From a bacterium (GTDB lineage Bacteria > Hydrothermota > Tepidihabitantia > SM23-42 > JAOAFX01), in NCBI GenBank assembly GCA_036382775.1, contig DASVHD010000029.1, positions 1-64,000 of the forward strand: a stretch of 64,000 nt of DNA, in the 5' to 3' direction. Position 1 is the stretch's first letter, and each line of letters starts with the position of its first letter. Below the pieces are notes generated by a model. That model was not told the DNA's origin. It made no database searches and saw only the letters and a list, made by a program, of their open reading frames with translations. Below, piece after piece: positions 1-64,000 of the stretch. A program made the translations under genes and the position numbers.

Positions 1-22
1 GCAGTCAAAAGGAGCCGATAGC

Positions 23-370
23 ATGAATGAAATACAACTTACGCTGCCGAGCGGCAAGAAAGTCAAGATGCGGGAGATGATCGGACTGGACCAGGTCGCC
101 ACGATCAGAAAATTCATCGGCAAGAGCGAGGAGGAAAAAGAGCTCAAGACGTTCAATGAAGTCGCGCTGTGCATCGTGGAGATCGAGGGCATGAAAAAAC
201 CCCAGGGTTACGAGGACCTGCTGACCTTGTCGAACAAAGATCTGACCGCGCTCCTATTGGCGTATAACGAACTCAACACCCTGAATCCCAAAGAAATCGA
301 GGACCTGAAGAGTTTTTTCGATTCCGCGCCGGGCTCAAAATCCTCGGCGAAGAATTCAGCTACTCCATAG
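23..370 (+). CDS. phage tail assembly chaperone (gpG/XkdN-like)
   Basis: This 115-residue acidic, helical protein lies directly upstream of the tape measure gene, where tail assembly chaperones (lambda gpG, XkdN) are found. In such phages it binds the tape measure protein before tube assembly. A Shine-Dalgarno AAGGAG sits about 8 bases before the ATG. Codons 97-99 (AGT TTT TTC) contain a T TTT TTC slippery heptamer at 313-319. The -1 frame beyond it is open to 465, so a longer G-T type product is expected in addition to the short form. Position and the frameshift make the role likely, although sequence similarity alone is weak. Confidence 0.75.
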   Translation: MNEIQLTLPSGKKVKMREMIGLDQVATIRKFIGKSEEEKELKTFNEVALCIVEIEGMKKPQGYEDLLTLSNKDLTALLLAYNELNTLNPKEIEDLKSFFDSAPGSKSSAKNSATP

Positions 371-465
371 AGGACATCCTGGCCATGCCGGTCACCGAAC
401 GGGAACTGATGGAAAAGCTGCTGGCGGAAAAAATCGAAAAGATCCGGGAGAATAAAGACGCATGA
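313..465 (+). other. -1 ribosomal frameshift site and T-type extension
   Basis: The heptamer T TTT TTC (313-319) has the X XXY YYZ form in the frame of the upstream gene. Slipping back one base gives 48 further codons, from CGA at 319 to the TGA at 463-465. The extension reads like a conserved tail-chaperone domain (ILGEEFSYSIEDILAMPVT is its core) and its stop overlaps the tape measure ATG at 462. The fusion would have about 147 residues. No other start codon with a ribosome site could give this coding stretch. The frameshift is inferred from sequence. Confidence 0.75.
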
Positions 466-2573
466 GAACCGCGTTCGAAGTCGGCGTCATACTGCTCGCC
501 AAAGACATGTATTCGGGCGTCGTGGCGAAAGCCGAACGCAACCTGTCAATTTTAAGGAAAACATCGAAGGAATCCGCGGACGAGTTTACCAAGAGCTTCG
601 AGCGCGCGAAAAAGATCGGGGCGATCGGCTTGAGCATTACCGCGACCGGCGTCGCGATTACCGGCTTTATGAAGGGCGCGCTGGCGCAGGCGGGCGAAAC
701 CGAATCGGCGATCGGCCGGGTTTTGACCGATATGGGCGAGTCGGCGAACGTTTCCAAAGAAATGATCAAGAAAGCCTTTTCCGAAATCAAGACGACCTGG
801 GGCATGACCGATACGGAAATATCGGATTCCATGCGGGCGGCCGGCGGCCGGTTCAATGATTATGCCAAGGGGATCAAGGCGACCAGCGTCGCGGCGGTGC
901 TGGCGATGGCGCGCAGCATCGATCTCGGCTCGGCGACGAATATGCTGACCACGACCTTTTCGCAGTTCGGCGACCGGATGGATAAGAACCTTTCCGACGA
1001 AGAAAAAATGATCGGCACCGGCAACGTTCTGTCCGAGGTAATGAAGCGATTGGGCAATAACTGGGAAGGCTTGAATAATTATCTCGGCTCGACCTCGATC
1101 AAAGCGAAGAGCGCGGGACAATCCATGGAGACGGTGCTGGCGACCGCGGCGGTGCTGGGTAAGGATGCAGTGAAACTGAAAATGGGCGGCGCGGCCATGG
1201 ATTCGATCCTCGATACGATGACCAAGTTGAGAGGCAAGGCACCCGGACTCGTGAACCTAATGCCAAATTTCAAAAAATCCAGCGATTTTGTAGATTTCCT
1301 GGGCGATATGAAAAACGCGATGGCGAAACTCGGGATCAAAGATGCACAGCAGCAGTTAAATTTCCTGGCAAAATATTTCAGTTCGAGCGCAGATATGGTG
1401 CAGTACTTCATTGCCAATCTCGATGAGCTGAAGGCGCAGAAAAAAACGCTCGAAGACCTGGGTAAAGAAACGAAGAAAGACGCGGGGATATTCAAAGACG
1501 CCCAGGAGAAAAGCAAAAACTGGGAGGAGACCCAGAAAATATTGAATGCCCGGCTGGGCGAGCTCAAGGAAGCACTGGCGACGTCATTGCTGCCTTTGAC
1601 CAAAGCCTTCAGCGACGCACTGGGCGGCGTGGCGAAATGGATAACGGAAAATAAACTGGCGGCCGGAATTCTCGGAGTGGCGGGCGCGATCGTGGGGATC
1701 GGCGGCGCCGTGGCGACGATCGCGGGTCCCCTGGTAACTTTGATCGGCACGCTCAAGATGTGGAAACTCCAGGCCTATCTGGCGAAGATGGAGCAAGTGG
1801 GATTAAACAACGCAATGACTTTAGGCGCCGCGCCGGCGGGGAGCCTCAATACGCAGATAGGGAATTTAGGAAAAAGCACGACCGGGCTGGCCGGGAAGCT
1901 ACAGACATTGGCTGGAGTCGCGACCGCTGCTTTTATCGGCTGGGAGATCGGCACGAACTTGAGAAAAATAAAAGGACTGGATGAAGCGGTGCAACAATTC
2001 TATGCGCATTTGATGGGCAAATATTGGCTCAGTGAGGACCAGGAAAATCAAGTATACAAACAATTGTCGGATATCCGGGCGAAGATCAAGGAAGGCGTGG
2101 AGATACCAGAAGCGACGATAAAGTTATATGTAGAAACCGAATGGCGTAGTCAAAAAGCGGGCAAAAGTGGCGAAGAATTCGTCGCCATGATGATGCGCGG
2201 TGGTCTCAGCGAAGAGCAGGCGCGCGGATACAGCGGGATAAAAAAACCATCGCCGGCGGTGATCAGCGGCGCATCGGGCGGCAGTTCGGTACCGGTGATC
2301 GGCGGAACGCCAGGCGGTGGCGGGATGCCCGTACCGCAGATGCAGCGCGGGACGGCAAGGGTGGCACGCACGGGCATGGTATTGGTGCACGAGGGTGAGG
2401 AAATCAAAAACAAGGCAATGGCGAATCGATCCGGCGGCGGAAATACATTTAATGGCGGAATCAATATCATGTTGAAATCGAGCGGTTCGACGATGATCGA
2501 TGCGGAGAATATCGCGGAATTAGTCATGCAAAAATTGAATCGCAAGCTGAAGATGGAAGCGCGGCGATCATGA
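462..2573 (+). CDS. phage tail tape measure protein
   Basis: At 703 residues this is the longest helical protein of the tail cluster. It starts within the stop of the chaperone extension (ATGA). The first 390 residues resemble the TP901 tape measure core, with long amphipathic helices and an Ala/Gly-rich region. Residues about 399-432 form a hydrophobic Gly/Ala/Ile stretch typical of the membrane-active part of tape measures. A Gly-rich linker at about 605-625 precedes a C-terminal helix rich in Lys and Met. Tape measures set tail length at about 1.5 angstrom per residue, which suggests a tail near 100 nm. The protein also helps DNA or effector passage through the membrane. Confidence 0.88.
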   Translation: MRTAFEVGVILLAKDMYSGVVAKAERNLSILRKTSKESADEFTKSFERAKKIGAIGLSITATGVAITGFMKGALAQAGETESAIGRVLTDMGESANVSKEMIKKAFSEIKTTWGMTDTEISDSMRAAGGRFNDYAKGIKATSVAAVLAMARSIDLGSATNMLTTTFSQFGDRMDKNLSDEEKMIGTGNVLSEVMKRLGNNWEGLNNYLGSTSIKAKSAGQSMETVLATAAVLGKDAVKLKMGGAAMDSILDTMTKLRGKAPGLVNLMPNFKKSSDFVDFLGDMKNAMAKLGIKDAQQQLNFLAKYFSSSADMVQYFIANLDELKAQKKTLEDLGKETKKDAGIFKDAQEKSKNWEETQKILNARLGELKEALATSLLPLTKAFSDALGGVAKWITENKLAAGILGVAGAIVGIGGAVATIAGPLVTLIGTLKMWKLQAYLAKMEQVGLNNAMTLGAAPAGSLNTQIGNLGKSTTGLAGKLQTLAGVATAAFIGWEIGTNLRKIKGLDEAVQQFYAHLMGKYWLSEDQENQVYKQLSDIRAKIKEGVEIPEATIKLYVETEWRSQKAGKSGEEFVAMMMRGGLSEEQARGYSGIKKPSPAVISGASGGSSVPVIGGTPGGGGMPVPQMQRGTARVARTGMVLVHEGEEIKNKAMANRSGGGNTFNGGINIMLKSSGSTMIDAENIAELVMQKLNRKLKMEARRS

Positions 2574-3484
2574 ACATTAAGATCGGCGATATCGTTTTGG
2601 ATCCGGTGCCGGACAGCCTGGCCGTGCAGTCACCGCAGAAAATTGCCGAGATCGAACTCCCCAACATGCAGAACGTGTTTCAGGACTTCGGATCCGGACC
2701 CAAGCGATTCTCCTTGACCGGGATCCTGCGCAGCCGTGACGGAGGAATCGACCAGGCGCTCAGGCTGGACGATGTCAAACGTCAGGGCGAGGAAGTAATT
2801 TTTTCCATCGATGGCGATGCTTCCTGGAAGGTGCGCATCCAGAATTTCAATTTTGACGTGTTGCGGCGGGGCAACGTGCGCTATAGCATCGAACTCGTCG
2901 AAGTCTCGGAGCCGGAGCCTTTCGTATTCATGCCCCAGCCGGAGATCTACGCGCCCGATCGAATGGCGGCCTGGGTGGCGCTCTTGAAGGCGCAGGCAAA
3001 GGGCTTTCAACTACAAGGCGCGCTGGCGTCGGTGCATAATGCGATCTGGAAACTTGAAGAGACCTTGAGCAAGATCAAAAGCCGGGTACGCGCGATCCGG
3101 CAGCTCGTGGAATTGCCATATAATGAACTCAACCTGCTCAAATTCGAGCTGGGCTTGTGTCTGCTGCAATGCGATGTGATCAAGCAGGAATCCAGGAAAA
3201 TCCTGGACGCGCCGCAACGCAATTATTCAGCCGCCGAGGAGATGTTGAAGTACGTCTACCAGTACTGCCAGCTGATCACCAACGAGGCCGGCGTGATGTA
3301 CACGGCGGCGCAGATGGTACCGAAAAAAGAACAGACCTATATCGTCCAGGAAGACGATACGCTACAAGCGATATCCATAAAATATTATCAAACCGCGAAC
3401 CGCTGGACCGACATCGCGGGCGCCAATGACATCATCGATCCGACGACGATCGCAGCCGGGCAGCAGCTACTGATACCGGTGTAA
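2570..3484 (+). CDS. LysM-domain tail protein (XkdP-like)
   Basis: The 304-residue protein begins at the ATGA overlap with the tape measure stop. The N-terminal 110 residues form a beta-rich tail-tube-related domain. A helical middle follows, and a LysM domain covers residues 256-304, starting TYIVQEDDTLQAISIKYY and ending QLLIPV. XkdP of PBSX has this arrangement and position. The protein probably joins the end of the tail tube to the hub, with LysM touching peptidoglycan. The family and gene order support this; no enzyme motif is seen. Confidence 0.82.
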   Translation: MNIKIGDIVLDPVPDSLAVQSPQKIAEIELPNMQNVFQDFGSGPKRFSLTGILRSRDGGIDQALRLDDVKRQGEEVIFSIDGDASWKVRIQNFNFDVLRRGNVRYSIELVEVSEPEPFVFMPQPEIYAPDRMAAWVALLKAQAKGFQLQGALASVHNAIWKLEETLSKIKSRVRAIRQLVELPYNELNLLKFELGLCLLQCDVIKQESRKILDAPQRNYSAAEEMLKYVYQYCQLITNEAGVMYTAAQMVPKKEQTYIVQEDDTLQAISIKYYQTANRWTDIAGANDIIDPTTIAAGQQLLIPV

Positions 3485-3486
3485 CC

Positions 3487-4491
3487 ATGGATAACGATAT
3501 CCAAATCCTGCTCGACGACAAGGAGATCACTAAAGTGCAAAGCCTGCACATCGAGAAGAATACACAGTCCGAAGCCAATATTTTCAATTTCAAGATCGAA
3601 AACGGTTGTGACCGGTATACGGATATATTCTATCAGACGATCGGCGAATTGATCGAGGTGGGGATATCGGGCATCGTCTGTTTCCGCGGTTTTGTCGACA
3701 ATGCCGGTTTCACATATTATCCCCAACAGACGATCGACATCGCGGGCCGGGATTATACGGGGATCCTGATCGACGAGATCGTGACCGCGAATCTGGCGAT
3801 AAAATTCTACGGCAAGACCGCCTCGCAGATCGTCAAGATCATCGCGGATCATTACAAATTCGAAACCGATCTGCAGGCGACCGGCAGCATGTATCTGGAA
3901 GACAAGTCGTATGCGGAAGGCAGTTCGGCCTGGGATGTCATCCGCGGATTGGCGGAAAAAGAAGGCGTGGATTCCTACGTCACTAAGGACAAGAAACTCG
4001 TATTCAAGAAGCGCGAGATCCCGACGCAGATCAAACGGGTATACGCGCTGAAACCGGACGAGGGCATCGTGCCGGCAAGCCTGAATATTGAACAGGATAA
4101 AACGCTGTCTTCGGCGCTCAAAGTCCGTGTAATCAGCTACGATCCCAAAACCAAAGAGAAGATCGTGTACACCGCCGAATCGAGCGATCGCAAACGGATA
4201 AATTACAAGATTGTGACGGTCCGCGACAATACGCTGAAGAGCAAGAAGGAAGCGGCAGCGCGGGCCGAAGCCCTGCTGCGGCAATATTCCAAGGAACTCG
4301 TGACCGGTTCGCTGAGCGCGCCGCTCGATCCCGGGGTCGACGAAGGCGACGGCATCGAAATCAAGGGCATCGAATTGGCCGGCAAATATTACGTGACCGA
4401 CGTGATCCACGATTACGGCGTGGCGGGCAAAACGACCGAGGTCAGATTCGCGAGCAAGGTGCTGTCCGAAGCCAAAACCGTGGAGGAATGA
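3487..4491 (+). CDS. baseplate hub protein (XkdQ/gpD/gp27-like)
   Basis: This 334-residue beta-rich protein follows the LysM gene by two bases. The pattern of the late control protein D family is visible: an early strand segment ending in a ring domain, IDIAGRDYTGILID near residue 95, a central SAWDVIRGLAEKEG segment near 143 and a C-terminal DPGVDEGDGIEIKG segment. Such proteins form the trimeric hub that joins tube and spike. The next gene encodes the spike and overlaps it by four bases, as expected for a translationally coupled hub-spike pair. Confidence 0.82.
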   Translation: MDNDIQILLDDKEITKVQSLHIEKNTQSEANIFNFKIENGCDRYTDIFYQTIGELIEVGISGIVCFRGFVDNAGFTYYPQQTIDIAGRDYTGILIDEIVTANLAIKFYGKTASQIVKIIADHYKFETDLQATGSMYLEDKSYAEGSSAWDVIRGLAEKEGVDSYVTKDKKLVFKKREIPTQIKRVYALKPDEGIVPASLNIEQDKTLSSALKVRVISYDPKTKEKIVYTAESSDRKRINYKIVTVRDNTLKSKKEAAARAEALLRQYSKELVTGSLSAPLDPGVDEGDGIEIKGIELAGKYYVTDVIHDYGVAGKTTEVRFASKVLSEAKTVEE

Positions 4492-5036
4492 TGATCAGAG
4501 AGATCAAAGCGGAAATCGAAAAGGCGCTGGCTAAACTGCAATTTTATGCGATCGCGCAAGTTACGAAGACGGATCTGCCGTCATACCGGGTCAAAGCTAA
4601 AATCCTGACTACCGGCATGTCCACCAACTGGCTGAGAATCTGCACTCCTTATTCGGGACCCGGATTCGGGTTCGTGCTGGCGCCGAACATCGGGGACGAG
4701 GTGTTGGTTTGTTTCCCGGACGGGAATCCGTCGGGCCATGGGTTTGTGGTCGGCCGCCTTTTCGGCAAAGACGCACCGCCGGTGGCGACCGAGGATGAGA
4801 TCGTATTGACACACAAGAGCGGCACGATCGTCGTGATCAAAAAGGACGGCAAGGTGGAAATCAAAGCGGATAAAATCCAGCTGGGCAAAACTGGCAGTCA
4901 TAAAGCAGCATGGGGCGATGCACACCTGCAGGCTCATTTAAATCACGTTCATCCGACACCGAACGGGCCTTCAGGTAAACCGGTGGTGATTATCCTGGAT
5001 AGCCAGGTAAATTCGCAGCAGGTCACGCTGGATTAA
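4488..5036 (+). CDS. baseplate spike protein (gpV-like)
   Basis: The 182-residue protein starts in the hub stop codon (ATGATGA). Residues 20-95 look like the OB-fold of gpV/gp45 spikes, including NIGDEVLVCFPDGNPSGHGF. Then comes a short beta-helix segment (VVIKKDGKVEIKADKIQLGK). Near residues 145-154 the sequence has H-x3-H-x2-HVH followed by PTPNGPSG. In P2 gpV-type spikes an HxH motif near the tip binds iron, so HVH here may do the same (inference). The protein should pierce the target outer membrane during contraction. Confidence 0.82.
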   Translation: MMIREIKAEIEKALAKLQFYAIAQVTKTDLPSYRVKAKILTTGMSTNWLRICTPYSGPGFGFVLAPNIGDEVLVCFPDGNPSGHGFVVGRLFGKDAPPVATEDEIVLTHKSGTIVVIKKDGKVEIKADKIQLGKTGSHKAAWGDAHLQAHLNHVHPTPNGPSGKPVVIILDSQVNSQQVTLD

Positions 5037-5046
5037 AGGAGACACT

Positions 5047-5268
5047 ATGGGCGCAATCAAGGATAATTTGAAAACAAGTTTGAACCAGATCTTCGCCGAT
5101 CTGGATCCCAATAAAACCGCCAATCAGAAGGCGGATGAGCTGGCGACCGCGATCGAGAACGCGATCCTGAACGGTCTTCAGGTTAAAATTCCAAGCACCA
5201 AAGTTTTAGTGGGTGCCACAGCGCCGGTTTTTAATCCTGCGCCGATCGATTGTCAACTGGATTCGTAA
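5047..5268 (+). CDS. small tail-cluster protein, unknown function
   Basis: This 73-residue acidic protein has a helical N-terminal half (KDNLKTSLNQIFADLDPNKT) and a beta-like C-terminal half. An AAGGAG ribosome site precedes the ATG by 7 bases. It lies between the spike and gp25-like genes, and one base separates its stop from the next ATG. I do not recognise the family. Its place in a tight tail operon suggests a structural or chaperone role in baseplate assembly. Confidence 0.65.
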   Translation: MGAIKDNLKTSLNQIFADLDPNKTANQKADELATAIENAILNGLQVKIPSTKVLVGATAPVFNPAPIDCQLDS

Positions 5269-5269
5269 C

Positions 5270-5656
5270 ATGAAATACCTGGGCAGCGATATCGCACTGG
5301 ATGCCGAAGGCGGCTTGATGGTCGACACTGGGGATATCAAAATCATGGATGGTCTCGACTGCGTCGCCGGTAATCTACTCGACCGGATACTCGCCAGCAA
5401 GGGCGACCTGTTAATGCATGAAGATTTCGGCGCGGGATTCTACGACAAGGTGAGCCTGCCGGTGACCGAAGAGAAGATAAACGACATCGTCATTACGGTC
5501 AAGCACGAATTGCTCAAGGATCCACGCGTCTCCGAAGTTACGGAAATCTCCGCGGTTCAGGAACAGAGATTTTTATACGTCACGGCGACGCTGAAGCTCG
5601 CCACCGGCCAAGTCGTGGGCAACTTTGTTTTTCCTTTTGAACTGGAGTCAGCATGA
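5270..5656 (+). CDS. baseplate wedge protein (gp25/gpW/XkdS-like)
   Basis: The ATG at 5270 (MKYLGSDIALDAEGGLMV) gives 128 residues. An upstream GTG at 5213 would overlap the preceding gene heavily and adds an unlikely basic stretch. The pattern of the gp25-like lysozyme fold is present: AGNLLDRILASKGDLLMHEDFGAGF, then a helix with VKHELLKDPRV and paired strands. In contractile tails this protein forms part of the wedge core that nucleates the sheath. It overlaps the J-like gene by four bases, as xkdS overlaps xkdT. Confidence 0.82.
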   Translation: MKYLGSDIALDAEGGLMVDTGDIKIMDGLDCVAGNLLDRILASKGDLLMHEDFGAGFYDKVSLPVTEEKINDIVITVKHELLKDPRVSEVTEISAVQEQRFLYVTATLKLATGQVVGNFVFPFELESA

Positions 5657-5931
5657 AATATGCAAGCGACATATATCAAACGATCAGAGATAAGTTTCTC
5701 ACCCTGAACCAGACGATCACTAATTTCAACGTCGGATCGCGCATCCGATCGATATTCGAAGCCGCGTCGTTGGCGATCGAGGAAATCTGGTTCCGCATCG
5801 ATGCGATGTACCAGGGGCTGTTCGCGGCGACGGCGCGGGAAGACGATCTTGATTTGAGAGCATTAGAACTGGGAGTGAATCGGAGAGCCGCACAGAAGGC
5901 GACGGGTTACGTGCGGTTCTCCGGTTGTTGA
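5653..5931 (+). CDS. baseplate J-like protein, N-terminal part
   Basis: The 92 residues match the start of the baseplate J family (gpJ/XkdT, T4 gp6 core): an N-terminal helix NVGSRIRSIFEAASLAIEEIW, then LDLRALELGVNRRAAQKATGYVRFSG. The frame ends at TGA 5929-5931, and the same frame continues at once with IGPDTVIPVGTIC, which is what family members have next. The two parts together make a 367-residue J protein with one internal UGA. The UGA may be a disabling mutation, a sequence error or a readthrough site. Confidence 0.8.
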   Translation: MKYASDIYQTIRDKFLTLNQTITNFNVGSRIRSIFEAASLAIEEIWFRIDAMYQGLFAATAREDDLDLRALELGVNRRAAQKATGYVRFSGC

Positions 5932-5946
5932 ATCGGCCCGGATACT

Positions 5947-6756
5947 GTGATCCCGGTCGGGACGATATGTTCGACGGATCCGGCGGTCGAGCCGGTGGTG
6001 GAATTTTTGACTACCGAAGAAAAAACCGTGATCGGCGGCAGCTATGCCGATATTCCAGTTGAAGCGAAAAATGCCGGTGAGGAAGGAAACGTCGAAGCAG
6101 GAAAAGTCATTTACTTGCCCCAGGAGATTCCCAATATTACGATTACGAATCCGAATCCGATCGCTGGCGGTACTGAGGAAGAGGACGACGACACCCTCCG
6201 CAAGCGAATCGTGCTACGCTGGTACGGTGTCGCTTATGGCGGCTGCGAGGAATCGTTTCGATCCATGGCGCTCGAAGTGACCGGCGTGGCTGAAGCCCAG
6301 GCCGTGGCGTGCTATGCAGGACCGGGAACAGTCAAAATCCTGATCTGGAGCCGGAATGAAACCGGCAGCCTGGTGCCGGCGTCTGATACCCTGGTTGAAA
6401 CCGTGCAGGATTATCTGGACGAATACAAGCCGATATGCACCAAAGTTTTGGTGGCACAGCCTACGGGAGTATTACAGGACGTCTTCATCTATCTCGACGT
6501 GGAATCCGGCTATACCTTTGCCGTAATCAGTGAAAACGTGAAAGCGGCGGTCATGGCGTTCTTCGACGACCTGGATGTCGGCGACGATCTGATCGTGGCA
6601 AAACTGCTGGCGGCATGTATGGCGGTGACGGGCGTGAAGGACATCAAGATCGGGAAACCGAAAGACAATGTCAGCTGCACCGCACTGGAGAAGATTATGC
6701 TGGGCAGAGTCGCCATTACGACCAAAGCCTGGGAGAATCAATATGTTACTTGGTGA
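5947..6756 (+). CDS. baseplate J-like protein, C-terminal part
   Basis: This 269-residue reading frame is in phase with the N-terminal part and continues it after the UGA at 5929. The J-family signature is clear: VIPVGTICST, the central TEEEDDDTLRKRIV...YGVAYGGCEESFRSMALEVTGV region and the C-terminal IVAKLLAACMAVTGV domain. The first start codon after the stop is a GTG at 5947 with no Shine-Dalgarno sequence, so separate translation looks weak. The wedge protein is essential in contractile tails, so the particle works only if the UGA is read through or the two halves assemble. Confidence 0.78.
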   Translation: MIPVGTICSTDPAVEPVVEFLTTEEKTVIGGSYADIPVEAKNAGEEGNVEAGKVIYLPQEIPNITITNPNPIAGGTEEEDDDTLRKRIVLRWYGVAYGGCEESFRSMALEVTGVAEAQAVACYAGPGTVKILIWSRNETGSLVPASDTLVETVQDYLDEYKPICTKVLVAQPTGVLQDVFIYLDVESGYTFAVISENVKAAVMAFFDDLDVGDDLIVAKLLAACMAVTGVKDIKIGKPKDNVSCTALEKIMLGRVAITTKAWENQYVTW

Positions 6757-7405
6757 TCGGATCTGGCAGTTTCTACCCGGATTCCTAAAACGGATCAAGA
6801 ACGGTATCTACGATATCTGCCTGGCGATCGGCGAAGCCCTGGATGAGATCATCGAGGAAGCGCAAAAACTCAAGGCTCAGCTCATGGCGAACCGGCTGAC
6901 CGGCTTTGACGAATATTACGCCTCGGATCAGCGCAAGGCGGATTTGAATTTGATCGGTTCGTCGAGATTCGTATTCAAGCGCGACGACGAGTCATGGGAT
7001 GATTATGAGACCAGGTTGCAGCAGTTCGTTAATGACGTATGGTGGTTCGGGACCGAAGCCGGGATCATTCGGGAATTGGAACGCACCGGCTTGACCGTGG
7101 ATTCGATCGAAGAACTACGGGACGAACCGTACCGGTTCATCATTTTATCTCTGGCGGATCAGTGCGGGAAACCCGAGGATCAGCTGTCGCACGTTTTCGA
7201 TCTGGATGCCGAGGATCCTTCGGTGCGGGGCGATCGCACTTACGGCATCGAGGACAGCGAGGATTTTCAATTCCTGGTGCGGCTGTCGGGCATCAGCTCA
7301 TATTCGAAACAAGATATAAAGACAATTTTGAAACAGACTAAGCCGCCGTACACAAAGGGTTATGTGTTTTTCCCTGGATTCCAGGTTGCCGAGGAGGTCG
7401 TATGA
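6743..7405 (+). CDS. tail protein I-like (XkdU/DUF2313-type)
   Basis: The ATG at 6743 follows a GGGAGAA ribosome site and gives 220 residues. It overlaps the end of the J-like gene by 14 bases, the usual coupling of J and I genes. The start FLPGFLKRIKNGIYDICLAIGEALDEI is a helix that packs on the wedge, and the middle carries a WWFGTEAGIIRELERTG segment seen in I-type proteins. This family links the wedge to tail fibres. Position after J and before fibres supports the call more than residue-level identity. Confidence 0.72.
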   Translation: MLLGDRIWQFLPGFLKRIKNGIYDICLAIGEALDEIIEEAQKLKAQLMANRLTGFDEYYASDQRKADLNLIGSSRFVFKRDDESWDDYETRLQQFVNDVWWFGTEAGIIRELERTGLTVDSIEELRDEPYRFIILSLADQCGKPEDQLSHVFDLDAEDPSVRGDRTYGIEDSEDFQFLVRLSGISSYSKQDIKTILKQTKPPYTKGYVFFPGFQVAEEVV

Positions 7406-9912
7406 AACATTGGGAACATTTTTCCGGATTTAAGCCGGCTAAAGAGGATTTTCATTTCGAGCGGGACGCCAAAGAACTGCATATTAAAAAGCACATCTTG
7501 GATTTGACCAAGGGATTGATCGCGGGCTGTGGCATTCTCAAAGGCGTGCTCGACGAGCTCGAGGTCTACGTGGACAATCCGGCGCAGTTCGTGAACGTCA
7601 AAATAAAAACCGGCGACATTTACCTCCAGGGTGAGAAGATCGAGATCGTCGAAGAGCAGACGGTCGAACTGACTGAAGTCGAGACCGAGGCAAATATAAT
7701 CTGGCTCAAATATTTACTAATAGACTCAAGTGATCCCGATGCGGTGCGCAATCATTACATCACCGGACAACCTTACATCGTGTGGAAGGAAGATTCGTTC
7801 GAGCTGGGCGCGACGAAAGAATCGCAGTATATCCAATCGATCAACGAAATTAAGCTGGCGCGTGTGGCCAAGGTCTCGGGCCAGCTCGTCGTTACGCATG
7901 ATTACCGGCCGTTCCTGAAGATCAATGCCGATGTCTGGTCAAACTATGTCAATGAAAATGATTTTTACGTGGGCGGGCCGGCCGGGACCGGACGCAAGGT
8001 CTTGGTCAAACAAGCCGCGCCACCGACGCCGACGAGGTTGACGCTGACGACCGGATGGGATGACGCTTTCCGCAAGACCGGCGCCGCGGCTGGGTTGGTC
8101 AGTTTCCGACCGGCATTTATTAAAGCGGAATTCGGCGACAAGGGTGCGGGAACGGCTTCGGGCAATACATTCACCTGGACGAGCAATCGGGTCGGCAACT
8201 GGACGACCAACGAATGGGCGAACCAGTACCTGACTTGCTCCGACGGCAATTCGTGGAAGGTCGTATCCAACACCGCGAATACGCTGACGCTGGAAACGAG
8301 TGCGCTGCCGGTAACCGGTAATTTCTGGCTCGGACCGAACGCAACCGGCTACAAATTCATCAAGCAGGTTCTGGATCCTACGGATGAGACGGTGAAGGGC
8401 ACGATGGAGGCGGAAGCCGCGCTGATCGAATCGCCGGTGAAAATGGAATATGTCTGGCACGGTTTGACGCCGGATATCAAATACAGCATCAAAGTCGCCA
8501 GCCGGGGCGGGTGGTTCCAGGACGAATGGTCGGCTTTCTGCACGGCGTCGACGATCATCGCTGGCGGCGCCAAGGTGATACCTGATAACTGCGCCAGTAC
8601 GATCAAAAACGTGGTCGTCTCGGCCGAAGACGATGGCATCCGAATATCGTGGGACATTGAAACCGCATACGCTGCTGAAGTCGCCGGCGTTGAAATCGTA
8701 TACACCGACGACGGTACCGAACCGGAATTCGACACGCTGGGGCATAAAAAAGTCTATACCGACCGCAAGGCGATCGTGCTGCCAGCCAAGCACTCGATCG
8801 ATACTTCGAACATCACGGTCAAAGCGAAAATTCGCGCCGTGGACAAAGCCGGTCGACATTGCGTGACGCCGATCTCAATCACGCCCGTGATCGCGAAGAA
8901 ATACATTGGCGATATCGCGGACATCGTGACGGAAATGAAAACCGCTCGAGGCGCTGCCGCGTCTTTGGCTGCACGATTGAGCATGAACATGGATACCTAC
9001 GGCCGGAGTCTCGCTATGACCGAGGTGGAATCTGAAATGGCGGATGGACGGGGTACTTTTGGGACGATCGGCGAACGGTTCGCGGCGTTATCGGCGGCCG
9101 GATTCAATTTACAATATGTGCGAGTCGTCGCAAAAAGTGGCGGTAATTTCCAGACCATTCAGTTGGCTGTCAACAGCGTTTCGAACGTCGCGGATGAATC
9201 CACGGTGCCGCCTAAATATCTTATTTGGATTATGCCGGGGATCTACCAGGAGGATGTTAACGTCCAAGGCAAAAGGAACCTGATGTTCATGGGTGCCGGC
9301 GCGACGCTGAAAGGGATCCTCTACAATACTTCGGCCTCGGGTGATTTATATCAAACCGTAATTTTGATCGATGGCTTAAGGATGTACAATACCGTAGCCG
9401 GCTCGGGCAGTAGTAATCGTCGCAATATTGATTTAGTAGGCGCGGCCAATGATAACACACCTCTGGAAATACGAAACTGCGTGATCATCAATACCAGCAC
9501 GTATTCCGGCGATATGGCGGTCAAACTTACCGGCATGCGACGAGATATGATCAAGAATACTTACGTGCGGGCCGCGGGTGGAAATTCGGCCGTTTCTTTC
9601 GGTACGCCTGCGGGTGAAGGGAAAATCAAATTATTGCATTCTGATTTCAGAACAGCTACCCCCAACGTAACAACCGGGCAAGTCGTCGAGTTTGCCGCCG
9701 GACAAGAGAAAGGTCATGTGTTCGATTGCTCGTTCGGAGCTGAGAATGCCGCTCCCTGTATGCGCGCCAGCAGTGCCGATATAAAAGTGGCACATATCCG
9801 ATATACTACGGTGCCAGCCGGCGGAACTTATGATTATGGGACGCTGAGCAATCAAAGCAACGTGTTATTCGACGTGGATGATCTATCGATGTTCGATGAG
9901 TGGCCGGAATAA
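7402..9912 (+). CDS. large tail fibre protein with beta-helix domain
   Basis: The 836-residue protein overlaps the previous stop (ATGA). Residues 1-190 form an attachment domain like that of contractile-tail fibre bases (MKHWEHFSGFKPAKEDFHFE). Fibronectin-III-like strands follow around 390-500. Residues about 560-836 look like a right-handed beta-helix of pectate-lyase type, including KSGGNFQTIQLAVNSV and PKYLIWIMPGIYQEDV, then many short repeated strands. Such domains bind or cleave surface polysaccharides. No catalytic residues can be assigned with confidence, so receptor binding is the safer inference. Confidence 0.75.
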   Translation: MKHWEHFSGFKPAKEDFHFERDAKELHIKKHILDLTKGLIAGCGILKGVLDELEVYVDNPAQFVNVKIKTGDIYLQGEKIEIVEEQTVELTEVETEANIIWLKYLLIDSSDPDAVRNHYITGQPYIVWKEDSFELGATKESQYIQSINEIKLARVAKVSGQLVVTHDYRPFLKINADVWSNYVNENDFYVGGPAGTGRKVLVKQAAPPTPTRLTLTTGWDDAFRKTGAAAGLVSFRPAFIKAEFGDKGAGTASGNTFTWTSNRVGNWTTNEWANQYLTCSDGNSWKVVSNTANTLTLETSALPVTGNFWLGPNATGYKFIKQVLDPTDETVKGTMEAEAALIESPVKMEYVWHGLTPDIKYSIKVASRGGWFQDEWSAFCTASTIIAGGAKVIPDNCASTIKNVVVSAEDDGIRISWDIETAYAAEVAGVEIVYTDDGTEPEFDTLGHKKVYTDRKAIVLPAKHSIDTSNITVKAKIRAVDKAGRHCVTPISITPVIAKKYIGDIADIVTEMKTARGAAASLAARLSMNMDTYGRSLAMTEVESEMADGRGTFGTIGERFAALSAAGFNLQYVRVVAKSGGNFQTIQLAVNSVSNVADESTVPPKYLIWIMPGIYQEDVNVQGKRNLMFMGAGATLKGILYNTSASGDLYQTVILIDGLRMYNTVAGSGSSNRRNIDLVGAANDNTPLEIRNCVIINTSTYSGDMAVKLTGMRRDMIKNTYVRAAGGNSAVSFGTPAGEGKIKLLHSDFRTATPNVTTGQVVEFAAGQEKGHVFDCSFGAENAAPCMRASSADIKVAHIRYTTVPAGGTYDYGTLSNQSNVLFDVDDLSMFDEWPE

Positions 9913-10970
9913 TGGCGATACCTAAAGAACGCAAACGATATCACGGAATCCTCGATCTCCGAGACAAAAGCGTACGGAATTTTCACCTCAATCCCGATGA
10001 CTTCCCCGGATTGAGCTTTGAGAAAGCAAGTCTTGGTAAAATACGGCTGGATCAAAATGACGGGACGGATGTTCCACTGGCTCAAATTCCCGATATCCTC
10101 ACCGGCAAGGATGCGGATACTGTTGACGGATTACACTTACCAAATACGATCGCAAACCTTCTCACGGATCATAATAAAGCGAATCATGATGTATTGGGAA
10201 TCGATGCGGATTCGGTTGATGGCTATCATCTTGACCAGAGCGTCCAAAAAAACAGCACACCCGAATTCCAGAATATTCAATTGAAGACTCTCATTGGCAG
10301 CGGCCAGCTTTTATACTCAAAAACTGACGGCGAATTAGTACAGACGCCCCGGCTGTTCTGGGATACTACGAATCAATATCTCGATATCAACGTGAACAAA
10401 ACCGGTTACGATAATAAGTTAATGAAATTAAGAAATATCGCGGGTAGCACTACCGAGCCGGGCGCAGCAATATTTCAATTGGAAAGCGGCGATGTTTCGG
10501 CTTTTTTTAGAGTTTATCATGGAGGGAATGCAGGTAATATCCAGATGTGGTTAAGCAGCGACATGACTGAAGGGGAATTAGGATTTTCTGCTGGAGGAAC
10601 AACCGGGATAGAGATCCAACCCAGTCCCACAACCGGTGCGGGCATGGTTTGTTTTGGCGGCTGGCAGAATCCTGGTGCAGCATATTGTTTTAACACAACA
10701 AGTTACTGGGAATCGAATGGATATCTCTTGGCTGTGAGAAAATCTGATGATACTTATCCATTAATACTAAAAGGCGATGGGAAATTAGGCATTGGTGCTG
10801 TACCAACAGCCTTGCTGGATATAAATTCGGACATCTTGCGGTTAAGAACCTCCAAGACTCCAGCGAGCGCAGAAGCTTCAGGTAACGCCGGCGATATCTG
10901 CTGGGACAGTAATTATATTTATATCTGTGTTGCCACGGATACTTGGAAACGAGCAGCGATTGCGTGGTGA
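9912..10970 (+). CDS. tail fibre tip protein
   Basis: The ATG at 9912 overlaps the stop of the large fibre (TAATG). A GTG at 9900 is possible but less likely. The 352-residue protein has two copies of a DAD(T/S)VDG(L/Y)HL motif, seen in phage long-fibre proteins of T4 type. It ends with GDICWDSNYIYICVATDTW-KR, a very common C-terminal tip motif of phage fibres. The Gly/Ser-rich middle suits a trimeric beta-structured shaft. It should be the receptor-recognising end. GC content drops here compared with the first 9 kb. Confidence 0.72.
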   Translation: MAIPKERKRYHGILDLRDKSVRNFHLNPDDFPGLSFEKASLGKIRLDQNDGTDVPLAQIPDILTGKDADTVDGLHLPNTIANLLTDHNKANHDVLGIDADSVDGYHLDQSVQKNSTPEFQNIQLKTLIGSGQLLYSKTDGELVQTPRLFWDTTNQYLDINVNKTGYDNKLMKLRNIAGSTTEPGAAIFQLESGDVSAFFRVYHGGNAGNIQMWLSSDMTEGELGFSAGGTTGIEIQPSPTTGAGMVCFGGWQNPGAAYCFNTTSYWESNGYLLAVRKSDDTYPLILKGDGKLGIGAVPTALLDINSDILRLRTSKTPASAEASGNAGDICWDSNYIYICVATDTWKRAAIAW

Positions 10971-10984
10971 TCGAAAGGAGTAAC

Positions 10985-11155
10985 ATGACAAAAAACGAAA
11001 GAATCGTCAATCACTTAAAAATAGAAATTTTTGATATCCTGGAACGCCAGGAGATTTTGAATCACGAGCATCAGCGACTGGATCAGCTAAAACGGGAAAA
11101 ACTTGAAAAACTGAATAACATTAGAAATCAAATGAAGAGTAACCCGCATGTATAA
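10985..11155 (+). CDS. small coiled-coil phage protein
   Basis: The 56-residue protein has an ATG with an upstream GAAAGGAG ribosome site. It is almost entirely charged helix with Leu/Ile heptads ([32 protein letters not shown]), so a coiled coil is likely. It overlaps the methyltransferase start by eight bases. I do not recognise the family. Its place after the fibre genes would suit a fibre chaperone or a small regulator, but nothing in the sequence decides this. Confidence 0.6.
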
Positions 11156-12716
11156 GCTCCACGAAATCACGAATTTCATAGTTAATGGCGATGCGTTAAC
11201 TGAGCTCAAGAAGTTCCCTGACGAATGTATTGATACTATCATAACAAGCCCGCCATATTGGGGATTACGGAATTATGGTGCGGCAACACGGACTGTATTT
11301 GACGGTACGCCTGATTGTGCACACGAATGGCTGGTGGGTAATTCAAAACTGATCCAAGAATACCGACAGGGTATGCAGAGAGCTGGCCGTATCTGGGAGA
11401 GAAAAAACAGCAGATACAAACTCTCCCAGGGACTCGGTTTGGATCAATCGTGTTTTTGCATCAAATGTGGGGCCTGGTTTGGTCAATTGGGTTTGGAACC
11501 ATCGCTGGATATGTTCCTTGACCATGTTATGCAGATCGTAGCTGAATTGAAAAGAGTGCTCAAACCTACCGGCGTCATGTTTTGGAATCATGGCGATGCG
11601 TATGCCTCCGGTGGTATTCAGCGATTCGAAAGCATTGACTATCACGGGTTATCAAAAAAGCATTGCGGAAAGGCGCGGACATCTGATTACCCGACGAAAA
11701 GTATGCTGCTACAAAATTACCGTCTGATAATAAGGATGATCGATGAGCAGGAAAGCGTATTGAGAAATGTTATTATCTGGCATAAACCCAATCACATGCC
11801 GGCGAGCGTAAAAGACCGATTTGCCACTGCTTACGATTCGGTTTTTATGATGGTCAAAAACACTGAGGTTCAATTTTATTATAATGAAAAAACTATGAGC
11901 GTGATCGACATTATACCCGATGATCTTAAGCGCGGCATAGATTGGGAATGGCAGACATGCCCACGATGTGATGGGCAAGGTAAACTGCCGGGCGGAAAAA
12001 GAACGATCGTATGCTCTCGATGTAAAGGCAATGGTCGAGTTAAAAAAACCTTCTGGCATGGTTTGGATTATTGGTTCGATTTGGATGCCGTGAGGGTGCC
12101 TCATTCACCCTCGACTTTCAAGAGAATCAAATATCTAACGGCTCCTTATGGCGATGGTGGCAAAGGAATCGGCTGCAAAATGACCGGTACAAAAAAAGGC
12201 AATATCCCAGGGAAGATGCTTGAGCTGAATGCAATGGGCAAGAACCCCGGCGACGTATGGGTTATACCGACGTATGCCTTCCATGGAAAGCACTTTGCTA
12301 CCTATCCTGAAAAGCTTATCGAGCCGATGATCAAAGCAGGATGCCCCATGGAGATATATAATGCCTGCGGTAAGCCTCGCGTACGAATATCAGAGGCATC
12401 CTATATTGTCGATGGCGGTAAAAGTCTCGATGGCAAGATGCTCAGTATGGCTGCGCAGAAAAGTAAATCATTTGCGGGTCCCGCCGGCATGAAATATGGC
12501 CGGGCGTTTGGCCAGCACATAACTAAAGGTTGGACCGACTGCGGATGTAATGCCGGCTGGCATCGCGGTCTTGTTTTGGATCCTTTTATGGGTTCAGGTA
12601 CAACTGCGGTCGTCGCATTACGATTAGGTAGGAGTTATTCGGGGATTGAGATAAACCCAGACTATGTTAAAATGGCGAATCAAAGGATCGCCCAACCCTT
12701 GAAAAAGGCTGTTTAG
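11148..12716 (+). CDS. phage DNA methyltransferase (beta class, N4/N6)
   Basis: The 522-residue protein has the catalytic motif TSPPYWG at 33-39 and the SAM-binding motif DPFMGSGTT near 478-486. This order (catalytic first) marks a beta-class amino-methyltransferase of the N6_N4_Mtase family. TSPPY is more usual for N4-cytosine enzymes than DPPY. The large middle contains two CxxCxGxG units (CPRCDGQGK and CSRCKGNGR, about 271-298), which look like a DnaJ-type zinc-binding insertion. No restriction enzyme lies beside it, so it is an orphan methyltransferase, probably protecting phage DNA. It closes the phage cluster. Confidence 0.85.
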
Positions 12717-12730
12717 ATTGAATTTTTAGC

Positions 12731-12778
12731 TGTCAACTTTTGGGGCTAAAAGCACTAATTTTGTGCGAAAAGTTGACA
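12731..12778. repeat. 11-bp perfect inverted repeat after the prophage
   Basis: TGTCAACTTTT (12731-12741) is repeated in inverted form as AAAAGTTGACA (12768-12778), with a smaller GCAC/GTGC stem inside. Related half-sites (CTTTTGACC, GGTTGACC) follow up to about 12800. The block starts 15 bases after the methyltransferase stop. It could be a recombinase or repressor site, a transposon end, or part of a terminator. The sequence alone does not decide. Confidence 0.55.
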
Positions 12779-13049
12779 CTTTTGACCTTTGGTTGACCAC
12801 CCGTTTTCAGACCAAATGACACGATCACGGAATTATCTTCTCGCAATCAGCAACATCCCAGCCAACCAGACCGTTGCCATGGTAATAAAAAAGTGATAAT
12901 TTTACAGAATATCATTATTGCGCTTACGTTTACGTCTTACTTTATTCTCAAATTAACTAAAAATAAAGGGTATCCCGTACAAGGGGTCGTCTCATCATTT
13001 TTACGCTATTATAAAAAATGGTATAATCGAGGATTTTTTTCGTTCTTCA
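12779..13049. other. intergenic region between prophage and csp
   Basis: I see no gene here. The stretch is AT-rich. It contains a possible extra promoter for the cold-shock gene: a TATAAT at 13022-13027 with a weak TTTACG 16 bases upstream. If the prophage has an attachment site on this side, it should lie in this stretch or in the inverted repeat just before it. Confidence 0.4.
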
Positions 13050-13059
13050 GAAATCCCTA

Positions 13060-13087
13060 TTGACAAATCTGGGCGAATAAATATACT
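13060..13087 (+). promoter_or_regulatory. sigma70-type promoter of csp
   Basis: TTGACA (13060-13065), 16-bp spacer, TATACT (13082-13087). The predicted leader is about 67 bases long, as is common for cold-shock mRNAs, and ends in an AAAGGAGG ribosome site. Confidence 0.75.
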
Positions 13088-13160
13088 TACCCGATGCTTT
13101 AACCGTAGAGGTCTGCCCTTACATCAAATTTTAAGGGACAAAGGCTCGAAAGGAGGAATC

Positions 13161-13370
13161 TTGGTCTACGGAAAAGTTAAATGGTTCGATGGCAAGAAAG
13201 GCTATGGTTTCCTTGAAAAAGAGGATGGAACCGGTGATGTTTTCGTCCATTATCAGGATATAATCGGCGATGGTTACCGGGTCCTTAGAGAAGGCGAAAG
13301 AGTTAAGTTTGAGATCACACAGAGCCCTAAGGGTGACAAAGCCATTAAAGTCGAACGCGCCACTGAATAA
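13161..13370 (+). CDS. cold-shock domain protein
   Basis: The 69-residue protein is a single cold-shock domain. RNP1 is KKGYGFLEK (usual KGFGFI) and RNP2 is DVFVHY. These bind single-stranded RNA or DNA and melt mRNA secondary structure. The start is TTG at 13161, set by AAAGGAGG 5 bases before it; no ATG or GTG fits. It forms a single-gene unit with its own promoter and a strong terminator. The fold call is secure; whether it is cold-induced cannot be seen, though the long leader fits. Confidence 0.92.
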   Translation: MVYGKVKWFDGKKGYGFLEKEDGTGDVFVHYQDIIGDGYRVLREGERVKFEITQSPKGDKAIKVERATE

Positions 13371-13386
13371 ACGATATTATCGTTAA

Positions 13387-13426
13387 AAAGAGCCCGCCAT
13401 TTTATGTGGCGGGCTCTTTCTTTATC
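13387..13426 (+). terminator. rho-independent terminator after csp
   Basis: A perfect 13-bp stem, AAAGAGCCCGCCA / TGGCGGGCTCTTT, with a 7-base loop, is followed by a T-rich run. It lies 17 bases after the csp stop. Confidence 0.9.
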
Positions 13427-13494
13427 ATATAACTATCTAAAAATCAAACAAATAAGTCCCCTCCCTTGATGGCAACATTAAAATCATCATTCTA

Positions 13495-13584
13495 TAACAA
13501 CTGGTGTCCCGTCAGGGAGAGGGTGATTTTTACATAATTTTATGACCCTTCACCTTTATCCTCTCCCACAAGGGGAGAGGATTT
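13495..13584. repeat. dispersed palindromic repeat, copy 1
   Basis: The stretch contains AACTGGTGTCCCGTC followed by AGGGAGAGGGTGA, then a palindromic CCTCTCCC-ACAA-GGGGAGAGG. An inverted relative occupies 33870-34010. No coding potential is visible. Confidence 0.55.
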
Positions 13585-13617
13585 TAGTTTTTGCATCCAC
13601 GTTTTTGTTGTCTGCAC

Positions 13618-13645
13618 TTGACACCATGTTTCTTTGGTATATAAT
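13618..13645 (+). promoter_or_regulatory. consensus promoter of the ThiE-like gene
   Basis: TTGACA (13618-13623), 16-bp spacer, TATAAT (13640-13645). Only five bases separate the -10 box from the GTG at 13651, so the transcript should start at or within the start codon and be leaderless. Confidence 0.8.
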
Positions 13646-13650
13646 CCAGC

Positions 13651-14673
13651 GTGCACTGGCAACGGATCGCAGATGTAAACTTAAACCGACTCAGCGAATC
13701 GTTAAAATTCATCGAAGATTATGTCCGGTTCTCGACCGATAGACAGGATCTGCTAGGGCTTATCCGGCGCATCCGGGCTCAATACAAGTCTGTAAAGAAG
13801 GAACTCCCCATCACTGAGCTTGCGGTATACCGCGACAGTGAGCACGATACCGGCAGACCCACAACCTTTGACCGCGCCGGTCACCGGACCATCCAGGAAC
13901 TGCTTATCGCAAACTTCACGCGGGCCAAGGAATCATCGCGCATCCTTGAAGAACTGCTGAAACTGACCGATAAGAGACTATCAGGCGCGGTCAAAAAGCT
14001 CAGGTTCCAGCTCTACGACATTGAAAAGGAATTTTTTACTTCCCTGTGCCGGCCCTTCGATCCCCGGCTTCATGCCATCCTGGATGAAAAATATATCGCT
14101 TCCATGAACCGTGCCCAGGTCGCCCGGTCTGTTCGGACGCTCAGGGACCACGGCGCGACCATGGTCCAGCTGCGCATGGGCAAGGCGACCGACGCCGAAT
14201 TCATCCGTCGCGCCAAGTTCATAAGAAAGCTGCTCCATGGTTCGCAACTCGCGTTCATCATCAACAACCGCTGCGATATCGCCATGGCCGTCGGCGCGGA
14301 TGGCGTTCATGTCGGACACGGCGACCTGCCGGTGGCGACGGTGCGGGCGATCGCGGGACCCCGCTTTATCATCGGCGCCTCGGCGCGGACGGTGGCGGAG
14401 GCCCGGCGCGCGGAGCGGGCCGGAGCCGACTACCTGGGCGTGGGCGCGCTGTTCCCGACCCATACGAAACCCGACGCCCGGCCGTGCAGTATTGAGATGC
14501 TGAAACGCATAAGCCGCAGCGTCACGATCCCGGTCATCGGCATCGGCGGGATCAATAACAAAAATTACCGCGCCGTCCTTAAAGCCGGGGCTGACGGCAT
14601 CGCGATCGCCTCCTATCTCCATGCCGGAGACATGAGGCGCGCGCTGCGTTCGTTGACAAAAGATGAAATTTAA
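13651..14673 (+). CDS. thiE: thiamine-phosphate synthase with N-terminal ThiD2 domain
   Basis: The 340-residue protein has two parts. Residues 1-135 match the ThiD2-type domain (IADVNLNRLSESLKFIEDYVRF, repeated helix bundle). Residues about 140-335 are a ThiE TIM barrel: QLRMGKATDAEF, FIINNRCDIAMAVGADGVHVG, GADYLGVGALFPTHTKPDA and IPVIGIGGINNKN. ThiE joins HMP-diphosphate and thiazole phosphate to thiamine phosphate. The GTG start coincides with the predicted transcription start of a perfect promoter, so translation is probably leaderless. No other thiamine gene lies nearby. Its 3' end carries the promoter of the next gene. Confidence 0.88.
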   Translation: MHWQRIADVNLNRLSESLKFIEDYVRFSTDRQDLLGLIRRIRAQYKSVKKELPITELAVYRDSEHDTGRPTTFDRAGHRTIQELLIANFTRAKESSRILEELLKLTDKRLSGAVKKLRFQLYDIEKEFFTSLCRPFDPRLHAILDEKYIASMNRAQVARSVRTLRDHGATMVQLRMGKATDAEFIRRAKFIRKLLHGSQLAFIINNRCDIAMAVGADGVHVGHGDLPVATVRAIAGPRFIIGASARTVAEARRAERAGADYLGVGALFPTHTKPDARPCSIEMLKRISRSVTIPVIGIGGINNKNYRAVLKAGADGIAIASYLHAGDMRRALRSLTKDEI

Positions 14674-14680
14674 ATATAAT
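14653..14680 (+). promoter_or_regulatory. promoter of hpf inside the 3' end of thiE
   Basis: TTGACA (14653-14658), 16-bp spacer, TATAAT (14675-14680). It gives a leader of about 50 bases with AGGGAGG before the hpf ATG, so hpf-hprK-EIIA can be transcribed apart from thiE. Confidence 0.75.
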
Positions 14681-14735
14681 CTATCGCACCGGTTGCTCAA
14701 GGGCACTGTCCAATGACCAAAATAAGGGAGGAAGC

Positions 14736-15053
14736 ATGGATCTCACCATATCCGCGAGAAATTTTGAATTAACCGAAGCGCTGGAGAAATACGCGCAAAG
14801 CAAACTGGAAAAACTAGAACGCTATGCCCACGTCATCACCAGCGGTCATCTCGTCCTGGAAAAGGACAAATCGGTAAGCATTACCGAATTGACCTTATTG
14901 GTGAAGCATTCCGACATCAACAGCAAAGTAACGAACAATGATCTGTATATCGGCATCAGCGAGGTCGTTAAAAAAATCGAGCGCCAGCTCGAGAAATACG
15001 AAGCAAAATTCAGGGAAAGAAAGCGGATCGCGGCGCGAAAGAGAAATATATGA
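14736..15053 (+). CDS. hpf: ribosome hibernation-promoting factor
   Basis: The 105-residue protein matches the short HPF/RaiA family (S30AE domain): MDLTISARNFELTEALEKYA, a central two-strand region and a basic C-terminal helix (RKRIAARKRNI). It binds the decoding centre and silences ribosomes in slow growth. The family's long form has an extra C-terminal domain, missing here. AGGGAGG precedes the ATG. Its stop overlaps the hprK start by four bases, and hpf beside hprK is a known conserved pairing. Confidence 0.9.
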   Translation: MDLTISARNFELTEALEKYAQSKLEKLERYAHVITSGHLVLEKDKSVSITELTLLVKHSDINSKVTNNDLYIGISEVVKKIERQLEKYEAKFRERKRIAARKRNI

Positions 15054-16027
15054 ACGCGATGACCGTTGAAATGCTCCATCGGGAAAAAGAGAAGGACTTC
15101 TCGCTGGAGGTCATCGGCGGACGCGATCATCTCGGCAACCGTAAGCTAACCACCGGCGATGTCTTCAGACCGGGTCTGGCGCTAGCCGGGTACACGGGGT
15201 ATTTTCTCACCGACCGGATCATGATCATCGGCAAGACCGAAACATCCTATATGAAAACACTGAGCCGTAGCATCAAGAACAAACGGCTGGCGACGATCAT
15301 GAGATTGGGCACGCCGTGCATCATAGTCACCAAAAAACTGCCGGTCGACCCGATGCTCAAAGTTGAAGCCGCAAAGCGCAGGATCCCCATCCTGCGGACG
15401 CCCCTCTCCACCACCCCTTTCATCCACGCTCTTTCCGGCTACCTCGACTACAAGCTGGCGCCGACCGAGTACATGCACGGCACGCTGGTCGACGTGTACG
15501 GTGTCGGCGTGCTGTTCACGGGCAAGGCGGGAACGGGAAAAAGCGAGTGCGCGCTGGATCTGATCGAACGCGGGCACCGCCTGGTCGCTGACGACCTGAT
15601 CCGCATTGTCCGGAGAGGCAAACTGCTGATCGGATCGGGAGCAGAAAAAAGCGAGCGCCTGAAACATCACCTTGAGATACGAGGTGTCGGCCTGGTCGAC
15701 ATCTACCGGATCTTCGGTGTCAAGTCCGTGAGGATGAGAAAGCGCATCGAGATCATCATCGAGCTGGTGTTCTGGAACGAAGCAAAAGGGGAATATGACC
15801 GGGTCGGGCTGGATTATAAACGCAAGGATGTACTCGGCGTCAAGACGCCTTATATCGTGATCCCCTTGACCCCGGGCAAGAATATTTCGGTGATCGCGGA
15901 AGTCATTGCCATGAATTATCTTCTCGAATTGCGCGGCATCTACACGGCCAAGGAATATGACAAGGAACTGAAAAAAATACTGTCGCAACCACAGCGCACC
16001 GGCAACGCCGAGGATGATTTTGAATAA
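15050..16027 (+). CDS. hprK: HPr kinase/phosphorylase
   Basis: The 325-residue protein has the HprK architecture: an N-terminal domain (1-135) and a C-terminal kinase domain with the P-loop GKAGTGKSECALDLIERGH at about 160 and LVADDLIRI just after. The family signature LEIRGVGLVDI and the C-terminal VKTPYIVIPLTPGKNISVI follow. The enzyme phosphorylates and dephosphorylates HPr on Ser46, linking carbon state to regulation. HPr itself is not in the window. It starts within the hpf stop and overlaps the EIIA gene by 14 bases. Confidence 0.92.
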   Translation: MNAMTVEMLHREKEKDFSLEVIGGRDHLGNRKLTTGDVFRPGLALAGYTGYFLTDRIMIIGKTETSYMKTLSRSIKNKRLATIMRLGTPCIIVTKKLPVDPMLKVEAAKRRIPILRTPLSTTPFIHALSGYLDYKLAPTEYMHGTLVDVYGVGVLFTGKAGTGKSECALDLIERGHRLVADDLIRIVRRGKLLIGSGAEKSERLKHHLEIRGVGLVDIYRIFGVKSVRMRKRIEIIIELVFWNEAKGEYDRVGLDYKRKDVLGVKTPYIVIPLTPGKNISVIAEVIAMNYLLELRGIYTAKEYDKELKKILSQPQRTGNAEDDFE

Positions 16028-16424
16028 AGGACGAACGATCAAAGGGATCATCATCGGTCATGGCGGGCTCGCCCAGGCGCTGCTGGAAGCGGCTGAAAAG
16101 ATAATCGGTCCGCAGGACGACGTGGAGACTTTATCCAATGTCGGGTTATCCGGCGACGCGCTGTGCGGCAAGATCGTTCGGCTGTGTAAAAAAAGCCGGA
16201 AAGAACAGATCGTATTCGTGGACCTGCCGGGCGGCAGCTGCACGATCTCATGCATGAAGGTGCTCAGGAAAAAAAAGAACGTGCATATCTTATGCGGTAT
16301 GAACCTTCCCATGCTGCTGGAGTTCTTCATCCTGCGCCATAAGTTCCCGGCGCGGGAACTCGTTGAAATCCTGATAAAAAAGGCGACCAATAACATTTTC
16401 CAGGTGGGCAGCGAAAATGAATAG
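16014..16424 (+). CDS. PTS EIIA component, mannose family
   Basis: The 136-residue protein has the EIIA(Man) pattern: GIIIGHGGLAQALLEAAEKI, where His16 is the expected phosphate acceptor, then IVFVDLPGGSCTISC. It overlaps hprK and the following acyl-CoA synthetase, so all are cotranscribed. With HprK it suggests a regulatory PTS rather than sugar import, because no EIIB/C/D genes are seen here. Upstream ATG and downstream in-frame starts exist; ATG 16014 keeps the coupling. Confidence 0.82.
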   Translation: MILNKGRTIKGIIIGHGGLAQALLEAAEKIIGPQDDVETLSNVGLSGDALCGKIVRLCKKSRKEQIVFVDLPGGSCTISCMKVLRKKKNVHILCGMNLPMLLEFFILRHKFPARELVEILIKKATNNIFQVGSENE

Positions 16425-18063
16425 CGATATAAGATCGGTCGGCGAGATATTCGAGTCGTCGGTCAAGCGTTGTCCCGATAAAAGGGCGCTTAAAAAAGGA
16501 CCGACCGAATATAACTACGCGCAGTTGAAGACAGAAGTCATCAAGCTCCGGAACCATCTGCGCAGCCTGGGCCTTACGCACGGCGAAAGGTTTGCGGTCA
16601 CCGGAGAGAACCGGCCAGAGTGGGCGATCAGCTACCTATCGATCCTCCGCGCCAATCTCGTTGTCGTGCCCATCGATCCGCTCTTGTCCGAGGGCGAACT
16701 GCTCCACATCCTGCGCGAAAGCGGGGCGCGCGGTGTGTTCGCGTCCGAGGGGCAGATGGACCGGATCGAAAGCATCCGGCGTGAACTGAAGCACCTGAAG
16801 TGGGTGATTCCGATGAACAGCATCCGCGGCCTTCAGGTCACGAAGACGTACGCTGACGATAAGATGAATCCAAGTGCCCTGGCGGTCCTTATATTCACGT
16901 CGGGCACGACCGGCACGTCCAAGGCGGTAATGCTCAGCCACCAGAACCTCCTGTCGAATGTCGACGCGATCTCCAACGCGATCCCCGTTTACGAGAACGA
17001 CTCTTTCGTCTCGATCATCCCCATGCACCACACCTTTGAAGGCACCTGCGGGTTCCTATACCCGCTGCTCTGCGGCGCGAGTATACACTATCCGCCCAGC
17101 CTCAAGCCCAACGAACTCATCGCCACGTTGAAAGAAGCGAATGTGACCTGCCTGATCGCGGTTCCCCTGCTCTTTGAAAAACTGCTGGCGGGGGTGCACC
17201 GGAAAGTCGCCAATTCCCCGCTAACGACCAAAATGGTCTTCGCCACGATCAGCGGGGTGGGGTCGGTATTTTCATTCCTGCGCAAGCCCCTGTTCGCCCG
17301 GGTCCGGAAGGAAATGGGGCTGGGAAACCTGAGACTCACCGTTTCGGGCGGTGCTGCCATTCCGGAAAAAGTGACCAGAGGCCTGGAACTGCTCGGACTG
17401 CCGCTTTTGCAGGGCTATGGTCTGACCGAATCGGCGCCGGTACTGACCGCCAATCCCATGAAAAAACCGAAAAACGCGTCGGTCGGGATCCCCCTCACCA
17501 ATATCGAAATAAAGATCAGTGACCCGGATGCGCAGGGCATCGGCGAGATCATCGCCCGTGGTCCCAATATTATGATGGGTTACTACAATAACAAGAAAGC
17601 GACCGAAGAAGTGATCAAAGACGGTTGGCTCTATACGGGCGATCTCGGCTACATTGATACCGAAGGATATGTTTACATCACCGGGCGTAAAAAAAGCCTG
17701 ATCGTCACCCAGACCGGCAAGAACATTTATCCAGAAGAACTGGAAGACCTCCTCATCAAGAGCGAGTTGATCAATGAAGTCCTGGTCATCCCGCGCGTCA
17801 ATCCACGAACCAGGAAAGAAGAGGTCTGCGCCCTGATATACCCGAATTACGAACTGCTGGAGGAATACAGCATCAGCAAAAAGGTCTCTCTTTCCCAGGA
17901 AGAAGTGCAGTCAATATTCAAGGAAGAGGTCAGAAAGGTAAATGACGGTCTGCCGATCTACAAAAAAATAACCCAGTTCGAGATCCGTGAAGAGGAATTC
18001 CCAAAAACCACGACCCAGAAGATAAAACGCCACATGTTCGTGGACCGAGGGATAAGGGTATAA
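16417..18063 (+). CDS. long-chain acyl-CoA synthetase (AMP-binding)
   Basis: The 548-residue protein is an adenylate-forming ligase. Visible motifs are the P-loop IFTSGTTGTSKAVMLSH near 165, YGLTESAPV near 335, GWLYTGDLGYID near 405 and the C-terminal hinge GRKKSLIVTQTGKNIYPEELE. The FadD15-like layout fits activation of long-chain fatty acids to acyl-CoA through acyl-AMP. It is the last gene of the hpf operon and overlaps EIIA by eight bases. Substrate length is inferred from the family only. Confidence 0.87.
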   Translation: MNSDIRSVGEIFESSVKRCPDKRALKKGPTEYNYAQLKTEVIKLRNHLRSLGLTHGERFAVTGENRPEWAISYLSILRANLVVVPIDPLLSEGELLHILRESGARGVFASEGQMDRIESIRRELKHLKWVIPMNSIRGLQVTKTYADDKMNPSALAVLIFTSGTTGTSKAVMLSHQNLLSNVDAISNAIPVYENDSFVSIIPMHHTFEGTCGFLYPLLCGASIHYPPSLKPNELIATLKEANVTCLIAVPLLFEKLLAGVHRKVANSPLTTKMVFATISGVGSVFSFLRKPLFARVRKEMGLGNLRLTVSGGAAIPEKVTRGLELLGLPLLQGYGLTESAPVLTANPMKKPKNASVGIPLTNIEIKISDPDAQGIGEIIARGPNIMMGYYNNKKATEEVIKDGWLYTGDLGYIDTEGYVYITGRKKSLIVTQTGKNIYPEELEDLLIKSELINEVLVIPRVNPRTRKEEVCALIYPNYELLEEYSISKKVSLSQEEVQSIFKEEVRKVNDGLPIYKKITQFEIREEEFPKTTTQKIKRHMFVDRGIRV

Positions 18064-18118
18064 TAAATCTAAGTACCAAATTTCAAATTCCAAACAAATT
18101 CCAAATATCAAATAAATC
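18064..18118. repeat. dispersed CAAAT-rich intergenic repeat, copy 1
   Basis: The stretch is built of TACCAAATTTCAAATTCCAAA-like units. Three related copies lie at 29262-29320, 58278-58349 and 59541-59604, always just outside genes. Confidence 0.6.
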
Positions 18119-18151
18119 CTTGCAAAAAAAACGTCAATCGTTTTACGTCCG

Positions 18152-18231
18152 CGCAGCCCGTATCGTTAAACGGCGTGGTTATACGGTAAAAGACCGCGGT
18201 TTACGATAAACGACAGACGATACGAGCCGCG
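18152..18231. repeat. imperfect 15-bp inverted repeat
   Basis: CGCAGCCCGTATCGT (18152-18166) pairs with ACGATACGAGCCGCG (18217-18231), 13 of 15 positions, and further short palindromes (GTATCGTTAAAC, GTTTACGATA) lie between. It sits between two convergent genes and may act as a terminator for both or be a mobile palindrome. Confidence 0.45.
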
Positions 18232-18272
18232 ACGCCGAATAACGAATAACGAAATACCAATTTGTTTAGGAT

Positions 18273-18938
18273 TTAAAAAATCATCCCAAGTACATCGGCG
18301 GCGAGCGCCACAGAAAAATGCAGGATCGCGCAGGGCAGGAAACTTCGTCCTCGCACTGCGACTACGCCCTGGAAAACGCCGGCGAATATCGAGCCGTACG
18401 CCTCAAGCGGCGGCTTGCGAAAATGCATCATTGCGAATGGTATGGTCTGAATCAGGATCGCCAGACGCGGGTCCATTTTTTTGGAAAGCCCGAATAGCAT
18501 GAAACCCCGGAAAAAGAATTCCCAGGCGAACATGTGGAACAACTGGATCGCCTCGTAGATCAAAAATTGATTAAAATCATGGCCCGCCCTTTTATACAGC
18601 GGGTAGAAAGTCTTGAAGCCCGTGAACTTGAAGGAAACGACCAGAATGACCAGCATGATAAGCAATAGAAAACCAATGTCTTTCAGCCATATTCGTGGTA
18701 TGCCGATGCTGATCCCGTAGTCCGCCGGTTTCCGATGGAAAATGAGCATAAGTATGACCGGCGAAAAACCGTACAATATACCCATGACCAGAAGCTTTTC
18801 CAGGAAAGGTTCCCCGGGTAGAAAAATGCGGGTACGGCCAAAGTATAACGAATAAAGCAGGACAAAAGTGGAATATACGATGATCAGGGCGGGTTCTGGA
18901 TCGAATTTCCTGAGTTCCGCCCAGAATGTCTTGATCAC
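18273..18938 (-). CDS. CPBP family intramembrane protease
   Basis: The 221-residue protein has about six membrane segments. The family's first motif appears as AWEFFFRGFMLFG (usual EExxxR), and the second and third as FAMMHFRKPP and ILHFSVALAADVLG. These Glu, Arg and His residues form the intramembrane metal site of CAAX-type and bacteriocin-processing proteases. The first Glu of the usual EE pair is Trp here, so activity is uncertain. The start is GTG at 18938. It stands alone, convergent with the acyl-CoA synthetase gene. Confidence 0.82.
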   Translation of the reverse strand: MIKTFWAELRKFDPEPALIIVYSTFVLLYSLYFGRTRIFLPGEPFLEKLLVMGILYGFSPVILMLIFHRKPADYGISIGIPRIWLKDIGFLLLIMLVILVVSFKFTGFKTFYPLYKRAGHDFNQFLIYEAIQLFHMFAWEFFFRGFMLFGLSKKMDPRLAILIQTIPFAMMHFRKPPLEAYGSIFAGVFQGVVAVRGRSFLPCAILHFSVALAADVLGMIF

Positions 18939-19026
18939 TGCGCCGACTTATGCGTCCCGTTTCATCATTATGGAATTAAGAAAAACGGGGCAATCCATGC
19001 CTTTATCACTCTCCTCCATGTGGAAA

Positions 19027-19485
19027 TTACTTTAAAGTGATTTCCACAGGATAGCTGATCTCGCCGAGGACCGTGTTGATATACGCCTTGGCTTTGACCT
19101 TGTAGTCAGCTTTCTTCAGTCTCAGTGCATCCACGATCGTCTGGCCGATCTTGGTGTACTGCAGGGTGATCGTCGTGACGATATCATCCGATTTACCCGC
19201 CGCGACCTTGAACCCCTTGCCGGTCGTCCCTGAAAAAACATCGGTCTCGTTGACAAAGAACGTGTAATCGAGCTTATCCAGGACCGCGTCCACGTCATTC
19301 GGGTTGGTAACCTTGATGTCGAAATCAAGTTTCAGATCGGAAAAGCTGAAATCGTACGGGGTCACGGAAGCAAGCGCGAACTTGCACTCTTTTATAGCAA
19401 GACGCTCTTTTATTGCCGAGCAGGAGATCGCGAGCAAAATTACGGCTGTCAATGATATTATGTGCATTATTTTTGTTATCTTCAT
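19027..19485 (-). CDS. LEA14-like (WHy domain) lipoprotein
   Basis: The ATG at 19485 gives 152 residues: MKITKIMHIISLTAVILLAISCSA is too long to cite further but shows a signal peptide with a lipobox ending at Cys22. The mature part is a single LEA14/WHy beta-sandwich (LKLDFDIKVTNPNDVDAVLD is the core). Such proteins are envelope lipoproteins of unknown role, sometimes linked to desiccation or lipid binding. A promoter lies five bases before the ATG and no ribosome site is present, so the mRNA should be leaderless. Confidence 0.82.
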   Translation of the reverse strand: MKITKIMHIISLTAVILLAISCSAIKERLAIKECKFALASVTPYDFSFSDLKLDFDIKVTNPNDVDAVLDKLDYTFFVNETDVFSGTTGKGFKVAAGKSDDIVTTITLQYTKIGQTIVDALRLKKADYKVKAKAYINTVLGEISYPVEITLK

Positions 19486-19490
19486 AAGAA

Positions 19491-19518
19491 AGTATAATGA
19501 TGATATTTTAAAAATCAA
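19491..19518 (-). promoter_or_regulatory. promoter of the LEA14-like lipoprotein gene
   Basis: On the minus strand TTGATT (19518-19513), 16-bp spacer, TATACT (19496-19491). The -10 box ends five bases before the ATG, so transcription should start at the start codon. Confidence 0.72.
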
Positions 19519-19567
19519 GAGGGGGAGTTCTACTCCCCCTCTTATAAACGAATAATGCGTTTTGCTA

Positions 19568-20326
19568 TTATGCTCCCGGCTGTTCAGGGAAGTAGTGATC
19601 GACCTTCCAGCCTTCACTCGCCAAAGTATAGTAGCCTTTGTACCCGTTGGCATCTTCCTTGTCGAAGAATATAAAATGGACAAATTCAAAAGTCTGGTAT
19701 TTGCCCCAGCCTGTACCTGATCCATCAGCGATGAACGCAAAGTGGGCGGAAAGTTTGATGTCATCCGAGGTTGTGACGTCGATAACTCCCGATTGATCAA
19801 CAAGGGTATCAGTACCCATATCTGTGAACGCATAATCCAACCAGGTATCGTAGAAATTCCACCTGAGTGCACCACTGATATGCGTTGTATCTGTTGGTTC
19901 CATAAGCAGGTTACCGTGCCACCAGATTTCCTGATTCACGAGCCGCCACAAACCCAGATCTACTTTTGTGACAAAACAGGTATCATCAATAAGTGTATCC
20001 CACACATCCGGTGTCAGCATTAACAGTATTGCCGTGGTATCTGGTCCCAATGAATCTGTGAATGCCCATTTTATGTAGTAATAGAGTGTGTCTGTCGTGC
20101 TCCATGGCACATGGAAAACTCCCAGAGGGAAGAGTGGCGGCGCAGTAAAACCGGCTTTTGGATAAGCTCCGCTATATCCGCTGTAGGCATCAACATTGGT
20201 CATCATACCCAATACGCCGTCGGTCAGCGTATTGGCATTATTGAGTTCATCCTGGTCGGTCTTGTTGCCGCAACCGAGCATGGCTACGAGCACCGCCAGA
20301 CCAAATACCACAAGACTTTTCCTCAT
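19568..20326 (-). CDS. lipoprotein of unknown function
   Basis: The 252-residue protein has a lipoprotein signal (MRKSLVVFGLAVLVAMLGCG, lipid Cys at 19). The mature part is acidic and rich in Asp, Thr, Trp and Tyr, with alternating strands, as in secreted beta-sandwich or beta-barrel proteins. I recognise no family. A GGAGG ribosome site lies 5 bases before the ATG, and a consensus promoter about 27 bases further upstream. It is a single-gene unit. Confidence 0.8.
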   Translation of the reverse strand: MRKSLVVFGLAVLVAMLGCGNKTDQDELNNANTLTDGVLGMMTNVDAYSGYSGAYPKAGFTAPPLFPLGVFHVPWSTTDTLYYYIKWAFTDSLGPDTTAILLMLTPDVWDTLIDDTCFVTKVDLGLWRLVNQEIWWHGNLLMEPTDTTHISGALRWNFYDTWLDYAFTDMGTDTLVDQSGVIDVTTSDDIKLSAHFAFIADGSGTGWGKYQTFEFVHFIFFDKEDANGYKGYYTLASEGWKVDHYFPEQPGA

Positions 20327-20352
20327 GTAACCTCCTTAGTTTAGTATGAGAA

Positions 20353-20380
20353 ATTATAATAAGATTAAGTCTCTTGTCAA
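20353..20380 (-). promoter_or_regulatory. promoter of the 252-residue lipoprotein gene
   Basis: On the minus strand TTGACA (20380-20375), 16-bp spacer, TATAAT (20358-20353). A leader of about 20 bases carries GGAGG. Confidence 0.78.
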
Positions 20381-20470
20381 GTGGGAAAAATCCCAACGGA
20401 ATTGGTTTATCTGGTCTTTTTAGTCTTTTTCGTCTTTTTAGTTCAAAAACCCGGATAAACAAATTCTTAT

Positions 20471-20518
20471 ATGTCATTGCGAGCCCGCCAAGCAGGGTGG
20501 CGTGCGAAGCAATCTCAG
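20471..20518. repeat. TCATTGCGAG-type dispersed repeat, copy 1
   Basis: TCATTGCGAGCCCGCC...GCGAAGCAATCTC. Relatives lie at 33696-33828 and 59619-59698. This end sequence is common in miniature palindromic elements of many bacteria. No gene inside. Confidence 0.6.
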
Positions 20519-20698
20519 CTGTTTTTCAATGATTCCCGCACACACAACAATGCGGGATCTCAATTTTCCACCACATCACATAAGATGTGGGCAGATTCTT
20601 TCAAGGTACTCCCGTATTTTGCGCAGCAAAATACGGGATCTCAATTCGGCATCGCTTCCTGCCACCACTGCGTGTCGACACTCAGCGGCCGAATTGGA
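20519..20698. other. gene-free stretch with hairpins
   Basis: There is no gene. Two hairpins share the 3' tail CGGGATCTCAATT. The second is perfect: CCCGTATTTTGC / GCAAAATACGGG around GCA (about 20611-20637). A third related CCCGCA...TGCGGGA hairpin lies at about 20963-20994, beyond the tRNA gene. Confidence 0.45.
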
Positions 20699-20772
20699 CG
20701 CGCCTGGGGTGACTCGAACACCCAGCCTACGGGTTCGAAGCCCGTCGCTCTGTCCAGTTGAGCTACAGGCGC
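20699..20772 (-). tRNA. tRNA-Arg (anticodon UCG)
   Basis: On the minus strand the sequence folds as a complete cloverleaf: acceptor GCGCCTG/CAGGCGC, D arm GCTC...GAGC, anticodon arm ACGGG-CTTCGAA-CCCGT with anticodon TCG, and T arm GGGTG-TTCGAGT-CACCC. The discriminator base is G, and CCA is not encoded. It should read CGA and other CGN codons. Confidence 0.93.
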
Positions 20773-20796
20773 TAAGGGGGGTTCCACCCCCCTTAT
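20773..20796. other. G/C hairpin beside the tRNA gene
   Basis: TAAGGGGG-GTTCCA-CCCCCTTA is a perfect palindrome touching the 5' end of the tRNA-Arg gene. It looks like a terminator stem without a clear T run. Confidence 0.45.
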
Positions 20797-20800
20797 CTCC

Positions 20801-20915
20801 ACTTACTTTTTAATGCACGACAATTAAAAATTGCGCGGAGGCCACGGATCCCCCCGCGGCTGTTCTTTTACATTTTGCCACTCTGAATTCTTTGCGCTAC
20901 CAGGACTGAATCGGT
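20801..20915. repeat. diverged ~110-bp direct repeat, copy A
   Basis: It shares CTTTTTRATRCACGACAAT and GAATTCTTTGCGCTACCAG with copy B at 21001-21116. The centre differs. No coding pattern is conserved between the copies. Confidence 0.55.
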
Positions 20916-21000
20916 TGTACGACTATTCTTTATCTGGGGCGCATGCCCCTTATAATCCCGCACCCTCATGTGTCTTTGATACAAATGCGGGACTTTTATC

Positions 21001-21116
21001 CATTCACTTTTTGATACACGACAATCAAAAACTTCATGGATGCCTTTAATTCCTCCATCTGCTGTCCTAGCACTCTATGCCACTTCCGAATTCTTTGCGC
21101 TACCAGAACCAAATAT
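21001..21116. repeat. diverged ~110-bp direct repeat, copy B
   Basis: This copy is in the same orientation as copy A, 200 bases further right and just after the 3' end of coaD. Both edges are well kept and the middle is not, as in a structured RNA or an old duplication. Confidence 0.55.
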
Positions 21117-21147
21117 GTTACGTAGTTTTTTCCCTAATTGCCAATTC

Positions 21148-21648
21148 TTAGTGTTTGAGCTTCTTTAGGAGCGTTTTTGCGACCACCGGGGGCACCAGGC
21201 TGGAAATATCGCCGCCTAAAGCCGCTATTTCTTTGACCAGTGACGAACTGATGAATATGTATTTCTCCGAGGTCATCAGGAAGACCGTCTCGATCCCCGG
21301 GTCCAGTTTCCGGTTCATCAGCGCCATCTGGAATTCGTTATCGAAATCGGAGACCGCCCGGATGCCCCTGATTATCGTCGTCGCCTTTATCCGGTGGGCG
21401 AACTCTATGAGCAAAGTGGAAAACCCCGCGATCTCAATATTTTTTTTATCGTACAACGCGGCTTTCACGAGCGCAATCCTCTCGGCCTGGCTGAACAGCG
21501 TCTTCTTGGGACGAGCGCTGACGCCGATAATGACCCGGTCAAAGATCCTTGATGCCCGCTTTACAATATCCATATGGCCATACGTTATGGGATCGAAAGT
21601 ACCGGCATAGATCGCTTTTTTCAATGTCGCCTTTTTAGTGATCATCAT
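21148..21648 (-). CDS. coaD: phosphopantetheine adenylyltransferase
   Basis: The 166-residue protein matches CoaD: AIYAGTFDPITYGHMDIV holds the nucleotidyltransferase TxGH motif, followed by IIRGIRAVSDFDNEFQMA and the ISSSLVKEIAALGGD motif. It adds AMP to 4'-phosphopantetheine, the fourth step of CoA synthesis, as a cytosolic hexamer. It lies 48 bases downstream of rsmD, the usual rsmD-coaD order. Start ATG 21648 is directly followed by a second in-frame ATG (21645). Confidence 0.95.
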   Translation of the reverse strand: MMITKKATLKKAIYAGTFDPITYGHMDIVKRASRIFDRVIIGVSARPKKTLFSQAERIALVKAALYDKKNIEIAGFSTLLIEFAHRIKATTIIRGIRAVSDFDNEFQMALMNRKLDPGIETVFLMTSEKYIFISSSLVKEIAALGGDISSLVPPVVAKTLLKKLKH

Positions 21649-21696
21649 GATTTCTGCTCCTCGCCCGGCCTGTCAACGGCAATAGCGTCTGGGCTC

Positions 21697-22230
21697 TTAT
21701 GTTCCATGGCTGATAAAAGACAGCGCCGTATCTCCGTATTGGCGCACTTTCGTTATCCGCAGATCGCCTGACAGTGCGATCGCTTCCCCTGGCGCGTGTT
21801 CGACCACCAGTATGCCCTTTTCATGAAGGACATTGTTCGCCATGATATACTGGATGGTTTTTGACACATAGCCTTTCTTATAGGGCGGATCCAGGAAAAT
21901 GATATTGCACCTCAATCCCTGCAGTTTTTTCAAAGCCGGTCTGAAATCGCACGCGATGATCTTAGACGATTCCCGGTACCCGCACCTCAGGACATTTTCA
22001 TACAGGGATTTCGACCTTTTCTCGATGAAAAAACATAATGAAGCTCCGCGCGACAACGCTTCCAGGCCGAGCGCGCCGGTACCGGCAAAAATGTCGAGCA
22101 CGATCGCGCCCTGTATCCTGCTGCCGAGCATATCGAATAGGGCCTCGCGCACCAGACCTTTGGTCGGTCTGATCCCCTTGCCGGCCACGCGTATCCGCCT
22201 GCCCTTATTCGTTCCGCTGATGATTCTCAT
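21697..22230 (-). CDS. rsmD: 16S rRNA (guanine966-N2)-methyltransferase
   Basis: The 177-residue protein has the RsmD pattern: MRIISGTNKGRRIRVAGKGIRPT, the SAM motif VLDIFAGTGALGLEALSRGA and the catalytic NIIFLDPPYKKGY (DPPY). It methylates G966 of 16S rRNA during 30S assembly. It sits directly upstream of coaD, a pairing found across bacteria. The start is ATG 22230 with no strong ribosome site. Confidence 0.93.
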   Translation of the reverse strand: MRIISGTNKGRRIRVAGKGIRPTKGLVREALFDMLGSRIQGAIVLDIFAGTGALGLEALSRGASLCFFIEKRSKSLYENVLRCGYRESSKIIACDFRPALKKLQGLRCNIIFLDPPYKKGYVSKTIQYIMANNVLHEKGILVVEHAPGEAIALSGDLRITKVRQYGDTALSFISHGT

Positions 22231-22262
22231 GGATGTGGTTTATCAATTGATTTTAAAAAGCC

Positions 22263-22307
22263 GATTGGGATGCTGGAACATCGATCTGGCATCCCAGCAT
22301 CCCAATC
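22263..22307 (-). terminator. terminator after the pil operon
   Basis: A perfect 14-bp stem, GATTGGGATGCTGG / CCAGCATCCCAATC, is followed on the minus strand by GGCTTTTTAAAA. It lies 30 bases after the pilQ stop. Confidence 0.75.
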
Positions 22308-22336
22308 ATTAATAGATGCTTACGACCGCCGGCTGA

Positions 22337-23935
22337 TTATCCTCTGATGATCGTCGGCGTCAGGAATATCAGCAGTTCCCTGTCTTCATACGTCGTTGTT
22401 GTCTCGCGGAACAGAGCACCCAGAATGGGAATGCTCTTAAGGATCGGTATTCCTCGGACCGTTTTTGCTTCTTTCTTCCTGATGAATCCGCCAATAACGA
22501 CCGTGTTCCCGTCCTTCACCAGGATCTTCGTTTCAGCCTCGGAGGTCGTGATAATCGGCCTGCCGGCAAGTGCGCTGGCACGATCAAGTTCGCTGACTTC
22601 CGCCTTAATCTCCATGGTTATTTCTTCAAGCGAATTGATATGCGGTGTTACTTCCAGCTTGGTACCGACCGTGTAGAAGGTAATGACCGTGTTTCCCGCC
22701 ATATCCCGCGTTGGGATCCCGAATTTCTGGCCGCCGAGGATCGAAGCTTTCTTATTGTCGACCGCCGATACTCGCGGTGAAGAAATGGTCTGCGCCTTGC
22801 CTTTTTCTTCAAGGAGCGCGATTGTCGCCGTAACCTGAGCCAGCGATGGAATCGTTCCGACATTGAAGATCCCGTAGCCGACGACCTGCGGCTGCTCGTT
22901 CATTGACACATCACCCCTGATCAGCCTGGTTTCAAGCCCCTTGAGGGTCCAATCAATGCCTAATCCCTGGGAAGTGGAAGCATCTATATCCACGACCTTG
23001 GCCATGATCTCGACCTGCGGCGTCGGCGTATCCAGCAATTTCATGAGCTGCTTTATTTTGTCATGGATCGGTTGAACTTCCGTTACTACGACCGAGTTTG
23101 TCCGCTCATCGACATTCGCTTTGCCTTTGGGCGACAGCATCGCGGTGATCTTGTTGAGCATCTCGTCGGGATCAGCGAACTCCAGCTTGTAGATAACCGA
23201 GCTCAACGGCAGATCATAATCCTGTTTATCAAGGTTCTCAGCCGTATCGACTCTGATCACGCCCGGGTCCTCGCGGTATGCGAAACCGGCCGCTTTTAAT
23301 ATTATTTCCAGCGCCTGGTGCCATGGGACATTGTGCAGCCGCACCGTCACCGTGCCTTTAACGTCTTTTCCGGCAACGATATTAACGCCTGCATATTCGG
23401 ACAAGGCTCTGAGCACAGTGAGTATATCGGCGTTCTCAAGGTCGATCGAAATCGGTCGGCCCGTAATGCTGGCCGGAGGCCTGCCCGTGGTCAGAATTGG
23501 CGGCGGTGTTTCCACTGTCGTCGTCGTAGTGGCTTCACCGGTCGTCGCCTGCCATGTCGGGAATGGCGCCACCAGCGTTGTCAGCAGGGTTACCACAAAA
23601 TTATTGTTCTCGTTCAGTGTCAAGTAGGAATAATCCTGGTTCAGCTTGCCCACAACCCTGATCAGATCGGGCTGCGCGGTAAAACCGGTCACCGCGATCT
23701 CTTTTATCCCGCCCCGATTCACCGTGAATGTCTTACCCACAAGCGCTGAGGTAACACCGGAACAATCAATAACTAATCTCGCCGGGTCGCTGAGCGTAAA
23801 AGCATTCGCGACGAACGGAGCGTCGGCGTTGACGGTAAGTTTCGTATTAACACCTTCAGTAGAAACTACGATATCGCTGATCACCGTCGCGCCTGCGAGA
23901 GAGAGTAATAAAAGAATGCTCATTACATATTTCAT
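22337..23935 (-). CDS. pilQ: type IV pilus secretin PilQ
   Basis: The 532-residue protein has a signal peptide, an AMIN domain (about 20-125), an STN/secretin N-domain (DLENADILTVLRALSEYAGVNIV near 165), a NolW-type N1 domain and a C-terminal secretin domain with VEIMAKVVDIDASTSQGLGIDW and VVIGGFIRKKEAKTVRGIPI. It forms the outer-membrane channel for the pilus. It is the last gene after pilMNOP. AGGAGG precedes the ATG. The protein is shorter than E. coli-type PilQ because it has only one AMIN copy. Confidence 0.93.
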   Translation of the reverse strand: MKYVMSILLLLSLAGATVISDIVVSTEGVNTKLTVNADAPFVANAFTLSDPARLVIDCSGVTSALVGKTFTVNRGGIKEIAVTGFTAQPDLIRVVGKLNQDYSYLTLNENNNFVVTLLTTLVAPFPTWQATTGEATTTTTVETPPPILTTGRPPASITGRPISIDLENADILTVLRALSEYAGVNIVAGKDVKGTVTVRLHNVPWHQALEIILKAAGFAYREDPGVIRVDTAENLDKQDYDLPLSSVIYKLEFADPDEMLNKITAMLSPKGKANVDERTNSVVVTEVQPIHDKIKQLMKLLDTPTPQVEIMAKVVDIDASTSQGLGIDWTLKGLETRLIRGDVSMNEQPQVVGYGIFNVGTIPSLAQVTATIALLEEKGKAQTISSPRVSAVDNKKASILGGQKFGIPTRDMAGNTVITFYTVGTKLEVTPHINSLEEITMEIKAEVSELDRASALAGRPIITTSEAETKILVKDGNTVVIGGFIRKKEAKTVRGIPILKSIPILGALFRETTTTYEDRELLIFLTPTIIRG

Positions 23936-23947
23936 ATCTTACCTCCT

Positions 23948-24337
23948 TTACTTTTTCTCTTCTTGTAGTCGCAATTCGTACTTCGTGACTACACCTGCAT
24001 GAACTATTTCGAAAATTATCGCTTGTCTATTGATCTCATTCACATGACCGCCGGCAACCTTGTCGCCTCGTTTCAGGATATACCCGTTGTCAAGGCCATC
24101 TTTCACCAGCGCGTAGTAGCCTTTATCGCCCCATAGAACACCGATCAACTTCAGGTTCTCAGGGCTTAAATGACCGGTCTTGCCGCCGCCCAGTTCCAGA
24201 CCAATGAGCGGAGTAAAAGGGTCCCTTCGGCCGGCCGGTTCATAGTTCCATTTTACCTGAACAAGGGAATCAACCATTGGCGCCTGGTTCAGCATAAGCA
24301 CTGTAAAAACGATACTACTGACGAGGTGGAGCGCCAC
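23948..24337 (-). CDS. pilP: pilus assembly lipoprotein-like PilP
   Basis: The 129-residue protein has an N-terminal hydrophobic segment and the PilP core: NYEPAGRRDPFTPLIGLE, then GVLWGDKGYYALVKDGLDNGYILKRGDKV. PilP links the inner-membrane PilNO pair to the PilQ secretin. The usual lipobox Cys is not seen, so it may be anchored by its signal helix. The start is GTG 24337 with GGAGG upstream, overlapping the end of pilO. Confidence 0.85.
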   Translation of the reverse strand: MALHLVSSIVFTVLMLNQAPMVDSLVQVKWNYEPAGRRDPFTPLIGLELGGGKTGHLSPENLKLIGVLWGDKGYYALVKDGLDNGYILKRGDKVAGGHVNEINRQAIIFEIVHAGVVTKYELRLQEEKK

Positions 24338-24887
24338 GAGTCACCTCCTTTCCTTTTGCGACGGTGTAGGTTATCGCACTTAGTTCAGCTTCAACGGTCC
24401 TCTCTTTACCGGCCACCAGTTTCACGGCCGGAACATTCACGATCCGCGATAGGTTGCCGATGTTCGATAGGAATTTCCCGAGTTGATGGTACCCGCAGGA
24501 AACCTTTATCTGTACCGGGATCTCCTGATAGGTAGCCTTGGCAACCGGTCCGCTCGGCCTGAAGAGCGTGAAGCTTACCCCTGCCTTGGTGCCGGAATTG
24601 GAGATCTGTTGGATCAGTGACGGGATCTCCTTTTCTTGAGGCAGCATTTCTTTGGCTTTCTCCCATTCAAGTTCGAGGCGCGCGATGCGGGCCTGCAGCT
24701 CAGGCAGCCTCGCCCGGGCCGCTTCCGCTTCCTGAACCTTTATCCGCAGTGAATCCCGCCGGGCTTCCAGCGTCGTGATCCGCTTGGCATTGGACGAGTA
24801 CGGGAATCTGAAGAAGAGCACCAGGATGAGGATCAGCACGACAATGAATACGATCATTTGCTGGGTCTTTGGTTCTCTCAAGTTCAT
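24315..24887 (-). CDS. pilO: pilus assembly protein PilO
   Basis: The 190-residue protein has one membrane helix (about 10-28), a coiled coil (30-90, TTLEARRDSLRIKVQEAEAA) and a ferredoxin-like domain with SFTLFRPSGPVAKATYQEIPV. It pairs with PilN on the periplasmic side of the inner membrane. It overlaps pilN by four bases. Confidence 0.9.
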   Translation of the reverse strand: MNLREPKTQQMIVFIVVLILILVLFFRFPYSSNAKRITTLEARRDSLRIKVQEAEAARARLPELQARIARLELEWEKAKEMLPQEKEIPSLIQQISNSGTKAGVSFTLFRPSGPVAKATYQEIPVQIKVSCGYHQLGKFLSNIGNLSRIVNVPAVKLVAGKERTVEAELSAITYTVAKGKEVTRGAPPRQ

Positions 24888-25510
24888 TTTACCCCCCTCG
24901 TTGTATCCGTGGCCACTTCGATCACCGGCGTAATACTCGCGGTCAGCGTGAATTCCATCATCTCTTGCTTTTCGACCGTTTTCTTCTCCAGCACGGTCAG
25001 GTCAACGTTGCTGATGTACGGCGATTCCTCCAGCCGGTTCATGAAATCGGCAACGAGCAGGTTCGATGCGGTCGTGCCCTTGATGCCCATGCTCGAGGCA
25101 TTGAGATCAACCGACGTCAACCAGGTGAATTCCGGAATCCGTGTGGAGATCTCATCCAGGACGTGGGCCATCAAGAACCGGTCCCGGTTCAGCTCTTTTA
25201 TCGGCGTGATCAAGGACAAGAGCTGACGCTCGCGGTTCTTGAGGCTGTCGACCGTTGTGACGTAGATCTTCAGCTCATCGAGCTTCGTGTTCAGCGTTCT
25301 GATATCGTTGTTCAGGTTACCCGAGCGCATTGACTGGATGACTAGTAAAACTGCGACGATCAAGACAACCACAACGATGCCCACAATATAAACGGCGGTT
25401 GTCTTGATGGGCGGCAGTTTCAAACCTGGTCCAGCTGCTTTTGCGGCTTTAGGCTTGGGAGCTTTGCCCTTTTTTGCGATTGAAGCTAAGTTTATCTTTA
25501 TCATAATCAC
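24884..25510 (-). CDS. pilN: pilus assembly protein PilN
   Basis: The 208-residue protein has a short cytosolic N-terminus with IKINLA (the usual PilM-binding motif INLLP is here INLAS), a membrane helix at about 35-60 and a periplasmic coiled coil plus ferredoxin-like domain (LVADFMNRLEESPYISNVDL). An Ala/Lys/Pro-rich linker precedes the helix. It overlaps pilM and pilO by four bases each. Confidence 0.9.
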   Translation of the reverse strand: MIMIKINLASIAKKGKAPKPKAAKAAGPGLKLPPIKTTAVYIVGIVVVVLIVAVLLVIQSMRSGNLNNDIRTLNTKLDELKIYVTTVDSLKNRERQLLSLITPIKELNRDRFLMAHVLDEISTRIPEFTWLTSVDLNASSMGIKGTTASNLLVADFMNRLEESPYISNVDLTVLEKKTVEKQEMMEFTLTASITPVIEVATDTTRGVK

Positions 25511-26553
25511 TCCCCCCTTAGAGCGAGCCCGACGGCTTGGGCTAAAATAGGTCCAACAACATCGACCCCCTCAGGCGCGAAGATCGCGGGATCATACACG
25601 ATATTCTTGAAGGGATTAAGGAGTTCAATGGAAAGATTAAGCCGTCTTTTCAGATTTTCCAGAAGATTTGGTATTAATGATCCGCCCCCAGAGAGATAAA
25701 TTCGATTTACTTTCTCTTCGCCCGTGACGCTAGACAGGAACTGCAGGCTTCTTTCGATCTGCGTACCCAGATCACTGACAAAGGATTCAAATACACCCTG
25801 GATGGAATCCTGGGAGGCACCAACTGGGATCGCACCTTTTACCGCGTTCGATGCATCATCATAATTGAACCCGATCTCCTTCTGGAGCTTGCTGATGAAT
25901 GCATTGACGCCGTAATACACATCTCGCGCAGAAAGCGAAGAACCGGCTTTGATCACGTTCATGACCGTCATGCCGGCACCGATATTGATGAGACCAATAG
26001 TTTCATCCGGACTGCTCTGGAAGTTGTATTCATAAACGTTTTGCAGCGCGAATGCTGTGGCTTCGATGACGACCGGATTGAGGTTAAGTTCCTTCAAGAG
26101 CGTCGTTAAATTGTTGACCAGTTCGTTTTTTGCGGCAACGAGTATCACTTCCTGCTGTTTTTCCCCAAAATTGGGGTTTACGATGTCAAAATCAAGAGTG
26201 ACCTCGTTTATATCAAAAGGAACGTACTGCTCGGCTTCCCATTTGATCTGTTCCCTCGTATCCGCCTCGCTCATCCGGTCCATAATGATCCGCTTGATAA
26301 TCACATCCCTTCCGGCAAGACCTATGACCACATCCTTGGTCGTTACCCCTTTCGTCTCAATAAGCGTACGTATGGAATCTAATACCGCCTCGCGGTCGAT
26401 TATCTCGCCTTCCACGATCGCATCGGGCAGAACCTTCGAAATTCCATATGTAACCAATTTCTTTGCCTTGCCCGGACTCAACTCAACCATCTTAGTTTGA
26501 CTTGACCCGATATCAAGACCAATCACTCTTTTCTTTTTCCCAAACATATTCAC
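25507..26553 (-). CDS. pilM: pilus assembly ATPase-like protein PilM
   Basis: The 348-residue protein has the actin-like fold of PilM: VIGLDIGSSQTKMVELSPGKA, WEAEQYVPFDINEVTLDFDIV, LINIGAGMTVMNVI and IYLSGGGSLIPNL. It forms a cytosolic ring bound to PilN. It is the first gene of pilMNOPQ, with AAGGAGTG before the ATG and a consensus promoter further upstream. The pilin and motor ATPase genes are not in this window. Confidence 0.93.
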   Translation of the reverse strand: MNMFGKKKRVIGLDIGSSQTKMVELSPGKAKKLVTYGISKVLPDAIVEGEIIDREAVLDSIRTLIETKGVTTKDVVIGLAGRDVIIKRIIMDRMSEADTREQIKWEAEQYVPFDINEVTLDFDIVNPNFGEKQQEVILVAAKNELVNNLTTLLKELNLNPVVIEATAFALQNVYEYNFQSSPDETIGLINIGAGMTVMNVIKAGSSLSARDVYYGVNAFISKLQKEIGFNYDDASNAVKGAIPVGASQDSIQGVFESFVSDLGTQIERSLQFLSSVTGEEKVNRIYLSGGGSLIPNLLENLKRRLNLSIELLNPFKNIVYDPAIFAPEGVDVVGPILAQAVGLALRGE

Positions 26554-26587
26554 TCCTTTTTATTTTATTTTACACCACAATTTTAAT

Positions 26588-26615
26588 ATTATATATATAA
26601 TTCGTTAACTGTCAA
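26588..26615 (-). promoter_or_regulatory. promoter of the pilMNOPQ operon
   Basis: On the minus strand TTGACA (26615-26610), 16-bp spacer, TATAAT (26593-26588). The leader is about 30 bases and has AAGGAGTG. Confidence 0.8.
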
Positions 26616-26623
26616 GAGGGAAA

Positions 26624-27732
<1,109 letters not shown>

Positions 27733-27739
27733 TGTACGG

Positions 27740-28987
27740 TCATAATCCATACATGGCGATGATCTCATCCTTTTTCTTACCCAGGATCTTGTATTTTGCA
27801 CCAACCTTGGTGAAGGCCGCGATCGCTTTGTCCAGGTGCTCCTGTTCATGGCCGGCCGAGACCTGGGTCCGGATCCGCGCCTGCCCTTGCGGCACGACCG
27901 GGAATGCAAAACCGATGACATAGATACCTTCGGCGTATAGGTCGCGCGCCATGTCCTGAGCGAGCTTCGCGTTATAGAGCATCACCGGCACGATCGGATG
28001 AACGCCTTCCTTGATATCGAACCCGGCTTTGGTCATTTTTTCCCGGAAGTATTTCGCATTGGATTCAAGCTTGTCCCGGCGGTCCGTGGTCTTGGAGATC
28101 AGATCAACGACCTTTATGGCGGCGGATACGACTACCGGCGGGATGGTGTTCGAAAAAAGATAGGGACGGGCGCGCTGGCGGCACAGGGCGACGATCTCTT
28201 TTTTGCCGCTCACGCAGCCGCCTGAAGCACCGCCCATGGCCTTTCCCAGGGTGGTCGTGATCACGTCGATCCGATCGATAACACCGCAGTACTCATGAGT
28301 ACCACGGCCGGTCTTCCCGACAAACCCGGTCGCGTGTGAATCGTCCACCATTACCATCGCATCGTATTTTTCCGCCAGGCCGCAGATCTTGTCGAGTTTA
28401 GCAATATCGCCATCCATTGAAAACACGCCGTCCGTGATGATCATCCGGAACCGGCATGACTGGCTTTCCTGTAGCTTTTCCTCAAGGTGCTCCATGTTGG
28501 AATGTTTATAATTGAAGAGCTGCGCTTTGCATAAACGCATGCCGTCAACAATGGACGCGTGCACAAGCCGGTCTGAAATCATCGCGTCGGATTTATCAAG
28601 GGCGACGTCGAACAGGCCCGCATTGGCATCCATGCAGGACGGGAAAAGGACCGTGTCCTCGGTACGGAGAAAGGCGGAGAGCTTTCTTTCCAGTTCGGCG
28701 TGGATATCCTGCGTGCCGCAGATGAAACGGACCGATGACATCCCGTAGCCGCGTTCATCCAGTCCCTTGTGCGCAGCCGCGATTACTTCCGGGTGGCTCG
28801 AGAGCCCCAGGTAATTGTTCGCACAAAAATTGATAACCTCTTTAACCTCGGATCCCTGAGGAAATTCGACCTTGATATGGGCAGCCTGCGGCGAGCGTAT
28901 ATATCGTTCTTCTTTATATAGCCCGGCGCCCTTGATGCCCGTCAATTCATCCGCATAGAAAGTGCGTGCTTTACCGCTATAGGCCAT
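27740..28987 (-). CDS. kbl: 2-amino-3-ketobutyrate CoA ligase (alpha-oxoamine synthase)
   Basis: The 415-residue PLP enzyme shows NFCANNYLGLSSHPEV, MVMVDDSHATGFVGKTGRGT and the Schiff-base Lys in DVITTTLGKAMGGASGG. The sequence is closest in pattern to Kbl, which splits 2-amino-3-ketobutyrate with CoA into glycine and acetyl-CoA. Tdh, which makes that substrate, lies in the same operon. The directly upstream gene encodes a carrier protein, which is unusual for kbl and leaves open a carrier-bound acyl donor, as in some other oxoamine synthases. Confidence 0.88.
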   Translation of the reverse strand: MAYSGKARTFYADELTGIKGAGLYKEERYIRSPQAAHIKVEFPQGSEVKEVINFCANNYLGLSSHPEVIAAAHKGLDERGYGMSSVRFICGTQDIHAELERKLSAFLRTEDTVLFPSCMDANAGLFDVALDKSDAMISDRLVHASIVDGMRLCKAQLFNYKHSNMEHLEEKLQESQSCRFRMIITDGVFSMDGDIAKLDKICGLAEKYDAMVMVDDSHATGFVGKTGRGTHEYCGVIDRIDVITTTLGKAMGGASGGCVSGKKEIVALCRQRARPYLFSNTIPPVVVSAAIKVVDLISKTTDRRDKLESNAKYFREKMTKAGFDIKEGVHPIVPVMLYNAKLAQDMARDLYAEGIYVIGFAFPVVPQGQARIRTQVSAGHEQEHLDKAIAAFTKVGAKYKILGKKKDEIIAMYGL

Positions 28988-28989
28988 TA

Positions 28990-29244
28990 TTACTCCTTTA
29001 CGAATTCTTTCAGCAGCGCCAGGATGTTATTGACCGAATCGAACGCCTTAGGCGTGGCTTTTTCATCCGGTATCTTGATCTGGAATTTCTTTTCAAGAAA
29101 GGTTTTCAGGGAAACCATGGAAAAGGAATCGACAATGCCGTTCGAGATCAATTTGGTATTCTCGTCGATCTCCTGGTCAGAATCCTCATCCAGGTACTCT
29201 TTTTTAACGTAATCAATGATCATTTTTTTCGCATCATCGGCCAT
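28990..29244 (-). CDS. acyl carrier protein
   Basis: The 84-residue protein has four-helix carrier-protein features: NTKLISNGIVDSFSMVSLKTFLEKKF, with Ser in VDSFS as the phosphopantetheine site. It differs from house-keeping AcpP (DSLDTVELVM) and resembles dedicated carriers next to synthases or ligases. AGGAGG lies before the ATG, and kbl starts two bases after the stop. AcpS, the enzyme that would load it, is in the same operon. Confidence 0.88.
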   Translation of the reverse strand: MADDAKKMIIDYVKKEYLDEDSDQEIDENTKLISNGIVDSFSMVSLKTFLEKKFQIKIPDEKATPKAFDSVNNILALLKEFVKE

Positions 29245-29261
29245 AAAACCTCCTTCCTAGA

Positions 29262-29320
29262 ATAAATCCTAATTACCAAATACCAAATTACAAATGAATT
29301 TCAAATGACAAATTCCAAAA
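29262..29320. repeat. dispersed CAAAT-rich intergenic repeat, copy 2
   Basis: The block includes TACCAAATTACAAATGAAT and TTCAAATGACAAATTCC. It sits between the ligase stop and the carrier protein start, inside an operon, so it is likely transcribed. Confidence 0.6.
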
Positions 29321-29344
29321 AAATCATTTTCGCTTCCCTTGTCC

Positions 29345-31045
29345 TTAATCATTTTCAAGCGTCGAGATGTCGCCGATCTCCTCGCCCCGCTCTTTGGCCC
29401 GAAGCAGCCGCCGCATGATCTTTCCGCTTCTCGTCTTGGGCAGGGAGGCAACGAACTCGATTGTCTGCGGCATGGCAAGGGGCGACAGTTTTTTTCTTAT
29501 AAAATTCATGATATCAAGTTCCAGGTCGGCATTCGCTTCGAAACCCGGTTTCAGAGCCACGAACGCTTTAACCACTTCCATGTTGATCGGATCGGGTTTT
29601 CCGACCGCGGCCGATTCTGCTACCGCCTTGTGCTCGAGCAGGGCGGATTCGATCTCGAACGGTCCGACCAGGTGACCGGCCGTATTTATGACATCGTCAT
29701 CACGGCCGACGAACCAGAAATATCCTTCACTATCAATGCTCGAACGGTCGCCGCATATGTACCAGCCGTTCTTGAACTTGCCGTCATAGGTCTCCTTGTT
29801 ATTCCAGTAGGTCCTCATCATTGACGGCCAGCCGGGTTTCAGGGCGATGAGTCCCACCGTGCCCGGTGTTTTTATCGGTTCATAGGTCCTGGGATCGACC
29901 ACGATCGCCACTATCCCTGGCACGGCTTTGCCCATGGAACCAGGCTTTATCTTCATGCCCGGGAAATTCGAGATCACGATCGCGCCGGTCTCGGTCTGCC
30001 AGTAGGAATCATGAAAGGGTAAACCGTATGCTTTTTCCGACCAGATCACGGCCTCGGCATTGAGCGGCTCGCCGACGCTGACCAGGTGCCGGAGCGAAGA
30101 AAGATCGTGTTTCTTGACGGCCTCTACGCCCTCTTTCATGAGCAGCCTGATGGCCGTGGGCGCGCTGTACCATACCGTCACTTTGTACTTCTCGATAAAA
30201 GCGTACCATTTGTCGGTGTTGAAACCGATATCCATCACGCACTGGGTCACGCCGGTCGACCAGGCGCCGATGATCCCGTACGAAGTCCCGGTGACCCAGC
30301 CCGGATCCGCCGTGCACCAGTAGACATCTTCGGTCCTTAAGTCCAGCACCCAGCGGGCCGTGATGTACTGGGCGATGATCGAAGAGTGCACGTGGAGCGC
30401 GCCTTTGGGTTTGCCGGTCGTGCCCGACGTATAGTGCATCACGGACGGCACTTCCTGGCCGACCTTGTTGATCGTGAATTTATCGACCCGCGGCATTTTT
30501 TCCATGGCCAACGCGACCTCACAGCCTTCAAGCGGTTTATTCTCCGCATCGACCACGACGATCTTTTTCAGTTCGGGCAGCCTTTGCTTTATCCGGCGGA
30601 CCTTACCCAGGTGCTTGCGCGTCGTCATGATCGCTTTGGTCTTGGCATCGTCGAGCCGGGTGAAAAGCGCTTCTTCGCCGAAGGCCGAAAACAGGGGCTG
30701 TGCGATCGCGCCCAGTTTAAGGATGCCGATAAAGGAAATGTACAATTCGGGGATCTTGTCCATGAATATGCAGACCCGATCACCTTCGCCGATACCCTGG
30801 TCAGAAAGGAACTTGGCGATAGTATTGCTATGAACGCGGATATCATCGTAGGTGTATTCTTTTGTCTCACCCGTAAACCCCTGCCAGTACAACGCGATCT
30901 TGCTTCCCAATCCCTTTTCGCAGATCCGGTCAGAACAGTAATAACCGATATTGTACATGCCGTTCAAACCGAACTCCAATTCATCCGCAGAGAATTTCCA
31001 GTCGAAATTCTTATATTGTTCGTCATACGAACCGATATTGCTCAT
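29345..31045 (-). CDS. acetyl-CoA synthetase-like AMP-forming ligase
   Basis: The ATG at 31045 with AAGGAGG upstream gives 566 residues; the reading frame extends further but without family similarity. Motifs are MHYTSGTTGKPKGALHVH, DSYWQTETGAIVISNF, GWYICGDRSSIDSEGYFWFVGRDDDVI and the catalytic Lys in KTRSGKIMRR. The Trp in YWQTE is the residue that limits acetyl-CoA synthetases to short acids. It is about 80 residues shorter than E. coli Acs. It may feed acetyl groups to CoA for the kbl reaction or to the neighbouring carrier protein. It overlaps acpS by four bases. Confidence 0.85.
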   Translation of the reverse strand: MSNIGSYDEQYKNFDWKFSADELEFGLNGMYNIGYYCSDRICEKGLGSKIALYWQGFTGETKEYTYDDIRVHSNTIAKFLSDQGIGEGDRVCIFMDKIPELYISFIGILKLGAIAQPLFSAFGEEALFTRLDDAKTKAIMTTRKHLGKVRRIKQRLPELKKIVVVDAENKPLEGCEVALAMEKMPRVDKFTINKVGQEVPSVMHYTSGTTGKPKGALHVHSSIIAQYITARWVLDLRTEDVYWCTADPGWVTGTSYGIIGAWSTGVTQCVMDIGFNTDKWYAFIEKYKVTVWYSAPTAIRLLMKEGVEAVKKHDLSSLRHLVSVGEPLNAEAVIWSEKAYGLPFHDSYWQTETGAIVISNFPGMKIKPGSMGKAVPGIVAIVVDPRTYEPIKTPGTVGLIALKPGWPSMMRTYWNNKETYDGKFKNGWYICGDRSSIDSEGYFWFVGRDDDVINTAGHLVGPFEIESALLEHKAVAESAAVGKPDPINMEVVKAFVALKPGFEANADLELDIMNFIRKKLSPLAMPQTIEFVASLPKTRSGKIMRRLLRAKERGEEIGDISTLEND

Positions 31046-31428
31046 GACAGATCCTCCTTGCCTGGTCCTGTACGTTCTGGGCCTTCGATCAGAACGAACG
31101 AGATGCTGAGATCTCTGGTTTGCGCGGTCGCGATGTGGAATTTCCGACCCTGGCCTGCGGTCTGTTCGTCGTGTAACCGCCCGGAAATCCTTATGCCGTC
31201 GCCGGAATTCCCGATGATCTCGATATCGTGCCAGCAAGAACCACGGCCGAGACCGCACCCCAGGGCTTTGATCACCGCCTCTTTGGTGGCGAACCCTGCG
31301 GTCGCCATGACCGGATCCTCATGGCACGGCATTTCGCTACCGGTGAATATCTGATCCAAAAATCCAGTATCGGCCCTAGTGCGAAAACGCTCGCACTCCG
31401 CTATATCTATGCCAATACCATGGATCAT
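31042..31428 (-). CDS. acpS: holo-acyl carrier protein synthase
   Basis: The 128-residue protein has the AcpS signature: MIHGIGIDIAECERFRTR and FATKEAVIKALGCGLG, with the metal-binding Asp8 and the Glu of KEA. It moves 4'-phosphopantetheine from CoA to the Ser of a carrier protein. The region after GCG is more diverged than in typical AcpS, and the C-terminus (ERTGPGKEDLS) is extended. It lies between tdh and the ligase. Confidence 0.85.
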   Translation of the reverse strand: MIHGIGIDIAECERFRTRADTGFLDQIFTGSEMPCHEDPVMATAGFATKEAVIKALGCGLGRGSCWHDIEIIGNSGDGIRISGRLHDEQTAGQGRKFHIATAQTRDLSISFVLIEGPERTGPGKEDLS

Positions 31429-31438
31429 TGCTTATTAT

Positions 31439-32476
31439 CTATGGATAAAGAAGAACTTTCCCGCAGTTACCGCTTTCCATGAGTTCCATGCCCTTCTTGA
31501 ACTCTTCAAGCCGTAACCGGTGCGTGACAATGGGTTCCAGATCAAGCCGTCCTGAACTTAAGAACCGTGTTGCTTTATACCATGTGGAAAACATCAGACG
31601 GCCGTTTATGCCTTGAATGGTAACGTATTTGAATATTATTTCGTTCAGATCCATTTTAACGGGATGCTCGGGGAGTCCCAGTATCGTGAACCGTCCTCCT
31701 GGTCTCAATGCCTTGATGCCGTCCTGGATCGCCGTCGCGTTGCCGGACAGCTCAAGCACGACGTCCGCTCCCAAACCGCCCGTTTCCTCTTTAACAAGAC
31801 CCACCACGTTATTTTTCAGGGGGTTAATAACAAAATCCGCCCCCATTTTTTTGGCAAGCTGGAGGCGGTACTCGTTGATCTCCGTGGCGATTATCTTGGT
31901 TGCGCCGCACGTCCGGCATAAAGCAACTGCCATCAATCCGATCGGACCGCAACCGGTTATCAGGACCACGGCACCCGCGATCTCGCCGGCCAGAGCAGTA
32001 TGGATAGCGTTGCCGAGCGGTTCCATGACCGATATATAGTCTTTGGGTATCTTTTCCTGCACTGACCAGGCATTGGCCGCGGGAACCAGGGCATACTCGG
32101 CGAACACGCCGTCGACATCAACGCCGAATATCCGCCCGTTCTCGCATATGTGTGCCAGACCGTTCCGGCACATGAAACAATACCCACATGCGATATGGGT
32201 CTCGGCCGATATGGTTTCGCCGACCTTGACGGTTTGAACCCTGCTGCCCGTTTCAACGACCTCGCCGCACAGCTCATGCCCCATGGTCTGGGGGATCTTC
32301 TTGATCCTTTTTTTCGCCCAGTCGTTCCATTGGTAGATATGCAGGTCAGTCCCGCAAATGGATGTTGCGATGACCTTAACTAAAACATCGTCTGGACCTG
32401 GCGTTGGGATATCGACTTCAAGGAGTTCGGCACCTGGTTCGGGCTTGACTTTTACGACCGCTTTCATTTTGGGCAT
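31439..32476 (-). CDS. tdh: L-threonine 3-dehydrogenase
   Basis: The 345-residue zinc-dependent medium-chain dehydrogenase has ATSICGTDLHIYQWNDWA (catalytic zinc Cys and the Tdh-specific HIYQWN), GHELCGEVVE, the structural zinc site CGYCFMCRNGLAHIC and the NAD motif ITGCGPIGLMAV. It oxidises threonine to 2-amino-3-ketobutyrate, the substrate of Kbl. It is the first gene of the tdh-acpS-ligase-ACP-kbl-tgt operon and has a GAGGGAGA ribosome site. Confidence 0.92.
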   Translation of the reverse strand: MPKMKAVVKVKPEPGAELLEVDIPTPGPDDVLVKVIATSICGTDLHIYQWNDWAKKRIKKIPQTMGHELCGEVVETGSRVQTVKVGETISAETHIACGYCFMCRNGLAHICENGRIFGVDVDGVFAEYALVPAANAWSVQEKIPKDYISVMEPLGNAIHTALAGEIAGAVVLITGCGPIGLMAVALCRTCGATKIIATEINEYRLQLAKKMGADFVINPLKNNVVGLVKEETGGLGADVVLELSGNATAIQDGIKALRPGGRFTILGLPEHPVKMDLNEIIFKYVTIQGINGRLMFSTWYKATRFLSSGRLDLEPIVTHRLRLEEFKKGMELMESGNCGKVLLYP

Positions 32477-32490
32477 AAAATTCTCCCTCT

Positions 32491-32518
32491 ATTATAGCCA
32501 GATTGCAGCCTGAGTCAA
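32491..32518 (-). promoter_or_regulatory. promoter of the tdh-kbl operon
   Basis: On the minus strand TTGACT (32518-32513), 16-bp spacer, TATAAT (32496-32491). It lies 14 bases before the ATG, so the leader is only about 8 bases and would keep only part of the ribosome site. Confidence 0.75.
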
Positions 32519-32541
32519 TGATAATTATACCCGGTTTTGAC

Positions 32542-33693
32542 CTAAAAGACGATCTTGATACCCAGCCGCATGAGGTGCGGCAAGGCCAGGAGGATTTCGC
32601 CGACCATCTTGCGCGTGTTGATATCGGTAATGGTCTTGCCCGAAAATATTTTCCTGCCGACCTTGAAGATCTTTACATAATCCTCGTCCGACAACTTGAA
32701 ATAAGCTTCCCGCACTTTCTTGTGGAACGATACTTCTTTCATGATCTCGCGCTTGATGTCTTTTTCGAACGTGTCCTTTTTCCCGCGCAGCCGCGATGCC
32801 GCGCTCACGCCCGCGATCACGCCGGATTTTATACCATTGGCGATCCCCGCGCCGCTTAAGGGATCGGTGAACCGCGCTGCGTCGCCGATGAGAAAAAAAT
32901 CGTTGCCGGAGAAACGTTTTAGGACCTTTGCCGGAACGCCGCCGAATATCCTTTCTTTGATCACGCCATGCGGAAACTCGCGCCGGATCCAGGCGTCCAG
33001 CAGGTCCCGGGCGCTCACCTTTGTCTGCAGTGGTGAAATGCCCAGGCCGATATTGGCTGAATTTGCTGACGTGGGGAATATCCAGGCGTATCCGCCGGGC
33101 GCGTACGACCGGCCAAAGATCAGATGAGTATAACCGGCTTTGACCTTGATATTTTCCATTTTGTACTGCGCGCAAACCTCGATCTCGGCAAGCGACAGCC
33201 GCGTGTCAATGCCCAGCCATTGGCCGACCTTTGAAGAAATTCCGTCGGCGGCGATCAAAAAACGATATCCGTATTTCTTTTTGCTATCCCCTTCTTTTAT
33301 AATTACCTTCCCGGCGTCCAAACCTATGACTTTAGCCCTGGTCTTCAAGACTACGCCCCGGTCCCGTGCTATTTTTGCCAGCGCCGGATCGAACACCTTG
33401 CGATTCATTACCCATCCCACTTTAGGATATTCGATCGTGAACTCATCGCCGTCCGGACCGCGCGCCACCGAACCTTTTAACTCGGCCGCGGTCCAATCAG
33501 GCTTTATGTCCAGATACCCGTTGATCGTGCTCCGCGACAGGCCTTCGGCGCACTGCAACGGCACACCCACGGTCTCGTGCTCTTCAAGGAGCAGGACCGA
33601 AACACCTTCCGTCGCGGCTGCGGCCGCCGCGCTGCTCCCGGCCGGACCGGCACCGACCACGATGACGTCGAAGGTTTCAGGTTTTGCAATCAT
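32542..33693 (-). CDS. geranylgeranyl reductase family flavoprotein
   Basis: The 383-residue protein has the FAD motif VIVVGAGPAGSSAAAAA, a CAEGLS segment near 45 typical of the family, the substrate-side PGGYAWIFP and the second FAD motif FLIGDAARFTDPLSGAGIANGI. Relatives reduce geranylgeranyl chains of archaeal lipids, chlorophyll or quinones. Which substrate is used here cannot be read from the sequence; a prenylated quinone or polyprenol is a reasonable inference. It is transcribed toward tdh but the tdh promoter lies between them. Confidence 0.82.
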   Translation of the reverse strand: MIAKPETFDVIVVGAGPAGSSAAAAAATEGVSVLLLEEHETVGVPLQCAEGLSRSTINGYLDIKPDWTAAELKGSVARGPDGDEFTIEYPKVGWVMNRKVFDPALAKIARDRGVVLKTRAKVIGLDAGKVIIKEGDSKKKYGYRFLIAADGISSKVGQWLGIDTRLSLAEIEVCAQYKMENIKVKAGYTHLIFGRSYAPGGYAWIFPTSANSANIGLGISPLQTKVSARDLLDAWIRREFPHGVIKERIFGGVPAKVLKRFSGNDFFLIGDAARFTDPLSGAGIANGIKSGVIAGVSAASRLRGKKDTFEKDIKREIMKEVSFHKKVREAYFKLSDEDYVKIFKVGRKIFSGKTITDINTRKMVGEILLALPHLMRLGIKIVF

Positions 33694-33695
33694 TG

Positions 33696-33828
33696 TTTGT
33701 CATCGCGAGCTCCGCGCCTAATGGCGCGGGGTGTGGCGATCTTTCTTTGTATAAAAAAGAATGGGATTGCTTCGTCTCCCGCTTTGCATCATAATGGAAA
33801 TAAATGAAGCAGATTCCTCGCAATGACA
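33696..33828. repeat. TCATTGCGAG-type dispersed repeat, copy 2
   Basis: It begins TTTGTCATCGCGAG and ends CTCGCAATGACAAG, so the ends are inverted, and an inner GATTGCTTCG matches the other copies. It looks like a complete miniature inverted-repeat element. It touches the start of the flavoprotein gene. Confidence 0.6.
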
Positions 33829-33869
33829 AGAGCCATAAAACTATTATTTCTCGTTTTCTTTTTTCGGTT

Positions 33870-34010
33870 TCCCCTCGTTCCTCGGGACACCAGTTATTAC
33901 CCCCCACCCTTACCCTCCCCCACAAAGGGGAGAGGAAAATGAAAAATAACAACGCACACCACACAATTCCCCTCCCTCGACGGGAGGGGATTAAGGGGAG
34001 GGTGAAATAA
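33870..34010. repeat. dispersed palindromic repeat, copy 2
   Basis: GGGACACCAGTTATTAC matches the inverse of the core of the repeat at 13495. It is followed by CCCTCCCC/GGGGAGAGG and CCCCTCCC/GGGAGGGG palindromes. With copy 2 of the other family it fills the 320-base gap before rarA. No gene is seen. Confidence 0.55.
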
Positions 34011-34013
34011 TAG

Positions 34014-35237
34014 TTATTTGTCACTTTCTTTTTTAGGACGTAAATACTTCTTGCCTTTGAGGTTGTCCGGCAGGTACTGCTGCTCCACCTTGGCATCCGG
34101 GTAGTCGTGCGGGTATTCATAATCCTTGCCATAACCGAGTTTTTCCATCAGCAGCGTGGGCGCGTTGCGGATATGCATGGGCACGGGCTGGGCAAGGGTC
34201 TTGAGCGCGTCCTCCTGCGCCTGGCCATAGGCAACATAGACCTCGTTGCTTTTTACCGCCCGGGCCAGGTACACGACACACTGGGCCAGCGCAAGATCTC
34301 CCTCGGGCCGGCCGATGAAATCGATCGCGTCCTTGGCCGCGATGGCGATCACGAGCGCCTGGGGATCGGCCATGCCGATGTCCTCGACCGCGAAACGGAC
34401 GAGACGGCGCGCGATGTAAAGCGGATCTTCGCCGGCTTCCAGCATCCTCGCCAGCCAGTACAGACCGGCATCCGCGTCCGAGCCGCGCAACGATTTGTGC
34501 AGCGCTGATATCAGGTTGTAGTGTTCCTCGCCTGTCTTATCGTACTTGAGGGCTTTTTTCTGGATAACTTCCTCAGCGGTTTTCAGGTCGATCACCTTAC
34601 CCGTCGCCGCCAGCGCAGATAATTCCAGCGCGTTAAGCGCGACCCGCGCGTCGCCGTCCGAGCTGTGCGCGATGAATTCCAGCGCCTCAGGCGATATCTC
34701 ATGGGAACCGGCAAGACCCCGCGTCGAGACCAGGGCGCGGTTGATGAGCTGCTTGATGTCATCAAGCGCGAGCGGGTACAGCATGTAGACCTTGACCCGC
34801 GACAGCAGGCTCGAGTTCAATTCGAACGAGGGGTTCTCGGTGGTGGCGCCGATCAGCGTGATCACGCCGGTCTCCAGGTACGGCAGGAATGCGTCCTGCT
34901 GGGCCTTGTTGAACCGGTGGATCTCGTCGATGAAGATGATCGTGTTTCTTTTGAACAGCGAATTTTTTTTCTCGGTTTCTTCCATGAATTTCTTTATTTC
35001 GACGATACCGCTGGTGGCGGCCGAGAACGATACGAAATCAGCCGATAGCCTTTTCGCGAACAGCCGGGCGATCGTCGTCTTGCCGCTGCCCGGCGGTCCG
35101 AACAGGATCATGGAAAAGAGCCGGCCTTCTTCGATCTGCCTCGCGATCGGACCGCCCGGTCCGAGCAGATGCCGCTGGCCGAGTATTTCCTCGAAGCTGT
35201 CCGGCCGGATGCGGTCAGCGAGCGGCGTCGTGTGCAC
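34014..35237 (-). CDS. rarA: replication-associated recombination ATPase RarA
   Basis: GTG 35237 (HTTPLADRIRPDSFEEILGQ follows) gives 407 residues, near the usual RarA/MgsA length. Motifs are GPPGSGKTT at 47-55, IIFIDEIHRFNKAQQDAFLP (Walker B) and TENPSFELNSSLLSR (sensor 1). The C-terminal MgsA domain ends near PDNLKGKKYLRP. RarA acts at stalled replication forks. The longer reading frame upstream overlaps cdsA and does not look like RarA. The start lies 23 bases after the cdsA stop. Confidence 0.9.
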   Translation of the reverse strand: MHTTPLADRIRPDSFEEILGQRHLLGPGGPIARQIEEGRLFSMILFGPPGSGKTTIARLFAKRLSADFVSFSAATSGIVEIKKFMEETEKKNSLFKRNTIIFIDEIHRFNKAQQDAFLPYLETGVITLIGATTENPSFELNSSLLSRVKVYMLYPLALDDIKQLINRALVSTRGLAGSHEISPEALEFIAHSSDGDARVALNALELSALAATGKVIDLKTAEEVIQKKALKYDKTGEEHYNLISALHKSLRGSDADAGLYWLARMLEAGEDPLYIARRLVRFAVEDIGMADPQALVIAIAAKDAIDFIGRPEGDLALAQCVVYLARAVKSNEVYVAYGQAQEDALKTLAQPVPMHIRNAPTLLMEKLGYGKDYEYPHDYPDAKVEQQYLPDNLKGKKYLRPKKESDK

Positions 35238-35260
35238 GATTCCTGCCTGACCGCGCGCCT

Positions 35261-36067
35261 CTAGCCATAATAAATAGCGTAAAGATAGAAAAATGGGATA
35301 TTGAAGATCAGCGAGTCCAGGCGGTCCAGGAACCCCCCGTGGCCGGGGAAAATGTTCGAGGCGTCTTTTAAGCCGGCTTCGCGCTTCATGCCGGATTCCA
35401 TGACATCGCCCACCGTGCCGAGGATCCCGATGCCGAGCGTGAGGATTATCGCGTCCACGACATTGAAATAGGGAAACCACAGCCTGTTCAAATAATAAGT
35501 GCAGGGAAAGGTCAGGATGATCCCGAATATCAGTCCTTCAACGGACTTTTTCGGACTGACCTTTTCGCACAACTTGTGCTTGCCGATAAACGAACCGACG
35601 ATGTACGCGAATGTATCGAACAGCCAGGTCAGGATCAGGGGACACAGCGCGTAAGTAAACCCCAGCTTGCGCAGGGGGATGATCGCCGAGGGTAATACCG
35701 CGATATATATAATCCCGAAGACCGTCGCCGACATCTCGGCGAGGAAATTCGGAATGTACCGCGAACCGGGGAAGCGCATGACCGACAGCAGCGCGATGAA
35801 CATGAAAAGCAGAAAAGCGGTGAATATAGCGGGGATCCTGAAAAAATAGAGCCAGGGTATGGTGTAGGCCGGCAGCAAGACCGCCAGCGTGTGGGGATAT
35901 ATGTCCTTACGGTGCCAGAACCTCAGGTATTCGTTCATGGCAAAAGTAATGAACAGCATAACAACCAGCGGCAGCAGGACGTTGTCCACCAACAGCACGA
36001 TCAGGATCGCGGTGATCAGAAAAAACGCCGTCTTCACCCGCTGGACAAAATCATTTAATTTTGCCAA
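35261..36067 (-). CDS. cdsA: phosphatidate cytidylyltransferase
   Basis: The protein has about eight membrane helices and the CdsA C-terminal signature GTVGDVMESGMKREAGLKD...PGHGGFLDRLDS. It makes CDP-diacylglycerol from phosphatidate and CTP. The start is uncertain: TTG 36067 overlaps the uppS stop and follows GGGAGCGG; GTG 36037 is the alternative. An ATG 96 bases further upstream lies deep in uppS and is unlikely. The uppS-cdsA order is conserved in many bacteria. Confidence 0.9.
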   Translation of the reverse strand: MAKLNDFVQRVKTAFFLITAILIVLLVDNVLLPLVVMLFITFAMNEYLRFWHRKDIYPHTLAVLLPAYTIPWLYFFRIPAIFTAFLLFMFIALLSVMRFPGSRYIPNFLAEMSATVFGIIYIAVLPSAIIPLRKLGFTYALCPLILTWLFDTFAYIVGSFIGKHKLCEKVSPKKSVEGLIFGIILTFPCTYYLNRLWFPYFNVVDAIILTLGIGILGTVGDVMESGMKREAGLKDASNIFPGHGGFLDRLDSLIFNIPFFYLYAIYYG

Positions 36068-36758
36068 ACAACCGCTCCCTTGTCCGGAAATCATCGATGG
36101 CTTTGGCATACTCTTTTTTACGGAAATCGGGCCAGAGCGTCTTGGTGAAATACAGTTCGGCATAGGCGATCTCCCAGAGCAGAAAATTTGATATCCGCGT
36201 GCGGTTATCAGCCCCGGTCCGGATCAAAAGGTCCAGCGCGGGAAGCGCTGGGTCGTAGAGAAAACCACCCAGATCTTCTTCTCCAAAGGCATCAAGATCG
36301 ATCCTGTTTGTCCGGTCCTTTAAGATAACCTTTTTCACGGCATCGACGATCTCGCCGCGGCCGCCATAACTCAGGCAGAACGTCAACACCAGCCCGGAGT
36401 TGTTCTTTGTCGTCTCCAGGGCCTTGCCCAGAGCCTTGCGGGCCGGTTCATAAAGATCCCCAATGCGGCCGATCGCGTTGATCCGCACGTCCTCTTTGTG
36501 AAGTTCTGGGGTTTCTTTATAGAGCATTTCCTCGAGCATGGACATGAGGTAATCGACTTCATCCTTGGGCCGCTGCCAGTTCTCAGTGCTGAATGTGAAA
36601 AGCGTGACGTACTTGACGCCAAGGTCCGGAGAGGTATTTACCATGTCCCGGATCGATTCGGCGCCCTGCCGGTGCCCGAACACCCGCGGTAATCCGCGTT
36701 TTTTGGCCCACCGGCCGCTTCCGTCCATGATGATCGCGACATGCAGACCTTCGATCAT
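36051..36758 (-). CDS. uppS: isoprenyl (undecaprenyl) diphosphate synthase
   Basis: The 235-residue protein has the cis-prenyltransferase motifs IIMDGSGRWAKKRGLPRVFGH, TLFTFSTENWQRP, CLSYGGRGEIVDAV and DLLIRTGADNRTRISNFLLWE..YAELYF. It builds the lipid carrier for peptidoglycan and glycan export. In the first motif the usual Asn of MDGNGRWA is Ser. The ATG has no ribosome site and lies five bases after a consensus -10 box, so the mRNA is probably leaderless. Confidence 0.93.
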   Translation of the reverse strand: MIEGLHVAIIMDGSGRWAKKRGLPRVFGHRQGAESIRDMVNTSPDLGVKYVTLFTFSTENWQRPKDEVDYLMSMLEEMLYKETPELHKEDVRINAIGRIGDLYEPARKALGKALETTKNNSGLVLTFCLSYGGRGEIVDAVKKVILKDRTNRIDLDAFGEEDLGGFLYDPALPALDLLIRTGADNRTRISNFLLWEIAYAELYFTKTLWPDFRKKEYAKAIDDFRTRERLFGKIK

Positions 36759-36763
36759 AGCGT

Positions 36764-36791
36764 ATTATATGATATAAACCCCTGATGTCAA
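36764..36791 (-). promoter_or_regulatory. promoter of uppS-cdsA-rarA
   Basis: On the minus strand TTGACA (36791-36786), 16-bp spacer, TATAAT (36769-36764), five bases before the uppS ATG. Full consensus in both boxes. Confidence 0.8.
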
Positions 36792-36810
36792 GGACAGCCC
36801 GTTTGCCTGG

Positions 36811-37461
36811 TCAGACGCGGCATGCCCGGACGCGCACCAGGTTCATGGGCGCGTGCTCGACCGGCGTGTAAACGCGGTCTGAGGTCAAAACGCAATTTTT
36901 ATCAAGGACGGTCGCGCGAGCGCGCTTCAATTCATCGTCGATATCGGGGGATTTGAAAAGGACGATCAGACCGTCATGGCCGATCATGGAGGCGGCGGTC
37001 TTCACCAGGAAGGACACGGTGCCGGCGGCCCGAGCCAGAACGACGTCGAATGAACGGTGCGCTTGCCTCTCGGCTCGATCATTGACGACCTCAATATTCG
37101 GCAATTTAAGCTCGCCGACCAAATTTTTTAAAAATTGCGCTTTTTTTCCGACCGATTCGAACATCGTACATTGGATCTCGGGGATCATGATCTTGAGCGG
37201 GATCGACGGGAAACCCGCGCCCGCGCCGATATCCGCGAACGAACGCTTGCCCGCCAGGTCAGGCAGCGCGAGCAGCGATGGCAAAAAATGCTTCAACGCG
37301 ATCCGGTGATAATCAGCATGGGATATCAGGTGTACCTTGTTGCGGTACCGGTACAACATTTCGAGGTAGCGCTTAAAGCATGCCTCTTGCCCGGCCGTGC
37401 AGGTCAGCGCCAGCTCGGCGAGACCTTGATGCATGATATCCAGTTCCGGCCCGGGATCCAT
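36811..37461 (-). CDS. rsmG: 16S rRNA (guanine527-N7)-methyltransferase
   Basis: The 216-residue protein matches RsmG/GidB: YRNKVHLISHADYHRIALKH, the SAM motif FADIGAGAGFPSIPLKI, then FESVGKKAQFLKNLV and VVNDRAE. It methylates G527 of 16S rRNA; loss gives low-level streptomycin resistance in other bacteria. It overlaps the mazG stop by one base and is not beside mnmG or parAB here. Confidence 0.93.
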   Translation of the reverse strand: MDPGPELDIMHQGLAELALTCTAGQEACFKRYLEMLYRYRNKVHLISHADYHRIALKHFLPSLLALPDLAGKRSFADIGAGAGFPSIPLKIMIPEIQCTMFESVGKKAQFLKNLVGELKLPNIEVVNDRAERQAHRSFDVVLARAAGTVSFLVKTAASMIGHDGLIVLFKSPDIDDELKRARATVLDKNCVLTSDRVYTPVEHAPMNLVRVRACRV

Positions 37462-38213
37462 CAGGACTTAATGATGTTCCATACCCGGTCCATCTCTTTA
37501 AGCTGTACGTCCTGAAGCTTTTTGCCGTTTTTTTCGATGGTTGTTTTCATGATCCGGAAACGCTTTACGAATTTTTTATTGGCGTGGCGCAATGCATCCT
37601 CGGGATCAACACCAAGGTGACGGCAGAGATTGACGCAGGAAAAAAGCAGGTCCCCGGACTCCTCAAAGACCCGGGGCGCGCTCCTGGCGCTCTGGATCTC
37701 GCGCAGCTCTTCGTTGATCTTTTTCATGGGTCCCCGGCGCGAGTTCCAGTCAAATCCGATCTTGGCCGCGCGTTCCTGGATGATCCGGGCCGCCAGCAGG
37801 GCGGGAAGGGTCTTCGCGATCCCGCGGTGGATATCCTTCTTACTGCTCTGCCAGAACTTCAGCACCGCGTCCGGGGTTCGGAGTTTTTGACCGCGGAAAA
37901 CGTGTGGGTGTTTCTGCCGGTATTTACGGACCGTTGCCGCCACGAGCTTTTCAAAAGGTATCTTCCTTTCTTGTTCGAACACGACAGCCAGGAATACCCC
38001 GAGCAGGAGGATGTCGCCGATCTCCTCCTGGATCATGGGGGCCTGCCGGGCCTCGATCGCGTCGACCAGTTCATAAGCTTCTTCGATCACGTTGTTTTTT
38101 AGGCTACGCAGGGTCTGACGGCGGTCCCACGGACACTTCCGGCGCAGTGTCCGCACGAGTTTAATGAGTTCAGTAAATGACAGGCTCTTCTCCAGCTTCC
38201 GCGGCGTCATCAT
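37461..38213 (-). CDS. mazG: nucleoside triphosphate pyrophosphohydrolase MazG
   Basis: The 250-residue protein has two MazG repeats. The first holds CPWDRRQTLRSLKNNVIEEAYELVDAI and EEIGDILLLGVFLA (EExxE...ExxD metal site). The second holds INEELREIQSA and EESGDLLFSCVNLCRHLGVDPEDALR. It hydrolyses NTPs to NMPs and PPi and cleans the nucleotide pool. It overlaps the ricT-like gene by 44 bases. Confidence 0.92.
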   Translation of the reverse strand: MMTPRKLEKSLSFTELIKLVRTLRRKCPWDRRQTLRSLKNNVIEEAYELVDAIEARQAPMIQEEIGDILLLGVFLAVVFEQERKIPFEKLVAATVRKYRQKHPHVFRGQKLRTPDAVLKFWQSSKKDIHRGIAKTLPALLAARIIQERAAKIGFDWNSRRGPMKKINEELREIQSARSAPRVFEESGDLLFSCVNLCRHLGVDPEDALRHANKKFVKRFRIMKTTIEKNGKKLQDVQLKEMDRVWNIIKS

Positions 38214-38871
38214 CCGCTGTGCTTTTCATGGTTTTTTCGTTCTGAAAATCAGTGTAGAAATCCTCTTCAAAATTCAAACAGCAGAGCAGTTTGCCGCAGA
38301 TGCCGGAAAGCTTGCTTGGTGATACATACAGCTTTTGTTCCCGCGCCATGCGCAGGGAGATCGATTTGAGATCAGCGAGAAAAGTCGCGCAGCAGAGATT
38401 CCGGCCGCAGACGCCGACGCCGCCGAAGATCCTGGTGAAATCGCGCGAGCCGATCTGTTTTATGACCACCCGCTTGTTTAACTTTTGTGATATGAAACGG
38501 TGGAGCTTTCGGAATTCCACCTTTTTCTCAGCCGTGAAGTAGAACACCAGGCGTTCTTCATCGAACTGGCAATGGGTATACACCGGTTTCATGAAGATAC
38601 TGAACTCCTGGATCGCCCGCTTGAGCTCGATCATGCAGAACTCTTCGTATTCCCTCAGTTCCTCGCTCTTTTCCGCGTCCTCGGCCGTGGCGCTCCTGAT
38701 GATCTCGCCGTAACAGGTCTCTTCCTCGGTCAGGCACGGCAGGAATCTGACGACCCGTCCGGTATCGATCCCTTCCTTGCTTTTGAAGATGACCCGTTCG
38801 CCGGATCGGCAATTAACATCCCATTTTACGAGTTCAAGCCGGAATGGAGTTATTTCAACCTGGTAGATCAC
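38170..38871 (-). CDS. PSP1 domain protein (RicT/YaaT-like)
   Basis: The 233-residue protein has the PSP1 C-terminal domain and the cysteine cluster of RicT: GVGVCGRNLCCATFL and SGICGKLLCCLNFE, which binds Fe-S clusters with partner proteins in Bacillus. RicT belongs to a complex that affects mRNA processing and development. The acidic tail (ADDDAAEAGEE) is unusual. The start is GTG 38871. It lies directly after the ftsB-like gene. Confidence 0.87.
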   Translation of the reverse strand: MIYQVEITPFRLELVKWDVNCRSGERVIFKSKEGIDTGRVVRFLPCLTEEETCYGEIIRSATAEDAEKSEELREYEEFCMIELKRAIQEFSIFMKPVYTHCQFDEERLVFYFTAEKKVEFRKLHRFISQKLNKRVVIKQIGSRDFTRIFGGVGVCGRNLCCATFLADLKSISLRMAREQKLYVSPSKLSGICGKLLCCLNFEEDFYTDFQNEKTMKSTADDDAAEAGEEPVIY

Positions 38872-38900
38872 GTCGGCGCCCCGTCAACTGCTGCGGTCCA

Positions 38901-39179
38901 TTACCGTTTTATGAGGTATACCTTCTCCCCTTTTTTGATCATGCCCAGTTCATCCCGCGCTTTTGTCTCCAGCAGTACGCCCTTGCGGTAATCATCAATA
39001 CGCTGCTGCGTCGCCTGGTTCTCGGCACGGATCACGAGGATGTTCTTCTGCAACCGGTGTTCTTCGTTCAGGGCGGAAATGAAACGGACCGCTCGCCGGG
39101 AAAAATAGATCATGGGTATGATGATGATCGCGAGCACCAAAAGCCATCGCATCTTTTTCCGCGAGCGCTTGAAAGCCAC
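38901..39179 (-). CDS. septum formation initiator (FtsB/DivIC-like)
   Basis: The 92-residue protein has a basic N-terminus, one membrane helix (12-27, LLVLAIIIIPMIYF) and a coiled coil with LNEEHRLQKNILVIRAENQA, then KARDELGMIKKGEKVY, the typical DivIC end. It would act with FtsL and FtsQ in division. It begins one base after the wzc-like stop. Confidence 0.82.
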   Translation of the reverse strand: MAFKRSRKKMRWLLVLAIIIIPMIYFSRRAVRFISALNEEHRLQKNILVIRAENQATQQRIDDYRKGVLLETKARDELGMIKKGEKVYLIKR

Positions 39180-39180
39180 G

Positions 39181-41505
39181 TTAAGTTGCCTTGGCCGAGT
39201 AACTGTGGTAATGGTAATAACGGTGGCGGTACCGGCGGTAACCCATGTCCAGACCGTTGAAAACGAACCCCACGAGCTTTTCTCCAGCCCGTTCCAGTTC
39301 TTCCTTGACCTCGATGAGATCGTCGCGGTTCGTCTTGTTCGCCATGACCACTACCACGATCCCGTCGCATATCTTGCCCAGCACCCGGGCATCGGCGATC
39401 CCCAGAGCCGGAGGGGCATCGATCAGAACGAAGTCATATTCATTGCGCAGCTCTTCCAGGATCTTGTGCATTTTGACCGATCCCAGAAGCTCAGCCGGAT
39501 TGGTGGGTATCGTGCCGCTGGTCATGAAAAATAGTTCGCCGAAACTGTTCTTGACGATCGCTTCTTTCAGTTTCAGCTTATCGATCAGAACGTCGGACAA
39601 ACCGTGCTGGTTGTCCATTACAAAATCCTTGAAATACACGTGGAACATCGGCCTTCGGAAATCGCAATCCAGCATGATCGTGCGGTGCCCCTGCTGCGCC
39701 AAGGTGATACCAAGATTGATACAGGTCGTGGTCTTGCCTTCCTGGGGCAGCGTGGAAGTAACCAGGATCACTTTTATAGGACGCGCGGCCGCGCTGAATG
39801 AAAGGTTGGTGCGCAATATCCGATACGCCTCGGCGATATCCGAATGCGGTTCCCGGATCGTCGGGATCTGCGTGGTGCTCTTATCCCGCACCACGGGGAT
39901 GGAAGCCAGCACCGATATCCCGGTGAGGTCCTCGACCTCCCGGGCGCTCTTGAGGGAAGTATCAAGATATTCGATCAGGAACGCACCGCCCAGCCCCAGG
40001 ATCAGGCCGAGCAAGAATCCGAGCAGGCTGTTCTGCTTGGTCTTGGGACCGACCGGATATTCAGGCGTGATCGCATAATCGATAATTCGCGCCTGGCTTA
40101 TCTGCATGGCCTCCGCGATCTTTGATTCTTCAAGCTTGCCCAGCAGCATGGTGTAAATCTCTTCGTTCGCTTTCTTCTGCCGTTCCAGCTGGGCGAGATT
40201 AACCTCGGCTTCGGGAAGCTGTTTCAACCGGTGGTTCTGGCGGGTCATGATCAAATCCAGCGCGCCGATACGACTCTGCATCGTGATCACCCGGATCTCA
40301 TCGGTAATGATATTGCTGATGATCGACTGGAAGATCGGATCTTCCACTGACGGTCCGGCCATGGCGATCTGCTTTGTCGCTTTGCTGATCTCTTCTTCGG
40401 TGGCCTTGATCTTGCCGTTGAGCAGAGCGATCTCGCCGTCGCTCGAACCATTGGCAAGCAGTTCCTGTTTTTGCAGTTCCAGTCCCTTCAATTTTTCCCG
40501 GAGCGAAACGATCATCGGGCTGTTCGAGATCGTGGGGAACGATGCCATTCTTTTGTAAGCACCGTAGGTGGCTTCGTCCTTTGACAGTTCTGCCTCCATC
40601 TGTTCGATGCCGCGCTGGGCTTCGGTCAATTCGATGATCGCCTTCTCCTTCTCCACCTCGAAGTCGGCTGAGGACGTGATGATCTCCTTGGCTGATTCGG
40701 TCAGCAGGAAAATCCCGGTTTTCTCCTTGTAGATCCGCAGCTTTTCCTCGGCGCTGTCCAATTCGTAGCCGAACGTTGCGATCTGGGTTTCGATGAATTC
40801 CTTTGACCCGCGAGCCGATTCCCTGAGGCTCATCAGGGAGTAATCAATGTATTCCTGGGCGACGGCATTGGCAATGCGCGAAGATTGCACGGCGTTGTAC
40901 GAACGGGCCTTGAGCAGCACCAGGGACGTATTCTTGATCTGGGCCGCGCTGATATTGGCCATGAAGTCGTCGATGGTCTCGTCAAATTTTTGGATCGTGA
41001 ATTCAATATCGGCCTTCGGCCTTGCTTTAAGCAGGAACTTGATCGTGCCGTTGTCAAACAGGCTGCCGACCCGGCCTTTGCCGAGATCAGCTCCGGTGGC
41101 CGACAGCAGCGTGAAATCTGTATCGGCAACCCGGATCAAGTACCTGCCGATCAATGCATCATCGCTGACACTGACCGAGTCGAAATAGTCGGGCTTTAAT
41201 TCAACCGGGACCAGGCACAGGCCGAGCTTTATGACTACGAGCTGCGCGATCGCGCGGCTGCGCACGATCTCAAGTTCGTTCTCGACCGGGTCAACGGACC
41301 GGGGCAGATAAAGTTCACCGAAGAACGTGGTTTGGTTCTCGGACAGATCGAGTTTGAACTTAACCTTTGCTTCATAAACCTTGGGCAGGCGTATACTCAC
41401 GATGAGCGCGCTAAGCGCGGCAATAACCACGCAGATAATGATCAGGACCCGGCGTTTGTAGACGATATCGAAATAATCCTGGAATGTCGGTTCGCGCTTG
41501 ATCAC
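39181..41505 (-). CDS. polysaccharide co-polymerase with tyrosine kinase domain (Wzc-like)
   Basis: The 774-residue protein joins a Wzz domain with two membrane helices (about 18-38 and 480-500), a long coiled-coil periplasmic part, a GNVR-like segment, and a C-terminal BY-kinase: Walker A STLPQEGKTTTCINLG near 580, Walker A' IMLDCDFRRP and Walker B FVLIDAPPALG. The tail is rich in Tyr (YRRYRHRYYHYHSY), the usual autophosphorylation cluster. It should control chain length and export of a capsule or exopolysaccharide with the upstream Wza-like protein. Confidence 0.92.
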   Translation of the reverse strand: MIKREPTFQDYFDIVYKRRVLIIICVVIAALSALIVSIRLPKVYEAKVKFKLDLSENQTTFFGELYLPRSVDPVENELEIVRSRAIAQLVVIKLGLCLVPVELKPDYFDSVSVSDDALIGRYLIRVADTDFTLLSATGADLGKGRVGSLFDNGTIKFLLKARPKADIEFTIQKFDETIDDFMANISAAQIKNTSLVLLKARSYNAVQSSRIANAVAQEYIDYSLMSLRESARGSKEFIETQIATFGYELDSAEEKLRIYKEKTGIFLLTESAKEIITSSADFEVEKEKAIIELTEAQRGIEQMEAELSKDEATYGAYKRMASFPTISNSPMIVSLREKLKGLELQKQELLANGSSDGEIALLNGKIKATEEEISKATKQIAMAGPSVEDPIFQSIISNIITDEIRVITMQSRIGALDLIMTRQNHRLKQLPEAEVNLAQLERQKKANEEIYTMLLGKLEESKIAEAMQISQARIIDYAITPEYPVGPKTKQNSLLGFLLGLILGLGGAFLIEYLDTSLKSAREVEDLTGISVLASIPVVRDKSTTQIPTIREPHSDIAEAYRILRTNLSFSAAARPIKVILVTSTLPQEGKTTTCINLGITLAQQGHRTIMLDCDFRRPMFHVYFKDFVMDNQHGLSDVLIDKLKLKEAIVKNSFGELFFMTSGTIPTNPAELLGSVKMHKILEELRNEYDFVLIDAPPALGIADARVLGKICDGIVVVVMANKTNRDDLIEVKEELERAGEKLVGFVFNGLDMGYRRYRHRYYHYHSYSAKAT

Positions 41506-41544
41506 TGCGTCATCCTTTACTGATTCATCAGGTGTTACGAGTCA

Positions 41545-42135
41545 TCAATTTTGGGTGGCGAGAAGATACGTGGTGTATACCTGAAGGACAAAAGTGCCGA
41601 GCGTAAAGATCACGCCCCATTCCTGCAGGGCGGACATGAAACGGCGCGGTACCATGACCACGTCGCCGGGTCTGAGGTTCAGTTTTTCAATATCCCTGCC
41701 GCTCCGGAGGATCTTTTCCAGATTGACCGCGCGCACGGATCCCACGTTGAGTATCCGCAGGTTGTTCAGGTTACCCTGTACGCTTGGACCGCCGGCCAGC
41801 GCCAGCAGGTCCGCCAGGTTATCGCCGCTTTTCATGTAATAGTAACCGGGTATCTTGACTTCACCGAAAATATTTATGCGATAGAGAAAATAGATATTCA
41901 AGAATATATCGCCGTAATACTTATGGAATTCGTTATCCAGGAGGGTCTCCAGCGAGTCGATCGAAATGTCTTTCACTTTGAACTTGCCGATCAGCGGGAT
42001 ATTGAGCGAAGTATCGGTATCCACGAAATACTTCCCGCTCAAATCGGGCTGGCGCCAGATCACGATATCCACGGCGTCATAAGGCAAAAGCGCTGCCTGG
42101 GAAGAACAAATAATGAAATAAACGACACTAATCAT
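41545..42135 (-). CDS. polysaccharide export protein (Wza-like)
   Basis: The 196-residue protein has a signal peptide, a poly-export domain (LLPYDAVDIVIWRQPDLSG, about 20-95), an SLBB domain (NIFGEVKIPGYYYMKSGDNLADLLALAGG) and a C-terminal hydrophobic helix. Short Wza relatives of this kind form the outer part of export channels. The ATG has no ribosome site and lies six bases after a -10 box, so leaderless start is expected. Confidence 0.87.
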   Translation of the reverse strand: MISVVYFIICSSQAALLPYDAVDIVIWRQPDLSGKYFVDTDTSLNIPLIGKFKVKDISIDSLETLLDNEFHKYYGDIFLNIYFLYRINIFGEVKIPGYYYMKSGDNLADLLALAGGPSVQGNLNNLRILNVGSVRAVNLEKILRSGRDIEKLNLRPGDVVMVPRRFMSALQEWGVIFTLGTFVLQVYTTYLLATQN

Positions 42136-42141
42136 TATAAA

Positions 42142-42169
42142 AGTATACAGAAAAAAATAAAGATGTCAA
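42142..42169 (-). promoter_or_regulatory. promoter of the wza-wzc operon
   Basis: On the minus strand TTGACA (42169-42164), 16-bp spacer, TATACT (42147-42142), six bases before the ATG; predicted +1 is the A of ATG. Confidence 0.78.
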
Positions 42170-42196
42170 GACGCTGACAAGACCGGCCGCGTCCTT

Positions 42197-43420
42197 TTAG
42201 AACAAACCCAGCTGCGGTTCGGAGCTTTTTTCTTCTTGGAATATCTTTACGGTCCCGAATTCGCCGTCGTACCCAGGGTTGATTATGACCTCGCCCCGGC
42301 GGGCGTGGTCGACGCCGATGCCGATCTTTTCGTGGGAGAAAGATTGTATATCCGCGATCGAGGCGTTGAGCAGGATCTCAAATTCGTTGCCAAAATGATC
42401 GCACAGCTTCCGGTACTCGTTCTTGACACCGACCGTATCGCGGCCCACACCGAGCGCTTCGGCGATTATTTCCTCCAGCGGGATCAAATTGCGGTACGGT
42501 ATCGGGTTTTCGGGTTTGTACCCTTCGTCCCGGTCAGCCAGCGCCTCGATCCGGTGCAGAACACCGATGGTCAGGTTGCGCGAGCATACCGGGCAAAGAT
42601 TATTGTTGAACCGCGATTCCTTTGGTGAAAGCCGGACATCACATTTCCGGTGCCCGTCATAATGGTACTTGCCTTCTTCCGGGTAGAACTCGATCGTGAA
42701 CAGGAATTTTGAACGGTCTTTGGCTCTAAGCACATCGCGCAGCCCGCGGTAATCAAGGTCTTGCGCAAAAACGTTCGCTTCCCGGCCCAGCCGGCTGGGT
42801 GAATGGGCGTCGGAGTTGGAAACCAGCGTGTACGGATCCAGCGCGGAAAGGCGCCAGTTCATGGCCGGATCCGATGATAACCCGGTCTCGACCGCGAAGA
42901 ACTTATCGCTCAGATCGGCAAAACATTCCTCGATCGCGTCGAAACCGGAATTGGATCCGAACAGGGAAAACCATGGTGTCCAGATATGGGACGGGATCAG
43001 ATAGGCATCCGCGCTTATGTCCATTATGTTCCGGTACATTTCACAGGTGTCGAGCGACAGGATCGGCCGGCCGTCAGCCTCAAGCTTGCCATACCGCTGA
43101 AGATATTTGTTTATTTTCTCCGCGACCTCGAAATCCGGCGCGAAAATGATGTTATGGATGCGTCGTCCCTTTCCCCCGCGCGTGTAGATATTGTTGACCT
43201 CGACCGTCAGCACGAACTTGACGTCTCCATAATGATATACGCCATCCTTGAAAGTAAGGTATTCTTTCAGCTCCCGCAGCCATTCGGGATGCGTGAAATC
43301 GCCGGTCCCGACCATGCCGATACCCTTCTGTTTTGCATATTCAGCGATCCTCGGGATCGTCATCTCCTGGGATGTAGCTCTCGAATACCGCGAATGGATA
43401 TGCAGGTCAGCGATCATCAT
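42197..43420 (-). CDS. endonuclease Q (PHP domain)
   Basis: ATG 43420, after AAGAAGGGA, gives 407 residues; an ATG 27 bases upstream lacks a site. The N-terminal PHP domain shows IADLHIHSRYSRATS, GTGDFTHPEW, YLIPSHIWTPWFS and SNSDAHSP, the metal ligands of this fold. A zinc-finger region follows (HRKCDVRL...LCPVCSRNL). This layout is that of endonuclease Q, which nicks DNA 5' to deaminated bases and abasic sites. The last residues are QLGLF, matching the bacterial sliding-clamp-binding motif QLxLF. It follows guaB and a methyltransferase. Confidence 0.87.
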   Translation of the reverse strand: MMIADLHIHSRYSRATSQEMTIPRIAEYAKQKGIGMVGTGDFTHPEWLRELKEYLTFKDGVYHYGDVKFVLTVEVNNIYTRGGKGRRIHNIIFAPDFEVAEKINKYLQRYGKLEADGRPILSLDTCEMYRNIMDISADAYLIPSHIWTPWFSLFGSNSGFDAIEECFADLSDKFFAVETGLSSDPAMNWRLSALDPYTLVSNSDAHSPSRLGREANVFAQDLDYRGLRDVLRAKDRSKFLFTIEFYPEEGKYHYDGHRKCDVRLSPKESRFNNNLCPVCSRNLTIGVLHRIEALADRDEGYKPENPIPYRNLIPLEEIIAEALGVGRDTVGVKNEYRKLCDHFGNEFEILLNASIADIQSFSHEKIGIGVDHARRGEVIINPGYDGEFGTVKIFQEEKSSEPQLGLF

Positions 43421-43469
43421 TTTTTTAATCCCTTCTTTTATCCACAAATCCCCTTATCCCCATTGCTTC

Positions 43470-45672
<2,203 letters not shown>

Positions 45673-45674
45673 TT

Positions 45675-45702
45675 ATTATACAGATTTTTTCAATACCGTC
45701 AA
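45675..45702 (-). promoter_or_regulatory. promoter of guaB
   Basis: On the minus strand TTGACG (45702-45697), 16-bp spacer, TATAAT (45680-45675), five bases before the guaB ATG; leaderless start expected. Confidence 0.77.
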
Positions 45703-45826
45703 GGGCAATTTATTATTCTCCTTTTCATCACAAAAGCCCATAATAATCCTCCTTCGATGGAAACCATAAAATATTCAATAAGAATTACATGTATGCCGCA
45801 GGGGGATATATGATTCATGGGGCAAT

Positions 45827-46907
45827 GGGGTCAAATCTTCACATTATACATTTTTCAGATTCGCTTTTATCTTGGCTTCAAGCTTGATGAATTGTTCCTT
45901 CAACTTTTTTTCTTTCGCCAACTTGACCTGCAGGCGTTTGCGCATCATATGCACAGAGATATAGTCAATGCCGCCTAACAATTCACCGATCTGCGATTGC
46001 GTTATACTGCAATGCCTGTATAACAACTCTGCAACCATGCCCCGCAGCGCACCATGGCGATGACGCGCATGCAATATATCCTCATTGATCCCGCACTCAT
46101 GTTTAATGATGTCTATCACCTGCAGAGGTTCCAGTGAAGCAAGGTGTAATTCACGATAAGCAGGTTGCTCACGTAAAGATTCGTGTTCGACGAACTGCTT
46201 TACTCTTGTAACAAAGTCCTCATCGCCAAGAATCAATCCGCCATGCGCATTTTTAAAAGGATTTTCTATATCCCGTTTTAATCCATCGGCTATGAACTCA
46301 GCGTATTGCCGGCGGTCTTTAATCATAGACAATAGTATGCTGTGTTCTACAAAACGCTCTTTTTTCTTTTCATCCAGATACCCCTTTAAACTACTCCAGT
46401 GATAATCCCTCGTAAAAATCCACTGCTTTTGGTAATTTTCTGTTGTTATTTTTTGCGTCCGTGCTGGATTTAAATGAAGATAGCGCGATACCTCCAAAAA
46501 ATAGGAGTCTACATCAATTAAAAATGCCTTATAACGACCTTGATAAAGATTACCGCAGCGACCATAGCGCCAATTGAACCAGCCCGTATAACAGATGTTG
46601 AAATGACGCATAAATTCTGCACAGTTCGCTTTCGGCGTTTGAATTAGCAAATGGAAGTGATTGGGCATCAAGACATAGGCATGCAATACTACCTTATATG
46701 TATTAAGTGATCCTTCTAGTAATGTAAGAAAACGCTGGCGGTCTCCATCACACAGGAAGATATTTCTGCGCTCGATCCCCCGGCATGTAATATGATAGTA
46801 TGCTCCAGGGTATTGAATCCTTAATGATCTCGCCACGCCGGAGTTTATTCAACATTGGTAGAAAGTCAAGCCTTATGTATTAATGTATAATGTGAAGATT
46901 TGACCCC
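45827..46907. mobile_element. Y1-transposase element with perfect 26-bp inverted ends
   Basis: The left end (45827-45852, begins GGGGTCAAATCTTCACATT) and the right end (46882-46907, ends GAAGATTTGACCCC) are exact inverse copies over 26 bases. They enclose one transposase gene. The element is 1081 bases long. The two ends being identical points to a recent insertion. No target duplication is obvious: the flanks are GGGGCAAT and AAGTTTAT. Confidence 0.85.
45844..46836 (-). CDS. REP-associated tyrosine (Y1) transposase
   Basis: The 330-residue protein begins MARSLRIQYPGAYYHITCRG and has the HUH motif MPNHFHLLIQTP, with the catalytic Tyr expected in the LYQGRYKAFLID region or just after. Residues 225-330 add a helix-turn-helix domain like DnaA C-terminus (CSITQSQIGELLGGIDYISV). 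Relatives, TnpA_REP, cut single-stranded DNA at hairpins. Its stop lies inside the left terminal repeat. Its codon use is more AT-rich than that of guaB beside it. Confidence 0.9.
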   Translation of the reverse strand: MARSLRIQYPGAYYHITCRGIERRNIFLCDGDRQRFLTLLEGSLNTYKVVLHAYVLMPNHFHLLIQTPKANCAEFMRHFNICYTGWFNWRYGRCGNLYQGRYKAFLIDVDSYFLEVSRYLHLNPARTQKITTENYQKQWIFTRDYHWSSLKGYLDEKKKERFVEHSILLSMIKDRRQYAEFIADGLKRDIENPFKNAHGGLILGDEDFVTRVKQFVEHESLREQPAYRELHLASLEPLQVIDIIKHECGINEDILHARHRHGALRGMVAELLYRHCSITQSQIGELLGGIDYISVHMMRKRLQVKLAKEKKLKEQFIKLEAKIKANLKNV

Positions 46908-46928
46908 AAGTTTATTTCATTTATTCAG

Positions 46929-47801
46929 TTATTCTTTTTCCTTTGACTTGCGGTTCAAAGGCAGGACCCCGGCCATTTCGCCGATGACGTTGACCAGTTC
47001 TGACCCGGCCGGCAGCACGATCTTCGCGTTGTGCGCCAGGGACGATTCCAGCGCCTGCAGCTTTCTCAAAAGCTGAGCGTTGCCAATGAAATACTTGTCC
47101 GCGGCTTCGTTCACCAGCCGGATCGCCTCGGCCTCGCCTTCGGCTTCCAGGATCCGCGCCCGCTTGATACCTTCGGCTTCCTTGATGCTGGCGCGCTTTT
47201 CGCCGTCGGCAGATGTCTCGCGCGCCGTCGCGTAGTCGATCGCGGCGATCTTTTCGTTCTCGGCCTTGACGACCTTGTTCATCGTGTCCTGAACGTCCTT
47301 GGGCGGGTCGATCTCCTTCAATTCGGTCCGGACGATCTCGATGCCCCAACTCTGGGTTTCTTCACGCAGGGTGTTGTGGAGCTCGGAGTTGATCTTACCC
47401 CGTTCACTGTTGGCTGATTTCAAGGTCAGGGTGCCGATGATATTCCTCAGGGTCGTGCGGGCGAGGTTAACGATCTGCCACTTGTAGTTATTGACATTAT
47501 ATAACGAGCTTTTTACGCTTTCTTCGTCGGTTTTGACCTTGAAATAAACCTGGGCGTCGACGCGTGCGTTCAGGTTGTCATTGGTGATGATCTCCTGGGG
47601 TTCGGCATCGACCATCAGTTCCGTAATATTGATCCGGTACATTTTTTCGATGATCGGCACGATCCAGTGAAATCCGGGGTTGGCAAAACGCACGTATTTG
47701 CCCAGCCTTTCGATCAAACCCCGGTGCGTGGGTCGCACGATCCTGATCCCGATCAGGAAATAGAAAAAAAGTACTATTATAAGCCATATCCACCAGTGCA
47801 T
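46929..47801 (-). CDS. SPFH/stomatin-like membrane protease-associated protein
   Basis: The 290-residue protein has one N-terminal membrane helix (2-20) and a Band 7 domain: VRPTHRGLIERLGKYVRFANPGFHWIVP, DAQVYFKVKT and LNxxLREETQSWGIEIVRTELKEIDPP. A coiled coil with Ala/Glu repeats follows (ADGEKRASIKEAEG). QmcA/stomatin-type proteins form cages on the inner membrane. GGGGG precedes the ATG. The Y1 element sits 22 bases after its stop. Confidence 0.88.
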   Translation of the reverse strand: MHWWIWLIIVLFFYFLIGIRIVRPTHRGLIERLGKYVRFANPGFHWIVPIIEKMYRINITELMVDAEPQEIITNDNLNARVDAQVYFKVKTDEESVKSSLYNVNNYKWQIVNLARTTLRNIIGTLTLKSANSERGKINSELHNTLREETQSWGIEIVRTELKEIDPPKDVQDTMNKVVKAENEKIAAIDYATARETSADGEKRASIKEAEGIKRARILEAEGEAEAIRLVNEAADKYFIGNAQLLRKLQALESSLAHNAKIVLPAGSELVNVIGEMAGVLPLNRKSKEKE

Positions 47802-47834
47802 ATTATTCCCCCTTTTTATTTTTAATTGCCATCA

Positions 47835-47862
47835 ATTATAACGCAATAATTCCTGATGTCAA
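47835..47862 (-). promoter_or_regulatory. promoter of the stomatin-like gene
   Basis: On the minus strand TTGACA (47862-47857), 16-bp spacer, TATAAT (47840-47835). The leader is about 28 bases with a G-rich ribosome site. Confidence 0.78.
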
Positions 47863-47936
47863 TCCGGAAGGATGAGAATCTTCATTCGATAGCAAATCAA
47901 CATATTCTTAGAATTTCAGTGGATGCGCTGCTACCC

Positions 47937-47964
47937 TTGACATTTTTCGTCTGGTGCTTAGAAT
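47937..47964 (+). promoter_or_regulatory. promoter of the secreted-protein remnant
   Basis: TTGACA (47937-47942), 16-bp spacer, TAGAAT (47959-47964). It precedes the ATG at 47989 by 24 bases, with AAGGA between. Confidence 0.68.
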
Positions 47965-47988
47965 ATGATAAGTATCAAGGACGTAGAA

Positions 47989-48601
47989 ATGAGCAAAATA
48001 AATAGCATCATATTGTTGATCTTTATCCCCATCATACTTAGAGGAGGGTATACGATTGAACTTAGAATACGAATTCTACAAGCTCATATTCATGTCGGGC
48101 AGTTATCCTTATGCACGGTTGGGCTATGCTGAAGCCCTATCCAAGACCGGCACAACCGTTATCTGGGATCAATGGAACTATAGACATATGTGTTACTGCA
48201 ACAACCTCTTTGGTTCACCGCATACCGAAGTCTGGACCAACTGGCCGGGCACCATGCAGGTTACGCATCCCGGACAGATCACCTGCCAGGTTGTTACTGG
48301 TGGCGGCGGGCAATCCCAGCAGACCGATAATCCACGACCGCGGCAACTGACCATTTTCTTGCCCACTGTCTCGGCCGATAAAAACATTTCTGTTAAATTC
48401 GGCATTCCCGCAGCAGGTAATGCCGAGCTAATCCTTTACAACGTGATCGGAACTGCAGTTTCAAGGATGGTCATGCACGACCTAAAACCTGGCTATTACT
48501 ACCGGCGTCTTGATGCGCACGGCATTCCAGGTGGCATATATGTACTCATGCTACGGCAAGACAGTGCTGTTGTCACTAAAAAAATCGTGGTCGTGAGGTA
48601 G
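47989..48601 (+). pseudogene. remnant of a secreted C25-like protease with sorting domain
   Basis: ATG 47989 opens a signal-peptide-like frame (SKINSIILLIFIPIIL) that soon stops. In another frame, from TTG 48056, comes a 181-residue piece that looks like the end of a gingipain-type C25 protease (CYCNNLFGSPHTEVWTNWPG is the catalytic domain's last part) plus a C-terminal sorting domain ending IVVVR. The join suggests that an internal deletion fused the two ends out of frame. The promoter and ribosome site are still intact. Confidence 0.6.
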
Positions 48602-48603
48602 CC

Positions 48604-50109
48604 ATGGGGATGCATGGACTGACAAGGGCTCTCGCAGTGGTCTGTATCACCGTTTTTCTGCTCTCTGCCCAACCGGATACGTTATGGACGAAAACCTACG
48701 GCGGGTTTAATGGCGACATTGCACGCTGCGTTCAGCAAACTAATGACGGTGGTTTCATATTGACTGGCGGCACGGCTTCCTATGGTGCTGGTGATATGGA
48801 CATTTATATTATCAGGACTGATTCGTTGGGCGAATCGCTGTGGACAAAAACCTACGGCGGCTTCTACAATGATGGCAGTGAATGGATCGAATGCACTGTC
48901 GATGGTGGCTATATGATCGCCGGTCGGCGCGGCAATGACGGTGGTAGTAACTCGGATGTCTGGCTGATAAAGATCAATTCCTTAGGCGACACGCTGTGGA
49001 CGAAAACCTTTGGTGGCGACGGTACAGAGGGCACATCCATGGCAAAACAGGTTACAGATACCGGATATATCGTTGTCGGTTTTACTAATTCCTCTGGTTC
49101 CGGTTTGAATGATCTTTGGTTATTGAGAGTCGATTCAGCTGGTGACACTATATGGACAAAAACCTACGGTGGTTCTTTGAATGACGGTGGTACGAGGGTT
49201 CTTCAAACATCAGACAAAGGCTACATGATTCTTGGCGGTACGTATTCTTATGGTGCTGGTCAGTCAGATGGCTGGATGATAAAAGCTGACTCCCAAGGGA
49301 ATGCTCAGTGGTCAAAAACATATGGCGGTACAAATTATGATTTTGTCTATGAAATGGTTGAAACGCAGGATCACGGTTATTTCATCACCGGTATGACTAT
49401 GAGCTTTGGCAACGGGCATGCGGACGCCTGGTTTATCAGAACCGATTCCTTGGGCGATACGCTGTGGACCAAAACCTTGGGCGATACCGGTTACGAATAT
49501 GCCGAGTCAGGCGTTCAGACGGCCGATGGCGGCTTCATTGCCTGCGGCTATAAAGAAACCAATTGGATTTACGATCTGTGGATTATGAAACTTGATTCCA
49601 CGGGCAACTGTTCGTGGACCAAAACGCTCGGGCATGGCTTTCATGAATACGGCCAATCGATCCGCCAGACCCGGGATGGCGGATATATCTGTGCCGGAGA
49701 TTATTATTATGCGTCGGGAAACTATGATATCTGGTTGATCAGGCTGGCAGCCGAGACATCAATCGCAGAGGACGATCAGCACCTTCTCAAGGATAGATGC
49801 AGCCAAGACCGCGTGGTAATCAATGCTTCTCCGAATCCTTTTAATTCGCATTTGCATATATATTACAATTTGGAGGAAATTGGCGAACCGAGGATTCCAG
49901 AATCGGGTCATACTGCCGCTGCACTAAAAATATATTCGGCTGCCGGCTGTTTAGTGAAACAATGGAATGAGCCGGCGGTCAAACAATCAACACACATCAT
50001 ATGGTCAGGTACTAACCAAAACGAACTGCCTGTGCCCTCCGGCATATATTTTATACAACTTGAAACGAATAATTATAAATGCGCAAAAAAGGTTGTTTTA
50101 CTCCGGTAG
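48604..50109 (+). CDS. secreted repeat protein with Por-type sorting domain
   Basis: The 501-residue protein has a signal peptide (ends near LLSAQP) and seven repeats of about 53 residues, each starting with a (L/I)WTKT(Y/F/L)GG-like motif and including a DGGF/Y strand. This fits a seven-bladed propeller. The C-terminal 90 residues hold NASPNPFNSHLHIYYN...LKIYSAAGCLVKQW...PSGIYFIQLE...KKVVLLR, a T9SS type A or FlgD-like sorting domain. It starts two bases after the remnant. The function is unknown; it is probably exported to the surface. Confidence 0.82.
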   Translation: MGMHGLTRALAVVCITVFLLSAQPDTLWTKTYGGFNGDIARCVQQTNDGGFILTGGTASYGAGDMDIYIIRTDSLGESLWTKTYGGFYNDGSEWIECTVDGGYMIAGRRGNDGGSNSDVWLIKINSLGDTLWTKTFGGDGTEGTSMAKQVTDTGYIVVGFTNSSGSGLNDLWLLRVDSAGDTIWTKTYGGSLNDGGTRVLQTSDKGYMILGGTYSYGAGQSDGWMIKADSQGNAQWSKTYGGTNYDFVYEMVETQDHGYFITGMTMSFGNGHADAWFIRTDSLGDTLWTKTLGDTGYEYAESGVQTADGGFIACGYKETNWIYDLWIMKLDSTGNCSWTKTLGHGFHEYGQSIRQTRDGGYICAGDYYYASGNYDIWLIRLAAETSIAEDDQHLLKDRCSQDRVVINASPNPFNSHLHIYYNLEEIGEPRIPESGHTAAALKIYSAAGCLVKQWNEPAVKQSTHIIWSGTNQNELPVPSGIYFIQLETNNYKCAKKVVLLR

Positions 50110-50183
50110 AATCTTCTTGTACACTACTACCGGATCAGCAGTATACAAACTGGAAAAAACAGACACCGTAGTGTCTCAATACC

Positions 50184-50984
50184 CTACTCAATGTTTTCCG
50201 GCTTTTGCGCCTTGTATCCGCTGATCAGGTACGCAGTGTGGGTGATCCCCCGCTCGCGCGGCCTGACCCCGCGCTCGCGGACCAGCATCTCGCGCTGCTG
50301 GTTCTCGCATACGCGGACCTTCACGAAACCATTCTGCAGCATGGCATCAACGGTCCTTTTCACCTGCTCGATGTTGGGGCTCAAACTTACCAGGTGATGC
50401 CCGTCCCTGAGCGCCCGCGCGGCGTGCGGGACGATCTCCCAGGGCTCGGGCACATCGATGAAGACCGCGTCAACATCGTCCTGGATAAAACCTTCCAAGC
50501 CTGCGTCGCGGCAAAAGAACTCGACATTCGCTTCACAGCCCGCCCTTACAATGTTTTTCTTGGCGTTTTCCAGGAATTCTTCTTTCCGTTCATAAGAATA
50601 TACCATTCCGTCCGGCGCCACGAATTTTGCCAGGGTCAAGGCCAGGGCGCCGCTACCCGTGCCGACCTCGATGACCCGCGAGCCGGGACCGACCGCGGTC
50701 TCCAGTAGAAGGTATCCAAAGTCCTTGGGGTAGACGATCGTCGTGGTCCGCCTGACCCTCATCATCATTTCGCTCGTGCTGGGTTTAAGGCAGTAAAACG
50801 GCGTGCCCAGATGCGTTCGACCGGCGAATCCGTATGGTTTACCGATGATGTCATCATGTTTAATGTCGCCGTAGTCGGTCGAGATCTTCAACCGGGGCTG
50901 TGCCTGTATCAGATACTCGCGTTTTTCATCAAGATAGACAAGGATCAACGATTGCGCCTGGATCGTGCGGTCTGACCGGGCCAT
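50184..50984 (-). CDS. trmI: tRNA (adenine58-N1)-methyltransferase TrmI
   Basis: The 266-residue protein has the TrmI layout: an N-terminal beta domain with IGKPYGFAGRTHLGTPFYCLKPS, then the SAM motif VIEVGTGSGALALTLAKFV and FCRDAGLEGFIQDDVDAVFIDVPEPWE. It methylates A58 in the T loop. It follows atpC by 13 bases and is probably the last gene of the ATP synthase operon. Confidence 0.9.
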   Translation of the reverse strand: MARSDRTIQAQSLILVYLDEKREYLIQAQPRLKISTDYGDIKHDDIIGKPYGFAGRTHLGTPFYCLKPSTSEMMMRVRRTTTIVYPKDFGYLLLETAVGPGSRVIEVGTGSGALALTLAKFVAPDGMVYSYERKEEFLENAKKNIVRAGCEANVEFFCRDAGLEGFIQDDVDAVFIDVPEPWEIVPHAARALRDGHHLVSLSPNIEQVKRTVDAMLQNGFVKVRVCENQQREMLVRERGVRPRERGITHTAYLISGYKAQKPENIE

Positions 50985-50997
50985 GATCTAAATAACC

Positions 50998-51432
50998 TTA
51001 TTGCGCGGAGCCGTAGTCCCCGCCCCGCGTTGTCCGGTGGCGTGCGACCTTGAGCCTTAGCAGTGAACGCTGCAGCGCGGCCACAGCATCGGTGTGGCTT
51101 ATACTATCAAGGTGCTTTTCCGCCAGCATTTTCCGCGCCCGTTCGCGCGCGCGCTCGGCCCGGTCAACATCGATCTCCTCGGCCCGCTCCGCGGCATCGG
51201 CAAGGAGGGTCACCTTGTTCATGGCGACCTGGATGAACCCGCCGGTGACGGTCATGAAACTTATTTCTTTGTTCTTCTTGATCTTGATCTCGCCCGGCGC
51301 GATCATGGTCACCAGGGGCACGTGATGCGCCATAATACTGATCTCACCCTGCGTGGTCGGCGTCGTCAATACGTCGATGTCGTCGGAAAACATCAGCCGC
51401 TCGGGTGTTACGATCTCCAGTTTGAATTTCAT
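50998..51432 (-). CDS. atpC: ATP synthase epsilon subunit
   Basis: The 144-residue protein has the epsilon beta-sandwich (LEIVTPERLMFSDDIDVLTTPTTQGEISIMAHHVPLV) and the C-terminal helical hairpin (EEIDVDRAERARERARKML). It is a little longer than usual at the C-terminus. It forms the central stalk with gamma and can inhibit ATP hydrolysis. Confidence 0.93.
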   Translation of the reverse strand: MKFKLEIVTPERLMFSDDIDVLTTPTTQGEISIMAHHVPLVTMIAPGEIKIKKNKEISFMTVTGGFIQVAMNKVTLLADAAERAEEIDVDRAERARERARKMLAEKHLDSISHTDAVAALQRSLLRLKVARHRTTRGGDYGSAQ

Positions 51433-51468
51433 GATGTCATGACCTTGGTTTTAAAGCCTTTGACCGGT

Positions 51469-52863
<1,395 letters not shown>

Positions 52864-53733
52864 TCATTGCTCCTCGATAACCAGTTTGCTGCTGGAAAGC
52901 TCGGTGAGCTCCTTGGTTATCCCTTCCTGACGGGCTTTATTATAGGTCAGGGTCAGATATTTGATCAGTTGCTGCGCGTTGTCCGTGGCGTTCCGCATCG
53001 CGATCATGCGGGCCGCGAATTCCGAGGTCTGTGATTCCAGGATCGAAGCGTAAACCTGGTATTCGATGATGCGCGGTACGAGCTGCGAAACAACCTCCTG
53101 GGCGGTTGGCTCGTAGATGTACTCGCCGGCCGCGGTTTCGGGACCTTCAACCCGGCCGCTAACTTTTTGCAGCGGCAATAACTTCAGCACGGTCGGTTTC
53201 TGCACCATATGGGAGATATAGTCGCCGTACACAACGTTTACCTCATCAACATTGCCACTCGTATATTCCTTGATCACAATCTGGGCGATCGGTCCGACCT
53301 GCAGGAAATTCACGGGCGCGCTCAGGCTGCTGAACTCGGCGATGACATTGTAACCACGGCGCATCAGGTAATCCCTTCCTTTTTTACCGATACAGATGAA
53401 GCTCGCGTGTTCCTTGTCCCCCGCCAGGTTCAGCGCTTCATGGATCACGTTCATGTTGAACGCGCCGCACAGACCGCGGTCCGATGTTAAAAGAACGACC
53501 ATGCAGTGCCGGCATTCGGGCCGGCTGCGGAGCAGGGGATGCAGTTCCCGTTCGGTCTTGGACGACAGGTCCTTGAGCAGGGTCCAGGCCAGCCGGGCAT
53601 AGGGACGTGACGCCAGGAGGGCACTTGAAGTCTTTTGCATGCGGGCGCTGGCGACCATTTCCATCGTCTTAGTTATCTTCTTGATGTTGTAGACCGAGCG
53701 TATGTGTCTGCGTATATCCCGAACCGACGCCAT
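52864..53733 (-). CDS. atpG: ATP synthase gamma subunit
   Basis: The 289-residue protein has the gamma ends: RRHIRSVYNIKKITKTMEMVASARM at the N-terminus, LTSDRGLCGAFNMNVI, and a C-terminal MIAMRNATDNAQQLIKYLTLTYNKARQEGITKELTEL helix. It is the rotor shaft. Three bases separate it from atpA. Confidence 0.95.
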   Translation of the reverse strand: MASVRDIRRHIRSVYNIKKITKTMEMVASARMQKTSSALLASRPYARLAWTLLKDLSSKTERELHPLLRSRPECRHCMVVLLTSDRGLCGAFNMNVIHEALNLAGDKEHASFICIGKKGRDYLMRRGYNVIAEFSSLSAPVNFLQVGPIAQIVIKEYTSGNVDEVNVVYGDYISHMVQKPTVLKLLPLQKVSGRVEGPETAAGEYIYEPTAQEVVSQLVPRIIEYQVYASILESQTSEFAARMIAMRNATDNAQQLIKYLTLTYNKARQEGITKELTELSSSKLVIEEQ

Positions 53734-53736
53734 TTT

Positions 53737-55251
53737 TTATCCCGCGCTGAATAAGGACTTGAATTCCTCGACCGCAGCCCGCAGCTTTTCCTCGGTTTCC
53801 TTGCTCAGGTCCTCGGTCTGCTTGATATCCTGGCCGATGTCCTGGTGCATGGAATCCATGTATTTCAAGAAATCCTGTTCGAATTTTCTCACGCGTTCGA
53901 TTGCGATATCGTCCATCATTCCGGAAATACCGGCGAAGACGATCATGACCTGTTTTTCCACCGGCATTGGCACGTACTGGTCCTGCTTGAGGATCTCGGT
54001 CATGACCTTGCCGCGCTGCAGCTGCTGGCGGGTAGCGGCATCCAGATCGCCGGCGAACTCGGCGAATGCCGCGACCTCGCGGAACTGCGCCAGATCGAGC
54101 TTCAGTTTACCCGCGACCCTTTTCATCGCTTTTAGCTGGGCTGCCGAGCCGACGCGCGACACCGAAAGCCCGACATTGATCGCCGGTCTGATCCCCTGGT
54201 AGAAAAGTTCGGGTTCGACATAGATCTGCCCGTCGGTAATGGAAATGACATTCGTGGGGATATAGGCGGTGATGTCGCCGGCCTGCGTTTCGATGATCGG
54301 CAGGGCGGTCAGCGAACCGCCGCCGTGCGCCTTGTTGAGCTTGGCCGCGCGCTCCAGCAGTCTTGAGTGCAGGTAAAAAATATCGCCCGGATAAGCCTCG
54401 CGGCCCGGCGGTCTTCTCAGCAGCAGCGATATCTGGCGGTACGACCAGGCGTGCTTGGACAGGTCATCGTAGACCAGCAGGGCGTCTTTTCCCTGGTCCA
54501 TGAAATACTCGCCCATCGCGCACCCGGCATAGGGCGCGATGTAACTGAGAGCCGCGGAATCTGACGATCCCGCGTTCACGACGATCGTGTAATCCATGGC
54601 GCCGTGATTTTGGAGCTCGTTCACGATCCGTGCCAGCTTGGATTCTTTTTGCCCGATCGAAACGTAAATGCAAAAAACATTTTCTTTTCTTTGATTGATA
54701 ATGGTATCGATGACGAGCGCGCTCTTGCCGGTCTGGCGGTCGCCGATGATGAGCTCGCGCTGGCCCCGACCGATGGCGAACATGCTATCGATCGCTTTAA
54801 TGCCGGTCTGGAGCGGGCGGTTGACCGGTTCCCGCTGGACAACGCGGGGCGCAATCTTCTCGATCGGATAATAGGCTTTTATTTTAACCGGTCCCTTGCC
54901 GTCAAGAGGTTTGCCCAGGGGGTTTATCACCCGTCCCAGCAATTCCGGTCCCACGCCGACCTCAAGGATCCGGCCGGTCCCTTTGACCTGGTCGCCTTCC
55001 TTGATGTTCTCGTAATCGCCCAGTACGATCGCTCCAATCCGGTCATTGAGCAGGTTCAACGCCACCCCGTACACGCCGCCGGGGAACTCGAGCATCTCGG
55101 ACATGAAACAATCGCCCAGGCCGTGGATCTGGGCCACGCCGTCGCCGAGTTCAATGACCGTTCCCACCCGTTCGACCGATACTTTCTTTTCAAAATCGAC
55201 GAGTTCCTTGCGCAGGTCGCTTAACATCCTGATCTTTTTGTCTTCACCCAT
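53737..55251 (-). CDS. atpA: ATP synthase alpha subunit
   Basis: The 504-residue protein has [20 protein letters not shown] (noncatalytic nucleotide site), [32 protein letters not shown] and [22 protein letters not shown], the alpha-chain signature. It forms the alternating hexamer with beta. Confidence 0.96.
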
Positions 55252-55281
55252 TATATTCCTTGGTTTGAGAACATTCTATCT

Positions 55282-55797
55282 TTAATCCTGCTGCAGCTGT
55301 TTGGCAAGTGTCTTCATTTTGGCCTTGATGCTGACATCGATCATGATATCGCCGGCGGTAATGACCATGCCGGCAATGATGCCGGGATCAACGATGTTGC
55401 GGATGACCAGCGGACGCTTCAGTTTCGCGCTGAACTTCTCCGCCAGCCGTTCCTTTTCGTCCGGTGAAAGCGGGAAGGCGGTTTTAACCTCAAGTTCCAG
55501 GATCCCGCTGGACTCCCTGGTCCGGCGGTAATTGCGGATGATACTGGTCAGCGTGCTCAGGGCGTTGCCGCGCACCAGGTAGAAAATAAAATCATAAGCC
55601 TGGTTGCTGATATAATCCTTGAAAAATTTCTTTAATGCTTTGACCTTTTCTTCAAACGGCACGCGGGGGTTCTCGAAATAGCCGCGGAGTCTCAGGGACG
55701 AGTGGATGGATGACTCAACCAGCTCCAGGTCGTTGAATACGGGGTCCAGGTCTTGCCCGGTCAATTGATCTTCAGTTCTGCTTGCCGGCTTTTTCAA
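55282..55797 (-). CDS. atpH: ATP synthase delta subunit
   Basis: The 171-residue protein has the C-terminal delta domain (VKTAFPLSPDEKERLAEKFSAKLKRPLVIRNIVDPGIIAGMVI). The N-terminal part lacks the usual YAxAL start helix by about 20 residues, so the first helix is shorter or diverged. It overlaps atpF by 26 bases. It joins the peripheral stalk to alpha. Confidence 0.87.
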   Translation of the reverse strand: MKKPASRTEDQLTGQDLDPVFNDLELVESSIHSSLRLRGYFENPRVPFEEKVKALKKFFKDYISNQAYDFIFYLVRGNALSTLTSIIRNYRRTRESSGILELEVKTAFPLSPDEKERLAEKFSAKLKRPLVIRNIVDPGIIAGMVITAGDIMIDVSIKAKMKTLAKQLQQD

Positions 55798-56296
55798 GCT
55801 CTTTCTCCACTTCCTTCACGGCTTCATCCAGCAATGCCCGATGTGCCTGTTCATCCAGCGTCTTTTTGATCATGGATGTCGACAGCGCGACCACCATCTC
55901 GCCGACTTCCTTTTTGATATCGGCCATGATATTTTTCTTTTCCTGACTGATCTCCTGCATGGTCCGGTCAACGATCTTTCTCGATTCCTCGTTGGCGATC
56001 TCGATGATCTTTTTCTTCTCCTCATCCCCCAGCTTTGCCGCGTGTTCGACGATCCGGTGCGCTTCTTTCTTCGCCTCGTCAAGGTACACCTTGTGTTTTT
56101 GCTCCGACTCGCCAGCCTGGCGTTTCAGGTCCTCGGCAGTCTTCAAACCCTCCTCGATCTTCTGCGAACGGTCCTTGAATAGTTTCAGTATCGGTTTGTA
56201 CAGGAACCGGTGGAGAATGAAGAGCAGGATCAGAAAGTTGACGATCTGCGCGATCAGCAGCAGGGGGTTGATGCCTAACTTGCCCAGTGCTTCCAT
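55772..56296 (-). CDS. atpF: ATP synthase b subunit
   Basis: The 174-residue protein has one N-terminal membrane helix (about 12-32, LLIAQIVNFLILLFILHRFLY) and a long charged helix typical of b. It forms the stator with delta. It begins seven bases after the atpE stop. Confidence 0.92.
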   Translation of the reverse strand: MEALGKLGINPLLLIAQIVNFLILLFILHRFLYKPILKLFKDRSQKIEEGLKTAEDLKRQAGESEQKHKVYLDEAKKEAHRIVEHAAKLGDEEKKKIIEIANEESRKIVDRTMQEISQEKKNIMADIKKEVGEMVVALSTSMIKKTLDEQAHRALLDEAVKEVEKELEKAGKQN

Positions 56297-56303
56297 GACC
56301 GGA

Positions 56304-56540
<237 letters not shown>

Positions 56541-56572
56541 TTACATGAATTACCCATCATTAAATTAAAAAA

Positions 56573-57313
56573 CTAATGTTCCTCTTCGGTTACCGCGATC
56601 TTGATAAAGAAAAGCGTCAACAATGCGAATATTATCGCCTGGATAAGGCCGACAAATATCTCCAGAAACATGAACGGCAGGGGAATGATGAACGGGATCA
56701 GGAAAAACATGACGGCCAGGAGCACTTCGCCGGCAAAAATATTTCCGAAAAGACGGAAAGAGAATGATATGATCTTGGCGATCTCGGCGATGAATTCCAG
56801 GACGCCGACGAAGAACATGATCGGGTTCTTCAGTTTGATGAATCGCTTCAAGAAACCGATCACGCCGAGCTCCCGGATGCTGAAGACCTGCGTAAAACCC
56901 ACTGATATCAGTGCCAGCGCGATCGTCGTGTTCAGATCGGCCGAAGCGCCGCGCAGCAAGGGCACGAAGACGGTCTGTTCTCCTTCGTGGCGGAAAAACC
57001 CGATCGAGCCGACGCCAGGCAGGAGGCCCAGCCAGTTTATTATCAGGACGAACAGAAAGATCGTGACGATCAGAGGAAAGAACCGCTGCGCTTTTTTTTC
57101 GCTTTCAAAAACATCGACGACCATGTTATAGAACATTTCGAGCACGTATTCAAAAACGTTCTGGATGCCTGTGGGAACGATATTTTTCTTGATCCGGATG
57201 AGCACGACCGCGATGATGAACAGCACGATGGTTATCCAGGTCACGAGAATGGAGTTGGTTACGGGGAAAGGACCGATATAGAACAGGGTCTCCGCGGCAA
57301 TCGATACGTGCAT
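56573..57313 (-). CDS. atpB: ATP synthase a subunit
   Basis: The 246-residue protein has five to six membrane helices and the essential Arg in IISFSFRLFGNIFAGEVLLAV. It forms the ion half-channels against the c ring. It is the first gene of atpBEFHAGDC-trmI. No atpI precedes it. The ATG has no ribosome site and lies five bases after a -10 box, so the whole operon mRNA is predicted to be leaderless. Confidence 0.95.
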   Translation of the reverse strand: MHVSIAAETLFYIGPFPVTNSILVTWITIVLFIIAVVLIRIKKNIVPTGIQNVFEYVLEMFYNMVVDVFESEKKAQRFFPLIVTIFLFVLIINWLGLLPGVGSIGFFRHEGEQTVFVPLLRGASADLNTTIALALISVGFTQVFSIRELGVIGFLKRFIKLKNPIMFFVGVLEFIAEIAKIISFSFRLFGNIFAGEVLLAVMFFLIPFIIPLPFMFLEIFVGLIQAIIFALLTLFFIKIAVTEEEH

Positions 57314-57318
57314 AGGCG

Positions 57319-57346
57319 ATTATACTTATAATGGCATAAAAATCAA
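57319..57346 (-). promoter_or_regulatory. promoter of the ATP synthase operon
   Basis: On the minus strand TTGATT (57346-57341), 16-bp spacer, TATAAT (57324-57319), five bases before the atpB ATG. Confidence 0.75.
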
Positions 57347-57355
57347 GTGTGCTCC

Positions 57356-57383
57356 TTGCTTCTTGTACTTAATTTTATATAAT
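57356..57383 (+). promoter_or_regulatory. promoter of the ANT(6)-like gene
   Basis: TTGCTT (57356-57361), 16-bp spacer, TATAAT (57378-57383), eight bases before the ATG. The leader would be at most 2-3 bases. It is back to back with the atpB promoter. Confidence 0.68.
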
Positions 57384-57391
57384 AAATCCAT

Positions 57392-58270
57392 ATGGACGAC
57401 GCTGACCTGACCTATGATCAGATCATAAAGCAGTTCTTTAAATGGGCTAAAAGCGAAACTAATATCCGATGCTGCGCCATCATTGGTTCGCGCGCGCGTT
57501 CCAAGGACCACCCGGCAGACCAGTGGGCAGACCTTGATTTTATCATCTTCGCCGACAACCCTCAAGGATATATTTTCCCGGGTTTGTGGGTCGAGAAATT
57601 CGGCAAGGTTTTGCTGACATTCGTCGAACGCGCTTCCGGAGGGACCTACTGGGAACGTCAGGTCATGTACGAGGGCGGCCTGGAGGTTGATTTTACTTTC
57701 TTCCCCTTAGAATCGATCAGCAATATCCTGGATGGAACGGCTCCTCAGGATATGTATGATATCATGACCCGGGGCGTGAAGATCCTGTTCGACAAGGACG
57801 GCCTGATCGAAACCTACGTGAAGTCGGGCATCAAGAAGATCTTTTATAAAGCGCCGCCAAAAGAGGAATTCCTCGGCTGCGTCCACAACTTTCTGTTTCG
57901 CTCGGTCTGGGTCGCCAAGCATCTGCGCCGCGGCGAAACATGGCGGGCAAAGTCATGCTGTGACTGCCACATGAAAGACCTGCTGGTCACCATGCTGGAA
58001 TGGCACGCCCGGGTCAAGAAAGGCAAAAGACATGACACCTGGACAACCGGACGGTTTTTAGAAGAATGGGCGGATCCCAAAGCCGTGAAAGAACTTTCCG
58101 AAATCTATGCGCACTATAATGAGACCGATATCTGGCGCGGCCTGGTCAACACCATGGAATTGTTCCGGTGGGTGGCAATGGAAACGGCGCAAGGGTTCGG
58201 GTATAAGTACCCTCAGGACGCGGACAAATACGCGGCTGCGCTGGTGCTGCAACTGGAGTTGGAACGTTAA
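57392..58270 (+). CDS. aminoglycoside 6-adenylyltransferase-like protein
   Basis: The 292-residue protein matches the streptomycin 6-adenylyltransferase (AadE/ANT(6)) family: CAIIGSRARSKDHPADQWADLDFIIF (nucleotidyltransferase GSR...DxD), VDFTFFPLE (third Asp) and the C-terminal helical domain with RHDTWTTGRFLEEWAD and YPQDADKYA. In the family it adenylates streptomycin. In an environmental genome it may have another substrate. It has its own promoter and no resistance genes beside it. Confidence 0.83.
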   Translation: MDDADLTYDQIIKQFFKWAKSETNIRCCAIIGSRARSKDHPADQWADLDFIIFADNPQGYIFPGLWVEKFGKVLLTFVERASGGTYWERQVMYEGGLEVDFTFFPLESISNILDGTAPQDMYDIMTRGVKILFDKDGLIETYVKSGIKKIFYKAPPKEEFLGCVHNFLFRSVWVAKHLRRGETWRAKSCCDCHMKDLLVTMLEWHARVKKGKRHDTWTTGRFLEEWADPKAVKELSEIYAHYNETDIWRGLVNTMELFRWVAMETAQGFGYKYPQDADKYAAALVLQLELER

Positions 58271-58277
58271 CGGCGTT

Positions 58278-58349
58278 AGAATTTAAAATACCAAATTCCA
58301 ATCCGCCACACAATATGGCGGACAAATGAATGTCAAATGCCAAATTACA
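58278..58349. repeat. dispersed CAAAT-rich repeat, copy 3, with inserted palindrome
   Basis: Compared with the other copies, TACCAAATTCCAA...CAAATGAATGTCAAATGCC is interrupted by a 7-bp palindrome, TCCGCCA (58302-58308) / TGGCGGA (58316-58322). Confidence 0.58.
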
Positions 58350-58367
58350 TATTAGCCCGTATCCTAT

Positions 58368-58395
58368 TTGACAAGATAAAATTTCCATATATAAT
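58368..58395 (+). promoter_or_regulatory. promoter of hicB
   Basis: TTGACA (58368-58373), 16-bp spacer, TATAAT (58390-58395), six bases before the ATG; predicted +1 is the A of ATG. Confidence 0.8.
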
Positions 58396-58401
58396 CATTT
58401 C

Positions 58402-58695
58402 ATGAGGAAATCGAGCAAATCACATAAAAAAGTGAAAGAACCAACCATTACCTACGAAAAGAATAATGCCGTAAGAATATATAACTTCACCGTCATCTTT
58501 GAGAAAGAGGAGGATGGCGGCTATCACGTTTTTTGCCCTGTTCTGCCAGGCTGTCATTCACAGGGCGAAACCTACGATGAGGCTACTAAAAACATCAAGG
58601 AAGCCGTAAAACTTTATCTTAAAAGTCTAAAAGCGCATCACGAACCAATCCCTGACGAGGACATCACAATAAACCCTATAAAGATAACTGTATGA
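58402..58695 (+). CDS. HicB-like protein, solitary
   Basis: The 97-residue protein has the HicB partial RNase H-like fold: FTVIFEKEEDGGYHVFCPVLPGCHSQGETYDEATKNIKEAVKLYL. A basic N-terminus (KSSKSHKKVKEP) precedes it. HicB antitoxins normally pair with a HicA toxin of about 60-80 residues, and none is found on either side. It may be an orphan antitoxin or regulator. The perfect promoter makes it leaderless. Confidence 0.87.
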   Translation: MRKSSKSHKKVKEPTITYEKNNAVRIYNFTVIFEKEEDGGYHVFCPVLPGCHSQGETYDEATKNIKEAVKLYLKSLKAHHEPIPDEDITINPIKITV

Positions 58696-58754
58696 GTCCC
58701 AAACTACCCGGCATGATGTTATAATTCACTTTCATAATAATAGAGACAGACATC

Positions 58755-59543
58755 ATGAAGATCATTGATCTGGATGAGCAGAATAAAAAATTATATTTTG
58801 TCTGCCTTGAGGACTGGTCCGAAGAAATAAAGGAAGCCGGCGATCACAAGGCGCAATGGTATAAGAAAATGAAGGACAAGGGTGTATGTGTAAAGTTCGC
58901 GACCGATGACAACGGCGTGATCGGCGGCATGATCCAATACCTGCCCGGTGAAAATCATTTTGTTCAAGGCAAAGATCTGTACTTCATCGCCTGCATCCAC
59001 GTGCACGGCTACAAACAGGGACGGGGTAATTTTCAGAAAAAAGGCATGGGCAAAGCCCTGCTTACAGCCGCGGAACAGGACGCGCGTTCATTGGGCGCAA
59101 AAGGGATCGCGGCCTGGGGCGTTATCCTGCCATTCTGGATGAAAGCTTCGTGGTTCAAGAAGCACGGATACAAACAGGTTGACCGCGACGGCATATCAGC
59201 TTTGCTCTGGAAACCGTTCACACCTGACGCCCGGCCGCCAAAATGGAACCGGCAAAAGAAAAAACCCGGTTGCACTGATAAAACAAGGGTCTGCGTGACC
59301 GCGTTCAAGAACGGCTGGTGCCCGGCGCAGAACATGGTCTTTGAGCGGGCCCGGCGCGCCGCTTTAGAGTTCGGCGAAAAAGTGAAGTTCGAGACGATCG
59401 ACACGCTGGACTCGAAAAACTTTAATGAATGGGGCATAACCGACGCGCTTTACATCGACGGCAAGAAGGTCCGCACCGGTCCGCCGCCGTCGTTTGAAAA
59501 GATCAAAGGGATGATAGAAAAAAAGGTTAAAAAGTTAAAATAA
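58755..59543 (+). CDS. GNAT family acetyltransferase with C-terminal domain
   Basis: The 262-residue protein has a GNAT domain at about 40-155 (FQKKGMGKALLTAAEQDARSLGAKG is the acetyl-CoA loop). Residues 165-262 form a second, thioredoxin-like region (RVCVTAFKNGWCPAQN) similar to the YoaP C-terminal domain. The substrate is unknown. A TATAAT at 58720 lies upstream, with no good -35. The stop is followed by a repeat. Confidence 0.78.
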   Translation: MKIIDLDEQNKKLYFVCLEDWSEEIKEAGDHKAQWYKKMKDKGVCVKFATDDNGVIGGMIQYLPGENHFVQGKDLYFIACIHVHGYKQGRGNFQKKGMGKALLTAAEQDARSLGAKGIAAWGVILPFWMKASWFKKHGYKQVDRDGISALLWKPFTPDARPPKWNRQKKKPGCTDKTRVCVTAFKNGWCPAQNMVFERARRAALEFGEKVKFETIDTLDSKNFNEWGITDALYIDGKKVRTGPPPSFEKIKGMIEKKVKKLK

Positions 59544-59604
59544 AAATTCTAAATATCAAATTTTAAATTACAAATGAATATCAAATGACAAATTTCCAAA
59601 TTCC
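59541..59604. repeat. dispersed CAAAT-rich intergenic repeat, copy 4
   Basis: It matches copy 2 over TTACAAATGAATATCAAATG and ACAAATTTCCAAATTCC. It starts at the stop of the acetyltransferase gene. Confidence 0.6.
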
Positions 59605-59618
59605 TATTCGTCAATTCT

Positions 59619-59698
59619 GTCATTGCGAGCCCTCTTTGTGCGCAACTTTAAAAGACTAGATACTGGAGTCCCGAGGTACGAGGGGAAGCAATCTCATC
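59619..59698. repeat. TCATTGCGAG-type dispersed repeat, copy 3
   Basis: It begins TGTCATTGCGAGCCC and ends GGGGAAGCAATCTC, like copy 1, but is longer in the middle. The following gene has its own promoter outside it. Confidence 0.6.
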
Positions 59699-59716
59699 TT
59701 TTTTGTGTTTCACTTC

Positions 59717-59744
59717 TTGACATTTGGAAAAAAATAAATAGAAT
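59717..59744 (+). promoter_or_regulatory. promoter of the VOC-family gene
   Basis: TTGACA (59717-59722), 16-bp spacer, TAGAAT (59739-59744). The leader is about 30 bases and has AGGAGG. Confidence 0.72.
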
Positions 59745-59779
59745 AATGGCAATGCCGACCCACCTTAACAGGAGGCTGC

Positions 59780-60124
59780 ATGCACGGATTTTGCCACATT
59801 GAGATCCCCACGACGGACGCAAAAAGATCCAAGGAATTTTACTATAAGATCTTCGGCTGGAAGATAGTCGAAGGCATGCCGGGTTATCTGATATTCTCGA
59901 CCCCGGAAAAGAACAGCGGCGGGTTCACGACGGAAAGCAAGCCGAGCACCGATGGCGTGGTCCTTTACATCGAGGTCGCTGATATTGACCGGAATTTGAG
60001 GGAAGTCGAAGATGCTGGTGGCAAGATCGTGAAGGGAAAGACCCTTTTGCAGGACCAAAGCGGTAATTACGCGCTCTTTACCGACCCATCAGGCAATATC
60101 ATGGGTCTGTGGAGCAACCGTTAG
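59780..60124 (+). CDS. VOC (glyoxalase/bleomycin resistance) family protein
   Basis: The 114-residue protein has two beta-alpha-beta-beta-beta units: FCHIEIPTTDAKRSKEFYYKIFGWK and VVLYIEVADIDRNLREVEDAGGKIV, ending YALFTDPSGNIMGLW. A metal site could use His6 and the C-terminal Asp/Glu equivalents. The substrate is unknown. AGGAGG precedes the ATG, and a strong bidirectional terminator follows. Confidence 0.85.
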   Translation: MHGFCHIEIPTTDAKRSKEFYYKIFGWKIVEGMPGYLIFSTPEKNSGGFTTESKPSTDGVVLYIEVADIDRNLREVEDAGGKIVKGKTLLQDQSGNYALFTDPSGNIMGLWSNR

Positions 60125-60144
60125 TTAGATAAAAAGAAAAAAAC

Positions 60145-60200
60145 AATCCCCCTGCTTCCCCCTTTATAATAAATAAATAAAGGAGGATAAGAGGGGGATT
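60145..60200. terminator. bidirectional terminator
   Basis: AATCCCCCT (60145-60153) and AGGGGGATT (60192-60200) pair, with an inner CCTTTAT/ATAAAGG stem, and A or T runs lie on both sides. It separates the convergent VOC gene and hydrogenase-side operon. Confidence 0.75.
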
Positions 60201-60212
60201 TGCATTTTCTGA

Positions 60213-60488
60213 TTACTGCGGATAGATCACGAACTTATCGTGCGCTTCCGTGATGTCGAAAAAAATGATCCCTTCGCTGCCGTCGGAAAAGCCGATCTTG
60301 AAAACATCATAGTATTTGGTGCTAACCCTTAGTTCTTCCTGTCCTTTTATCACAAAATCCTTTTTCTGCCCCACGCAGAGCCGCTTGATATAATCATATT
60401 CAGCCATTACGCTTTCCTGGTGCGTCCTTGCGCCCGTGATCGCGATCGCGTCCTGGATCGATCCGCCCGAGTGCTGGCTGTAACGCAC
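60213..60488 (-). CDS. small protein of unknown function
   Basis: The 91-residue protein starts at GTG 60488, with AAAAGGA upstream, 14 bases after the GHMP kinase stop. The second half alternates strands (VFKIGFSDGSEGIIFFDITE). I recognise no family. A later ATG at 60407 (MAEYDYIKRLC) is a possible start. It ends at a terminator, so it is the last gene of the operon. Confidence 0.6.
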   Translation of the reverse strand: MRYSQHSGGSIQDAIAITGARTHQESVMAEYDYIKRLCVGQKKDFVIKGQEELRVSTKYYDVFKIGFSDGSEGIIFFDITEAHDKFVIYPQ

Positions 60489-60502
60489 CGTGCCCGGTCC
60501 TT

Positions 60503-61678
60503 TTAGGATGTTATTTCGTGAACACCATCGGCTGACCCGGAAGCGAAAACGTTCAGGGAGTCAGCGAATTTTTCCCGGTATTTTTCGGTGATACGTTTTT
60601 CAAATTCGACCATGCACTTCTTTTCTAGCAGGGTCACGACGCTGGCGCCGGGTCCGGTACCGGTCATCCTTGAACCATATACGCCCTCGATTGTCCCGGC
60701 GGTATCTGTCAGGAAATCGAGTTCCGGCGTGCTCACCTCGTACAGGTTCTTGAGTGAACGGTGGGATTCGTTCATGAGCTTTCCCAGCTCCCTGAACCTT
60801 TTTTTTCGTAAGAATTCCTGGGCTTGCAGAACCCTTATGTTCTCGTATATCACGTGACTGCAGCGTTTCATGATCTTCTCGGGAAGGTGGTACTTGAGCG
60901 TTTCGAACTGCTCGACGCTGATGTCGCGCAGTTTCCGGATGAACCCGACGTAATTGATGAGCTGCCTGACGCCCTCCTCGCATTCGCTGCGCCGGGCATT
61001 ATACACGGGATCGGTAAGATCGTTTTTCACGGCGGGGCAACAGATCGCGAGTGATACATCCGGATCTTCAAACGCGATGAGCTCGTGCTTCAGGCTCCGG
61101 CAGTCCAGAAAAACCGCCTTTCCTTTATTGCCGTGCGCGATCGCGAATTGATCCGTGATCCCGCGCTGCACTTTTAGAAATTCGTTCTCGGCATACGCGC
61201 ACACTAAAGCGAGCGTGTTCAGGTCAAGACTTTGATGGAGAGATACCGCGAGCGCCATAGCCGCTATGGTTTCAAACGCGGCTGGTGACGCAAGGCTGTT
61301 TTCTGACGGGATATCACTTTCAAAAGTAAGGTCAAAACCGGACAGGGCAATGCCCTTTTTCCCCAATGCCCAGGCAATGCCAAGCGGGCGATTAGCCCAT
61401 CCTTGTTCAGACCGGTTCGCAATGCTTTCGACCGGACATTCGCAAGCCGCGTCATGATTGATAGAATACAGGCGCAATAGTGCCTTATCGTTCGGCTGTA
61501 TGCCGGCGATCACGGAACGGTCAATGCAACAAGACAGCACGAACCCGCCGTTGTAGTCCATATGGTCGCCCAGCAGGTTCACCTGACCGGGCGATTCGAA
61601 AAACCGCACGATATGGGCTGATGAAAACCGCTTTTGGAATTCTTCCCGCACGCGCGCGACGCGGTGTTCAGCTCCCAT
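60503..61678 (-). CDS. galactokinase-like GHMP kinase
   Basis: The 391-residue protein follows the GalK plan. Motif 1 is PGQVNLLGDHMDYNGGFVL (usual GRVNLIGEHTDY), motif 2 is DIPSENSLASPAAFE (usual GLSSSAA) and motif 3 is GSRMTGTGPGASVVTL. The Glu-to-Asp change in GEHTDY and the altered second loop are in sugar- and phosphate-binding parts, so the sugar may not be galactose. It starts inside the end of the hydrogenase protease gene. No other Leloir genes are nearby. Confidence 0.78.
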   Translation of the reverse strand: MGAEHRVARVREEFQKRFSSAHIVRFFESPGQVNLLGDHMDYNGGFVLSCCIDRSVIAGIQPNDKALLRLYSINHDAACECPVESIANRSEQGWANRPLGIAWALGKKGIALSGFDLTFESDIPSENSLASPAAFETIAAMALAVSLHQSLDLNTLALVCAYAENEFLKVQRGITDQFAIAHGNKGKAVFLDCRSLKHELIAFEDPDVSLAICCPAVKNDLTDPVYNARRSECEEGVRQLINYVGFIRKLRDISVEQFETLKYHLPEKIMKRCSHVIYENIRVLQAQEFLRKKRFRELGKLMNESHRSLKNLYEVSTPELDFLTDTAGTIEGVYGSRMTGTGPGASVVTLLEKKCMVEFEKRITEKYREKFADSLNVFASGSADGVHEITS

Positions 61679-62162
61679 AGATCAACCTTTCAAGCGTACT
61701 GCCCAGTGCTTCGATGGCCCGGCTCACGGCCGGGGAAAGGGGCGCGTTGGGATCAACGGTTTTTGGTTCAATGCCGATGACCATGGCCTTACCCCCGATC
61801 GTTTCTTCAAGGAAACGGACCAGCATAGAAAGCGGCATACGGTGCGTGGATACATCGCCGTCGGCGATCGACCGGGGATCGATGACATGGATCGCCCCGG
61901 CTTTTTTGCCAAAATAGCAGGCATCGATGATAACCATGTGGGTGGGCTTGAATTTCCTGATCACACCGGTATAATTCTCGGGAACTTCGCCGGCATTGAT
62001 GACCGTGACGCCGGCTCGGCGTTTTTTCTTGAGCTGACGGCCGATCCGCTCGGCGCAGAGCGCGCCGGCCGCGTCATCGCCTTTCTGCATATTGCCGACC
62101 CCCAGGATCAAAAGCCGCGTCTTGTTTTTCAGAAATTTTCTAAGTTCGGACGACCAGGACAT
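61668..62162 (-). CDS. hydrogenase maturation protease (HycI-like)
   Basis: The 164-residue protein has the protease signature LLILGVGNMQKGDDAAGALCAERI and MVIIDACYFG, with the nickel-sensing Asp residues in GDD and DAC. It cleaves the C-terminus of the large subunit after nickel insertion. The large subunit gene is 1.5 kb upstream in the same operon. The 3' end overlaps the GHMP kinase by 11 bases. Confidence 0.87.
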   Translation of the reverse strand: MSWSSELRKFLKNKTRLLILGVGNMQKGDDAAGALCAERIGRQLKKKRRAGVTVINAGEVPENYTGVIRKFKPTHMVIIDACYFGKKAGAIHVIDPRSIADGDVSTHRMPLSMLVRFLEETIGGKAMVIGIEPKTVDPNAPLSPAVSRAIEALGSTLERLIYGS

Positions 62163-62318
62163 GATGCTTTGACTTTTTTACGCAAGGCTAAAGTCCCGCT
62201 GCGCAGGATCAGGACCTCGCCCTACGATAAAATCACCATTATGTATGTAGGGCAACCCTTCAGGTTTGCAAAAATGATTATCTACCATAGCGTTTATGAA
62301 AACAACATCTAAAATACT
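62163..62318. other. gap inside the hydrogenase operon with a hairpin
   Basis: No gene is seen. GCCCTAC (62220-62226) and GTAGGGC form a perfect 7-bp stem around an AT-rich loop. It may be a processed spacer or a small repeat. Confidence 0.35.
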
Positions 62319-62723
62319 CTACGAAGGAGTTGTTTCGGTCTTGGGCTTAGGTACCGGCGCGGCTTTAGTATATACATATTCCATCTTCAGCTTGCGGCGG
62401 TCAAACACCGCCAGTTCGAATTCCTGATTCATGGTCATCGCGTTAAAGGGGCACGACTCCACGCATTGTTCGCAATGAACGCAGCGGTCATTATGGATCG
62501 TCATCTTGAATTTCTTTTCCGCCTCGGCCACCGGCACGATCTCGATCGCTTCGGCCGGGCAGTCAAGCTGGCAGATCTTGCAGGCGGTGCAGCGCGCCGG
62601 TATCAATATCGGCGTGCCTCGGAATCGCTTGGGCACGGCAAGTTTTTCGAATGGATATTTTACGGTCGCCGGTTTCTTGAAGATATGCCTGATCAATTCC
62701 GGCAGGAAAGGCAGTATCTTCAC
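62319..62723 (-). CDS. 2x[4Fe-4S] ferredoxin subunit of group 4 hydrogenase
   Basis: GTG 62723 overlaps the stop of the membrane subunit (GTGA) and has AAAGGA upstream, giving 134 residues. Two cluster motifs are present: CTACKICQLDCP and CVHCEQCVESCP. The N-terminus (VKILPFLPELIRHIFKKPATVKYP) matches NuoI/EchF/HyfH-type subunits, which pass electrons between the small subunit and ferredoxin. The C-terminus is Pro-rich. Confidence 0.88.
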   Translation of the reverse strand: MKILPFLPELIRHIFKKPATVKYPFEKLAVPKRFRGTPILIPARCTACKICQLDCPAEAIEIVPVAEAEKKFKMTIHNDRCVHCEQCVESCPFNAMTMNQEFELAVFDRRKLKMEYVYTKAAPVPKPKTETTPS

Positions 62724-63691
62724 AGCAGGAATCCTTTGATGATAATGGTTATCAACAGCTGCAGGACTGCTAGGGGCGCCAGGTAATGCCATGAGAAATG
62801 GACCATCTGGTCGATCCTTATCCTTCCGGTCGCCGCCCGCAATGCCGCGAGCAGGAAGATCACGATAAGCGTCTTTATAATGAAATAAATGAACCCCCAG
62901 ATCAAGCCGCCGGGAAAACCACCCATGAAAACCGCGGCGATCAGACCGGCGCCGACCACCATTTCAATATCGGACAGGAGCCTGAAGAATGCCAGTTTTT
63001 TGCCCGAATACTCGGTGAATGTCCCGCCGACGATCTCGGTCTCGGCATGGGGAATGTCGAACGGCACCCTTTCAAGCTTGGCCTGAAGGCAGATAAGCGC
63101 GATCACGAACCCCAGGATATTCGGCAGGAGCAGCAAGGGTCTTCCCTGGTAGAACTGGGCGATCTCGACGAGCCGCCACGATCCGGCCAGGATCGCGGGG
63201 CTCAAGACCGCCAGCATCAACGGGACCTCGTATCCGAACAGCATGGTGAGCACTCTGAACCCGCCGATCGTCGAGAAAAAGTTGCTGGAATGCCAGCCGG
63301 CAAGGAAGAAGATCAACGTCGGCAGGCTCAGCAGGTACACGACCACGATCAGGTCGCCGGGGAATGAATTAAAGGTCACCTTGCTGGCCTGGTAATGCCA
63401 TAACGGAATGTACATGGCGGCCGTACAGACGATCGCGAGGGCGAAAACGGGCAGCGCCGAGAACATCCCCTTGTCGGCTTTTTCCGGTACGATATCTTCT
63501 TTGGCCATAAGTTTAATAAAATCAGCGATGGGCTGCAATAAACCGGAACGTCCGGTATGCAAGGGACCGATCCGGTTCTGCATCCGGGCATATATCTTGC
63601 GGTCGAACCACTCGGCGAATGTGGAATAAAAGAACAAAAATAGCAATCCCGGATAAACCAGCAGGTACAGAAGCGTTTTTACAACTGCCAT
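62720..63691 (-). CDS. group 4 hydrogenase membrane subunit (NuoH/EchB/HyfC-like)
   Basis: The 323-residue protein has eight membrane helices and the NuoH-family segments RKIYARMQNRIGPLHTGRSGLLQPIADFIKLMAKEDIVP, cited here only as RMQNRIGPLHTGRSG, and VPFDIPHAETEIVGGTFTEYSG. It forms the joint between the hydrogenase arm and the ion-pumping part. It overlaps the large subunit end by 13 bases. Confidence 0.9.
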   Translation of the reverse strand: MAVVKTLLYLLVYPGLLFLFFYSTFAEWFDRKIYARMQNRIGPLHTGRSGLLQPIADFIKLMAKEDIVPEKADKGMFSALPVFALAIVCTAAMYIPLWHYQASKVTFNSFPGDLIVVVYLLSLPTLIFFLAGWHSSNFFSTIGGFRVLTMLFGYEVPLMLAVLSPAILAGSWRLVEIAQFYQGRPLLLLPNILGFVIALICLQAKLERVPFDIPHAETEIVGGTFTEYSGKKLAFFRLLSDIEMVVGAGLIAAVFMGGFPGGLIWGFIYFIIKTLIVIFLLAALRAATGRIRIDQMVHFSWHYLAPLAVLQLLITIIIKGFLL

Positions 63692-64000
63692 ACCGCGTCC
63701 TTTCGGCTGATCCCAACCTTCCTGTAATGCTCGACCGACCGTTTCCTCAGTTCGTCCATGGTCACGACGTGCGTCTCGCCCGAGCGCGCGTCGGTCATTT
63801 CCACCAGCCGCTCGGCGCAGCAGATGCAGGGATCGATGGCGGCAAAGATCAAGGGAATATCGGCAATATAACCGTTCTTCAGCATCACGAGCGTCGCCGG
63901 ATAGTTCGCGAGCGTGGGCGCGCGCACCTTAAGCCGTTCGGGCTTATCCGTCCCGTTGCTCTTGATATAATGAATGTTCTCTCCGCGCGGTGCCTCGTAC
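63679..64000 (-). CDS. [NiFe] hydrogenase large subunit, group 4 (partial)
   Basis: The gene runs off the right edge. The visible 107 residues begin with YEAPRGENIHYIKSNGT, the EAPRG motif of the family, then RLKVRAPTLANYPATLVML, and end after AAIDPCICCAERLV, where the DPCxxC pair supplies two nickel ligands. Group 4 enzymes (Ech, Mbh, Hyf) have this SIDPCxxC version. About 20-30 residues after the Cys pair extend to HYRKVGISRKDAVWQL. The tail may be cleaved by the HycI-like protease. Confidence 0.9.
   Translation of the reverse strand, partial: YEAPRGENIHYIKSNGTDKPERLKVRAPTLANYPATLVMLKNGYIADIPLIFAAIDPCICCAERLVEMTDARSGETHVVTMDELRKRSVEHYRKVGISRKDAVWQL

Follow-up and report, generated by a model that had tools for sequence, protein, structure and literature searches.

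We analysed a 64-kb window, the whole stretch of DNA under study here, from a WOR-3 type genome, in which a single-gene element lies on contig DASVHD010000029.1. The encoded 330-residue protein matches Pfam Y1_Tnp at 46 bits (cut-off 23), and the gene sits between two arms, 45826–45852 and 46882–46908, that are perfectly complementary over 27 nt, confirming the initial annotation of a Y1 gene bracketed by perfect inverted ends. The arms had been given as 26 bp; the repeats are indeed perfect but really 27 nt long, the outer T/A having been omitted. The left end had also been described as overlapping the 3′ end of the gene, and the left arm includes its final two codons and stop. Throughout the window, only one other perfect inverted repeat of at least 14 nt, a 14-mer, was found at an arm spacing below 2 kb. 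The protein scores 57 bits against NCBIfam REP_Tyr_transpos, below the cut-off of 80. The flanking genes, named by their translations, presumably encode an IMP dehydrogenase-like and an SPFH-like protein. The features of the locus are as follows.

45827..46907, minus strand: whole element (TIRtron), 1081 bp, inverted ends included
45826..45852, plus strand: terminal inverted repeat (TIR) on the 3′ side of the gene, an outer T followed by GGGGTCAAATCTTCACATTATACATT; holds the stop codon of the gene
46882..46908, minus strand: terminal inverted repeat on the 5′ side of the gene, the same sequence in minus-strand reading
45844..46836, minus strand: Y1 transposase gene of the TIRYT type, starting at GTG and encoding 330 aa
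46255..46827, minus strand: HUH/Y1 catalytic part, about residues 4–194, with the fold of E. coli TnpA_REP
45862..46134, minus strand: putative DnaA domain IV-like DNA-binding part, residues 235–325
45958..45960, minus strand: codon of residue 293 (opposite DnaA T435 in the alignment), covarying with TIR position 21
45949..45951, minus strand: codon of residue 296 (opposite DnaA L438 in the alignment), covarying with TIR position 20
45835..45843, plus strand: DnaA-box-like iteron 1 of the left arm, TIR positions 9–17, ATCTTCACA
45842..45850, plus strand: DnaA-box-like iteron 2 of the left arm, TIR positions 16–24, CATTATACA
46891..46899, minus strand: iteron 1 of the right arm
46884..46892, minus strand: iteron 2 of the right arm

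This arrangement recurs among relatives of the gene. In a scan of species genomes, of which we analysed the best 80 of 369 loci, 69 of the 80 carry an inverted repeat pair scoring at least 15 around the gene, with 4 of the 80 lying at contig edges; the maximum score in 2,280 trials with shuffled downstream sequence was 14. In an enlarged set of 111 distinct proteins for which both flanks were available, the pair is present around 98 and missing around 13, with 6 further proteins at contig edges standing outside the 111. Both counts include two loci, L178 and L233, whose repeats are unrelated. Ends of the type GGGGTCA(A/G)(A/G)TCT account for 71 of the 98. Among the best 80 loci, the nearest named relatives come from candidate division WOR-3 and Stahlbacteria metagenome-assembled genomes (MAGs), with others in Desulfobacterota, Nitrospirae, Aegiribacteria and more. 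Matches in a plasmid collection (20 records) and a phage collection (one) were all distant relatives, below 40% identity. The L178 protein is near-identical in its C-terminal part to the transposases of two genomes of one genus, G013 and G015, and its contig is binned as Spirochaetales, which reflects either horizontal transfer or a binning error. At L149, L150 and L178, a second small inverted-repeat family with ends like CAGG(G/C)TGACCGAGAA sits within the terminal repeat of the first, and one of these three nested insertions is on a Spirochaetales MAG contig.

The initial annotation held that Y1 elements of the IS200 and REP types normally end in subterminal hairpins and not in long inverted repeats. 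Long inverted ends on Y1 elements have been published, however, under the names TIRtrons for the units and TIRYTs for the genes, by Di Nocera et al. 2013 (PMC3733652) and were taken up by Quentin et al. 2018 (PMC6006769), two papers from which we drew on excerpts. As described in these excerpts, a RAYT-like Y1 gene lies between long inverted repeats that are unrelated to GTAG REPs and often start GGGG(A/T)(C/G)A, an additional C-terminal helix-turn-helix domain is related to Bac_DnaA_C, and the repeats occur elsewhere in the genome as dimers or clusters. The window element shares these features and is a TIRtron, a published kind. Its class within the Quentin scheme is probably subclass 2.1, which is thought there to equal the TIRtron/TIRYT kind and whose C-terminal domain is reported as similar to Bac_DnaA_C, HTH_23 or HTH_28. 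The window arm begins GGGGTCAA, fitting the GGGGWSAS motif in 7 of 8 letters; the eighth is A rather than the C or G of the TIRtron consensus, a departure compatible with membership since the excerpts give the motif for part of the repeats and thus not as a strict requirement. The GGGG consensus is said by Quentin et al. to be unlike a DnaA box, from which they reasoned that the domain is perhaps uninvolved in target recognition or has evolved for a new target. The same excerpts of the published TIRtron descriptions contain neither a two-word inner part, a DnaA-box fit or covariation with the recognition helix, nor empty-site borders or a target preference. Among the open-licence papers searched, no title or abstract opening beyond these two papers linked DnaA with TnpA_REP, a tyrosine transposase, inverted repeats or HUH.

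The AlphaFold model of the protein, built from 56 sequences, has a mean pLDDT of 89.6 and comprises two recognizable parts. The catalytic part superimposes on TnpA_REP bound to a REP hairpin (4er8) with a Z-score of 16.3 over 156 aligned residues, and H60, H62 and Y119 are invariant in the alignment of the 56 sequences, so that Y119 would, judging from the motif, be the catalytic tyrosine. Residues 235–325 superimpose on DnaA domain IV in complex with a DnaA box (1j1v) with a Z-score of 14.5 (r.m.s.d. of 1.5 over 91 aligned residues) and on the Mycobacterium tuberculosis domain 3pvp with a Z-score of 14.6; the first structures outside Y1 enzymes and DnaA follow at 6.9. When PDB sequences were searched with a profile of the family, 1j1v was retrieved at an E-value of 1.6e-8, and the C-terminal part as modelled and aligned matches DnaA domain IV in both fold and recognition helix. 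At E 0.01, the Pfam model of the DnaA-like domain matched a single one of 15 family members, which was not the window protein. In the profile alignment, window residues D291, Y292, I293, S294, V295, H296 and M297 stand opposite DHTTVLH of 1j1v. We take this stretch to be D433 to H439 of E. coli DnaA. Residues 433–434, 435, 438 and H439, as named in the part of PMC5043019 that we drew on, are consistent with that numbering.

Carrying out the genome search for further copies of the ends that the initial annotation had proposed, we found 14 matches to the outer 24 nt with at most 3 mismatches in the element's own genome, the two in the window included, and none with a reversed control. The matches outside the window form inverted pairs of about 98–211 bp, too short for the gene to fit, on contigs C28, C35, C42, C36 and C5. 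The opposite end of a second C5 copy is more diverged, and C37 carries one single end without a partner. These MITE-type copies have like ends and no gene, and 2 of 6 miniatures in the own genome have arms within one mismatch of the window arm over 20 nt. Short pairs starting and ending with GGGGTCAA(A/G)TCT occur in 13 of 27 genomes of the order, the own genome included, with none in the control. At E 1e-30 or better, the window genome holds one copy of the gene, and relatives are found in 51 of 147 genomes of the phylum.

Several other observations were made in the same genome. On C42 (L016:885-1553), a miniature element lies at the 5′ end of a gene that by its translation is QueC-like; the reading frame begins within the miniature, and the first residues may thus be encoded by the element. 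Another Y1 gene, L024 on C41, bears flanking hairpin repeats of the CGTCCATCTAAAGATGGACG type, placing REP-like and TIR-like systems side by side in one genome. A third, L026 (C29:79432-79767, outside the window), belongs to a different Y1 subgroup with an HVH motif and has long inverted ends, GGGGCAGGCGTTAAC..., of 27 nt that are 96% complementary.

Each end divides into two parts. The first 12 letters, GGGGTCAAATCT, are near-constant in the main group, which was partly selected on these letters. The next 12 vary among elements and are mostly equal at both ends of one element. This inner part is a 7-bp direct repeat that is lineage-specific: an offset of 7 stands out with a z-score of 7.3 among 55 unique arms of gene-bearing elements and 6.0 among 31 arms of gene-less copies, as against |z| of up to 3.1 for the other offsets from 3 to 9. 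The most strongly covarying arm columns are 14–21, followed by 13–14, 15–22 and 13–20. In the window element, iterons 1 and 2 differ at base 6 (C and T, respectively).

The ends had been suggested to be REP-like palindromes. We rejected this for the window: a single arm as single-stranded DNA does not fold (0 kcal/mol), compared with −8 kcal/mol for a REP-like hairpin repeat beside another Y1 gene in the same genome. With RAYT/TnpA_REP and its REP/REPIN sequences the element shares the catalytic fold and paired ends with a G-rich outer tetranucleotide, and the gene-less short inverted pairs resemble REPINs; it differs in having arms that are singly non-palindromic, ends that bracket the gene as a unit and an added DnaA-like domain. 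With IS200/IS605 elements (IS608, ISDra2) it shares the HUH/Y1 catalytic domain, but those end in subterminal hairpins; the ends here are long inverted repeats, with no hairpin in the 26-nt arms when these are folded on their own, and the protein carries an extra domain predicted to bind DNA. In the REP guide model, as given in the excerpt of PMC8266576 that we drew on, GGGG selects a CC cleavage site; we considered this for TIR ends by analogy and do not claim it.

The inner repeat coincides with the best placement of a DnaA box. When TTATNCACA was slid across 38 unique arms in 32 registers (16 offsets on two strands), the best mean fits were at positions 16–24 (5.3 of 9) and 9–17 (5.2), the next reaching 4.9, and these two best registers coincide with the two repeats of the arm. 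Box bases 5 and 6 thereby fall at arm positions 13/14 and 20/21. According to the part of PMC5043019 that we drew on, base-contacting residues of E. coli DnaA include 432–435 and 438–439, epsilonproteobacterial DnaA boxes have a conserved T at base 5, many epsilon- and deltaproteobacterial DnaAs have Ser at 438, and residues 435 and 438–439 were suggested as a possible cause of the epsilon box difference.

We examined covariation between arm bases and protein residues on a tree built from the HUH part only (residues 1–225), counting the edges on which both the base and the residue change. The 55 proteins were drawn from the 71 with GGGGTCA(A/G)(A/G)TCT ends after leaving out GGGGTCA(A/G)GTCT ends, proteins of 310 residues or fewer and rows with N or X; the GGGGTCAGGTCT family stands outside this set. 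By parsimony counts, from which the P values derive, position 21 changed together with residue 293 in 7 of 8 base changes (P = 9e-7) and position 20 with residue 296 in 8 of 11 (P = 5e-7), each pair being the best of 265 columns. Residue 293 was also the best for position 13 (P = 3e-5); for position 14, residue 312 took first place (P = 9e-4) and was followed by 293 (P = 3e-3). When the analysis was restricted to the 36 proteins of the window's phylum, residue 293 accompanied 8 of 8 base changes at position 21 (P = 1.4e-7) and residue 296 accompanied 9 of 11 at position 20 (P = 5e-7), again each the best of 235 columns, with 293 ranking first for neither position 13 nor position 14. Position 14 does not follow residue 293 in Desulfobacterota-like members, in which the first iteron looks degraded.

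Under a null weighted by branch length and simulated with 20,000 draws, both main pairs reached the lowest attainable P of 5e-5; within the phylum, residue 297, likewise a DnaA contact position, reached it too for position 21. Across 20 bootstrap trees, either main pair ranked first in 16 and lower in 4, the worst case, one tree per pair, being rank 54 or 59 (P = 0.25). Overlap of the gene with the arm cannot cause the covariation, as the codons of both residues, 293 and 296, are some 100 nt away from the arm.

For base 6 of iteron 2, residues 293–294 are VS with T (5 of 5), TA with C (5 of 5), SA, SS or ST with G (26 of 26) and MS with G (3 of 3), the exceptions being GA, with T in three and A in three, and TG, with G in four and C in one. 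The relation is not one to one, with Gly293 accompanying T in three and A in four, Thr293 C in six and G in five, and Val293 T in five and A in one. All 31 proteins with Ser296 have T as base 5 of the iteron 2 box, but many of the 31 are related and so do not count as independent events. The pairing of Ser at position 438 with T at base 5 of the box is what the excerpt of PMC5043019 suggests for epsilonproteobacterial DnaA. The likeness to DnaA domain IV thus spans the fold, the alignment of the recognition helix, the box as the best-fitting word on the arm and this combination; the difference is that here the domain is fused to a transposase and, to judge from sequence comparison, apparently reads tandem, lineage-specific box variants in transposon ends.

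A different way to account for the ends is that the HUH domain recognizes the arm, or a hairpin of both arms, as folded single-stranded DNA in the manner of REP and IS608 transposases, with the DnaA-like domain doing other work such as tethering to the replication origin or fork. The catalytic part does share the fold of TnpA_REP on its REP hairpin, an entire miniature element forms a single long hairpin when folded (z-score of −10.7), and the arm of one relative, L054, forms a 7-bp stem (z-score of −4.0); we keep this alternative under consideration as arms of some relatives can fold. The window arm and that of another relative, L076, however, both stay at 0 kcal/mol with no fold, the arm varies as a direct repeat, and positions 20 and 21 covary best, among the tested columns, with the DnaA-like recognition helix. 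Base pairing between arms explains neither the covariation nor the direct repeat, which counts against recognition as a folded strand, and we regard it as unlikely. We favour instead that the DnaA-like domain reads the inner words.

Evidence that such elements move as units comes from relatives. Gene-bearing elements in G013 and G015 are 96% identical over 1,070 positions, that is, the element plus 3 bp, and beyond the element nothing longer than 80 bp aligned between the surrounding 9-kb stretches, placing the two at unrelated sites. Gene-less copies tend to share arms with the transposase of their own genome: 17 of 34 had an arm within one mismatch, over 20 nt, of that of a resident transposase, with 2.4 expected from other genomes. 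In this comparison arms that were identical within a genome entered as one, the G014 element was dropped as no resident transposase was at hand, and the resident transposases were those retrieved. A numerous family of 101-bp miniatures in G015 had no arm match among the retrieved resident transposases. G009 carries one transposase and, with it, four miniature pairs that have the same words, except for one arm of one copy.

Flanking sequences point to a target preference. Among 119 elements with distinct flanks, 81 lie between T and A (T|A), with weaker preferences for A at −2 and −3 and for G at −6 and −7, and no excess of target-site duplications. IS200/IS605 elements likewise insert without target-site duplication. 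Insertion of a single strand should leave a strand asymmetry, and none was seen, up- and downstream flanks being alike among 83 gene-bearing elements, and in this the element differs from IS200/IS605.

We searched related genomes for empty sites using the flanks of 24 elements (17, one and six), and ten loci could be aligned, one of which was clean. At this locus, a 140-bp element in G009 (L340), the interval between anchors is 26 nt once the element is subtracted, 26 nt in G012 and 25 nt in G011. The spacing is thus kept without the element, which places its borders at the ends with an uncertainty of about 1 bp. Other G009 loci were off in spacing, by 5 nt (L341), 9 nt (L339) and 12 nt (L342), and L344 and L349 gave no match spanning the junction. 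Intergenic regions of genus g6 were too rearranged for clean empty sites: extra bases were left beside the element at L063 and L087, and at L067, L085 and L103 the comparison met further inserts, ran into a contig end or showed both genomes to carry the element. In genus g4, the L090 locus holds different miniatures at one spot in three genomes, with no clean empty site. The comparison of empty sites proposed at the outset bore out the borders at that one locus of a relative, but for the window copy the two flanks were found side by side in none of 120 related genomes. Joining the flanks of 137 elements restored no convincing interrupted gene.

At three sites, miniature elements with different end words occupy the same place in related species: L113 and L342 (G021 and G009), where the left flank is homologous right up to the element end; L089, L090 and L091, where G021 and G005 are alike against G009; and L087 and L107 (G013 and G015). 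This points either to a strong target preference or to exchange of end words in place. Two more short repeats with many matches lie beside miniatures L105 and L098 in genus g6 (query 1360-1419 and 1089-1135).

The initial annotation had proposed a self-mobile unit, and for the kind this is supported by the gene-less copies, the near-identical relatives at unrelated sites and the empty site of a relative. It bears on the idea that the gene is domesticated and the unit immobile, with the arms serving as operators for self-regulation and the short pairs being relics or binding sites. The excerpts of PMC6006769 that we drew on state that REPtrons do not move as a unit and that copies of the same subclass within a genome are distantly related, and the window genome has its single gene copy; set against this, both arms are kept even in gene-less copies, relatives' elements lie at unrelated sites within one genus despite 96% identity, and a relative's miniature is missing, with spacing kept, in two related genomes, making domestication improbable. 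The idea that the Y1 gene is a passenger between inverted ends of some unrelated transposon family draws on the long inverted ends typical of other transposase families but is hardly credible given inverted repeats around 98 of 111 relatives and arm bases that covary with residues of the Y1 protein itself.

We return to the element as a mobile TIRtron with two-module ends whose inner words are read by the DnaA-like domain, an explanation that as a whole we consider quite probable. The element would be a transposon of about 1.08 kb with a single gene and two modules per end. The outer module, GGGGTCAAATCT, is the presumed site of HUH/Y1 action, and the inner module would consist of two DnaA-box-like words 7 bp apart. 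From the covariation, the fold and the published DnaA contacts, we infer that the inner words are bound by the C-terminal domain resembling DnaA domain IV, with residue 293 probably reading box base 6 and residue 296 box base 5. As the words vary from lineage to lineage, a given transposase would prefer its own ends and the gene-less copies sharing them. Insertion, judging from the sequences flanking relatives' elements and from a single near-exact empty site, would occur mostly between T and A without target-site duplication, and the catalytic domain points to a possible single-stranded DNA route for excision and insertion as in IS200/IS605.

It is likely, although we hold this with some reserve, that an HUH/Y1 transposase took over the DNA-reading domain of DnaA and now reads two tandem altered DnaA boxes per end, with the positions equivalent to 435 and 438 setting box bases 6 and 5, respectively, and each lineage having its own end word and set of miniatures. 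What is known in this picture is the TIRtron; what is new is that the DnaA-like domain, on the strength of sequence covariation and a structural model, seems to read DnaA-box-like repeats in the ends.

With the covariation comes a specific, testable answer to the question raised by Quentin et al. 2018 of what the DnaA-like domain is for and whether it reads the ends. If correct, it would show a route by which a transposase came to have inverted ends read by a separate domain rather than hairpins. The residue–base pairs also bear on which residues make epsilonproteobacterial DnaA favour T at box base 5. If the domain does read the ends in this way, the family would be a natural record of change in DnaA-type specificity, and its members could be predictably retargeted.
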